Shown here: positions 1 to 64,000 of the stretch, piece by piece
Layout: every line of letters begins with the position of its first letter
Position numbering within the stretch: the stretch's first letter is position 1
From: Tetrahymena thermophila SB210
Lineage: Eukaryota; Ciliophora; Oligohymenophorea; Hymenostomatida; Tetrahymenidae
Direction of reading: 5' to 3'
Assembly: GCF_000189635.1 (NCBI RefSeq)
Contig: NW_002476350.1
Location: 249,255 to 313,254 of the forward strand
Length of the DNA stretch: 64,000 nucleotides
Program-made: the position numbers and the translations under genes
The notes under the pieces: model-generated
The model's input: only the letters and a program-made list of their open reading frames with translations
What the model was told of the DNA's origin: nothing
Databases searched by the model: none

Positions 1-862
1 AATAATTAATCAAATTTTTTGTTATAATCTAGTAAATTTTAATTAGTATTGGCAAAAGTACAGTAATAGTCATACGATGTAGAATTCTGTTTTTGATATA
101 AAAGTAAATTTGTATGAATTACATTAATATTATTTATTTGTAATATTTTAATTTCTAAAATAAATAAATACTTCATAAAAAAATAAATAGATTCACTCAA
201 TCAATCAATATACTTCTATTATATTATTTTTGTTTGAATTATTTTTCTTATTAATTTAAGCAAGCAATTTTAAATAAATATGAGACACTGTTTAAGAATT
301 AAATGAAGTAAAATTAGATCAAATATTTTAAGTTAAAAAAAAACAATTTGAATTAATTAAGTAAACCAAAATAAATCTATACAACCATTGATAAGTTTTT
401 GAGCCAGTTTTGTTTGTTAATAATATATACCAAGAGTATATTATATTTTATTTATTATTTTTTTATTAAATAGGGGATATTAAAATTATATATGCAAATT
501 TAGAAAAGAAACTTGCAAAATATTAAAAAATTGACTCAAATTTAAAGATATAAGGTAAATGATTAATCAAAAATATTTTTCTCATTAAATAAAAATGTAT
601 CATCAAACAAAAACACTATAATTTAAATTATTTAATTTTATCAAAAAACATTGAAATAAAATTTAAAATTTATATTTTAAATAATTAACTCTTTTTGTAT
701 TTTATTATAATCTTTAAGTAAATACTATCAAGCAATTATATTAAATTTAAATTAAAATTAATATTTCTTTAACAGATTTCTTTTTAAAAAAACTTTTGGA
801 TTTATAATTTTTAAAAATTTGAAAATGGAATTTAATAAAATGATTGATTTTTTAGTTAAATC

Positions 863-900
<38 letters not shown>

Positions 901-1231
901 TTCTAATTTTTTGTGTATTTTTTTAATGATTAATATTAAAATAATATAAGATATATTTTAAAATTATTTGTTATTTAAGTTATGAAATAATAGTTTATAT
1001 TTAAATTTTTAGCATTAGGTCTTATTTTATTTAACCTATCTGATAAGTAGAATTATAACTTACTCTGTTAAAAAATTTATCAATTAATTGAGTTATCAAC
1101 AAACTAATTACTGAAGATGTTTTTGTGCTTCCTTTGATTTAAAAAAAATATATGAAATCCTTACTTTTATATATGAAATTTAAAGAAAGAATTTCTTTTT
1201 AATAATAGTAGAAGCAAATAAATAAATAATA
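1..1231. other. AT-rich intergenic DNA at the left edge
   Basis: I see no gene here. The stretch is nearly all A and T, with short homopolymer runs and one tetranucleotide repeat (listed separately). It must contain the promoter of the gene that starts at 1232, but no specific element can be named. Confidence 0.6.
863..896. repeat. (TTTA)n microsatellite
   Basis: About eight consecutive ATTT/TTTA units lie in the upstream intergenic DNA. This is a simple sequence repeat with no visible function. Confidence 0.9.
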
Positions 1232-4200
1232 ATGCTTTTTAAATTATTTTTAATTTTGTTTGAAATTCTAGTAAAGGTGTAGAGCCAGACAATTAGCTTT
1301 GTGTTTTCTAGCCTTCCTATGAAGACAATAGATTTTAGTGGTGATAATGGGATAGGAACTAATTTTAAAATTGCCTTACATGCTAATCTAATATTTGCAT
1401 CTTTAGGTGAAAGAGGATGTATGGTAGTTGATGGATAAAATTACACTAAAATATATGAATATAAAAGCAATTAATTTCTAAGCGCTATTGGAGTGACATC
1501 AGATGCAAAATATGTTTTTTTAAGCTAAAATAACTCTCTTGCAATGTTTGAATTTGTTAATAAAAAAGAATTTGTATTTTAATCATCCGCATCATTTAAT
1601 AATTGTGTTATTTTAGATATTATTGTCAGCTCTAATAATAGATTTGCATTTATTGCAGGCGAAAAAGGTATTTTAGCTGTTTATAATATTGCTGATCCAT
1701 CAAGGATTTTTAGGGTTGCTGAGTTGTAAACTGCTGCAACATTGATAAATCGAATAAATTTTTCAAAAGATGAAAAATTCTTGTTTTTAGGAAATAATGA
1801 GCTTGGTTTTAATTTAATAAAACTAGATTTTAATTAATTAAATGGGTAGGAAAACTCAGTTATTTTAAAACTAGTTGGTAATGCAATACCTTACTGGAAA
1901 ATATTTCAATGCATTCCAACATAAGACTTGAAGTATGTTTATTGCACTGATTACTGGTATGGAGTTTACATTGCAACATTAGATGATATTATTAACTAAC
2001 CAGAATCTAATTATCCTGTTTAAATCCATTTTAAGCTTAGGTCATGGCCTCTAAATTCTATAAACCCTTTAGTTTTTTCAATTGAGCTATTTAATGATGA
2101 CCAATATTTGCTTGTTTCTGTTAGATCTTTAGGTATTTTCATATTCGATATAAGAGATAGAGAAAATTTAATCCTTTATCAGAAAATATATGTTCCTGGC
2201 TAACCAGTTTAATTGAGTATTTCCCCTATTGATGGCAATATTATATATGCCAACAAAATTCAACTTAACATTTACAAGCAGACTGTTCCAAACTTGAATA
2301 ACAGAAATCCGAATTTGTTTAACAATCATCAGTCAATGATTGTTTAATATTATCCTTAGGTTTTTTACAGATGGCGTTGCTATTTAAGTAGAGATAATTA
2401 ATACTATTATGGGACTTAAGATTTTATGGGATTAGTTATTGCACATATTCCTAATAGTAACCCTTACAATATTTAATTCAAGTTATTAATACCTGCTATT
2501 CCTCCGAATTTTACTGAGGCCACAACTGTGACTAAAAATAAGAAATTTATTTTTTAGGCTGTTTAAGAAAATGGGTGTACTTTAAAAATTCATGATATTT
2601 CAGATTTAAATAATGTAAAGATTGTTTAGTGTCTTACTATAAATGAGCCTACATAGCATGCAGAAGAATAAGCAATATCAGATGATGAGACCATCCTTGT
2701 TTTAAGTTATGATGATGGGATTCTTATTATTGATGTTAGCATTCCATCTTAAGCTGAAATACTTTCATATTGGAAAATGGAGGGATTGATGATAGGAAAC
2801 CTGGCTGGAGTTATGATCACGAAGGACAAAAAATGGGTTTTAGGTACAGCGAGAGGTTATGGCGTTTGTGCTTTAAACATAGAAGACCCCAAAAACCCTA
2901 TATATACAGACTCAATAAATACTTAAGGAGGTGAAGGAATCAAAGCTTCTCCTTACAATCACACTCTAGCCTATTTACTAGATGGATATAGAGGAGTGGC
3001 TGTGATAGACTTGTCTTACTTGCCGAATTTGAAAATCATAAGCAGAATCTAACTCAGAGGTTGGACAAATGATTTAACTGTTTTCACAAACGATCAATTT
3101 TTATTAGTCTCTACTATGGATGACGGATAGTTAACATTGATCAACTCCTCTAATCCAAAAAATTTATATATAATAAGTATGTTTTAATAAGGAGATGAGA
3201 GCTCATAGTCTTCTTGCTTTACTTCAGATTTCAAGTATGCTTTTATAAATAACGAATTTGGTACAAGAATTATGCCTTTAACAAGTTAAATTATCCTTCA
3301 TACTTAAATTAGTTAGTCTATTTTCAATGAAGATAATTTGGTTTCTTCATAAGTTAGCCTTGGTTCAGAAGATATTTTGTATGTTGGATAAAATATAATA
3401 TTTGATTTTATTCCTATCTATTAAAAGGAAGGAATGGTTATATCAAAAATATTGTACTATGATTAAAGTACTCTTGAGTTACAAGAGTTGCCCTCTTGGA
3501 TAAATGTTTTTAACAACAATTTCAGCATAAAATTTTAAGTCTCTAAGGAAAGCCTTAGATCTAATGTTTTACAACCAGTTTAAAATACTATTCTAGTAAA
3601 ATCAGCTTTGTAGCTAAATGCCAACAGTTTTATTTATAATTAAGATGGCTTCTAGACTAATATAACCTTAGCTGACAAAATATTTAAAATTGTAAGTGAT
3701 AAATTTCACTTTTTAGATGAAAATGGTTTTGTTACAGATATATTTTGCTATAATTCAAATATTACATTAACAGATTTAAATTTATAAGACTCAAATCTGC
3801 TTGAATTCATTTAAAAGTAGGTAAAAATCACACTCTAATTTGCTGTATTTTTCAATCCAGTAGTATTTTTAACACAAAACTCATTGCTTTTTGATTAAGA
3901 CAACAAAATATAAATGATTAAAACTCCCTCTCAAAATTTAAAGATATCAATATCATTTATAAACAACTAAGGGAATAACTGTGTTTTTGTGAATATCCCT
4001 TATAGTGGTTGTATATAAGAATTAAGTTCTGATTAATCAACTATTTAAATATCAGGTTCTACTTTAAATATTAACAATGTACTTTTTCATCAAGTGATAT
4101 ACCATTGTAAATATCATGAAAATAATATTTATAATAATTAGATAGGTTTTTAAATTGTAGATAATTTAAATTACGACTATATTAACTAATTTAATGTTAC

Positions 4201-6837
4201 AAAATCTACTTTCTTGAAGTAGCTTAAAGATATTTCAATTAATACAAAAATGCCATCATTGTAGCAATAATTTGAAAATAAATATTAAAATTCTGAAATT
4301 CCTATTGAGACTGATATTAATTTTTCATTTGAAAACAGCTACTTCATATAACCTTAGTCAAATTTCTTGCCAATAACTTATTCCTTATATTATTATGACA
4401 GTACTAATGATAATTATACTTTGGTTAACTCTAATTATTGGATAAAATTAGAAGCCACTTAACTTAAATTTTATGGATTTGCATCATCTAATATGTTTTA
4501 AACTGTTTAATAATTAAAAATTGTAGCTTCAAATGGTTATGTTGAATGTAGCGATTTTCTAAAAATTAACATTAATTTAGTATCCTTTCTTTATACCTTA
4601 AATATAATTTTAAGAGCTTTTGGCATTATTATAGGATTTTTTGGATTATATAAATTTAAGAGCTTTATATGCAATACATTAATTAACGATAAAGTTTTAT
4701 ATTCAGATGAAACTGCAGTAATTAATCAGCCTTTTTTCAAATAAATAACAATTATTGGCGATGACTTTGAAATAGCCAAGTTACTTTTTAATCAATTTAA
4801 GAGAAAATTTTTCAAAGGAAAAATTTAATTTGTAAATAGACCCTGTAGGGAAAATATTAAAACAACTCAAGAATCCCAAAACAGTTATCCAAACTAAGAT
4901 GCAATAAGATAAAGCTAATTATCTAATAATAACAACAATAATAATACTAACAATATTAGCAGCTTTAATAATAATATCAATAGTAATAATGCAGTAAGAT
5001 AACAATAATAGAATATGTAAAATAGTTTATTTAGTACTTTTCAAACTAAACATGAATAAACACACAATAGTTTTACAATTTCAAAATCTGCATCACAACA
5101 AGGAAATCTAAAATCTATGTTGGCTATTAATTAAAAAAAGAACAAATTATTTTAAAAAAAGACAAAAAAGATATTAAAAAATCTATAACATAGCATTAGC
5201 AAAACTTCAAATGACGATAATGAGATTAATTAAGAATAAACTCAAAAGGTAAAATAGTTTTAGAATCGATACATTTGTGAAAAAAAGAGGGTTATAAAGA
5301 TTGACCTATTGATACATGACATGAAATTTAACAAAATATCAATAACTTATTAAAAAAGGGAATATTCTATAAATTCGCTGAAACCTATTCTGGATAATAA
5401 GAATAGTGTATTTTATAATTGCATGAAATCGATAGTTTGTCGATATTTAATTTCATAAGACACTAAGACTTTAAAACTATATAAATATTTAAAAGAATAT
5501 GCTAAAGTTTATTCTAAATTTTCTCCAAATGATTGGTATAAATACTACTTTGATTTAGCATACTACTCATCATCATCCTTTAACAAAATTTCCACTTTAG
5601 CAAATTTAAATATTTAAGAAAACAAATAACAGTAAGATTGTAATGATAATAATCCATAATAAAACAAGAAACATATTTAAGAAGCTGAAGAAGATGATAT
5701 TTTTAAAAATCCTCTCCCAATTCTTAAAGTAAGAGAAAAACTTATCTGTCAAATTCTTTATTAAAATGGTTTTATATCAGATAACAAAAAAGGAATAGAC
5801 TAAATTATAGAAAAAGATATAAATCCATACCTCTTGAAAAATGTATTGCTATCAGACGCAATGGGATTATAAGATTTAAAAATGAAGAGCTTACTGCCTT
5901 CATTAGGAGAGTCAATACATTGTTTTCCTCACTAAGTTAAAACAATCTAAGCTTCTTATCTGATTCCTTCATAAAATTACTGTTTTTAAAGAAAAAATTA
6001 TAAAAACTATTAACCTTTTTCTCTTGAGACGAAGCTACCCAAATGGCTGAATGTAAAATGTATTAAGAATGCTCTAGTATTGTTTGGAACTCCAAAACTT
6101 TCTGATGAAAAAGTGATACTCGTTAAAATCATTAATCAATCTAACATAATAATTAGAAAATTTAGAATATGTCTGCTTGAAGAAATAAACAATTCTTTTA
6201 CTAAATTAGATAAAGTTAAAAAGTAAACTTTAGTACAACCTGTATATGCAAGCTACTTTCATGAAATAAAAAAATCTCTCAAAGGTAAAATAATTTATTT
6301 TAAATAAAACAAAATTCAAATTAAATTTAATAATTAGAAATAGATGCTGAATATGAAGAAAAAACATAAAACGATTTTTCTGAAAAAAACTCAGAAATTG
6401 AACCTTAATAAGCACAAGATGTTGATGTTCCTAATAAGATTGGATGCTAACTTTTTTAAAGAAATTTCTATTCTGATTAATTAATTCAAAATAAAATAGA
6501 AGAAAATGATATTAAATTCAAGCAATTAGCTTAATCTTTTTTTCTCCCGACTGATCCAGACTAAAAAATTGAATTTTAAAATATTGAAAAGGAAGTTAAT
6601 TAGAAGTTACCAACAAAGCAATTTTTAGACTTTATTTAAACTGAAGTTTTACAAGCAAGCTAAGCAATCGATCCAATTCATAGCTTTTAGCCAAAAGTAT
6701 TAGAGTTAAATAACTCTGATTACATATAAGATTGTTCTTAACTTGCATTTAAGCAAAACTCTTAAACAAATTAATAAAATTTAAATTTTACTGATGGTAT
6801 ACCGTCCGAAAAATAACTTCCATCCTTTCATTTTTGA
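1232..6837 (+). CDS. LVIVD-repeat / cadherin-like single-pass membrane protein
   Basis: Unnamed gene, about 1850 aa read with TAA/TAG = Gln. The start at 1232 gives a hydrophobic signal peptide (MLFKLFLILFEILVKVQSQT). An internal ATG at 1319 would lose it. Residues about 30-700 are repeated strands with motifs such as GMVVDG, VAVIDLS and GILIIDVS, typical of LVIVD-repeat beta-propellers. CADG-like segments follow, for example ELPSWINV near residue 752. One TM helix lies near 1113-1141 (nt about 4570-4655). The cytosolic tail has a poly-Asn stretch and, near residue 1600, another CADG-like motif (LPKWLNVKC...LFGTP). One intron, 6285-6337, is fixed by frame (phase 1). The stop is TGA at 6835. 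The signal peptide plus TM suggests the propeller is displayed outside the cell. The ligand is unknown. Confidence 0.82.
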
Positions 6838-7600
6838 TTTAAATTAGTTTCATATAAATTTATAAAGAGTTGTTGTTTATATGTTTTTATATATCTAATT
6901 ACGTAAAAATTATTATTTTAGTTATTTTCCTTTAAATTAATAATTGAATTAAATATTAATTTAAAAATATCATAAAATTTACAGATTTAATTTTTTAAAT
7001 AGTTGCTTTTTATCTGATAAAATTGATACTATTTATTCCATATTAATTTTGATTATCGTTTTCCCTCTACATTAGAGTATAAAAATTCTTATGACTCACT
7101 CATAAATGAGTAAAAGAAAATGTATAATTTACCTAATATCAAGTTGCAATTATGAATTTATTTTTAAAAAAATATCCCAAATCTCAATTTAAAATAAATT
7201 ATAAAATTAAAAGTATAATTTTCAGAGATTCCATCACTACTAATAATCTAATACTTATTACCTACTTTGATCTTAAGAATAAAATGCACTCATATAATTA
7301 AAAATAATATAAAAGGAAGAAGATTATTAAACTCTATTTACTCTATTGTAATTTTAATTTTAAGGTTACGAACAGAATTAATGAGAATCGAAGATATGTT
7401 GATATATTTTTAAAAATGAATTTTATTATTTACATTAGATCAATAAAATATAATAATTTTTACAAATTTAAAATTTATATCAGATAGAGAGATAAAAGAA
7501 AATTAAAAATAAAATGGTTAATTTTATTTTCAAGAATACTTTTTAAATGTTTTTCTATTAAAATAACAGTTCTTATTTTATTTAAAAAACTTCAAAAAAT
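6838..7600. other. Intergenic spacer between convergent genes
   Basis: This AT-rich spacer separates the 3' ends of the + strand propeller gene and the - strand channel-like gene A. Short frames open to TGA occur but look random. It should contain both polyadenylation regions. I see no conserved element. Confidence 0.55.
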
Positions 7601-10600
7601 TCACTTTTTCATTATTTAAAAATCAGAACATTTTATTTACTGCATATTTCCATCTAAAAGTTCTGGACATATGTCAATTATTTCTTCATCTTTAGGAGTA
7701 GTTTAACTGTATTCTTAGTTATCTTAATTTATTTAATTATCTTCTAAAATAATATCCAAATTTGATTTCTTATTTGAGAAAATCTATTTTTCAAAATAAA
7801 AACAACTATTTTCATAATTTAACTTTAGTTCTTTTTGCCATCTGAAATACTTAGAATAATTAGAGCTTAGCTATTAAAAAGACAAAAAATAATTGATTTT
7901 TACTATAATTAAAAAATTTTACTTTGTAATCATATGAATAATTTCCAATAAAAGTAAGCTGAGGTGGGTTTTGCTCGATTTAATTTAGATATTCATTTAA
8001 TATTTATTTTTTTTCAATAAGTTTATTCTTCATATATAAGCATGGTTACTCAAAAGTTAGAGTATAATCTAATAAAAGCAATTCTTTTTCTATTTAGTCT
8101 CTTTCCATAACTTTTTAAATATTAATTTAAAATTTTAATGAAATTTAAATAAATTAATTTATTTTTATTACACTCGTAAAATTTATTATTCTTGATTATA
8201 CTTTTCTTTTCGGATTTTGAATTAGACTTACGACAGAACCATTTATAAGCATCTAGCGGTTTAAACATTAATTTTAAAAAATATGTAACTATTATTAAAG
8301 AAGCTCCCAAACTAATTGGAACAAAATAAATAGATTGCTAAGTAAAGACATCGATGACAGCATTATATGATTAATTACTAAGATCTTACAAATCATAAAA
8401 CAAAGCAGGGTTATTAAATGTTAAAATATAAGTAAACCTATGTATAATTAAGCTATAATAGAGCATATACTAAAAGTAATTGGCCATTTACTAATCAAGT
8501 GGTATAGATTTTCTGCAAAATTTAAATACTATTTCATATATATTTAATAATTAAATTGGTCAATTTTTTTGAAAGAAATAAATATTACGCATTATTTTAT
8601 CAGTGTAAAAGCTAAATAAAAAGTATAAAAATACTCCTAAATATAGCAATGGCATTCCTGCACCATAGGTCATCATCAAAAACAAGACTTCCAAATGTTA
8701 TGCATATCTGTACTAGATACTAAATTTAGGACCTTTTCTTATTCTTATCCATTAATTATTACTTTTACATCTTGTTATGTTTGAATCTAAAGTACATTTT
8801 TAATCTATCCAAATTATAAACCTTTTAAAAATTACAAATTAGAAATTTCAAAAATAGTAGAAAATAATTAAATACTTTTTATAAACATAGATCATCAATT
8901 TTCCAAAAGGTACACTAAATGCTTTAGACAATATGCCAATAGTAAATATTATTCCAACATTTCTATACCACTCCGGATTAAAACTAATATATTATCCTGA
9001 AGATAGAACTTATGAAATAAATCCACCTTAAGATTAAGCAAACTAAGAAAAATAACCGCTTTGCTCCATATTAACCAAATAAACAATAAATGCCTTGCAT
9101 TAATTAATAATTTTAAAATTATATTTTGAGTATTTCATTTTAATAATTAAAAATAAATAAAAAATATTTACTGCATTTCCTCTAAACTTTTAAATTAAAA
9201 AAAAGTTAATTTTTAAAAATATTGCTAACTAATTTATCAATTAACTTTGAATTTTTAACAATTTATATTTGATTTTGCAAGTTTAGAGGTAATACAGTAC
9301 TTACTTTTATTAAATAATAAATTTAAATTAAAGTACTTACAGAGTTAATGAACGAAAATAAGAATATTTTATTAATTGTTGAGTTCATTTGGTTATTTAT
9401 AAATTTATATTTTTCAAATTTTGACAAAGTTTTGTAGATTTATTTAATGATGTAATTTATAAATAAAAGAGCAAAAACTATGGCAATTGGCATTGCTAAC
9501 TGAGCCAAGTAATTTTTATACCAATCACTGCAGATCGAACTTAAGCTACTCTAAAATTTATATTAAAATTCCTATTACCAGCAAAAGCACTCAATTTTTA
9601 TCATCCTATCATATTAGTAAGTACTATCTGAAAAATTCTCGACATCTTCTTTTTTAATATTTTTTAGTTTTTTATCTTCACAATTTACCGAAGGATACTT
9701 AATTGTCAGCTAAAGTTAAAAGTAGTCGAAAATAGCTAACACCAAAAAAGCTTAATAAATTAAAATAAAATTTATTTTTTTAATCATTAAGAAAGTGTTT
9801 TTACTTCCAATTAATATAGCTACTGTAATAGCAAGGGAAAATAATTTCCTGCAAGATCTATTTAAAACAGTGTAATATAAATTTGACCAATTAATACTTT
9901 CCGAGGCAACAGTTTTTTCAACTAAAAGTACACTTTAGTTGAAATGAAGTTTATTTTTAGTGAAATTAGGATCTTTATGAAATATGTTATAAAATAAATA
10001 ATAAAAATGATAATAAACTGCTGTAATAAAAGAGCTGCTTAATAGTTTAAAAGCACGCTGCTTTTACTCCATTGTTTCAAAAGTGACCCATGCAAAATTT
10101 ATTGCATTTTTTCTCTAAATCATTTCAAAGCTCTTGGCTTTTAATTTTTGTATATTCAATTTTAATTATGTAATTTTTTATAAATCAATTTTTGCTTTAG
10201 ATTTTGATTCTGAATCAATAATTTATTCTTATAGTTACAATAAATAGTTAATAGTAATATGTTTTTTTTGTTAACTATTAGTTAATAAGTCATATTTTTT
10301 TATGAATTACATAATTGATTTCTCTAAATATCGAGACTATTATCCTATTTTCTTCTAAATGTTCATTTACGTTTATCTTACTCCAAGCTTTATATCTATT
10401 ATTTTAATCTGTTCTTATTGCAATTCTACACATTTTTCATCCAAATACTTGCAAATTAAAAAAATTTAACATAAAAAATTAAATCAATATTTTTTTAAAA
10501 AAATTACAGTTTGAAGATGTTGCCAAAGTCTAGAAACCAAAACATTTTACTCAATATTTGGAAGATTTTTAACTAAAATAGTAAAATTTTTAGCCAAACA

Positions 10601-12396
10601 GTTATTTATAGTTATTTAATCGGCTGTTCTTTAATTATTTCTCTTCATACTAAGATAAAAAATAAGTTTTAGCTAATTAAAAAATTTAACTGATTTTAAC
10701 TTACAAATAGATATATAGAAAAAATATGTAGAATATAGCAATGTCAACAGACAAGATAAAAATAGATAGACTCCTTTTTGATATTTTTATTGAACCAAAT
10801 TCCATTTCTGAATTTTCGCAAGGCATAGATATATAAATAGAATTTAATTATACTGCATCTAAGCATTCATTTTAGAAAGATTATTCAATCATTTCCTAAA
10901 AATCTATCTCACAATAGTTTTTACCTTAGCATTTAGATTAAAAGTACTACTTTGGATTTAAGTTACATTCAATAAAAACATTTTCCATTTGAGCAAATTA
11001 GCAGCCATAAAAATTTGTAGTATTTGTGGGCTACACTTTAAAGAAATTTATTAATTGTCAAGGATAAATAAATATAAATGAAAATTTCAATTTACTTAAG
11101 CCAAATTGCAAGTAATTAACATCGAATTATCCACTCTTACACTCAAACAAAGTATCCTTCTCTTTTTATAAATCTAAGATATTTCCCATTTTACAAACCC
11201 ACACATCTATTAAAAATTTGATAAAAAATTAATTAATAATTCCAATATTCTTAAATTACATAAGATGTTAAATAAATTAATTAATTATATTTTACTATTA
11301 GAAAAAATAATATATTTTTTTTAAATTAAAACTATGAAAAGCTGTGAAATATGTTATTGTATATATACTTTTGCTAACCTTAATTTAATATTGTTGCAAA
11401 TTTAAAATTAAATTTATTAAGGAATATTTTTAGTTGAAAAAATTATTGGATAAATTTAAATAATTCTAAATTACCATATCCCCAAGCCCCAGCAAGTGTA
11501 TGGGCTATGTAACTACTATAATTATTTTACTTGGTCATTTCAGTATTTTTGGCAGCTTTTTTGAAGAATATATTTTAAAATTGAATAAAAATCAAATAAA
11601 AATTACTTTAAGTATATAAATACAACACAGGTATTTATAAAAGAAAAAAGAAAAATGTTAAAATCATCAAACCCTTCAGCTGCTTAAAATAAATACTTAT
11701 AGCAATTCCGTGAAGATCTAAATCAGATTTTTTCTTAGAATTAAAACATAAAAAATTTGTTCCAACATTAGTTGAAAGCGATTCGCATAAAGTATATTGT
11801 TTCTGCATATTATTTTCTAATAAGCGTTGTGGATGCATGTTTATTAATTTTTATTAGCATTCTTTGATATTTACTTATTCCTTCTTACTTTAATAATCTA
11901 TATTTAACTTATGTTATTAATTTATAATTAAATTTTAAGCAAACTAACATTTAATGATGATTTACTTCTACATTTGTAAACATTTAAATTGTAGGCATCT
12001 ACTCAATGATTAAAGCAGTACTTTTGAAATTAAAAGATATTTAAACTCTTATAAAATTAAAATATTTATATTTTAATATGTTTTAAGCTTTTTTACTTTT
12101 GTTTTTATCTATTTTCTGTAAAATAATTCTAGTTGGAATTTGTTTTTTTAGAGTTTGATGAGAGAATTTATATAAATGTATTGGCAGGGCTTAGTTTTAT
12201 TCCTTCAAAGTCAGTCTCTTTAGAAAAATCAATATCTAATTAATCACTTTGACCTTTCATAACTGTAAAATAAGAAATTTTAGTTATTGTTTTATGTTAC
12301 AAATAGTATCTAAATATTTTTACAATTACAATCTTCTGAAAAATCACCTTCATGCTTAACAGGTTGCTAAAATTATGAAATCTAATTGGAATGCAT
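7601..12396 (-). CDS. CSC1/OSCA/TMEM63-like multi-pass membrane protein, paralog A
   Basis: First of five tandem paralogs, with many short introns. It starts at the ATG at 12396 (MHSNQISQFQQPVKHEGDF). The next small exons end in MPTIQMFTNVE and join CESLSTNVGTNFLCF and the first TM helix. An ectodomain with the family motif YSSYIAHTLAGAWGYG follows, then a TM segment at about 10710-10850 (SLSIFILSVDIAIFYIF). The RRM-like cytosolic part contains INFAWVTFETMEQKQRAFK, which resembles the PHM7_cyt region of CSC1/OSCA proteins. The block of TM helices follows. After the shared exon end FIGNYSYDYK comes a short tail of about 85 residues ending LLDGNMQQIKCSDF, stop TGA at 7603-7601. By family it may be a stretch- or osmosensitive cation channel. 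Every exon checked is open, so it looks functional. Exact length was not determined. Confidence 0.72.
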
Positions 12397-12989
12397 GCAC
12401 AAAATCTTTTTATAAGATCAATTCTTAAAATAAGCATAGCATAAAAAATTAAAATAAATGTTAATAAATTTCAATTTAAAATATTTTTAGATCTAAAACT
12501 TACTTTAATTCCCTTTCCTTTCTTCGTTTACAAAAAATGCAATTTACTGAAAATCTTAAAAATTGTGAGTAAAATTGATTAAAATTTAATTAATTTTGTT
12601 TTCCTATCTTTTTAGAGTATGTGATTATTATTATAGACATTTTAAAATTCAATATATTAACTTGGTTATTTGCATATAAATCAAATAACCTAAAATAGTC
12701 TATTATTAGCTATTTAAAATTAAAATAGAAAACGTATCTTATTTATTTATCTATCTATGCGTTTGTAATTAATTGGTTTTATTATTTTTTACTTGAATTA
12801 CAAAGCTTTGATTATTTCTTGATATAAAAGGTATTTTTATGTAAATCGAAATTCAACCACTCATTCTTACATTAATTGGTTAATTAATTAATTAAAAAAT
12901 AGATTTTATAACTTTAAATATTTATTAATATGAAAAAAGTAAACGATTAAAATCACAAAATTTCTTACAAACAAATATTAAAGAGAATT
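12397..12989. other. Spacer between paralogs A and B
   Basis: AT-rich DNA between the start of A and the stop of B. It should hold A's promoter and B's polyadenylation site. No element or coding stretch is recognised. Confidence 0.55.
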
Positions 12990-15900
12990 TCATTATTTTA
13001 AGTGAAATTTTTATTAGATGGGCATTACATTTATTTGTCCATCAAGGCTTTCTAAGTCTTAGCAATAATCTACTTGCTATTAATATTTAATTTATTTGCT
13101 AATATTTTAAGTAATTTCTTATTAATTTTCTTATTTTGAACATATTTAATTTTAGCTCGTTTTGGTTACATTTTAAAAGTTGGAATTTTCGTTTGGCAAG
13201 ATTTGTAATTATTATTAACATTTTAATATATTAGAATCATACTTAAAATCTTCTTATTTGCGCATACTGTCTAAGCTAAGCTAAATTATATCTTGTTTTG
13301 GTTTTGAGTTTATTTATCTCATCTAATTTGAGTCTTAACAATTTAAATTGTCATTTGATAAAAAAAAACTAATTTCTTATTTAGAACTAACAGGATTGTT
13401 TGATTCTGCTTTTGCTGTATTTTGGAATGTATTAAGAAAAGTTGTCCTAAATAAAGAATTTTATTTTTTAGATGATTTTAATGTTTTTTTTATACTTTGA
13501 TATTATGTTTATAAGCTGCTAGTGAAGCCAATAATATCTTGGTAGTCTTAATTTTTTTTTCCATTATTTTTCCATCTACTAATAGTTTACTACTTTTTAA
13601 TTATCTTTTTTTAATCTTATTAATTACTTAAGGCAGTTGATTTATTTATATGAGAAGACTATTCTTTCTAATAAGAAGTAGAATTCATTAGTTTAATTAC
13701 TGATTATGAGTATTCAAGCTTCCATATTTTTAAATCATTTTACCATCTTAATTTATTTTGGAAGGAGCTGTTAAGCTTTTATTAAAATAACTTAAATAAA
13801 TAAAATTGAAATAATATTTACTTTATAGTCATATGAATAATTCCCAACAAACGTCATCAAAGGAGGAAATTTTTCTATATTATTAAGAAAACTTTGCAAA
13901 GTTTCTTTCTTTTACATCAAAATTTATTTTAAATACTGATCAGGTTAATTATAAAATAATGAATAATCTATCAGATTTATTTCTGTTTCAAGTTGCTCTT
14001 AATCCATGACTTGTTTTACAAAAATAATTTAATTAATATTTATAGAATAAAATAAATAGTAATTTACATTCATAAAATTTGTTGCTTTTAATGATGCTTT
14101 TTTTCTCTGATTTAGAGTTTGATTTTTTGAAGAATAACTTATATAAATTTAAAACTTTGAGAGCTAATCTACCTAAATAAATTACAAGAATCATAAAACA
14201 GCCAGAATAAATAGCCATCATATAAGGATTATTTAGATTTACTTAAAAAACTTCACCCATTATATATTTGTCATAATAAGTGCTATACATATCATAGAAT
14301 AGTTAAGGATTTAAAAATGTATTACTACTTGATATTAAATGAAAGTAGAAACTAAAATATAAAATAATCTGAAAGTGAGAAGCCATTTATCCATCGAAAG
14401 ATCTTGATTTTCTGCAAAATTTAAAAACTAATTTGATTAAAACAAATACTCAGTTAAGTTGAATAATAAAATAAATTATTTATTTATCTTTTTTACTTAA
14501 AAATTTATCAGAATAGAATGTGAAAACGAAATATAAAGTAGAGGCTAAATATATTAGCGGTATTCCTGCTCCAAAAGTCATCATAAAAAACAAAACAACT
14601 AAATGTTAAGCATATCTATACTGAATACTAAATTTTGGACCTTATCTAAGTTTAAGCCATTACTGATCATTTTTGCATCTAGTTTTTTTTTTATCAAATG
14701 AGCATTTCTAATCAATAAAAAATATGAACCTATTTTTTTTAAAGTGAATATTTTTAATTTAAATAAACAAATTACTAATTCTATATAAAATTTTCAGTCA
14801 GTCTGTGTTTTAGATTTTCTGATTTTCAAATTTCCAGTCTTGTGAAAACAAAATAAATATCTTAAAAATAAAATTTATACATGCAAAATTATATTAATAT
14901 TTAAAAAAAAGAAAAATTCAAAGGTAGAATTAAATATATTATCTAAAAAGAAAGAAAATTCAGATGTTTATTAGTCTGGCTGGTTGGTCTTTTACAAAAT
15001 TTTATTCAACCATTTTTTGAAAGAAATAAAATACAAAAAAATAATACTCTTTAAATAGATTTTATTTATGTTTTAAACTTATAAAAATGGTTCATTCAAT
15101 CAATTTTCATAAAATTGATTTGAAAATGAAATTTATTTTCTTGGTTTTCAAAATTTGAAATTCGATTTAATAAATTAATTAATTACCTTTTATAGTAGTA
15201 AAAGAATATTTTCCCTATAGGAACACTTAACGATTTAGAAATTAAAGTAATTATAAATATGATCCCAATATTTCTATACCATTCAGGGTTATAACTATAA
15301 AATTAACCTGAACCAAAAACTTTTTGCATAAAATTTTCCTGACTAGAATCGGAATATTAAGGAGGAGTCTATTTCTAATTTGTTTAGTAAATTATATACA
15401 CCTATAAAAATATTGTGAATTTAAATTAGAATATTTTTTAAACTAAAAAGATACCTACCTAATTAATGAATGAAACAACAAATATTTTATCAATTTAAGA
15501 ATTCATTTGGCTATTTAAAAACTTATATTTCTCAAATTTAGATAGTTTAGTTAGTATCTTTTATATTAAGAAGTTGACTATTATCAAAGATACGACTATA
15601 CCTATAGGAAGAAACAAGTTAGATATGTAATTTTGGTACCAATCATTGCATATAGAATATAAGCTTGACTACAATTTATATTGATAATTTTGTAACCAGC
15701 AAAAACACTCTATTTTTACCATTTTTTCATATTATGGGGTACCTTGGGGAATATTCTCAACATCTTCCTTACTTATTCCTTAAAATTGAGAAGTATTGCA
15801 ATTTACAGATGGGTATTATACAGTCAAGAATTTCTACACAGATTTGATAATTCCTACTGCCACAAAAGCTTATTTTTTAATTTAAAATACAATTAATGAA

Positions 15901-18297
15901 TAAAGGTAATTTTTATTAATACTTTACATGCAATCAGTATGGTACTTGAAATAATTAATGAAAAAATTTTCCTAAATATTTTATTTGTGTTTGAGTAATA
16001 GAGATTTTTCCAGTTTATGTTATCGGGAGTAACTGTTTTCTCAATTTGCAAAACTCTTTAATGGAAATGAACTGTATCTTTATTAAATTACTCATTTTTC
16101 TTTAAACAATTGTAAAGAAAATAATAGATTTTATAAAAATAAATAATAATTATTGATCGATTTAACATTTTAAAAGCTCTTTATTTTTAATCCATTGTTT
16201 CAAATGTCACCCAACCAAAGTTTATTTTATTTTTTTCTAAAGACATTTCAAAATCTTTCATTTTAAATTCCTAAAGATCACTTTTAACTTTAATAATTTT
16301 TTATAAATCAATATTCGCTATAGCCTTTACTTCAAGGTTATCTATTAGATCATATATAGTTCTTAAGTGATTAATTGTTACATTCTGCTCTTATTTCAAT
16401 TAACTATTTTATGGGTCATATTTTCTAACATATTTAAATATTAATTTTTCTAATGTTCTTGAAAGCTTTGCTATTCTCATTTAATATTTTATTTGTGTAT
16501 ATTAATATCCTAATTTAATGTCAATAATCTTAATTTCGCTATCTCTCTTTAATGCACATTATTTATCTAGGTACTAATAAAAATATATTGATTTATTTAT
16601 ATTCAATTATTTTTTACATTTTATAGATGCTCCCATAACCTTGAAGTTAATAAATTTTATTCTAAATTAGGCAAATTCATCACTAAAATAGTAAAGTTCT
16701 CTGCCATGCAGTTATTTATTGTTATCTAATGAGCAATACTAATGTTTGTTCTTTTCATCCTTTACAAAATTGTTAAATTTTTCATAAATTATTCAGAATG
16801 TAATTTACGCAAAAACTGAAATTAAAAAGACATAAAAAATGACAATATCAACTATTATTATAAATATTGATAAGTTCATTTTAGAAATTTGAAAAGATCC
16901 AAAATCCATGTATGAATTTTTGCAAGGCATTGAAATAAATATCTAGTATGATTGCAACATAGATTTGCATGAATCAGTGCTCTAGAAATATTCTTAAATT
17001 ATATCATTGTAGTTTATCAAACATTCTTTTTGATTTTAGCATTTATTTTCTAAATATTTCTATGAAATTTTGTTGCATTCTGTGATTAAATTTTCTATTT
17101 ACGCAAATTAACATCCATAGTAGTTTGTACTATTAGAAGGAAACACTTAAAAAAAAATATTCTCATAACTTTTTTAAATGAAAATAAATTTTACTTAAAC
17201 CAACTACAGAAAACTTAACATCAAACTATCCAGTCTAGCATTGAAAAATACTTTCGCTTTTACTTAATAAGTCTTAATAATTTCCCATTTCGCATTACCA
17301 AACATCTATTAATATAAAATTGTAGTTAAAAAAAACTATCATAAAGTTTAATTTACCATAACCCCAAACACCAGCAAATGTGTAAGCAAAGTAACTGCTA
17401 TAGCTATTGAATTTAGTCATATTGCTGTTAATGGCAGCTATTTTTAAAAACAAAAATTAATATCTTTAATCAAATTAAGTACTTACTTTGTACATATAGA
17501 TAAGTAACAGGTATTGAAAGTAAAAAGTAGCAAAAACAAAGAAGAATCAATCCCTTTAACTGCTTAAAATAAATACTAATAGCAATCCCTTATTAATCCA
17601 AATCAGATTTTCTTTTAGAAATGAAATAACAGCAACTAAATCCCACATATGTATGACATAAAGACTCACAAGTAGTATAGTATCTTTGTTGCTTGTCTCC
17701 TGCAACTTTAAGTAAGTGCATTTATTTTAATTTTTCATAGCATTCTTCAAAATTCACTTGATCCTTTTTTCTTTATTCAACCAAGTTTACCTTGTTTAAA
17801 TTGAAATCAATCAATTTCTTAATTTAAGTATTTTTATACAAATATATTTACTTCTACTTTCTAAAAAACATCAACCTTAGACATTTAAACATCTAAAATC
17901 TAAGGTTATTTAGGTAGTTAGTCATCACAATTTCTAAATTTTTGTTAATTATTCTAATATCAACTTAATATTTATTTTAAAAGTATATAAAATAGTTTTA
18001 TTTTACATTTTTTGTTAACAATAATCATCAGTTGCACAAATGTTTTTTGGATTCTAGCTACTTTATAAGTTTTGATTGAGACTGATTATTTATTTGTCAG
18101 AATCTTCAGTTTACTTTTCTTTCTTTCTCAATTCGTCCAGCTAAATATCCTTTGATATTGAAGTTAGTTTTCCTATTTATGTTTAATTTAAAATTTCATT
18201 TTTTATAAAAATAAATTGTACTTTATTAATCATCAAAATCACTGTCTCCAATATTTTATTTACATTTCTCTATTGTTATTTAAGTACTTTATTTCAT
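12990..18297 (-). CDS. CSC1/OSCA/TMEM63-like multi-pass membrane protein, paralog B
   Basis: Paralog B starts at the ATG at 18297 (MKQSTQITIEKCKQNIGDSD). An acidic, glutamine-rich exon (SISKDIQLDELRKKEKQTED) and an exon ending MSKVDVFQKVE follow, with introns in the same phases as in C and D. TM1 is in LKGLILLCFCYFLLSIPVTY. The ectodomain carries YSSYFAYTFAGVWGYG. The cytosolic region has INFGWVTFETMDQKQRAF followed by TPDNINWKNLYYS, the pattern seen ahead of the channel pore in CSC1/OSCA proteins. Downstream are GPKFSIQYRYAQHL and a hydrophobic stretch. After FVGNYSYDYK an unusually long Q/N/S-rich tail of about 245 residues ends SLDGQINVMPIQQKFHLKQ, stop TGA at 12992-12990. Channel function is inferred from family resemblance only. 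Confidence 0.74.
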
Positions 18298-18842
18298 TAG
18301 CTTTACTTAAAATTATTTTTTAAGTGAATCAAAAAGCAAACTAATTACTAATGATGTGTAATTTTATAATTTGCTTTATATATTTTAAAATATCGATAAA
18401 TATAAAATGTTCTATTAATTATTACCTTTTGAAAACAATATCAATTTTAACTTGTTTTCTAATTAGGAAAGTTTATTACTAAAAAAGAATAAGATTATTC
18501 TTGCTTATATCAAAAAATATAAGATAAAAAAATTTATTTTAATGCATATTTACAATTTAATTATTAGAAATAATTTTAATTTAAATAATTAAAACTTTTA
18601 TTAAAATTTACTTATTTAGTATTATCTTTTTTTAAATTAATTTAATAGATTTATTCTATTTAAAAAATTTTAATATTTTTTTTGTAAAACATAAATACAC
18701 TGTTAATTGCAGAAAATACATAACAAAAATTTATTAATTACATTCTAATTTTTAAATATATTTTTCACTAATTATGTTGAAAATGAAATAGTTAATTTAG
18801 GTATATTTACCATTTAATTTCAATATTAATATTTTATATAAA
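18298..18842. other. Spacer between paralogs B and C
   Basis: AT-rich, no coding stretch seen. The left edge of the 7.1 kb duplicated unit falls near 18834, where similarity to the region at 25933 begins. Confidence 0.55.
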
Positions 18843-21800
18843 TCATAATTTAATGCTGAGAACTTAACTTGGTAATCTTTAGATTTTTCCATCTATAGAA
18901 TCTACATCAAATAGAAATTTAGATTATTCTTAGTAATTATCAACTGACTTTATTTCAGATAGCACTTCTTTGGAGATATGGATTATCTGCCTATTTTCTT
19001 TTTCAGAAATAGTTTATAAATCTGTTTCTATTTTTAATTCTTCTTAATTAGGTAATACATTATATAGAACAATATCATCATATTATTAACTAAATTTTAA
19101 AAATGGATTTTATTTGTTTTGACTATTTACTCCTTGATACCCTTTTTCACCTTGGAATTAAAATATTTCTTTGGATACAGGACTACTAACTATTATTTAA
19201 TTTGATTCTTTTATATGGTTCAAATTATCGTTTGTTTAGAAAGCACTAAGTTCATTTTTAGAGTGAATAGGTACACTTAAGTTTTCAATTTTTGTAGTAT
19301 TTTAGAGAGTCTGATTGAATGTACTTCTTAGGATTAGTTTATCTGTTTTTGAACTCTTTAAAGTTTTTCTCATACTAGTATACTAAGTTTTTAAGCTCTT
19401 ATTATAAAACTATATATCTTATGTCTCTTGCTTTTTAATATCATTATTTTACCATCTGCTAAACGTTTACTACTTTATAAATTATTTATTTTAGCTTTCC
19501 TAACTACCTGCTGCATTATTATTTTAGTTAGACTTAGTTTATAGAGAACTGTCTTTCTTGTAGTCAGATGAATTAATTAGTTAAATCAAAGATTAAGTTT
19601 ACTCAAGCTTCCATATTTTTAAATCTTTTTCCCATCTAAGCTTTCCTTGAAAAGTTTCATTTATCTATTAGTTAATTTATTTTTATGTTAAGTTTTTTTC
19701 GAAATAAATTTTACTTTATAATCATAAGAGTAATTTCCTAAAAATGTGAGTAGAGGAGGATGTTAGTCTATCTAATTAAGATAATTTTACAAAATGTCTT
19801 TTTTCTCTATTAGCCTTTATTTCAAGTAAGTATCAGGTTAGTTGTAATAAAATGAATATTCTATTAATTAAATCTCTGTTTAAATTTATTCTTTTACCAT
19901 AACTAATTAATAGTAAAATAAATATTAAATATTAATCGTTTAAAAAATATTTAAAATAAATAATAACTTACATTCATAAAATTTGTTTAATTTAATTATA
20001 CTCTTTTTTTCAGATTCTGAATTACGTTTTTTGCAAAATACTTTATAAATTTCTAAAGGCTTTAGAGTTATCTTTAAAGTATATATAAAAACGATAGCTG
20101 CACTTCCAATAGAGATAGGAGCTAAAAATGGGTTTGAAAAATTAATAGCTAAATCCAATCCAACTTTATTCTATAAGTAAAATTTACTGAAGAAATCAAA
20201 AAATATTTAGATATCGAAAAAAGTATTCATGCAAGACAAATAATGAAGCAAAAAGCTAAAATATAAGAGGTTTTTAAAATGCTAAGCCATTTAGTTATCT
20301 AGCGGTTTTGATTTTCTGCAAAATTTGAATACTAAATAATTTTGATTGTAATTTTATTTAATAAACTTTTTAAAATAATTTATTTTTACCTAAAAATTTA
20401 TCAGAATAGAATGAAAATATAAAGTAAAATAGGGATGCAAAATAAATTAAAGGCATTCCATTTCCGAACGTCATCATAAAGAATAGAACTACTAAGTGTT
20501 AAGCATATCTGTATTATATATTAAATTTAGGACCTTACCTCAACTTAAGCCATTCTTTATTATTTTTGCATTTAGTTTTATTTTAATCGCATGTGCAGCT
20601 TTAATCAAAAAAGTATACAACTCTTGATATTATAAAATATATTTAAATTAAATATATTTTTCATGCATAATTAATTAATTAACTACCTTTTATAGTAATA
20701 GAAAAAAATTTTCCCTAATGGATTACTGAGTGCTTTAGAAAGTAAGCTGATCGAAAATATAATACCTACATTTCTATACCATTCAGGATTAAAAGCATAG
20801 TACTGACCTGAGGCAAATACTTTTTACATGAAATTATCATAATTAGTATTAGAGTTGTTAGAATTGTAATTCATATTGGTTAAAAATACAATAAGGGCCT
20901 TTTAATTTAATTAAATTTAGAAAATTTTTTAAATACTTATATTTTGATTGTTTAAATAAATATTTACTGTGTTTATGAAAGAGACAAGAAAGATCTTATT
21001 TATTGTTGAGTTCATCTAGTTATTTAAAAACTTTTCCTTCTCAAACTTAGATAATTTAGAAAGTATTTTTTGTATAACAAAGTTAACTATGAAGAGTACA
21101 ATAACGATTCCAATAGGAAGGAAAAGTTTTGATAAATAGTTTTGATACCAATCATTACAGATAGAGTACAAACTGGATTGTAAATGATATTAATAGTTTT
21201 TTAACCAACAAAAACACTCTATTAAAACTAATCTGTCATAATCTGATGTATCTTAAGAAATATGTTCAATATCCTCTTTTGTTATTGCTTAAAACTATGA
21301 TGTGTTACAATTAACTGATGGATATTAAATTGTTAAAAATTTAGGTAGTGATTTTATAATCCCTATTGCAACAAAAGCTTTTTTAAGTTTAAAAAGAAAA
21401 TATTTCAATAAAAAAATTTTATTGGTAGAATAAAAAGAATTATTTACATCCCACTAAAATAATTATTGACACAATAAATGAAAAAAGTTGTCTAAAAAAT
21501 CTATTTGTAAATGAGTAATATAAATTTTTCCAATTAATGCTATCAGGAGTTACAGTCTTTTCAATTACAAGTACTTTTTAGCAAAAGTGAATTTTATGAC
21601 TATTAAAATCTTAATTTTTACTAAATAAATTTCTGATAGCATAATAAATTTTGTAAAAATAAACAGTAATAATTGAGCGAGACAAAAACCTAAAAGCTCT
21701 CTGCTTCTAATCCATTGTTTCAAAAGTTACCCAAGCAAAATTAATACCATTTTTTTATTAAGACATATCAAAGTCTTTCATTTTCAATTCCTAAATATCA

Positions 21801-23980
21801 GCCTTTAGTTTAATTATTTTTTATAAATCTATATTCGCCTTCGATTTTAATTTAAGATCTTCTATCAATTCGTAAATGGCTCTCAAATGGTTAATTGTTA
21901 CATTCTATTCAAACTTCAATTTGCAATTTTCTTTGTCATATTTTTTCACAAACTTAAAGATATGCTTTTCAATATGCTTTGATAGCTTGCAAATTTTCTT
22001 TTAATATTTTATCTGAGTGAATTTCAAACCCAATTTTATGTCAATTATTTTAATTTAATCCTAATTTTTTTGCTTACTCTTATAATCAAGATACTTTTTA
22101 ATTAAAAAATAAAAATATTTTATTTAAACAATAAAATTTATTTGAAAATTAATTTCAATATTAAATTTTAAACAAAATTATAAAAAAATATTTATTTATA
22201 AAATTATTTTTTTTTACATTTTAGAGATGCTCCCATAACTTAGATACTAGCTAATCTTATTATATATCAGGTAAATTTTTTATTAAAATAGTAAAATTCT
22301 CAGCCATGCAGTTATTTATTGTAATTTAATCAGAGATTTTTTTGTTGCTTTTTTTCATACTAATTTAATTTATTTAAAAATATGAAGGAAATTTAAAAAA
22401 TCAATTTACGAATAAACAGCTATTAAAAATATAAAAAATATAACAGTGTCAACCATAACTATGAATATTGATAAGCTAAATTTAGAAATCTAAAGAGATC
22501 CAATATTCATATAAGAATTTCTGCAAGGTAAGGAAATAAAAATCTAAAAAGTTTTTAGCATTTCTGTACATTCATCTGTTTTTTAAAATGCTGTTTGAAT
22601 AAACTCATTATAGTCAATATTGCACTAAGGCTAGTTTTAGCATTTTTCACTTAAATACTAATAAGGATCACTATTACATTTAGGTATAATATTTTCAAAT
22701 TAAGTGAATTAGCAACCATAATAATTTGTGCTGTTTGATGGTTATACTATTTTCAAAAAAATAAATAATAAATAAATAAAGTTGTTAATTTAAAGTAATA
22801 TTACCTAATCCAACTCTATAAAAATTTACATCTAATGTTCCAGTTTAACAAATTATATAATTGTCTTTTAATTGTTTTAAATCCTGATAATTTCCCATCA
22901 AGCAAGACCAAACATCTATTTCAATAAAATATAATTATTACTTTTTTTAAATATTAACAAATAAAATACTAAAGACATATTAATTATATATACCATATCC
23001 CCAAGTTCCTACAAATGTATATGCAAGGTAACTACTGTAACTTTCAAGTTTAGTCATATTACTATTTATTGCAGCTTTTTTTTTGTTATTTGGTTTGTTT
23101 TTAATCTAAAAATGTTAAAAGTAATTTTACTTTGTATATAAAGATACATGACAGGTGTTGAGAGAATGAAAAATAAAAAAGAAAGGAGTATTAATCCTTT
23201 AAGTTATTTAAAATAAATACTGATGGCAATTCCTTGCTAATCAAGATCTGATTTCTTTTTAGATATAATAAAGCAACAACTAAATCCAACATATGTTGAA
23301 CAAAGTGATTGACAAGTTGTGTATGGAACAAGCTATTTATTTTCTAATTAATGACACATATGCATGAATTTAAGTTTTTCTTTACATTCTTCAACATTAA
23401 CTGAATTATTTTTACCTTATTCTTCTAAATTAATCTAATAATAAAAGCAACTTGAATATTATTGAATATATATATTAATAAATAATTTTAGAACTATTAT
23501 TACTTCTACTTTCTAAAAAACCTCCACTTTTGGCATCACTACGTTTAAAACTAGAGTGTTCTTCTTTTAAAGATAAGCTTATTCCCTTAATCATCAAATA
23601 AAATTTATAAGCTTTAAAATGATCTAGAAATACATAGTAGAATTTACATTTATCCCTCATTTTCTTCTTAATTATAATTATCAATTATAAAAGAGCTTTT
23701 ATTTTAATTGATATCTATATGGATATCTTATTTATTATCATTATTGCTGAGAATATTATTATTTTAATCCAGATTATCAGCTTTTTCTAGTTTTTTGGAT
23801 TCCTGATCTATTGTTTTTGATTCATTTTTAAGAGAAAAAATCATTTCTTTGTCATCTTTAGAAAATTTATTTAATTTGAAAAATATAAAGATAAATAAAA
23901 TTACCTTCTTGCTCCTCAAAAATTTAGTCACCTAAATTTTTTTTAACTTATTATAAAAGTATATTGCCATTTTTCAACAT
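18843..23980 (-). CDS. CSC1/OSCA/TMEM63-like multi-pass membrane protein, paralog C
   Basis: Paralog C, nearly identical to D. It starts at the ATG at 23980 (MLKNGNILLQQVKKNLGDQI). A phase-1 intron, then an acidic exon (MIFSLKNESKTIDQESKKLE), then a phase-2 intron lead to the exon ending NTLVLNVVMPKVEVFQKVE. A cysteine-rich stretch (CQSLCSTYVGFSCC) precedes TM1 (LKGLILLSFLFFILSTPVMY). The ectodomain has YSSYLAYTFVGTWGYG. TM2 is in SLSIFIVMVDTVIFFIFLIA. The cytosolic domain opens with NFTILIKNLPD...LWEHL (an RRM-like start, as in CSC1/OSCA proteins) and contains INFAWVTFETMDQKQRAF and TPDSINWKNLYYS. After GNYSYDYK the Q/S-rich tail of about 280 residues ends SIDGKIQRLPSQVLSIKL, stop TGA at 18845-18843. 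No disabling TGA was found. Confidence 0.75.
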
Positions 23981-25099
23981 AGTGATTTAAAAATAAAGCA
24001 GATATTCAAGATTTCTATTGTAAATTCGGAAAATCAAAGTTTATAATTAATTACTAAACAGTTAAATAATTTTCTATCTATTGATTAAAACTCAGTATTA
24101 ATATTATACAAACTATAAGATTCAATATTTAATTAAAATTTATTGATAATCAGTAATGATTAACAAAAATTTATGATTCTTTCACTTTAACAAATAAATT
24201 TTTGATTAGGTGATCTTCATATTAAAATTTTTATGAGAAGATACTTATTTAAAAAATAGACAATTTGAAATTAAAAAAAGACCTTTTAATATTTCTTTCT
24301 AATTTTTTATTTCATAATAATTTATCAGATATTGCATATCTCTTTCTATATTTTGTATTTTAATTTAAAATTCATTTATTTATTTTAAAGTATGACAAAA
24401 AATATTGAATTCGGTATATTTATTTTTATAGATTTAGCAATTCAATTTTTTAATAATATTTATTATAACAAAACTCTCATTAAAATAATTTAATTTTTAT
24501 TAAGTTTAATCCTTGTAATAATTTAATATAGATTGGAGTATATATATATTATTTATTTAAATATTTTCTACTAACAAAAAAAAAATTCAATTTCTTAAAA
24601 AATATAATTGAGTGACAAAAAAATTTTTATTTTTAAAAAAATGAAACAATAATTTGAAAAAATACATTAATTAATAAGTATAAACTGTATATATAAAGGT
24701 AATTCTATTAAAATATGATAGAAAGATTATAATTTTATCTAAAAAAATCAAAAAATAGTAATTAATTAAATTAAAATAGAAGTAAAATACTGTTTTATTC
24801 TGATAATAAATTTAAAATAAATTAATGTATATAAATATTCAATCTTACTTAAAATAAAAAAATACATTTCAATTAAAATAAACAATCCAAAAAATATTGA
24901 TTAATTCTTGTTTTATTTTAACTTAGATTTTTTATTATTCAAGTAAGTTATTTTACAATTTTTAAAAATTTTATACTAAATTTTCAGAGATATGATTATG
25001 CTCAATCTGATTATGGTTGTGCTTGCTTCAAAATATTATAGTTTTATATTTAAACATTATCTAATACGCTTGCTATAAATAACTTATTACTCTTTAAAT
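23981..25099. other. Spacer upstream of paralog C
   Basis: AT-rich DNA matching the corresponding spacer upstream of D (about 31073-32043), with drift and indels. It holds C's promoter region. No gene is seen. Confidence 0.55.
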
Positions 25100-25753
25100 T
25101 CATATTTTGATTTGGTTGGAGTAAGGTTTTTGATGGAGGGTGATTCCATCATCTAAAGTAGAATAATTTTCTTACATATTACTTTCTTATTTTTTATGTT
25201 TTAAATCGTCATTTATTTTTAAATTAGAATTATCTTCTTGTAAGCTATCTAATTATGAGTTATATTTAACTAATTTTATTTAATATTATAAATAGATTAC
25301 TACTTTTTTCATAAAATAGCTAAATCAAACAAATTATGAGTTCTTGCTTGCTTTTAGAATTTAATTCTTATTCACTTTAAACAATTGATTGTTTTTATTT
25401 TTCATCATTATTGTAGGTTGATTTTATGAATTTAAATTAAAAATAATAATTCATTTGAGTATCTGTTTAGATTAATATTTTAGTTAGAATTTACATTTAC
25501 ATTTTGATTAGAATTTATATCTATATTTTAGTTTGTATTTATATTTACTGAAATTTATTTAGTTACTTTGACCATTATATTTATGGGAATTACTTTTTTT
25601 GATCTTAAATATTTATTTATGTATTTTATGCTGTGATTTTAAATTTTTATTATTATTTTATATATATCTTAGAAATATTTGTATTCCTTACTGCAATTTT
25701 TGAAAAATTCAAATAAAAATTATTATTATTTTAGTGCTAATAGCTAGTTAGAA
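25100..25753 (-). pseudogene. Stranded 3'-end copy of paralog E (C-terminal tail only)
   Basis: On the - strand this region matches the last exon of gene E (32044-32770): the same asparagine-rich repeat (units like NQNINLNSN), the same order of segments and a TGA at the matching place (25102-25100). No upstream channel exons precede it, so it cannot make the channel. It is best explained as a by-product of the 7.1 kb duplication whose right edge fell inside gene E. Several small indels relative to E suggest it is no longer constrained. Confidence 0.78.
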
Positions 25754-25941
25754 AAAATTTTTTTAAATAAATTTTGTAAAACCTTGTAAACTTACTCTGA
25801 AGGCAAAAAATAAATATATAACAATAATTTAAAATTTATATTCTGATTTTTAATTATAATTTTTATTAAATATTTTGAAAACCAAATAAGTATTCTGAGG
25901 ATATATATATATTTTGCTTAAATATAAATAATTTATATAAA
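25754..25941. other. Duplication junction spacer
   Basis: A short AT-rich link between the E-tail relic and the 3' end of gene D. The novel joint of the tandem duplication should lie here, near 25753 and before 25933. Confidence 0.5.
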
Positions 25942-28900
25942 TCATAATTTAATGTTGAGGTTTTGTAATCTTTAGATTTTGCCATCTAAAGAATCTAAAT
26001 CAAATAGAAATTTAGATTATTCTTAATAATTATCAACTGACCTTATTTCAGATAACACTTCTTTGGAGATATGAATTATCTGCTTATTTTCTTTTTCCTA
26101 AATTTATAAATTTGTTTCGATTTTATGATCATCTTGGTTAGACAATACATTATATAGAATAATTTCTTCATCTTATTAGCTCTATTTAAAAAATGCATTT
26201 TATTTGCTTTGGCCATTTACTCCTTGGAGTCCTTTTTCACCTTGGAGTTAAAAGATTTCTTTAGACACAGGACTACTAACTATTACTTAATTTGATTCTT
26301 TTACATGGTTCAAATTATCATTTGTTTAGGAAGCACTAATTAAGTTGTTAGAGTTAATAGGTAAACTTAAGTTTTCAATTTTTATAGTATTTTAGAGAGT
26401 CTAATTGAATGAACTTCTTAGGATTAGTTTATCTGTTTTCATACTTTTTAAAGTTTTTCTCATACGAGTATACTAAGTTTTTAAGCTCTTATTATATAAC
26501 TAAATATCTTATATTTCTTACTTTTTAATATCATTATTTTACCATCTGTTAAATGTTTGCTACTTTATAAATTATTTATTTTAGCTTTCCTAACTACCTT
26601 CTACGTTATTATTTTAATTAGACTTAATTTATGGTAAACTACTTTTCTTGCAGTCAGATGAATTAATTGGTTAAATATGAGATTAAGTTTACTCAAGCTT
26701 CCATATTTTTAAATCTTTTTCCCATCTAAGCTTTCCTAGAAAAGTTTCATTTATCTATTAGTTAATTTATGTTTATGTTAAGTTTTTTTCGAAATAAATT
26801 TTACTTTATAATCATAAGAGTAATTTCCTAAAAATGTGAGTAGAGGAGGATGTTAGTCTATCTAATTAAGATAATTTTACAAAATGTCTTTTTTCTCTAT
26901 TAGCCTTTATTTCAAGTAAGTATCAGGTTAGTTGTAATAAAATGAATATTCTATTAATTAAATCTCTGTTTAAATTTATCCTTTTTCCATAACTAATTAA
27001 TAGTTAAGTAAATATTAAATATTAATCGTTTAAAAAATATTTAAAATAAATAATAACTTACATTCATAAAATTTATTTGATTTAATTATACTTTTTTTTT
27101 CAGATTCTGAATTACGTTTTTTGCAAAATACTTTATAAATTTGTAAAGGTTTTAGGGTTATCCTTAAAATATATATTATAATTATAGCTATACATCCAAT
27201 AGAGATAGGAGCTAAAAATGGGTTTTACCAATTAATAACTTTACTCAATGCACCACCTTTAGTTATTATTAAATATTTACTGCAGAAATCAAAAAATATT
27301 TAGACATTGAATAAAGTATTAATGGATGTCTAGTAATGAAGCAAAAAGCTTAAATATAAGAGGTTTTTAAAGTGCTAAGCCATTTAGTTATCTAGAGGTT
27401 TTGATTTTCTGCAAAATTTGAAGACTAAATTATTTTATTTGTAATTTTATTTAATAAATTTTTAAAAATAATTTATTTTTACCTAAAAATTTATCAGAAT
27501 AGAATGAAAATATAAAGTAAAACAGGGAAGCAAAATAAACTAAAGGCATTCCATTTCCTAGTGCCATCATAAAGAATAGAACTACTAAATGCTAAGCATA
27601 TCTGTATTAAATATTAAATTTAGGACCTTACCTCAACTTAAGCCATTCTTTATTATTTTTGCATTTAGTTTTATTTTGGTTCCAAGTACATCTTTAATCA
27701 AAAAAGTATAGAACTCTTTAAATTATAAAATATTTTTAAATTAAATATATTTTTCATTTGTATTTAATTAACTAACTAACTACCTTTTATAGTAATAGAA
27801 AAAAATTTTTCCTAATGGAAGACCAAATGCTTTAGTAAGCAAGCTGATCGAAAATATAATACCTACATTTCTATACCATTCCGGATTAAATGCATAGTAT
27901 AGACCTGAATCAAATGCTTTTTACATGAAATTATGATAGGTAGTATTAGAGTTGTTAGAGCTGAAATTCATATTTGTGAAGAACACAATAAGGGCCTATT
28001 AATTTAATTAAATTAAGAAAGCTATTTTAATGTTTATATTTTAGTTTTTACTGTGTTTATGAAAGAGACAAGAAAGATCTTATCTATAGTTGAGTTCATT
28101 TAGTTATTTAAAAACTTTTCCTTCTCAAATTTAGATAATTTAGTAAGTATTTTTTGTATAACATAGTTAACTATGAAGAGTACAACAACGATTCCAATAG
28201 GAAGAAAAATTTTTGATAAATAGTTTTTATACCAATCATTGCAAATAGAGTACAAATTCGATTGTAAATGATATTAATAGTTTTTTAACCAACAAAAACA
28301 CTCTATTAAAACAAATCTGTCATAATCTGATGTATCTTAAGAAATATGTTCTATATCCTCTTTTGTTATTGTTTAATATTTTTTTGTGTTACAATTAACT
28401 GATGGATATTAAACTGTAAAATATGTAGGTAACGATTTTAGAATCCCGACAACAACAAAAGCTTTTTTATTTTTAAAAAGAAAATATTTCTATAAAAAAA
28501 TTTTTTTTGGTTTAATAAAAAGAATTATTTACATCCCACTAAAATAATTGCAGACACAACAAATGAAAAAAATTTTCTGAACAATCTATTTGTAAAAGAG
28601 TAATATAAATTTTTCCAATTAATGCTATCAGGAGTAACAGTTTTTTCAATTATAAGTACTTTTTGGTAAAAGTGAATTTTATGCTTATTAAAATTTTAAT
28701 TTTTACTAAATAAATTTCGGATAGCATAATAAATTTTATAAAAATAAACAGTAATAATTTAGCGAGCCAAAAGCCTAAAAGCTCTCTGCTTCTAATCCAT
28801 TGTTTCAAAAGTTACCCAAGCAAAATCAATACCGTTTTTTTATTAAGACATATTAAAGTCTTTCATTTTCAATTCCTAAATATCAGCCTTTAGTTTAATT

Positions 28901-31072
28901 ATTTTTTGTAAATCTATATTTGCCATTGATTTTAATTTAAGATCTTCTATCAATTCATAAATAGCTCTCAAATGATTAATTGTTATATTTTATTCAAACT
29001 TCAATTTACAATTTTCTTTGTCATATTTTTTCACAAACTTAAATATATGCTTTTCAATATGCTTTGATAGTTTGCAAATTTTCTTTTAATATTTTATCTG
29101 AGTGAAATTCAAACCCAATTTAATGTCAATTATTTTAATTTAATCCTAATTTTTTTACTTGCTCTTATAATCAAGATACTTGTTCATTAAAAAATAAAAA
29201 TATATTATTTAAACAATAAAATTTATTTGAAAATTTTTAATATAATAGGAATTAAATATTTTAAAAATTGAATTTGAACATAATTATTTAAAAATATTTA
29301 GATAAAAAATTATTTATTTTTTGTTTACATTTTAAAGATGTTCCCATAGCTTTGACACTAGCTAATCTTATTATATATTAGGTAAATTTTTTATTAAAAT
29401 AGTAAAATTCTCAGCCATGCAGTTATTTATTGTAATTTAATCAGAGATCTTTTTGTTGCTTTTATTCATACTAATTTAGTTTATTTAAAATTATGAAGGA
29501 AATTTAAAAAATCAATTTACGAATAAACAGCTATTAAAAATATAAAAAATATAACAGTGTCAACCATGACTATGAATATTGATAAAGTAAATTTAGAAAT
29601 CTAAAGAGATCCAATATTCATATAAGAATTTTTGCATGGTAAAGAAATAAAAATCTAATAAGTTTTTAGCATTTTTGTGCATTCATCTGTTTATAAAAAT
29701 GCCGTTTGAACCAACTCATTATAATCAATATAGCACGAAGATTAGTTTTAGCATTTTTCACTTAAATATTTATAAGGATCATAATTACATTTAGGTATAG
29801 TACTTTCAAATTAAGTGAATTAGCAACCATAATAATTTGTAATGTTTGTTGGATACACTATTTTCAAAATAATAAATAAAGAAATAAAAATATTCCTTAA
29901 AAGAAAAATTACCTAATCCAAATTAATAAAAATTTGCGTCTAATGTTCCAGTTTAACAAATTAAATAATTGTCATTTGATTGAATTAAATCCTGATGATT
30001 TCCAATTAAACAAGCCCAAACATCTATTTTAAATAAAATATTTTTATTGAATATTAAATAATAAAATGGTAAAGAGATATATATTATACCATATCCCCAA
30101 GTTCCTACAAATGTATATGCAAGGTAACTACTGTAACTTTCAAGTTTAGTCATATTACTATTTATTGCAGCTTTTATATTATTTATTCTGTTTTAAATCT
30201 AAAATATCTAAATCTAATTTTACTTTGTATATAGAGATACATGACAGGTGTTGAGAGAATAAAAAATAAAAAAGAAAGGAGTATTAATCCTTTAAGTTAT
30301 TTAAAATAAATACTGACAGCAATTCCTTGCTAATCAAGATCTGATTTCTTTTTAGATATAATAAAGCAACAACTAAATCCAACATATGTTGAACAAAGTG
30401 ATTGACAAGTTGTGTATGGAACAAGCTATTTATTTTCTAATTAATGACACATATGCATTAATTTGAGTTTTTCTTTACATTCTTCAACATTAACTGAGTT
30501 ATTTTTGCCTTATTCTTATAAATTAATCTAATAATAAAAGCAATTTGAATATTAGTGAATATATATATTAATAAATAATTTTAGAACTATTATTACTTCT
30601 ACTTTCTAAAAAACTTCCACTTTCGGCATCACTGCGTTTAAAACTAGTGTGTTCTTCTTTTAAAGATAAAGTTAATCTCTTAATCATAAAATAAGATTTA
30701 TAAGCTTTAAAATGATCTTGTAATAAATAGTAGAATTTACATTTATTATTTACTTTATTCTTAATTTTAATTATAAATTATAAATGAGCTATTATTTTAG
30801 TTGATATCTATTTGGATAGCTTAGTTATTATCATGATTGATATGAATATCCTAATTTTAAACAAAATTACAAGCTTTTTCTACTTTTTTGGATTCTTGAT
30901 CAATTGTTTTTGATTCATTGTGAATAGAAAAAATCATTTCTTGGCTATCTAAAGAAAAGTTATTTATTTGTAAAATTGAAAGATAGTGAAATTTACCTTC
31001 ATGCTTATCAAAAAATTAATCACCTAGGTTCTTTTTAACTTATTAGAAAAGTGTGTTGTCATTTTAAAACAT
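25942..31072 (-). CDS. CSC1/OSCA/TMEM63-like multi-pass membrane protein, paralog D
   Basis: Sister of C. It starts at the ATG at 31072 (MFQNDNTLFQQVKKNLGDQF). The acidic second exon (MIFSIHNESKTIDQESKKVE) and the exon ending NTLVLNAVMPKVEVFQKVE follow, with intron positions identical to C. The ectodomain motif is YSSYLAYTFVGTWGYG. The cytosolic domain carries the WVTFETMDQKQRAF-type motif. The C-terminal tail ends SLDGKIQRLQNLNIKL, stop TGA at 25944-25942. C and D differ mostly by substitutions in the acidic N-terminal exon, in part of the extracellular region and in introns, while the TM core is almost the same. No disabling TGA was found in the exons read. Confidence 0.75.
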
Positions 31073-32043
31073 AGAAATTTAACAATAAGAAGATTTAAAA
31101 AGAGATTATATTGTTAAAAATAAATTTCTACTTTGCAAATTTGGAAAACAATACAAATTATTAATTACTAAACAGTTAAATTATTTTTTATCTCAAAATT
31201 AACATTATACAAACTTTAATATTCAATTTTGATTAAAATTTATTGATAATCAGTAATTACTAATAGAATATATGACTCTTTCTATATAAAAAATAAAATG
31301 TTCTTTCTTAAGGTAATCTTCTTATTTATTTTGTTAGACAAGATATGAGAATAATGCTAGTAAAATGATAATTCTTCTAACTATTCTTCATTTAGCTTAT
31401 TAAATTATTTTTCATCTGATTTTTAGAAATCTTCCTAATTTTATGAGGTTAAAGTAAATTATATTTTATTGGTTCTTCTTTTTAGATTAATTATTTATAT
31501 TTATCAAAGAAACATTAACAGATATATTAAATAATAAGGATAAAAAATAATTTATTTCTTTAATATTATCCTTTTTAAAAAATAATTTTTATGTTAATAT
31601 CACCCTAATTCAATGGTAGATAAGGTATATATAATGGTGATTCTATTTAAATATGACAGAAGGATTATAATTTTATCTCAAAAATAAAAAAATAATAATT
31701 AATTAATTAATTAAATTGAAATAGAAGTAAATTATTGTTTCCATCTGATAATTAGTTTAAAATAAATTACTATTTACAAACATTGAATATTTTTTAAAAT
31801 AAACAAATATATTTTAATTAAAATAAGGAATATAATAATATTAATTAATTTTGTTTTATTCAAATTTACATTTTTCTTTATTCAAGCAATTTTAAGTTAT
31901 TTACATTTTTAAAAGTTTTATGGTGAATTTTCAGATATAGGATTATGATCAATTCGATCATAGTGGGGCTTCTAAGTATATAATTCGATATTTTACTAAA
32001 TTTATCTAACACACTTACTATAAATCACTTATTATCTTTTAAA
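31073..32043. other. Spacer between paralogs D and E
   Basis: AT-rich spacer, partly homologous to 23981-25099. One coding-like fragment (31311-31484, - strand) is listed separately; it is not obvious in the matching spacer upstream of C. The rest shows nothing recognisable. Confidence 0.5.
31311..31484 (-). pseudogene. Possible orphan exon or gene fragment
   Basis: On the - strand an open frame reads DFQKSDEKQFNKLNEEQLEE, with a charged composition unlike translated intergenic DNA. It has no start or clear splice context and lies upstream of gene D's own start. It could be a relic of a tail exon, an unrecognised 5' exon, or chance. I do not recognise it. Confidence 0.25.
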
Positions 32044-35000
32044 CTCATAATTTTATTAGGAAAGAATAAGGTTTCTGATGGAGAGTGATTTCATCAACAG
32101 AAGTAGAATCATTTTCTTATTAACTAAATTACATATTATTTTCTTTTCTTTTATGTTCTAAATCGTCATTTATTTCTAAATTTGAATTATCTTCTTGTAT
32201 GCCATCTTAATTAGGAGTTATGTTTAACTGGTTTTATTTAATATTATAAATAGATTGCTACTTTTTTCCTAAAATAGCTAAATCAAATATTGAGGGCTTG
32301 CTCTTAGAATTTAATTCCTATTCGCTTTAAACAACTGATTAATTTTATTTTTCATTATGATTGTAGATTGATTTTATGTATTTAGGTTAAAAAAAGTATA
32401 ACTCATTTGAGTCTCTATTTAGATTAATATTTTAGTTAGAATTTATATTTATATTTTGATTAGAATTTAAATTTATGTTTTTGTTTGAATTTATATTTTC
32501 GAAAATTTAGTTACTTTGACCAGCATTTTTAGCTACTGATCTGTTATTTAAAAAGAAAATTATGTCTTTTGTATTATTTTTATCTGCATATATTGATGTG
32601 GGTGGGGATTGCTTTTTTTGATCTTTTATATTTTATTTTAGTATTGAATGCTGTGATTTTAAATTTTTATTATAATCTTTTATTTCTTAGAAATATTTTT
32701 ATTACTTCTCTACAATTTTTGAAGATTCAAATAAAATTTATTTTTATTTCAAAGCTAAAATCTAGTTAGAAAGTATATGAGAACCTAATTTTTAATCGCT
32801 TGAATTCTCTCTTTGATTTGTTTAAGCATTCGATTACTTATTCAAAGCTTTTGATTATTCTAAACGCCATATTTTTAAATCTTGATACCATCTTAATTTA
32901 TCTTTGAATTTTTTACTCAACTATTTATTTTAAAAGTTTAAATAATAATAATAATAATATACTGTATGTATCAAAGTTTGTTAGTTTGTTAGTTTATTTG
33001 TTTATTTTTTTAATATTAAAATTAAAAACCTCTTAATCTAAAATTTAACTTTATAAAAGGGGATTTTAAAAGAGAGAATTTATAGTATTTAAATTTTCAA
33101 GATAAATTATTAAGTGAAAAGTAAGCTTTTGATTACTTTGTAATCGTAGGAATAAGATCCTAGAAATGTCATCTTTGGCTCTTAGTTATCTCTTTATGCT
33201 AATTGTAATTCTAACTATTCTAATCTTTAAATCATTTTCTAAACTAAATAAGTGTCTTTAGAGTTAACATAAATAGTGTAATCAGCAATATCTAATTCTG
33301 TTATGATTTATTCCTTAGATAAAACTGTTTATTTATTTATTTTTTAAATATTATTGTTAAATTTATCAATTTAGTTTTTCTAAATAAATTTTATACATTC
33401 ATAAAAAGAATTATTTTTGATTCTACTGTTTTTCTCAGAAGCAGGAGTTTTTTTTCTAGTAAAAGCAGTGATAATTGTAAAAGGATTAATACAAAAGCTA
33501 AGTATATAGGTTAATATGATGATAACTATGCCAAAGTATTAGGGTATAAGATATCTATTGTCTACAATATTATAAATAAAAGGCTCTTACTCAGATGTAG
33601 ATTTGTCTAAACTTTTTTTATCTTAAATGTCATAAAAAAGCAAAGGACTACCAAAAGTAAAGGAGCTTACAACCCAATGAAGAAAGAAGCTGAAATAAAG
33701 AATTTTTTGAAAAAGCTAAGACATTTATTCGTCTGAAGGTTTGGGGATTCTGCATACACTGAATACTATTTAAATAAATGAAAAATCATTTAAAAAATAA
33801 GAAGCAGGATAAATATAAATTTGATTGCTTACTCAAGTATCTGTCAGCCATTAGTGTAAATAAAAAATACAAAAAAGTTATAAAATACATAAGAGGTATG
33901 CCTGATCCAAAAACCATCATTAAGTATAAAACTTCTAAACTTTATGCATATCTGATTTCTAAATTGAATTTTGGACCTCTCCTTAATTTTATAAATTCCT
34001 AATTACTCTTGCATTTTGTAGCTCTTATATTGGCTGTATAGCCTTAATCTCTCCATATTTCAAACCTTTTATTAAATTTTAACTTTCTTTTACTTTATTT
34101 GATAATAAAATTAATACTTACTTTTTATATGCATAATAGAACAGTTTTTCTAAAGGAACAAAAAAGCATTTAGTAATTATTGTGATTGCATAAATAACTC
34201 CAACATTTCTGTACCACTCTGAATTTAAATCATAGTATTATCCATTAGCAAATACCTGTACCATAAACTATGACTAGTCTTAATCTACATTTTATTATGA
34301 TCTATTAATAAAATAAACCACTAAAACCTAATTATTTAAACAAATTTATTATATAGATATAAGTTATCAGTTAAAAGATTTACTGAATTGATGAATGAAA
34401 TAGTAAATAGTTTTAGGATAATAGAATTTTTCCTTTTATTTTAATAGACTTATTTCTCCAAATTCGTAAATGAAGTATATATTTTTTTAAATATCCAATT
34501 CACAAAAAAAACAACGAAAACAATACCAACAGGTATTGATAGCTTCTCAATGTAATTTATAAACCAATCTCTGCAAACAGACTTTAAATTTGTGTCTTGA
34601 TTGAATTGGTAATTGCTTTTCCAGCAAAAACACTGAATATAAGCCTTTTTTTGATAATCAGGTATGGTATCAGGTAAATTTTGAATATATTTAAGAGTAA
34701 GGTTAGAAAAAAAGGAAGAATAGCAGTTTGCTTAAGGATAATCATCAGTGAGCAATCTATCTAATGATCTTAATATTGCAATACCTATGAAGGCTATTTT
34801 TATAATATTATAAAATAAATGTATGTTTTACCGAATATTCAATAAACTATAAATTAATTACAAATAACAACTATAGCTATTGATGCTATTATTAAAAACA
34901 GCATTCTAAAGAAAATATTAATTTTAGAATAATAAAGATTTTGCCAAATTATGCTATCTGGAGAATAAGGTGTTTCAAGGACTAACACTTTTCTCATAAA

Positions 35001-37791
35001 GTGAAGCTATTTTATTTAATCATTATCACTTTTTTTTTCTTTTTGGAATCTCTCTTGAAACTTATAAATTATCGTATAATAGATATATTTTATTTTAGAT
35101 GTCTATAAAATATTCCATGCTTATTATTTTTGCTCCATAGTTTCAAATGTCACCCAAGCGTAATCAATTTTATTTTTTTTTTAATTAAACTCAAAATCTT
35201 TTGTTCTCAAGGAAAAAAGTTCCTGTTTTAAGTTTATTATTTTTTGTAAATCTAAATTAGCTTTTTCTTTCATGTCAATATCTTAAATGAGCTCATAGAT
35301 TGCTCTCAAATGATTTATTGTAACATTAATCAGGTCTTTAAGTTTTTAATTTTATTTACCATATTCCTATAGAAAGAACTGAATTAATCTTTCTAATTTT
35401 CCTTATATTTTTCCTTACTAAACTTAGCATTTAATTTATCTGTATCTGTAACCAAGCTTAATATCAATAATCTTTATGGGCTATTTATTATTTGTTTAGC
35501 AATACTAATCTAAATACTTTTATTTTGATTAATTCAATATTTAGTTATTCTATTTTTTAAAATTACATTTTATAGATGTTCCCATAATTTTGAGGCAAGA
35601 AATTTTTGTTCTATGTCAGGGAGATTCCTGATTAAAATGCTAAAATGCTCGGGCATACAATTATTCATCGTTATTTAATTTATTGTGAGCTAATCACTGT
35701 ATGTCAGTCTATATTTTAAATGTTAAAAACCTAATATAATTTTATAAATATAGAAATGATATTAAAAATCAAATGCAAATTACGAAAAAACAGCAATCAA
35801 GAATATAAAAAATATTATATTATCAGCAATAACACAATATATTGAAAGGTCTGATTTTTAAATCTTAAAAGAACCAAAATCTACACTAGAATTTGCACAC
35901 GGAAATGATAAATATATCTAATTTTGAAGAAAAAACTGTTTACACTTAGCATCCTATTTAAAGCTTTTCTGTATCATTTCACTAAAATCTATCTAACACT
36001 GAGTTTTATTATTACATAATTCAGTAAAATATTTTTCAGGGCTCGAAAGGCAATTCTCATCAATATTCTCAACTTAAGCAAATTCACATCCTAAAAAATT
36101 TTCAGAGTTACTTTAATCAACTGTATTTATTTTCATATAAAATCATATAAGTAAAGTTCTTTAAAATTAAAATTAAGTTAATTTTTCAAAAATCTAAATT
36201 AATTTTTTAATAATGAAAAACATCATTAATTAATTATTTTAAAATTCATAGTTTTTTAATATTAATATTTTTTAATTAGAAAAATATTAAGTGTGAAATA
36301 TTTTAACTAATTCCAAATCTCATAAAGGTTGTATCAAATACTCCTGTATCACATTGTAATTTTCCACTGTCAAACTTATTTAAGCTCTCAAAAGTACCCA
36401 TTTTACACTCCCATACATCTATTAATAATCAAATATTTGAAATATAAGCAAAATAATAAATTATATTTTTCAGTTCTATTTTTTTTACCATATTTACTCA
36501 ATATTTCCCCTTTTATTAACTTTAAAAAAAATATAACGATATGGCTATTTGAAGAAAAGCAATTTATGTCAAATTTTTTTCAGCACTATTATCTTATTAT
36601 TAGCATATATGATATATAATTTAATATTTAATAGTAACAAAAACTTTCTTATTAACATTTTTTTAGCATCAATATATCTCTATTTGTAAAGAAAAAACTA
36701 AATTTATAATTCCTAAAAAGGGATTTAGTTGATAATTTTTTATTATTATTTAGAGGCAAATATTTAGAAGAATACAGTTTTAAAATATGCATGAGTCAAA
36801 ATTTACCATATCCCCAAGCTCCTGCAAATGTGTAAGCCAGAAAACTGCTATAGTTATTGATGGTTGACATATCTCCTTTCGAAGCAGCTTATATTTTTTT
36901 AATTAAATTAATATTAACAATAATATTTCATTTTTATTTTTAACAAAACAAATACATACCCATAGAATAAAAAACAATTGTTGGAATAGATATGAGCATA
37001 AATAACAGAGTAAGCCATACTAATCCTTTCAGTTGTCTAAAATAAATATTGATAGCTATTCCAAGATTGTTTAAACTCGATTTCTCTTATGAAGAGTAAA
37101 AGCATCCACTACATCCAACTTTTGTGTTGCAATTAGATTTACAGAAGTTATAGTCAAGTTTTTAGTCTTCTTCAGTTTTATATTAAATGTGCATTTTTTT
37201 AAGCTTCAAAAAACATTCATCAATATTAACTTTCTAATTCTTATCTTATTCAGCTAAGTCTACCTATTCATTTAATATTTATTTAGATTTTATTTCCCAA
37301 TACTTAGTCTATTAATTTTACTTCTACTTACTCAAAAGCTGCTGTTTTTGGAATAGGTACACTTAATATGATAGTATTTACTCTCTAGCGGTCTTATTCA
37401 TCACTCTCACTTAAAATAAATCAAATATTATAAATTGATTTATAAAAAAACTATTCTCCAAATCTTAAATCATACATAATGCAATCATGTTTTATATTAT
37501 TTTCATTAGGATAAATACTCTGTTAAAGTTAAACCTCTATAGAGTTTTAGTAACTATGATCTAAAATTTATATAGTTCCATCACTGCATGGTTAAACGAA
37601 ATTATTTTATATATTTGGTTCTAAATTAGCAGAAATATCTATTAATTAATTAGTATCGCTTAATTACTATCATAACTAAACTATTTGAAATTTTTGCAAA
37701 TAATTTTACTCATTAGATCATTGGAGCTATATGACTCATCGCCCTTTCTTTTTTTTAGATATACAAATACTTCAGATGTATTTTAATTCAT
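32044..37791 (-). CDS. CSC1/OSCA/TMEM63-like multi-pass membrane protein, paralog E
   Basis: The most divergent paralog. It starts at the ATG at 37791 (MNQNTSEVFVYLKKRKGDES). After a phase-1 intron an acidic exon reads ISANLEPNIQNNFVQPCSDG, and a phase-2 intron joins an exon with NTIILSVPIPKTAAFEQVE, which aligns to the MPKVEVFQKVE exon of C and D. TM2 lies near 35815-35905 (SIYCVIADNIIFFIFLIAVF). Near 33100-33350 the exon ending FLGSYSYDYK leads, across an intron holding an (ATT)n run, into LSKKFKDKLRWYQDLKIWRL. A tail of about 310 residues follows, with asparagine-rich repeats (NQNINLNSNQ), ending LHQKPYSFLIKL, stop TGA at 32046-32044. It lacks the SLDGK-type terminal motif of A to D. Exons checked are intact. 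Confidence 0.72.
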
Positions 37792-38934
37792 AATTGCTTT
37801 TTAAAATGAATAAAATTTAACAATCTGAACAACCAAAATTCACTGAAGATATCAATTAAATTTTCTATTAGGTTAGTCTATATAAAAGTGTAATAAATTT
37901 ACTTTAACTATAAAAAAAAATCTAAGTATTAATTCAACGATATTCGCATGTAATTTATTTTAATAAAATATGATTTAATAAGCAAGTATTAATTAATTAA
38001 CAATGAAGGTTAATTCAATATAAAATTATATCATTTTTAAAATTTGATTTTTTTTTAATCAAACTAATTTCAAATTGTAATTAATTATAACATCTAAATA
38101 ACCTTTGAGCAAAAATTTAACTATTTTAATTTACTAATAAACTATCTTTTAAAATATTTTGTTAATTTATTCTTATGAATTTGTTTTATTGTTTTTACTT
38201 CACATTTCAATTTTTAAAGTAACTTTTTAAGAAATATTCTATTTTTAAAAATACTTTCTATTTATCATTTGCACGAATTAAAATAATTAATGATTTCTAT
38301 CAATTTTCTTAAATTTAAAATTAATCAATTTAAAATATTTTATCAAATAATAAATACCTTTTTTGTCTAATTTAATTAAAATTTACTTCAAATTTTATTT
38401 GTATAAATGTTATTTTTAATATTAATTATTTATTTTATTTTTTAATATTCTTAGCACATTTAAAATTATAATAAATAATGTAAAATAAATTGATCATTTA
38501 AAAGGATTGTTAAGAAAAATTAATTATTTTATTAAAATAATTTGCAATTATAATAATTTTGTATTTGATAGTTGGATATAGGCGAAAATTAATATTGGAT
38601 GGATTTGACCAAATAAATAAAATATGTTTTTGCCTAATAAAAATTTTGTTAACTATTCTCTAAAATATTTATGAATATCCAATGAATACTATGAATTAAA
38701 GTTACTTTATATTAATAACCAAAAATCACACTTTAAAAATAAAAAAGTGGCATTTATTTAATAAGGATTCCCTTTTTTTATTTCTATTAATAGAATAATA
38801 CAAGAATAATTTTAATCCATTTTTTATTTTTATTTTTTCATATTTTATTATTTAAACATAAATTGACTGGGCTTGTAAAAAATGTTTAGGATTTAAGTGA
38901 ATAATATAAATCATCTTTTTAACTATAAATATTT
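37792..38934. other. AT-rich intergenic DNA
   Basis: Contains the promoter region of the divergently arranged gene E and leads into the repeat array. Very AT-rich with homopolymer runs. No gene is seen. Confidence 0.55.
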
Positions 38935-39151
38935 TAAATAAATAAATAGTTTTAAATTATATAAGAAAAACATTCCCTCTACTAAATATAATATTGATAA
39001 ACAAAGACTTTATATTTCCCCTATAAATAAAAAAAAGACATTCATTATTAAAAGGATTAATTTTGTGTTAATATTATTAAAAATATTAACATTGTATAGT
39101 TTAATATATATATTGTTTATAGGCTATTGAGATTAGTACTTTGTAAAATTG

Positions 39152-39271
39152 AATTACTTATTTATTAAAATAATTCTTTAGAAAAAAATTTAAAACACCA
39201 ATAGAATTTAAAATAATGAATTACTAGATAATTAGCAAGATTTTCTTGTGAGCAAAAAAAATATGTTTTTG
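39152..39271 (+). pseudogene. Decoy 5' end 1 of the giant surface-protein gene
   Basis: Matches the region just before and after the true start at 40212. Its ATG at 39216 begins MNYQIISKIFL and then meets TGA, where the true gene has TGC (Cys). It then ends in the shared TATGTTTTTGT and returns to repeat sequence. It cannot make more than a short peptide. Confidence 0.75.
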
Positions 39272-39390
39272 TAAATAAATAGTTTTTAATTATTTAAGAA
39301 AAACATTCCCTCTACTAAATATAATATTGATAAGCAAAGACTTTATATTTCCCCTCTTTAAAAAAAAATAACATCTACAATAAATATAAT

Positions 39391-39768
39391 AAAAGACATT
39401 CATTATTCAAAGGATTAATTTTGTTTTAATATTATTTAAATTATTAATAAATTATAATTTGATGAATTTTTTGCTTTAGATAACGTTATTTTTTGAGGTT
39501 AGCACTTTGTAAAATTGAAAAAAGACATTCATTATTCTAAGGATAGATTTTGTATTAATATTATTTAAATTATTAAAATTATATATATATCTATTGTTTA
39601 GACAAGGCTATTTGTAGAGATTAGCACTTTGTAAAATTGAAAAAAGAAATTCATTATTCAAAAGATTGATTTTGTATTAGTATTTTTAAATTATTAATAT
39701 TGTATAATTTGATATTTATATATATTGTTTAGGTAAGGCTATATATAGATTAGCACATTGTTAATTTT
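39391..39768 (+). repeat. Three direct repeats of about 125 bases
   Basis: Units at 39391-39519, 39520-39641 and 39642-39768 each start with AAGACATTCATTATT (AAGAAATTCATTATT in the third) and contain TTTAAATTATTAA. Each passes through a TATT-rich stretch with a GTTTAGA/ATAACG block and closes with TTAGCACTTTGTAAAATTGA or a close variant. Units 1 and 2 differ mainly by small indels, which suggests slippage or unequal exchange. Confidence 0.78.
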
Positions 39769-39892
39769 GAATTACTTATTTATTGAAATAATAGTTTAGA
39801 AAAAAATTTAAAACATCAGTAAAATTTAAAAAGAATGAATTACTAGATAATTAGCATGATTTTCTTGTGCGCAATAAATAATATGTTTTTGT
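39769..39892 (+). pseudogene. Decoy 5' end 2 of the giant surface-protein gene
   Basis: ATG at 39835 begins MNYQIISMIFLCAI, almost the true signal peptide, including the cysteine that decoy 1 has lost. A one- to three-base difference after GCGCAAT shifts the frame, and after TATGTTTTTGT the sequence goes into the next repeat unit rather than the cysteine-rich exon. It is better preserved than decoy 1. Confidence 0.75.
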
Positions 39893-40211
39893 AAATAAAA
39901 ATTTTTAATTATCTAAAAAAACATTCCCTTTACTAAATATAATATTGATAAGCAAAGACTTTATATTTCACCTCTTTAAAAAAAACATCTACTATTATTA
40001 AAATAAAAGACATTCATTATTCAAAGGAATGATTTAGTATTAATATTATTTAAATTATTAATATTGTATAATTTGATATATATATATATATATATTGTTT
40101 AGATAAGGCTATTTAAAGAGATTACACATTTTAAAATTGAATGTTATTACTTTTTTATTGAAATAATTGTTTAGAAAAAAAAAAATTAAAACATTAGTAA
40201 AACATAAAAGA

Positions 40212-43200
40212 ATGAATTACTAGATAATTAGCATAATTTTCTTGTGCGCAATCAAAATATGTTTTTGTTCTCATTGTAAGCCAAATTAAATTTATTCTTT
40301 AATAGATTAATCTTGTCATTAGTGTTCAAATTCATGTAACACTTGCTTTAATACGAGTGAATCTGCATGTGTTACTTGTGAGGATAATCTTTTTAAGAGC
40401 TCTGATGATAGTTCTACTTGTGTACAAAAATGTTCAAAAGATGAATTTTTAAATGAAAATTTAGAATGTATGAAGTGTTAAGTCTACGGATGTGCTAAAT
40501 GTGATACAAGCTAAATATGTAATTAATGCGACTAATAATTTAACCTTGATAGAGCAAATAATCAATGTATTTTAATGAATAATGTTTGCCCATTTTAAAC
40601 AGATTTTATTTAGGGACCATCAAACCTAAAATAATGCAATTAAGAATGTCCATAAAGCTTTTATTAGAACATGGAAGCACAAATTTGCGAAGAGACTGTA
40701 AAATGTATTTAAATTGAAGAAAGCTAAAGGTTTTCTTTCACTTAAAGGGTTAAATAAATATAGCCAATTAATGAGGATTAATATTTAGTAGAAGGAAATG
40801 CTTGTACTTTTGCTCTAGTAGATAATAACTGGAAGGTGATTAACATATAAATCCTTTAAAATATAACAAATTATGATTAAATATATACTTTCGGAGGAAT
40901 AGAAACAAATAATGAAAGTTTTATTATTGGAAATTAAGGAGGATGCGTTTCTGGCAGTAAATTGTTGGTGATGAATTTTTAAACATTTGAAGTTGTATTT
41001 GAGAGTATTACAACATTTGATTACTTTGTTAAGTATGTAGACTAAAAAAATCAAATTGTTTTTATGCTATCATATTACTCAGATAACCTTTTATGGTATG
41101 ATGCTATTAACAAAAGTTTAAACTAATATCAGATAGGTTTTTAAACAATTTTTTTATTTTGTTAAATTCAAAGCAATAATACAACAACTTATATTATGTA
41201 AAAAGATGATTAATCAATTTATGTAAATTTCTTATTTTTTTAAATTATTTATTTATTTATTTAATCAATTTTTTAAAAAAAGAAAGGAGTTTTGAATGAA
41301 TAAAGATAGATAATTTTTCAAACTGTTAATTAATTGAATTTAGATTATTATTATTTTTTAGATATAACATAATACAATGATTTCTTTATTTTGACTTCCG
41401 TTTCTCCTGCTTTAGTATCTTACTCATTAGAAATTATAAAAATCGATATTAAATAAGATTTAATATCTTTAGTTTAAGTTATATAACAATTTGATGGGTA
41501 TTAAAATTTATAAAACTTGCAAATTCATTATTCGAGCATTCTTAATTGTATTTTTGTTCAAAATATTGAAAGTTTAAATTTAGAAATGTTCATTCTAAAT
41601 GAATAGTCTGATTAAATAATTTCAATGATGAATTTAACTAATTCATAAATAAATTCATTTCAAATTTTTGAAGATACAGTATCAAACTCAACTATAGCTT
41701 TTATATTTACTGACAATCTCTAAATAGTGAATCTAACAAGTTATTTAATTTCTTATAATTAAGGTTAAGCTTAAAATTATGTAAATTATTTCAAACCATT
41801 AGATTAATCATTTATAACTAACATATCAACAATAACAAATATGATAATTCATATGGATTAAAAAGTAATGGATGTCTTCGTTACTCAAATTCTTTCTCAG
41901 TACAATGATTATTAATAGTAAATTAGATTAAGATATAATCTGACTGATTATACATTTAAGATTTAATACTTAAATCCTTATTAATTTGGTGCAGTTTATT
42001 ATGATTAAAATAATCTTATAAGTTAAAATTAATTCGCTCTTACTCATTTTGATAAAATTGATGATAATAAGTTCATTATCTATGGTAGTCATCAGTCATT
42101 TATAAATTATACTATAGGATATTTAAAAATATAAGAATCTATATATAACTTTTAAAAAACTCCTGCAATTAATACTAGAAGTATTACTTTTAACTAAAAT
42201 GATGGTTCTACTGAATAAACTTTCTAGTTTATTGGTTAAATAGGTAGTTAATATATTTTACTTGAATAATCTACAAATTAAATGGTTTATGGCTATATAA
42301 TCGATATTGAAAAAGAGAAATAGATAATTTCATATAATTATAATTATAATTATTAATAGACAATTTTTGTTTATCTTTAAAATAAAAATCTTTTATTTAT
42401 ATAAAATATACCATAACTCTTTAATCTTAGTAATTCATAAGAGCTTATTGGAAATGATTAAACTCAATTTCTCTCTCTCTTAAGTTATATAATAATCAAT
42501 GAAGACTACCTTGTTTATTAGTCTATCAATAATTATTAAGAACTAATTTTATATTAATTAGATTTAACTACATTCTCATCTACATAAATATTTAATTTTC
42601 ATCAAAATTAAATGACTAGTTTTTGGACTCTTGGTAGCGATTAAATATATCCTGTTATATTTGATAACGATGTTATCTACTTTTGTAATATATAGTAATT
42701 GCCTATTTGCTAGCCTTTTTCTTTGAAAGCTTAAAATTTTATAATGGAAGCTACTTAACTTTAACTTTTTCCTATAAGTAACCCTACCTTTATTTATCAA
42801 AATACAAAGGAAATTTTTTTATTTTATAGCGGAATTATATTAATATGTTCATAAGATTTGAAAATTCAAACACTACTAAATCTAGGAATTTAATATCCTT
42901 CTAGTTAATACTCAAAATAATTAAATATTTTTTAAAGTGAGAGATATGTGTTTTATTATGATTCAACCTATTTTTATAAATTCGATATGGAGTTAAAAAA
43001 ATTCTAAGTTTTAGAAGCTGAGATATCAAAAGTTTTGGAATTACAGGAATAAATAAATTTTTACAATTTAAATAGCACTTTTTATGTAAAATAATCAGGA
43101 AAAATAATTGACACTGAAAATATGATTATTTTAAACACATAATAAGAGGATAATAACAATTTCATTGGTTAAATTAAAATAGATGAATCATAATTACACA

Positions 43201-46200
43201 TATTCGAGTCTGTAAATGGAGTTTATTGGTATAAAAACTTGTTAAATATGCCTTTTAAAGTATTAAATTTTACTTCAAGTTAAATTCTATAAGATCTTTA
43301 TTTTGAATAAGGGTAAAATTTAATAGCATTATATGACAGCAGTTGCTAATGTGTTTAAATTTATGATTTTATAAAAAACATCAAATTGATCAGCTAAGTA
43401 GTGTTTAATGTTAAATTCGATTTAACGATTAAGTTAGTTGATTGGAATAATTATAGTTTTATTTACGTGAGTGGTTCTACTTTTTATCTTTAAAATCAAA
43501 ATAATAATATTATGAATGAATAAATTGGTTTATTAGACTCAAATGTCATAGAATACGAATATTGTTTTTAACAATAGATTATTGTTGCCAAAACTTAGTA
43601 ACAAAATCTATACATAATTAAAGTAATTTTAATTTTAAGAATTTATTATTTTAAATTTTAATTAAATTAAATAAAATAGATTTAAGAAAAAGCCTCATCA
43701 AAAGTAAAAACAAACTTTTAATAAATGAGTGGTTAGATTGTTTTATAACTTAAATTTGCTTTGAAATGTAGTGAAAATATATTAATAATTTATTCTCCTA
43801 TTGTTTAAATTATCAATTTACTTACTGCATAAGATCAAGAGCAATTTTTATAAGTAATTTAAAATTTATCTTTCATTAAAATTATGTATCATAATTTATT
43901 TTTTTATTAAATCATAGTTTAATTAGCGATTAAACCAAAACTAAAACTATGCATAAAATATACCAATTGTTAATGTAAAAGAATAGTTAATAATATGCCT
44001 ATTTGATATAGAAAATAATTATTTTTAAAGAAATGACTATTTAGCAATAAACGTAGAATATTTTGATTATAGATAAAATAATACAAATATCTATTATGAT
44101 TTATAGTATAGCGCTTTGATAGGAGTAACTGGAGTTATAAAAAAAATAAATATTATGACTTTTCCAGGTGATTAAAATTTTTTTACCTACTACACAGCAA
44201 ACTCATTTTTGTAAGGAGCAACATATTATTTTGAGGATCAAACAAGTATAATATTAGTTGATACTACTCCTGTTATATACTTATGTAACTATGTAACAAG
44301 AAATATAACAACATTCAATACAATTGTTAAAGATACTTAAGGTATTTAGATGGATTAAAATAAAAATATCATTTTCTTATATTCTTACTAATTTATTTCT
44401 GCTTTGAAGTTTCCAGAAATGTAACTTATAGAGATGTTTTCATTACAATAGTATAACCAAGCAAATATCTTATCTATTTACGTAAATTAGCTTATTTAGG
44501 TGCTAATAGTTTAAACAAATACTGTTTTTATTGCTTTTGATCTTACAGAAGTACTTTATTAATCAGAAATAAACTTATTATAGTATTAAAATGCTTAGAG
44601 TGTTTATTTAAATGAAGACTATTAAATTTATTATAGTATTTCAAATCTCTCACTCAATCTATTTTATAAAGCATAACTTGTTGACTCCTTGCTATTCGAA
44701 ATCTCCCAATAAAATATTTATCCATATTTAACTGAGCCAATATTAATATCAGAAAATTAATTCATATATATTACATTTAATTATTTAAATCTAATTTAAG
44801 TAAACCTCTAAAACAACTCTTTAGAGCTTATATCTAGAATTCAATTACAAAGTACGCCTGATAACTTCTTTTTTGATTCAAGCTCAAATTAAATACTTTT
44901 ACTGTACAAGTCAAACTTTTAGTTAAATAGTTTAAATACCAAAATATTTAGTTAAGGTGAGATATTATTAACTAATTTTTAACAAGGTGATATATCAAAA
45001 GCATTCATATGTAGTAATTATATTATTGTTCCAAGTAATAACTCTTTATAAATATACAACATCAAATCTAACTAAATAAAGAATATTGTTTTACCTAATA
45101 CTGAAGGTAAAATAAAATTAGCTTTTAAATTACAGATAAAGTAAATTAAATCACAGGAAAATAATTGGTGGAAAATTCCCTTTGAAGATAATAAAAGATT
45201 TAATACATATGATTGGGTTTAAGAAGGAAATTTAACAAAAGATATTTTTATATTGCAAAAGTAAGATAATTAAAATACAATGTTAATTTTAGATTTGCTA
45301 AAGATAGAGTTCACTTACCAAAAAAATATAGATAATTGGTAAATAATGAGTGTTGTAAATGATCCTATTAAATAACTCATTTATACTGTTAGTAACGAGG
45401 CAACTACAAATATATTTAGATATACTTTAGATTTTTTAACTTCGATTCAAAATCCTTGCTTGAAATAAGCAATTATATCTTTCGATTAAAATTTTGTATA
45501 TTCTATTTGCCCAAATGATATTACTGTGTATAATGGAATAAGCTTTGAACAATAATTTCCTTCACTAAACACAGGAATTAATGAAGCAAATAATTTAATA
45601 AATATGAATTATAATAACCATTTTATTATAGTTTAAAAAAATAAATTATCCATAATATAACTGAAATATAATGACACATATTCAAATATTTATGAATACG
45701 AATAAAAAAACACTTTTTTATAAAGTTTTTAGCTAATCATAGATACTAACAATGAAAGATATTCATCTTTATTGGTTTCTAATTACTAAAATATAAGTTA
45801 AATTATATTACCCTTATCAACAAATAAATTATGTTCTGTTTTAATTGAACAGCAGGATAGAACATCTGAAAATATTTATTCAAAAACTGTTATTAATGAG
45901 ATAACTTAATCTATTTAATCCACTTAATAAATACTTTCAATAATAGAAATAGAATACCAAGATGGATAATCTATTGAATAAATAGACATTAATTTTCAAG
46001 GCTAAAATAGAGATGAAACACACAAATTAAGCTTGAGGTTAAAATCTAAATATGAAAATTAAATCAAATGGATAAATGATATTTAATTTTCTAATCAAGT
46101 TTTTAATTTATTTTTAAAACAAATGTCTCTATCGTTAGCAACTCAAATAAATTTAAATTAAAATGGAATGATGGAAAATTTTTAAATGCTGAATGTTTCT

Positions 46201-49200
46201 TTAAATTTAAATGAATCACTAAATCTACAAAATTTTAAAAAGGTTTATCTATAATAAGTTTCCATTTAATTGGTAAATTCTAGCTCAATTTAAATTTCGA
46301 ACTGTGAATCAGTTGTCATAGAATAATTATTCTTAGAAAATATTGAAAGACATGAAAGTTTTATATTTATTTTAAATAACAATACTAACGTTTTAATTAA
46401 CAATGTTTATCTTTCTAATTCAAGCTCAAGTAATATTTTTTAGATAGGTTACAGTCAAATGGTAAATATTTCAAATTTTAATGTTACAAATTGCTAATAT
46501 TTATACAAAGTCTTTGATTTATGGTAAATAAATGATCTTAAAATTGTGAATACTTCAATAGTTTAAAGTGATTAATCTACAATTTATTTTATATAAAGCA
46601 CGATTATTTCAAATATTTAAAAAATCTAACTCACCCAATCAACAAAAAATATTGTAATTTAAATAAAAGAATAAGATATTAATACAGTTTAGTATCTAAG
46701 TGATTCTGCTATTTTAAAAGATATTGAGATATTTAATTCTGTAGACACCATATTTTCTTTTAAAACTAATAAATTTGAAGTTTCTCAAATCAATGTTGAT
46801 CTTCTCTAAGTTTCATAAACTATTTTCACTATTCAAGCTAGTTAAATTAATATTACTAACTTAAATATTAGAAATACGAAATATTTGTTTTCCAAATTAG
46901 ATATTAATTTAATATATATAATAAGTTTTAATAACTCATAAATAGAAAATGTCAATTCAAATAACAATTAAATTTAGTTCCTTTCAATGAATCAATAAAA
47001 TAGTGAAGGATATGCTCTTATTTCTAAAGCAAAATTTATGAATTCTACTATTCTTAACAACAATCCCTTAATATTTTTAAATCAATTGTCTAGTATTGAT
47101 TTAAAAAGTGTACTAATAAAAGATGTAAACAATATAAATAGTAAACACATTTCTATACTTACGATATAAAATTGCGATTTAGTTTCTATTTCTGAGAGCT
47201 ATTTTACAAAAAATACAAATAGTAATGGTCCAGGAGGTGCTATTTATGCACTTGATAACACTTAGATAACAATATAAAATTCAATTTTTTGGCTTAATAC
47301 TTGTAAGTTATAAAATGGTGGAGCTATTTATATGATTAATACTATTACACAAGGAGTTTTATAAATATATTAATCTTAGCTAATAGAAAATAAATCAGTT
47401 TATTCTTCAGGTGGCTCAATTTATCTCTAAAATAATAACATGATCATGTAAAACTCGGTTATAGCTTCAAATTAAGCTTAGATTGGTGGAGGGATATATT
47501 ATGTTGAGGTTATGCCAGATTTTTTAATTGATCTATAATAAGGCAATAAAAATAATAATACTTTTAAAGACAATCTAGCACATGTTTATGGATAGAATTT
47601 TGGTTCTACTTTAAGGAAAGTATTTATTAATTTAGAAAACATAAAAATTCCTAAAAATAGTGTAAAGTTATATGAAAATAAAGTAATATTTATCAAATAA
47701 TTTAAAAGTGGAGATTAAATAAATTTTGAACAAATATAATTGCTTGATGAAGAAAATAATCCAATTAGATTTATAGATGTTAACTCAACTGATTTTTCAT
47801 TACTAAGTAGCGATGTTTAATCTTTAGTGCAATAAATAAGTGTTTCTGTATAGTGGAATTAAGAAAATAAAGAAATACAATGCATTGGATAACTTTAAAC
47901 AAAATAATTTATAAACGGGGGTTTTAACTTAGATGCTCAGATATTTTACAAACCTATTTCTGAGTTGGTACTAAAAATAGTGAGCAATTCATTTCCTTCA
48001 TTAAAAGATTCAAATGGAAATATTGTGGTAAATTCAGGTTAAATAGAATTAATTTTGAATATAGAATTAGAGTAGTGTTCAATAGGATAAATATTTAAAA
48101 AATACGGTAACTCAATAGCATGTGAATCTTGCCCAGATGGTAAATATTCTTTAAGTTTAAATGACCAAGAGTGTAGAGAATGCCCTGATTCAGCTGTCAT
48201 GTGCATAGGTTCTAATATCTAATTAAAAAATGAATATTGGAGAGAAGATGAATATACTGACAATATTATCTACTGTAGTTTTAACCCTCAATCATGCTAA
48301 CCATAACTTGTTTCTTCTAAAGTACTTTTAATCTTTTTAAAATTTTCAACTTAAAATAAACTGTTTTTTTTTTTTTCATCAAATTTCTAATTAAAATGCT
48401 TTTATTAAATAAAGTTTTACTGCATTGAAGGATATAAAGGTCCTCTATGTTATTAGTGTGATACATATGGCGAAATTTGGGGAAATAGATATTCAGAAAT
48501 TTATAATCATGGAGATTGTTACAAATGCGAAGAAAATATTTTAAAAATAATACTTTACAATTTTCTAGTATACTTAATGATTTCTCTTTATATAATTATA
48601 ATTCTAAGAAGAATTATAATGCAGCTAGAAGTTAAGGTTAAAGGATATTTTTTAAATAAATTGGAAATTATTTATTTAGGATCAACATGTAAGATATTAT
48701 TCCATTTTAATAGTTTTAAAAAAAATTTATTAAATAAAAAGTAAATTAATCTGATAGATCATAAATTATTTCGAAAATTCTCACTGATCATTTATAAATA
48801 TTATCGTTAGTATGCTCATTTACTACGAAAATGCCTGCTTTTTTTACTGTACCTATTTAGCTATCAGGAAATTCAGTTAGTGTGGCTAGTAAATCTATTG
48901 ATTGTGTTTTTTCTAAACACCCAAATTTACAACCTTTGTGGTTATTGTAATTTCTCTGGTCTTTTACTTTGCCTGCAGGAATAATTATTTTTTACTTGGT
49001 TTAAGCATTTATTTTAAAGCGATTACAAATAGATTTTTTTATCAGGTATTTATAAACTGCAGCTATTTTTATTTATTTTTACTTTTACCCTATGATAATT
49101 ACTCTTGCTATTAGATCTATTAATTGTATAACAATAGGAGATAAAAAATATTTAGATCTAGATTTTGGAATTGAATGTTATGATAAACATTAGCATAAGC

Positions 49201-50355
49201 CGTACATATTTTTATTTACCATTCCTGTTATTTTTATATGGGGTATTTTAATACCTTTATTACTATTCTATAAAATTCACGATGCTAAATCCAAAAAAAA
49301 ATCGATTATTAAATAAATAAAATATTCTTTCTTATTTGCTGGATATAAAAAACAATACTATTACTGGGAATTTTGGAAATTGTCTTATAAAACAAGTTTG
49401 ATTTTAATATCTGTTTTACTCAAGCAAGAAATCTATTTAAAGGTAACATACATAAATAATATTTTAATATTAGTTTTAAAATAATAACTTTAATAAATAT
49501 TAATTAGGTTTCTGTTATGAATCTCTCTTTGGTGATCTAATTTTTTTTATTATTTAAATCACAACCTTATTTAAACAAATATTTTAATAGTTTATAGCAA
49601 ATATCTACTTTAATATGTATAATATCATTAAATTTGTGTATGATACAGATAGGAGGTGATTAAAATGATTTAATAAATTAAATATTTTGGATAGGTATGA
49701 CTATGCTTTTTAACTTCCTTTTTGTAGCAATATTAATAATAGGATTATTAAGACTAAAAATTCATAATCAATAAGAGTAACGAACAGGTTTCTAAAATTT
49801 CATCTTTTCACTTAAAAATAAATATCCTTAATTACTTGATGTGTAAATATAAAATAATTAAAAGGTAAGTTCTTTGCTTAAGTTTAAAAAATTAAGATAA
49901 AAAATAAAATAATTGATGAAAGAATTAAAAAAAAATGACATATTATCCTTAGAATATCAGAAACTTAAATTAGATTCAAAAAATCATTAAGACTCTATTT
50001 TTACACAATCTTCTCCCTAAACGCATTAAATAAATTAATTTGAAATAAATGATGAAAAATTTGACACTTTATAAAATAATAGCTCTAATAAAACAATGAA
50101 AAATAAATGGTCTTACTACACAAGAAATCCAAAAAAAAATTCAATTTGTAATATTGATTTATTTATTAAAATAATTTTTAAAAAAAATTTTTAAATTTAA
50201 AAATAGTCTTAAAAGATAGAATATCTGAAAAGCCAATCTTATTACATAGTAATACAAGGGAGAGTAATAGTTGTGAAACTGAAAGTTCCTTATAAAATAA
50301 TCAATATAATAGTCACCATAAATTTTAAATACAGCTTTCTCTAGACAAAAGTTGA
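40212..50355 (+). CDS. Giant cysteine-rich beta-propeller/beta-helix multi-TM surface protein
   Basis: Roughly 3000 residues, with several introns only partly mapped (one fits 41223-41310). ATG 40212 gives a signal peptide (MNYQIISIIFLCAIKICFC). Order: a furin-like cysteine-rich region (CHQCSNSCNTCFNTSESACV, then CMKCQVYGCAKC) to about 40750; a long propeller-like region with recurring short strands; from about 45900 a parallel beta-helix (pectin-lyase-like) region with repeated GGAIY/GGGIYY turns near 47240-47510; a second cysteine-rich region (CESCPDGKYSL, CRECPDSAVMC) near 48120-48200; an EGF-like GYKGPLCYQCDTYGE near 48430. Several TM helices follow from about 48545 (LYNFLVYLMISLYIIIILRR) to 49750. 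The cytosolic tail ends SLDKS, stop TGA at 50353. Signal peptide and cysteine-rich ectodomain place it at the cell surface. Architecture is typical of large uncharacterised ciliate membrane proteins; function unknown. Confidence 0.78.
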
Positions 50356-50894
50356 ATGTAACAATCTTATTGGTTTGATTTCCCTTAATTTTTAATAAAA
50401 TCTTAATATATTGAAATAAATAATTACAGATTATAAATTTAAAAGCTTCAATAATTTTAAATATATATTGTATTTATTGTATTAATTAAGTATTATTCTA
50501 AGGTTATTAATTAAATTTAAAGTTTCAAATAATTTTAAAGGCAGTAAGTAAAAAATAATTTTCTCAATCTTTTGCCCTAGCTTTTTAATAGTAAAAATAG
50601 AAAAATAATAATTATAATTATAGCTTGAATATTTTCTATAATTAAAAAACTATTAAATAAACCTGCTCTATAAGAAATAAAATGTTATATAAATTGTAAC
50701 AAAAAGTTAATTAATTAATTAACTGATCAGTTTAATTATATATTGTATCAATAAAATTCAAGAATATAATTAAAAAATTTTATATGACTTTACAAAAATA
50801 TATGTATAAAAATGATTTATAATAGATTTTTAATAAAACATAATTAAATATTATTCAAATAATTTTCAGATAAATTATATGAGAGCAGATTTTC
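50356..50894. other. Spacer between convergent genes
   Basis: AT-rich 3'-3' spacer. I see no gene or structured element. Confidence 0.6.
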
Positions 50895-52271
50895 TCAACT
50901 TTTAAATGATAAATCTTCTACTAAATCATACATTATCGAAGAGGGATTTAAGGGAATGTACTCTGAAACTTATTTATAAAATATGATATTTTAGAGTTAG
51001 ATTGAAATTTAATTAAAATATATTTTTTTAAGTCCAAAAATAATTTAATTATATTAGAGGTATTAATTTTCTTAATCTATTTCATCGAAAATCTTTGATG
51101 TAAAAGTGTTAATAAAATATCCTCTTTGAATTCTAGATTCAGCTATTTTAACAATTTACTAAGGAGTTAATTTATGGATAAACTAAAGTTACTCATGAAT
51201 ATGTTCTTCTTCTTCATAAAGCTTATTTATTCTTTTGCAAACAACAGGTAATTCTTGTTGCAATATAATATTTTGTTAAGTTTGACAAATAGCTTTGTAA
51301 AATTAGCATCTTTTGCATATTTACTCATTTTATATATTTTAATCTTAATTATCAAAAGGAATTTAACATTATGTAGTATTTTTATCATGGATAAATATTG
51401 TAACAACTTTAGCTTAGTTAGATTAAATTTCCTTAGTTATTTTTTATAAATCTTTTTCAGATCTTATAATTACTGATTTCACTTTTTAAAAATCAGAAAA
51501 AAAAATAAAAATCCAGATTATAAAGTACATTGAACAAAAGATTATTAATAAAATCGTATTTAGCTTTTAGAATTGTTATTCTCTATTAGTTGATTAGGTA
51601 TTAAGCAATTATGTTATGTTACCATAGATAAGAGTAAGCAAAAAAATAATCAAAGTTTTTATCATTTCAAGAACAAAAATTATTTTATTAGCTGAAAAAG
51701 AATCAACATATGTTTCCATCAGTTTTGAACTTGCTAATAAAATAAAAATAAAATAGGATAAAACTCTGTTTCTATCTTTATCTGCATCTTATTCATAATT
51801 GTGATTGTAGATTTTAGTATCTTTTAAGCAATCAATAGATTTATACTAATAAATTATACATATCTTCATAAGAGCGAAAGTGAAAATAATAAAGAAGGAG
51901 CAAAATCCTATTTTAAATCCATATGGACTACTAATCAAAGTTAATTATCCTAATAAAAGATTAAAAGACAGATGCAAAGCAACATTTTCCAGTATTATTT
52001 TAAAAGAAATGCTATTTGTAAATTAAGTAGAAGTTGGTATTGATAGTAATAAGATATTTGTAATAAAAGCAAAATATAGAATAAAAACCGCTTAATCTGA
52101 AAATTGCTATTCGTTGTATATTCTGTATAAAAAAAGAGTCATAAATTATACTATTAATTAGCAATAACCAGCTATAGCCTTTTATCGTACTAATTATGCT
52201 AATGAGGACTTATTAAAATAGAAATTAAAAAGACTTAAGTTTAAGAAATCCAAAATATAAAAATTGGCCAT
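50895..52271 (-). CDS. Intronless polytopic membrane protein of unknown family (458 aa)
   Basis: A single - strand frame of 459 codons runs from ATG 52271 (MANFYILDFLNLSLFNFYFN) to TGA 50897-50895 with TAA/TAG = Gln and no intron. About seven hydrophobic segments are visible, including AVFILYFAFITNILLLSIP, KIGFCSFFIIFTFALMKICI, VLSYFIFILLASSKLM, IIFVLEMIKTLIIFLLTLIY and TILLIIFCSMYFIIWIFIFF. A loop between TM segments is rich in charged residues (EQDADKDRNR). The last 200 residues are soluble, with a CKRC pair followed by another Cys (CQFYKAIC), and end LVEDLSFKS. A long frame on the opposite strand is open over much of the same DNA but reads as an antisense artefact. I do not recognise the family; a receptor, channel or transporter-like role is possible but unsupported. 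Confidence 0.75.
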
Positions 52272-53648
52272 TTCTTAATTGCGAAAAATTCTTATTAACA
52301 CTACAAACTTTTCTATGCCAATAGATAGCCAAATTAATGAGAAATACCAAACTGATCCCTATTAATAAATTAAAAAGCTTAGATAGATTTATAAGATATT
52401 GGCGAAAGAGTTAAATAGCAAATAAGTTTTTTCTGCCAACTATCTGTCCATATGTGTATTGGTTGATTTTTTATTTTCTTTAAGAGTTTTTTCCTTATTA
52501 AATCTAATTTGGTTTAATTGATATATAAGAAGAAATAAATCTATTAATTAGTCTCTCTAATCTATTTATAGTGTTCAAATATAGAACAAACTTAGAACAG
52601 ATGAAATAAAATAAAAGATAAATTTTATCCTCCTTAGATAATTTTTTAATTTTGTATTAAATAAAAAGAATTAATAATTTATCAAATATTTGATAAATCC
52701 TAACAAATACTATTTATAGAATCTATAGAAAAAATAAATTTCAAATTAAAATAGAAAACTTAAATTAAAAATAGATAGATAGACAGATAGATAGATATTT
52801 TTATATTACTATTCTCCAATAATTATAATTTTTCTATGCACAAAATAATTATTCGAGTCAGAAATTTTATTATAGAAAGATATTTATTTAGATTTAAATT
52901 TTATTAATCTAAAAATATTATATGTTTTTATAATATAATAATATGATAAAATTTTTTATATAAAATAAATAAAATGAGTTATTTTCTAATCTAATTCACA
53001 AATAATTTTTAATAAAAATTTAGAGAATAGATAGCTAAAAGTAAGATATTCTTCAAAATATTTATTTGAAGCAAAAAATAATGAATTTAGAATAAATAAT
53101 ACTATTTTTAGCTTTTTTTCCTAATTTTATCAAAAAGCTTTTATTGAATAAAAGTTTGAATCTATCATTTAATTCAAAAGGATGGATTAATAAATGAATC
53201 AATGAACACTTATCATTTATCTAATTTTAATATTAATATTTTTGAATAGTATTTGGCTGTATAAATAATAAATTTTGAATTGATGAAAAGTAAGAATTAA
53301 CATAATTTTTTTCAAAATTTAATTTTTTATGAAAAAAATTTAACTTTTTCATTTCTAAAAATAGAGAAATTTTTCCATAAATAACTTAAATAAAATAGTT
53401 AAATTAAGACTAGAGACTTAAATAAATTTAGGATTTTTTAAAGTATTTTCATTAAACTTTTTTCAAATAAAATATTTTTTTTTCATAAAAAATTTTTTTC
53501 ATATATTTATTAAACACTCTATCATCAAAATTATTTTTCATTCATTATGTAAAATTTTTTCTTCTTCAAATCATCTTAGATTAGGCAAAAAAATAGGAGC
53601 CAGTGCTCAGAATTGCATAGCCCTCAAAAGTGCAAGCATTTTTTAACT
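52272..53648. other. Intergenic DNA with a GATA repeat and a GC-richer patch
   Basis: Mostly AT-rich, with the promoter of the - strand membrane protein at the left. Near 53590-53640 the base composition rises sharply (for example GGAGCCAGTGCTCAGAATTG), just before the small open frame at 53649. It could be a leader, an RNA gene or an old coding relic. I could not match it to a known RNA. Confidence 0.45.
52771..52797. repeat. (GATA)n microsatellite with one GACA unit
   Basis: Six or seven ATAG/GATA units interrupted by a single GACA. Simple repeat, no visible role. Confidence 0.9.
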
Positions 53649-53876
53649 ATGGGTCAGCAAAATGGTCAAATTACTTATGAGAGCAGATTGTCGCATAAAA
53701 ATTCAAATTTGGTATATAGTGAATAAAAATTAACTTTTTTGGTAGGGTATAATAAAATTATTAGAATAATTAATTATTCTGAATTCAGTATCCTGTAAGT
53801 ACTTGATACTCTGCCTGATCCTATTTAGATAAAGAAATATTTTCTAATTAATTTTAAATCAATTAACTAAATTTGA
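53649..53876 (+). CDS. Possible small N-myristoylated protein (75 aa) or gene fragment
   Basis: ATG 53649 opens a 75-codon frame to TGA 53874. It begins MGQQNGQITYESRLSHKNSN, where Gly2 and the following polar residues fit an N-myristoylation signal. The first 50 residues have mixed, protein-like composition and use TAA/TAG as Gln; the end (LPDPIQIKKYFLINFKSINQ) is less convincing and may instead contain an intron after a GTAAGT at about 53797. No family is recognised. Random open frames of this length do occur in such AT-rich DNA with one stop codon, so confidence is low. Confidence 0.35.
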
Positions 53877-54481
53877 TAAATAACTAGTAAGTGATGTATA
53901 CTTTTTATAAAATTCATATTAATTTAAATTTTATGTTAACAGAATTTATCAAAAGTATTTAATTTGATTCATAAATTAAATATAAATGTGCTGAATTAAT
54001 TTATCAAATTATTAAAAATACTTATGTTATTAAATTAATGGTCAAGGAATAAAAATTGAAATTTTTCATTTCTTGATTTGGAAGCTGATATTTAGTTTAT
54101 ATGGAATTTAAATCACTTCTAAATGAATAACACCTTATTAATACAATCAACTAAATTGTTACTCTTTGACATGTATTTTTTTTTATTTTTTTATTAAATG
54201 ATTGATTAATATTGATTAATAATTTTGATGGTCAAAAATAATAATTGAAACTAGTACCTACCTAGATTTTAGTTTCTCTGTAATACCCAAAAATATGATT
54301 AAGTTAAAAAATTGAATTAAATTATGTCCACATGAAATAATAAAATAATATAAAGATTCTGTCTATGTATTTATTTTGGTTGATATAGAAATTTATCAAG
54401 CTTCGATACTTTAAAACCACGAGATACTTAAAAATATATAATTAAATAATTAAATAAGTAAATATAAATCAATTTTTAAAA
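53877..54481. other. Upstream region of the lipase gene
   Basis: AT-rich, no gene. Presumed promoter of the lipase. No motif can be named. Confidence 0.55.
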
Positions 54482-55478
54482 ATGATCAAAGTTTTATCTT
54501 TAGTTTTAATTGTAAACTTTATTTGTATTGCTTGCAGCTAGAAATTTGAATATGATGAGGAAATGGCTAAAAACTTACTAGGATTTTCACTTTTAGCTTA
54601 CTGCAAACCTGAAAACATCCCAAAAAATAATTGTGGAGAACCTTGTTAAAGAAATCCCTCGAGTTTAATTGATTATTTAGTAATGACTTCTAATAGTACA
54701 CATACAAGCGGAATAATAGGCTATTCTACTGATCATGATGCTATTATTATTACTTTCAGAGGAACTATTTCTACTGACTTGACTAACTGGATGTACAATT
54801 TAGACTCTATAAAAGCTCCTTTTACTGAATGCACTGTTTCTAATTGTAAAGTTCATCAAGGTTTCTTAGATCACTTTAATAACATAAAAGACTAATTAAC
54901 ATAACATTTCAAAGAGTTGAAGTAAAAATATCCTCAAGCTAAAGTAATTTTAATAAATTAAAAAAACATTTTATAAACCCATAACTAATAATTTTCTAAA
55001 CTTTTCATCATCAAAATAAAAATGTAAATATATGAATCTAAATTATTTATTTATTTTTAAATAGATTTTCCTAACTGGACACTCCCTTGGCGCTGCAATT
55101 GCTACAATAAGCTTAGCTCACATTTACAGTCTAAATGAACAATAATAAATTGACATATTCTATAATTTTGGAAGTCCTAGGGTTGGAAATGTGGAATTTG
55201 TTAATTGGTTTACTTAGTAAAACATGGCTAAGTTATATGGCAGAATTACGACTGCACAAGATCCTGTTATCCATACTCCTCCATCTAATTTCCCATTTTA
55301 TTTCTAACACATAAATTAGGAAATATATTATTTAGTAAGTTAAAAAAATGCAACTTACATTTAATGTGAAAAGCCTAATGACAGTAATTGTATTAGAAGT
55401 TCAATAGAATACTCAATATAAGACCATTTAAATTATTTTGGATGGAACTTAAAATAATCAAAAAAGCCTTGTAAGTGA
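54482..55478 (+). CDS. Secreted class 3 (fungal-type) lipase
   Basis: A 291-residue protein in two exons (54482-54943 and 55065-55478; the 121-base intron is fixed by frame, phase 0). ATG 54482 gives a clear signal peptide (MIKVLSLVLIVNFICIACSQ). The Lipase_3 core follows: IIGYSTDHDAIIITFRGT is the strand and oxyanion-loop region. Exon 2 opens with IFLTGHSLGAAIA, placing the nucleophile at Ser161. NFGSPRVGN is the usual strand after it. TTAQDPVIHTPP supplies Asp220, and QDHLNYFGW supplies His275, completing a Ser-Asp-His triad. The cysteines in the N-terminal half (CKPENIPKNNCGEPC, CTVSNC) suggest disulfides. It likely hydrolyses acylglycerols outside the cell or in digestive vacuoles. Length is normal for the family and nothing is broken. 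Confidence 0.93.
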
Positions 55479-55941
55479 TTGATTTTTGTGATTTATGTTT
55501 TTATTTCAAACAAATTTTGTAATAAATAAACATTTATATTCATATTTCATAATTAAATAATTAAATAATTTCAAAAATTTAATCTATTTTTAAATTTTAT
55601 TTGAATATTTATAACATAATTTCAAAATTTATTTAGATTAATTAATTTATTAAATTATTTAATATTTATTTTTTAAGTTTTTAAAGTTTGCATATCATAA
55701 AAATAATAAAATTTGAAGATTACTGAATTTATTTCAAAATATTTTATGTTAAAAATATTCTCCTTTTTATTAGAAATTAAAAAGCAAGGCTATTTATTTA
55801 TTTAATATAGGATTTAATTTAAATAATGTAATTAGTGAAATAAGAGAATTTATAATAATTATTTATGTTTTGTTATAAATATTTAATTAAAATATATAAA
55901 TTTTATCTAATTTTTATTAACCAACATAAATTAACATTTAT
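55479..55941. other. Spacer between lipase and hydroxylase 1 (convergent)
   Basis: Extremely AT-rich 3'-3' spacer. No feature seen. Confidence 0.6.
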
Positions 55942-57289
55942 TCATTTAATAAAGAATGAAACAACAAATAATGCAGCGTGAATAGAAAATGTTTTGATAA
56001 GCACTTTGTTGATAATATCTCTTTCTTCAACTAATTGTTGTTAACTTAACTATTTTTTATTAATAACCGCATCTAATCTTGTGTTCATAACTTTCATCCA
56101 TTCAGAAGGTTATAACGCGATATGCATACAACTTGCATAACTTTCTGGAAGTGTTGGCCACTCATAATTGAATTGAGTCACTTAGTATTCTTTATGAGCA
56201 TTTACATGATGATCAGAGTGTCTTTCAAAGCGAAAAGAGAGCATATTACTAAACTTATGAGGAGCATTCCATGAAGAGTCATATTGTATGTCAATATCCT
56301 AATATTAAGTTAATCCATAATGCTCTATATATTCTATTACTAATGATTCTGCAACACTAATTATTACCATTAATAAATAGAATCCTAGACCATAAAGACC
56401 ACATATTTTATAAACTACGGTTGGAACTAGTAGTTATGCAATAGAATAGTAAATCATTCTATTATATATACTTAAAAAGGGATTAGATGCCTTATGGAAC
56501 TTTACAACTCTTTCATTTTCACAGTTCCAAGCTTTGATATAAGTTTGTTAAATTTATCTTAACATATAAGCAAAAATTGATTCGTTCCTCTAAGCAACAA
56601 CAGGATCTTTCTTTGTTCCGACATACTTATGATGAGACATTATATGGGCAATTTAATAGTGAGCATACATCATTCTCATCAGGTTAAAAATACCTTTTTT
56701 TGTTTTATAATAATTAATATCTATTGTAAAAAATAAATAAATGCTTGTTATTAAATATTTTAAATGTTGAGATTTATCTGCCATTTACATATTTAATCGA
56801 TTAGGATTATTCATGCAATATGCAATGATAATATAAAATAATTAATAATATACCTGCTGATTATTCAAAAGGAGAAAGTCGATGGATCAGCTCATGAGAA
56901 ACGTTAATAGTGCTTCCCAATGAAAGAGATGCAGAGAAAGCAAGGAAAATAGCTTAGAAAATAGAAAGAGGTGTGAAACAAATTTTATATAATGTATAAA
57001 TCATCAGCAAAACATCAACAATGATAGCGACATATAATGGGATTGAGTAGAAAATGCTATATTTCTTTTATTTTTCATCTTCTTTGTTATAATTAATGTC
57101 ATCATAAGGCATAAATCTATCAAGGATTGGAGCAATACAGTGATGGAAAAAGACTAAAGCATATCCAGTCTTTAAATATTCCATGCCAAACACAACAATA
57201 AGTGCAATCATAACTGGTGTGTAGAATTTTAGTGAATCAAAAGCTGTATTCAAATTCTACTCAAATTGTTTAAACTTTTTTTCTTACAT
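55942..57289 (-). CDS. AlkB-like membrane di-iron hydroxylase 1
   Basis: A 395-residue protein in two exons (57289-56854 and 56693-55942); taking the acceptor at 56693 gives exactly 396 codons and matches the neighbour's exon junction. Several hydrophobic spans frame the histidine boxes: HELIHR (132-137), HYQIAHIMSHHKYVGT (from 157, with H157, H162, H166 and H167), IEHYGL (268-273) and RHSDHH (303-308). This order and the EHYGL and RHSDHH motifs are those of the AlkB alkane/fatty-acyl hydroxylase group of integral membrane fatty-acid hydroxylase proteins, which use two iron atoms and O2. Bacterial AlkB usually has EHxxGHH where this protein has AHIMSHH. It probably sits in the ER membrane; the substrate (alkane, fatty acid or sterol-like lipid) cannot be told. 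Tandem paralog lies immediately upstream. Confidence 0.88.
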
Positions 57290-57667
57290 AACTAAGTGTT
57301 ATTTCTAATACTTTTTTTTGATTAAAACTGAGCAATTAAAGATTTCTTTTGTTTTTTTATTATTTATTGTTGGATCAATTATAAATTCTATGTGGTGATT
57401 TAAGTTATTATACAATTTTTTAATTAAAATAAATAAAATTGTTTACATTTACTTAAAAGTTTATTAAAAAGAAAAAGAAAATTGTGATTCAAATTACATA
57501 ATTTGAATCTCAAAAAACAAATATTTTGCATCATATATGTAATATTTGATAATTATATAATAAATAAATAGTTTCTCAAGTAAAAACAATTTACAAATAT
57601 TTATGTTGAATTCATGCATATAAATATCTCTATGTATTATTTTGAATTGCGTTTATTTCTATTTTAT
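57290..57667. other. Spacer between the two hydroxylase genes
   Basis: AT-rich spacer of 378 bases that must hold hydroxylase 1's promoter and hydroxylase 2's 3' end. Each gene therefore probably has its own promoter. No element is recognised. Confidence 0.55.
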
Positions 57668-58877
57668 TCAAAATAAGAATGAGATTAATAAAATTATTGA
57701 GTGAGTCAAGATTTGCTATTTATAGAAATTATCAAGAGTCTTTTTTTCGAATTCTTAATGCTCCTTAGACACTTCTTTTTTAGCAAAAAAGGACTCTAAA
57801 CGAGGATTCATGATAGAAAACCAGAGCTTTGGTTACATTGAAACCTAAATCATAAATAAGTAGCTCTCAGGCAGCTAAGGCCATGAATAATCGAAGCTTG
57901 AAATTTAATATTCTTTATAGGCATTTACATGATGATCAGCATGTCTTTCAAGCTTAAATGAAGATATGTTTGTATACCTTTAAGGAGAGTTCCAAGCACA
58001 ATCGTAAGAAACTTTATTATCTTTTGTGACAAAAAGACCATAATGTTCCAAGTATTCAACAATTTCAGCTTCAATAACTGCTACAAAAACCATCCATAAA
58101 TAGTAATATAATCCTTTTCTTCCATATGTAACCAGCATTAGTAAAGGGAAGGCAAGTTAAAGCAGAGTATTATAAATCATTCTATTTTTGTAATGAAATT
58201 AAGGGAATGAAGTCTTTTCTTGTTAAATCAATCTTTCATTTTCACACTTCCATGAAACAGCGTAGTTACCCCAAAGCTATCTAGGAAGATACTAATACAA
58301 AGTTTCATCTTTTTTTGCTACAATAGGATCTTTGTCAGTTCCAACATGCTTATGGTGCCATAGCAAATGGAATATAGGATAATGGCAGTACATAACTCTT
58401 ACAAAATTCAAAAATCCTATTTAAAATAATAAAAATAGCATTGGATCTATAAAAAATAATGATTAACTTACCTACTGCCTACTCTAAAGTTGTTAATCTA
58501 TGAATTAACTCATGCGAAACATTAACAGTATTACCCAAAGTTAAACCTGCAGAGCTTATCAAAAGGAAGCAGTTCAAGGCAGAAAGTTAAGAGCCACTGC
58601 TAGTAACTTTATTTATCACATAAAACATTTACAATGTATCAGAAATAACAGCTAAAAATAGAGGGATTGTGTATAAAAAATGGTTTTTCTTTCTATTTGA
58701 TTCTTCTTTATTCATATTCTTGTCATCCAAGGGTAAAATCTAATCGACCTTTTTTGCTAAGCACTGCAAAAAAAAGCCTAAAAAATATCCATTATTAAAG
58801 TACTCTGCCCCTATAAATAGAAGTATGTTGTTAAAAACAGGGGTGTAAAACTGCAAAGAATCTAAAAATATATCCAT
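57668..58877 (-). CDS. AlkB-like membrane di-iron hydroxylase 2
   Basis: A 384-residue protein in two exons (58877-58472 and 58416-57668; intron 58417-58471) at the same splice position as its neighbour, confirming duplication. It starts MDIFLDSLQFYTPVFNNILL, shorter at the N terminus than hydroxylase 1. Boxes: HELIHR (122-127), HYPIFHLLWHHKHVGT (from 147), LEHYGL and RHADHH. All expected metal-binding histidines are present, so it should be active. The two proteins share the framework between boxes (YxxYTPV, KKDP/DKDP, CENER, WNxP, WPxLPESY) but differ over most other positions, so the duplication is old compared with channel-like genes C and D. The role is membrane-bound hydroxylation of a lipid chain by family; the substrate is unknown. 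Confidence 0.88.
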
Positions 58878-59463
58878 CTTCTCTTTCTAATTTCTGATAA
58901 TCTAAATTTTTTAATCAAAATATTTATTAACTTTAAAAAGATATCATCAAAATTAGTTGAAACAAAATATAAATGATAATATAAATTATTGAACAAATTA
59001 TGGATTTAATTTTTATGTAAGTAAGAACTAAACAATATTTTAACAATAATAAATGACCTAAATATTCTTTAGGTTTATCTCTTTGGGTTAATAAATACTT
59101 TTACAATTAAAATCTTGAAATATAAATTGTATTTAAAAGAATTAACTTAACTAATAATCTTAGTTTTATTAAATACTTTCAGAAAGGATAATATTTATTT
59201 GATGATAAAAAAGAAAAATTAGTTTCATGATTTGATTTCAACATTTGAATATAAATTTTGGAATTTATTAGAAAGTTTTAATTTTTCAAAAATAAAATTA
59301 TAATTAAAATATTTATGTGTAAATAAATGGATGGAAGATTAATAAATTTTTTAATGAAACATAAAATTATTATTAGAAAGAATATTTTATTTATTAAATT
59401 AAGGAAGGAAAGAAATTAATATATTTTGAAATTATCAAGCTTTATTATTGTAATTTAATTTTA
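58878..59463. other. Spacer upstream of hydroxylase 2
   Basis: AT-rich, holds the promoter of hydroxylase 2 and the 3' flank of the Q-rich gene. No coding stretch or motif is recognised. Confidence 0.55.
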
Positions 59464-62400
59464 TCATTGATGCTATTAAAAGGATATTTCTAGTGGGGAT
59501 TAAAATATTTAATTGTTTTCTGCTTGCTGTTGCTGTGGTGAGCTTTGCTGGCCTTTATGTGAAGAGTAGTCTTGAGAGTTTATAAATAGGTTTTAAAAGG
59601 ACATTTAAAACTAATTAGCATTACTGCTGCTGTTGAAATATTGAATGCTGTTATTTTGTTGCTGAGTTGATATTTAGGACTTTAATGATGTTATTTCATT
59701 TTATTGATTTGTAATTTATTATTTCAGTTAAAGAATTTAGCTTTTTAAATCTGAGTTTTCGTTTTACAATACTTTTTCTTTTTTTGTATGAGTGTCAAGT
59801 ATTTTTTTCATTTTATCTTTTATTTTAGTCATTTCCAGCATTTAAACTGTTTGTTACATTGAAGAAGGACTCTTTGTTAAATTAGAAGAGAAGGTTGAAT
59901 ATAAAGGAAATTCTAATAGCTAAGAATTATTGTAGCTTTTGTTTATATTTTCCGTTTTGTTAGGATGAGTAGGTGTTGAGTGCTCTTCTGCGTTTTTTTT
60001 GGTGAAAGGTGAGAAATTGATATTGTGGGTTGAAGAAGATTGCTATTCAGAAGTTTCAAACCTCTTTATCGAAGAATGAGTCATTGAATTATCATTTGTT
60101 GCAGAAGATGCTGCACTTGCTTGATGAGGTAGATTTTATTAAAATGAATTATTGTTTGTGCTTTTAGGACTTTTTGAGCTTTGCAAAGTTTAGTTGCTTT
60201 TCTTATCAGATAACAATTTTAAGGTTGAATTGGATTATTTTTTTGGATTGATTTTATCAATGCTTTTATTTTACTGGTTTTATGAGTGAGGAGAGCTATT
60301 AATCTAGCTACCTGGTACTCCTGCAAGCGAAACTCTACTATGATACGAAGTAGAAGAAGGTGCATAGTACTGCTGATGAATTTATTATTAGTTAAATAAT
60401 TGATCTTCATTATTTTACGTTTTTTAATTGGTATTTACAGCAGTGTGAACCTGATTAGCTTATTCTAATAATTTTGAATGATATTATTTACTCTTTGTGG
60501 ATGGCAAGTTTGTCTAATTTTAGCTTTAATTAGCTTCTTCTGTATTCAACGTAAGAGGTTTGTAAGATAATTTTGAAGATATAGTAGTTGAAGCTTATTG
60601 AGTTTGATAAGACTTGTTTTATGAATTTTATGAATTATATTGGCTAAAATCAAAAGGTTTTGAACTCTTAGCATTATTTGCTGAAGGAGATTTCGGTTTA
60701 TTTTAATAATTAATGTTCTGATTTTGTTAATTGTTTGCCTCTAAATCAGAAGAAATAAAGAGACTATTATTCTATTACATAGAGAAGTTATTTATATTAT
60801 TATTTTAATAGCTAGGATGTGCTTGATTTATGCTGAAAGTTGTAAGAGCAGGTGCTTTATTTATAGAAGTGCTTCTTCTTTCTTCCTAAATATTTTGCAT
60901 GTTTGAGGCAATTCTAGCATTTTAGTTTTCTAAGAAATTATTAAAAGGATCTTAAATTACCCTTCCTGCTAATTATTTAGTTTCTATATTAATATCAGAG
61001 AGCTTAGGCGGTGTGGTAGACACGTTAATATGGGTTTAGCTTTTAGGTTTTTCTTCATTCGATTGATAATTATTGCTAGAATAATTATCATTTTTTTCTT
61101 TCCCCATTTATTATGTTGTCTGATAAATCTTGGGCGAAGTTGATAAATTGCTTATTTAATTAGAATTGAAGGAATTTATAGGAGAAATAGTTGACGATAT
61201 TTTCTGAATTTAACTTTGTAAGTTTGTGGAGCTACGAGGAGAATATTTTGAGTTCAATTCGTTAGCATTGCTATTTATTGAAATTATCTATCCAACCAAC
61301 GAAGAGTTGTTATTTTAAGTGTTAAGAGAGTTCTATTTCTAAATTTATTGCTATTATTATTATTATTTTGAAGCGTTTTGATTTTCAATGTTTTTAGCAC
61401 CTTACTATTGTGTTTAATTTATAGAATTATATTCTTATAAGAATTTATTAGATAATTTAGTACTAGATGAGTTATTTTATTATTGTTGGTGTTACTGCTG
61501 TTAGGAATTTAGTAGAGTAGCTTATCCTAGAAAAGAAGGACTCGGACTCATATAATTACTGCTTGTACCACTTTTAGAGGGAGTGTTAGATCTGCTGCTT
61601 TTACCTTTTGTCGCATTAATAATCGAGCTAGAGTGATGAGCTTATCTACTCTGAGTATTAATATTATTACTGTATTTTTAAGCTAAAGTTAGTGAATCAC
61701 CTTGCTAATTTGCTTGCTAATACTGTGTTATAGAGATTTTTTGTGGATTCGAAAGCATATATTTTGAGGAAATACTGCTTGTACTGCTCAACTTACTTTA
61801 AATAGGTTGTATTTTTCTCTCAAGAGATCTGCTACCTATGTCTATGCCATTAACTACCATTCCTTGTATGTTTTATTAAGAATCTTATTTGATTGCATTA
61901 AAACTTGGTTGATTGCTTTGATAGTGGTGTTAACTTGTAGACATCCTTTGCTGAAGTTGTGCTTGCTACTAAAGTTAGTTTTGCTAATTCAAAGCTTCAT
62001 AATCTGTGATATTTGATAATTTACTTTTTAAAATTAAAATAAAATTTGACTTTTTGAATTTTTTTTTTGCATCTAATTAAATTTTTTTAGTTTTTTGCTT
62101 TCGGATTTGCTAAAAATTAATATCAACAAATGTAAAATTGAAATTCAAGATTATTGTTTGAAATTTACTCTTTGTTTTATGTTTTCTAAATGGATGTAGC
62201 AGCTTAAGGTTCCCTTGGAGATTTGGTTTTGCTGTATGCCTCAAAATATTTAGATTCTGAAACAGCTGTAGAAGTGCTTGCTTATTCATTTTAGCTAGAA
62301 TTAGCTGCTGGTTTTAAATTTGAAGAGCGAGATAAATTAACTTAACTAATTGTTGCTGGATTGTTTGATGGATTAAGCTATGGAGAGCTAAATAAATTGA

Positions 62401-63550
62401 TTGTTGCACTCTATACATGGTTACTGCTGTTAGTTTATGAGATGCCAGCCAATTGATTTATTAAGCTGTACTCAAGAGATTTACGAAATAAATTATTACT
62501 AGGCATATTACTACTAGATTAAGACACTGCACCTGAAGATGAATTTAATCCATTATTCGCTTTGTTATATTAAAAAGTATTTTAAACCTTGTTATTTAAG
62601 TTACCAGAGCGAGTGCTGTCTACTCTCTCAAGAGTGTGATTTCTACCACCATTGTGAGAAGAAGGGTTGTTTATATTCGAGCTTTGATTAGTTAACATTT
62701 AGGCATTGTTAGCACTCTATATATAATTTTTTACTGAAAGACGAGCACTATTAATAGTTGTAGACTGTTGATCTGTTATTTAAATTTTGGTTTAGCTATT
62801 AGGGTTAGTTTGCTAATTAGATTAATTAGAGCTTGAATTTATTTGCGAATTTAGACTGCTGTAGTTAATCTGTGAATTGTTATTATATGTGATATTTTAA
62901 GAATAGAACTTTTATTATAAGCTTGGTTACTACTGAATATCCTATTACTGTTGCTATAAAAGCTGCTGTTATTGTTGCTAATACTAAAATTAACTTTATT
63001 GCTATTATTGTGAACCTTGTGATTAAAATTATAACTGTTAGGCCATTAAAGTCTCATATATCTGTTATCCTAGAGTTGTGGGCGATTTTTCCATCAAATA
63101 ATTCCTACTTTCTTTTTCACCTGGCCTTACTTCGATTTTTTCATTAGCTTCTTAAAAATTTTTAATTGCATTCTTGACTAAAGCTCCTGTATTATTACTA
63201 GAGTTACTTTGATAGTTACTGCTACTACTCATATATTATCCTTGAATACCGGTACTGCTGATGTGCTGACTCATTGGCTGAAAATTGCTTTAAAAATTAT
63301 TATTTTGTGTTAAATTTGATGGAATATTAGGAGAGTTATTGATTGATAATAATGGTGAAGGAGAAGATCCCAAATAATTTGTATTTGTATTCATATTTTA
63401 GCTGAAAATTGCTTTATTTGCACCGTTATTTATTTCTTCGGAGTATTTTCTCACTGCGCTCCTGCCTTCTAATTTATATTATTAAACTGAACTATTTTTT
63501 TCTTTTACTAATTCTATTTGCTGCTATCCTAAAATAATTTTTGTGGACAT
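59464..63550 (-). CDS. Large Q/N/S-rich low-complexity protein with C-terminal coiled coil
   Basis: A 1313-residue protein in two exons (63550-62169 and 62023-59464); the intron acceptor is fixed because other AGs lead to TGA. It starts MSTKIILGQQQIELVKEKNS at 63550. The first 50 residues are the least repetitive part and may be the conserved functional piece (VRKYSEEINNGANKAIF). The rest is dominated by Gln, Asn and Ser, with pure Gln runs encoded by mixed TAA/TAG/CAA/CAG, and many SP/TP sites (SPSP, SPR, SKSP, TPTHP) that could be kinase targets. Near the C terminus a charged heptad region (EMTKIKDKMKKILDTHTKKE and on to LQLKQQITNQQNEITSLKSQ) predicts a coiled coil. The end is SPLEISFQQHQ, TGA 59466-59464. 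No enzymatic domain is seen. A scaffold, RNA-granule or cytoskeletal role would fit such composition, but is only a guess. Confidence 0.8.
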
Positions 63551-64000
63551 TAATTAATTTATTTAATTAATTAATTTCTTTTTCTTCTCTTTTTTAATTT
63601 GGTATTGATAAATAAATAACACTTTAAAAATAGATAAATAACTAATAATAATTTTTAAATTTTGACTGAATCAATGAATGAATGAATTTTCAAGGATTTT
63701 TAATTTTTTAAATGCTTCGTTTTTGTAATCAAGTTAAATAGTTTATGCATGGCAAAATAAAGGTGAAAATAAATAAAATTATTAAAAATTGATATTTAAT
63801 AAGTGTTATCAACAAGAGATATTACTGTACTATTGATATTCTCATGCAATCACAAAATAATCAGTAAATTATCAATAATGAATCTTCATACTTTCTTAGT
63901 TGATTTTACTTTCTCTACTCTAATCTTAATATTAAAATTTACAATAAAACGACGCTATGCTGGACAAAGGCATAAATTTTTGATATTTATAACAATTAAT
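63551..64000. other. AT-rich intergenic DNA at the right edge
   Basis: Promoter side of the Q-rich gene. No gene or repeat beyond short AT runs is seen. The next gene, if any, begins outside the window. Confidence 0.55.

Follow-up and report, generated by a model that had tools for sequence, protein, structure and literature searches.

The 5' end of a large gene of Tetrahymena thermophila SB210 is repeated twice in tandem directly upstream of the gene, and local direct repeats recur at the 5' ends of many of its sister genes. With a probability of roughly two in three, we read the locus as one case of a family-wide tendency, in which promoter-proximal DNA of a fast-evolving gene family is duplicated and the duplication is tolerated since the last copy stays intact.

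The large gene and its host DNA

We analysed a stretch of 64,000 nucleotides (contig NW_002476350.1), referred to here as the window. It comes from a ciliate genome in which TAA and TAG encode Gln: G+C is ~21%, stop-free frames reach up to 2012 codons under translation table 6, and under table 11 no frame in the window reaches 120 codons. The assembly in which it lies (101 Mb, 445 contigs) looks like a macronuclear one, and T. thermophila is listed at 103.0 Mb and 22.3% GC in Table 1 of PMC6564038. The large gene (40212..49978, + strand) was delimited by two open frames under table 6 (40212-44006 and 44155-49095) and by a C-terminal match to the family that extends to 49978. A signal-peptide-like stretch at its N-terminus is followed by a Cys-rich part, and the second open frame is Cys-rich with a hydrophobic part at its end. 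The product is probably a membrane protein, and from these features we infer the tentative label ‘surface protein’.

A three-module array upstream of the gene

The earlier note on this DNA, made from the letters alone, had claimed that the 5' end of the gene stands twice more upstream (ATGs at 39216 and 39835) and had proposed a self-comparison of the region. Our self-comparison of 37000-42000 bore this out, resolving three tandem homologous modules (38939-39272 vs. 39892-40268, 77% over 380 columns, E = 1e-81; 39642-39892 vs. 40005-40268, 85%, E = 2e-78; 39025-39519 vs. 39634-40141, 83%, E = 1e-145), and the ATGs at 39216, 39835 and 40212 share one alignment column. The modules lie head to tail on the + strand and were delimited by self-comparison and alignment, with translation for the first two. 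Module 1 (38939..39272) holds the promoter-proximal block, the ATG at 39216 and a copy of the leader that TGA interrupts at codon 12. Module 2 (39272..39889) is like module 1 but internally expanded, with the ATG at 39835 and a frameshifted leader; its expansion, absent from the earlier note, is a nested triplication (39391..39767, + strand) of a ~125-bp unit, found by self-comparison and TRF, with copies at 39391-39519, 39520-39641 and 39642-39767 (TRF: 39391-39719, period 122, 2.6 copies, 83% match). Module 3 (39890..40268) is the gene’s own promoter-proximal block, ATG at 40212 and leader.

Every module opens with an AAATAAA stretch, carries between this stretch and the ATG the block AACATTCCCTYTACTAAATATAATATTGATAARCAAAGACTTTATATTTC, which is identical in all three bar two bases, and ends its leader in ATATGTTTTTGT. 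Past the leader, modules 1 and 2 run directly into the next module and only module 3 runs into the gene. Both internal junctions are ATGTTTTTGTAAATAAA (+57 to -330); homology to the gene stops at ~+57, the next module begins there, and neither self-comparison nor alignment found gene-body remnants downstream of modules 1 and 2. Both upstream 5' ends are thus bodiless, and their frames are broken in the way that the earlier note had described. The leader frame of module 1 (39216..39251, + strand) ends in TGA after 11 codons (MNYQIISKIFL* under table 6), and in that of module 2 (39835..39890, + strand) a 1-nt insertion seen in the alignment breaks the frame after about codon 14 (table 6 reading MNYQIISMIFLCAINNMFLQIK... 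after the insertion). The earlier note had named an assembly error as something that would refute the array, and we rejected one: modules that are 77–85% identical, and so 15–23% different, with private indels, do not stem from a single copy that the assembly tripled.

The nearest paralog has a single module

The nearest paralog, C95, is 80% identical to the gene over the first 308 residues (87% in a comparison using table 6) and has one module only. It resembles the array locus on both sides, in its gene body and in its upstream flank: the unduplicated flank of module 1 (38836..38938, + strand) matches the flank of the single C95 module by blastn (38836-38947 vs. C95 upstream, 99/120 columns identical, E = 7e-31). 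That C95 has a single module, beside a flank like the one before module 1, argues that the array is the product of local tandem duplication of ~-330 to +57 rather than of body loss, and the flank match points to C95 as the pre-duplication state; lost gene bodies at this locus are unlikely on the same grounds. In trees, modules 1–3 cluster against C95 with moderate support (0.963 FastTree local support, 79 UFBoot). Most simply, a single duplication was followed by a second step within the array and by the nested expansion. Among the three readings that the earlier note had offered for the array, debris of unequal exchange in a formerly tandem family comes nearest, although the C95 flank and the grouping of the modules speak here against descent from tandem genes that lost their bodies.

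Outside the leader, and summed over four blocks, modules 1 and 3 differ from C95 at 56 and 57 of 263 columns, so that the gene’s own copy is under no visibly greater constraint; module 2 is nearer to C95 (45/263), and module 3 differs from it by 0.10–0.27 depending on the block. To judge the leader we compared the first 300 codons of seven of the 11 clade-A genes (L024, L025, L026, L028, L029, L031 and L032). Codons for the same amino acid differed at 0.125 in the leader vs. 0.10–0.19 in later bins, and we therefore rejected a special nucleotide-level conservation of the leader, which could have been a sign of gene conversion or of a DNA element. This result and the breakage of both frames leave the proposal that the copies are silent leader cassettes unsupported. 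Amino-acid differences among these close paralogs (0.13–0.25 per codon, depending on the bin) are roughly on a par with synonymous ones (0.10–0.19).

Direct repeats are frequent at the 5' ends of the family

The gene’s first 308 residues matched at least 71 places, many of them in tandem, and a C-terminal query, which maps gene ends, matched at least 55. From the former we drew 50 5' ends, leaving out L085 (C9:549345), whose ATG could not be placed, two C10 paralogs and C40:994427, and excluding partial N-terminal pieces from the count; from the latter we took 19 3' flanks as a control (18 plus that of the window gene), mostly of genes without a family member close downstream. A 5' end was scored as positive when the segment from -1400 to +100 of the ATG held a direct repeat of length ≥60 and shift ≥40 at E ≤1e-6. 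We found such repeats at 22/50 family 5' ends, 18 of them with ≥90 bits, and at 1/19 family 3' flanks (Fisher p=0.0017). By the same criterion 1/50 dinucleotide-shuffled family 5' segments was positive, which together with the E-values of the self-comparison rules out chance AT-rich similarity. Non-overlapping window segments outside the array gave 1/40 (Fisher p=4e-6, window gene omitted), and the regions upstream of Rab genes gave 1/10 (Fisher p=0.07, a small set). The earlier view that repeated 5' ends are unusual therefore stands against most controls, but the ten Rab genes are too few to carry it.

The one Rab upstream control with a repeat (L055, C280:53160-54600) holds a 241-bp tandem repeat; 5' repeat arrays do occur outside the family.

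Family genes are related and hence not independent in these counts, and half of the 22 positives come from two clades, delimited by sequence similarity and contig rather than by a tree: clade B (5/5) and the C129/C139/C89 clade (6/6, two of them weak). With both clades removed, the excess over family 3' flanks was not significant (11/39 vs. 1/19, p=0.08), while that over 3' flanks and Rab genes together was 11/39 vs. 2/29 (p=0.03) and, with the window gene also removed, that over window segments was 10/38 vs. 1/40 (p=0.003). In clade A, six of 11 members (C95 and five others) have no array. The edge of the repeat that faces the gene falls within -183 to +99 relative to the ATG in 20 of the 22 positives, a descriptive figure without a null model, given that the scan itself ended at +100. 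A 5' bias of repeats in this family is likely, and it rests partly on few clades. The array upstream of the window gene is more than a one-off accident, as similar arrays precede many sister genes, and this recurrence does not amount to a proven mechanism.

Different clades carry different units

Unit types differ among clades and range from ~31 bp to ~650 bp. All five members of clade B have self-matches that stop at +3 or +4 relative to the ATG, the spacing of units in this clade is ~150 to ~650 bp, and most upstream units found there share the junction ...CAAAAATGA followed directly by TCAAAAT, or a close variant of it; L034, L037 and L039 each have one exception, that of L039 being a unit in which TTG has replaced ATG. 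When the units were placed in a tree, some upstream units from one C31 paralog paired with those from the other, as did the units next to the gene (supports ~70–100), whereas the upstream units of L036 cluster together, with lower support for the whole L036 group. Because upstream units group with upstream units and gene-next units with gene-next units, this clade B array seems to predate the divergence of the C31 pair.

The C129/C89 clade has a 31-35-bp minisatellite (AAACAAACTAGCTAATAAACAGTAAAAA) upstream of the ATG in L067, L079, L080 and L081, with up to ~33 copies in L081 (TRF). L068 and L082 hold about one copy by eye and were counted as positive through another, longer repeat. Two further bodiless 5' ends, 98% alike, lie before L046 (C21:66200-66433 and 66626-66859); they match the gene to ~+397 and +337 and have no start codon, and their frame shifts near codon 80. 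Decayed copies were seen in C174 and in two C189 genes, and in several other family copies the ATG or the frame is missing. Among the matches listed, partial N-terminal pieces occupy ~10 places and partial C-terminal candidates at most two (C23:34269 and possibly C95:31699), counts that are only indicative, as the N- and C-terminal queries are neither equally long nor equally conserved. A broken family member, L004 (C132:30119), has in-frame TGAs, one of them at codon 12 as in module 1.

Discussion

We propose that a tandem duplication of ~-330 to +57 of one gene, with ATGTTTTTGT joined to AAATAAAT at the junction and ~1 nt of microhomology there by eye, would have been followed by a second round within the array to give three modules, and that a smaller nested triplication would then have arisen in module 2. 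The upstream copies would have lost their frames and aged as ordinary non-coding DNA. Across the family, promoter-proximal DNA would expand repeatedly into tandem arrays of unlike units, and those expansions that reach the coding region would leave bodiless 5' ends. Duplications with one end upstream and the other within the gene can be tolerated because a whole gene remains behind the new copy. While the modules, their order and breakage, their local origin and their recurrence are shown, the duplication hot spot and the tolerance of its products are what we infer. Several observations sit poorly with this proposal, besides the weight of two clades among the positives and the repeat before one Rab gene. 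Bodiless 3' ends seem rarer than bodiless 5' ends, and a neutral model leaves this sparing of 3' ends unaccounted for, because the mirror event should be tolerated too. In clade B all repeats end at +3 or +4, and unit types seemingly predate a split of paralogs, which suggests long retention rather than debris. Finally, module 2 is nearer to C95 than modules 1 and 3 are.

In the strongest competitor, extra promoter-proximal copies would alter the level or timing of expression of a paralog and their number would be selected, with the leaders as passengers or as upstream short frames. Arrays that are recurrent, 5'-biased, clade-specific and near the ATG would fit this, as would the uniformly positive clade B and C129/C139/C89 clade (the latter with its two weak cases) and the unit types that two paralogs have in common. 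Against it stand the six clade-A members without an array, C95 included, the conservation of module 1, which is no better than that of module 3 (though that of module 2 is somewhat better), and the block-by-block divergence of module 3 itself from C95. Selection of this kind is improbable in our estimate. We would favour a promoter hot spot over arrays retained for an effect on expression by about four to one, on the grounds that several close relatives lack an array, that unit types vary with the clade, and that the conservation of module 1 does not exceed that of module 3. A bolder version strikes us as slightly less probable again: many members might bear self-made, clade-specific 5'-end arrays (promoter, in some with the start codon) whose length and unit type would set which paralog is expressed, the bodiless ends acting as decoys or enhancers.

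It is doubtful that whole tandem genes once stood here and lost their bodies by deletion in the germline or in macronuclear development, leaving 5' ends behind. The family does sit in tandem arrays, fragments of gene 5' ends precede members with open 5' ends at C18, C31, C189, C21 and C23, and germline gene segments are deleted at the Tetrahymena mating-type locus, as described in PMC3608545; however, identical junctions (+57 to -330) and the C95 flank match are what tandem duplication predicts, and deletion would need two identical events or one that was copied.

By analogy with the 70-bp repeats of trypanosome VSG genes, the arrays could instead serve as homology for exchange between paralogs, since they lie directly upstream of diverse, surface-like members and units are alike within L036; we think this very unlikely, given that clade-different units would not pair across the family and that synonymous divergence is not clearly lower in the leader. 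Least probable are alternative first exons spliced to the gene from the GTAAAT that ends modules 1 and 2, which as a candidate donor stands at both junctions and keeps the frame with some acceptors for module 2, but GTAA occurs ~5 times per kb in the region, a TGA precedes the donor in module 1, those acceptors for module 2 that preserve the frame would either repeat part of the leader or drop the leader and Cys-rich sequence, and elsewhere in the family several copies are missing the ATG or frame.

Promoter-proximal duplication, the reading that we prefer, has partial parallels elsewhere. In yeast, tandem repeats in promoters reportedly alter expression; there too the repeats lie in promoters of intact genes and unit number differs among relatives, whereas the units here are often larger, some include a start codon and leader, and they are known from sequence only. 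In the Pneumocystis MSG system, as described in PMC2743713, one UCS serves ~80 bodies that lack a UCS (UCS/CRJE). What the two systems share is a family of surface-protein genes with a conserved 5' block, but the genes examined here have their own 5' end and it is the surplus 5' ends that are bodiless; neither of the two upstream copies at this locus has an intact leader frame of the kind that MSG-like silent cassettes would have. As with the 70-bp repeats of Trypanosoma VSG genes, so far as we compared them, repeat blocks adjoin members of a variant surface-protein family, although the units here are not common to the whole family and are known from one assembly.

Within ciliates, the MTA/MTB genes of Tetrahymena described in PMC3608545 also stand in arrays as incomplete genes and have Cys-rich and membrane parts, but those incomplete pairs are germline and head to head, whereas the present copies are head to tail and apparently macronuclear. 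According to PMC6564038, species-specific genes of Tetrahymena often lie in tandem, evolve fast and show weak expression in axenic culture, with growth-factor-receptor (GFR) Cys-rich genes among their top classes. Compared by description, our family resembles that class in its tandem arrangement, fast protein change and Cys content, and differs in its repeated 5' ends, which the description in that paper does not include. In the titles and abstract openings of the open-licence papers listed we found no report of such arrays in ciliates, which is weak evidence of their absence.

Tandem duplication as such is ordinary, but a 5'-biased set that has arisen repeatedly in one family is less common. 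A mutational bias would mark promoters in the germline nucleus, which PMC3608545 describes as silent, as a hot spot of duplication; a selective one would offer a route to learn how numerous similar surface-like genes come to be expressed separately. Both readings are testable in Tetrahymena.

Other features of the window

Pfam returned nothing for the first and third frames of the large gene and, for the second, two matches, both under their cut-offs; the first frame had no match in PDB, and neither had another protein of the window. Scans of the window for tRNAs (bacterial settings) and against Rfam were empty. Two pairs of matching short tandem repeats (19905-19966 and 26995-27052; 25466-25547 and 32417-32498) each lie ~7 kb apart, which suggests that a ~7-kb unit may be duplicated in the window.
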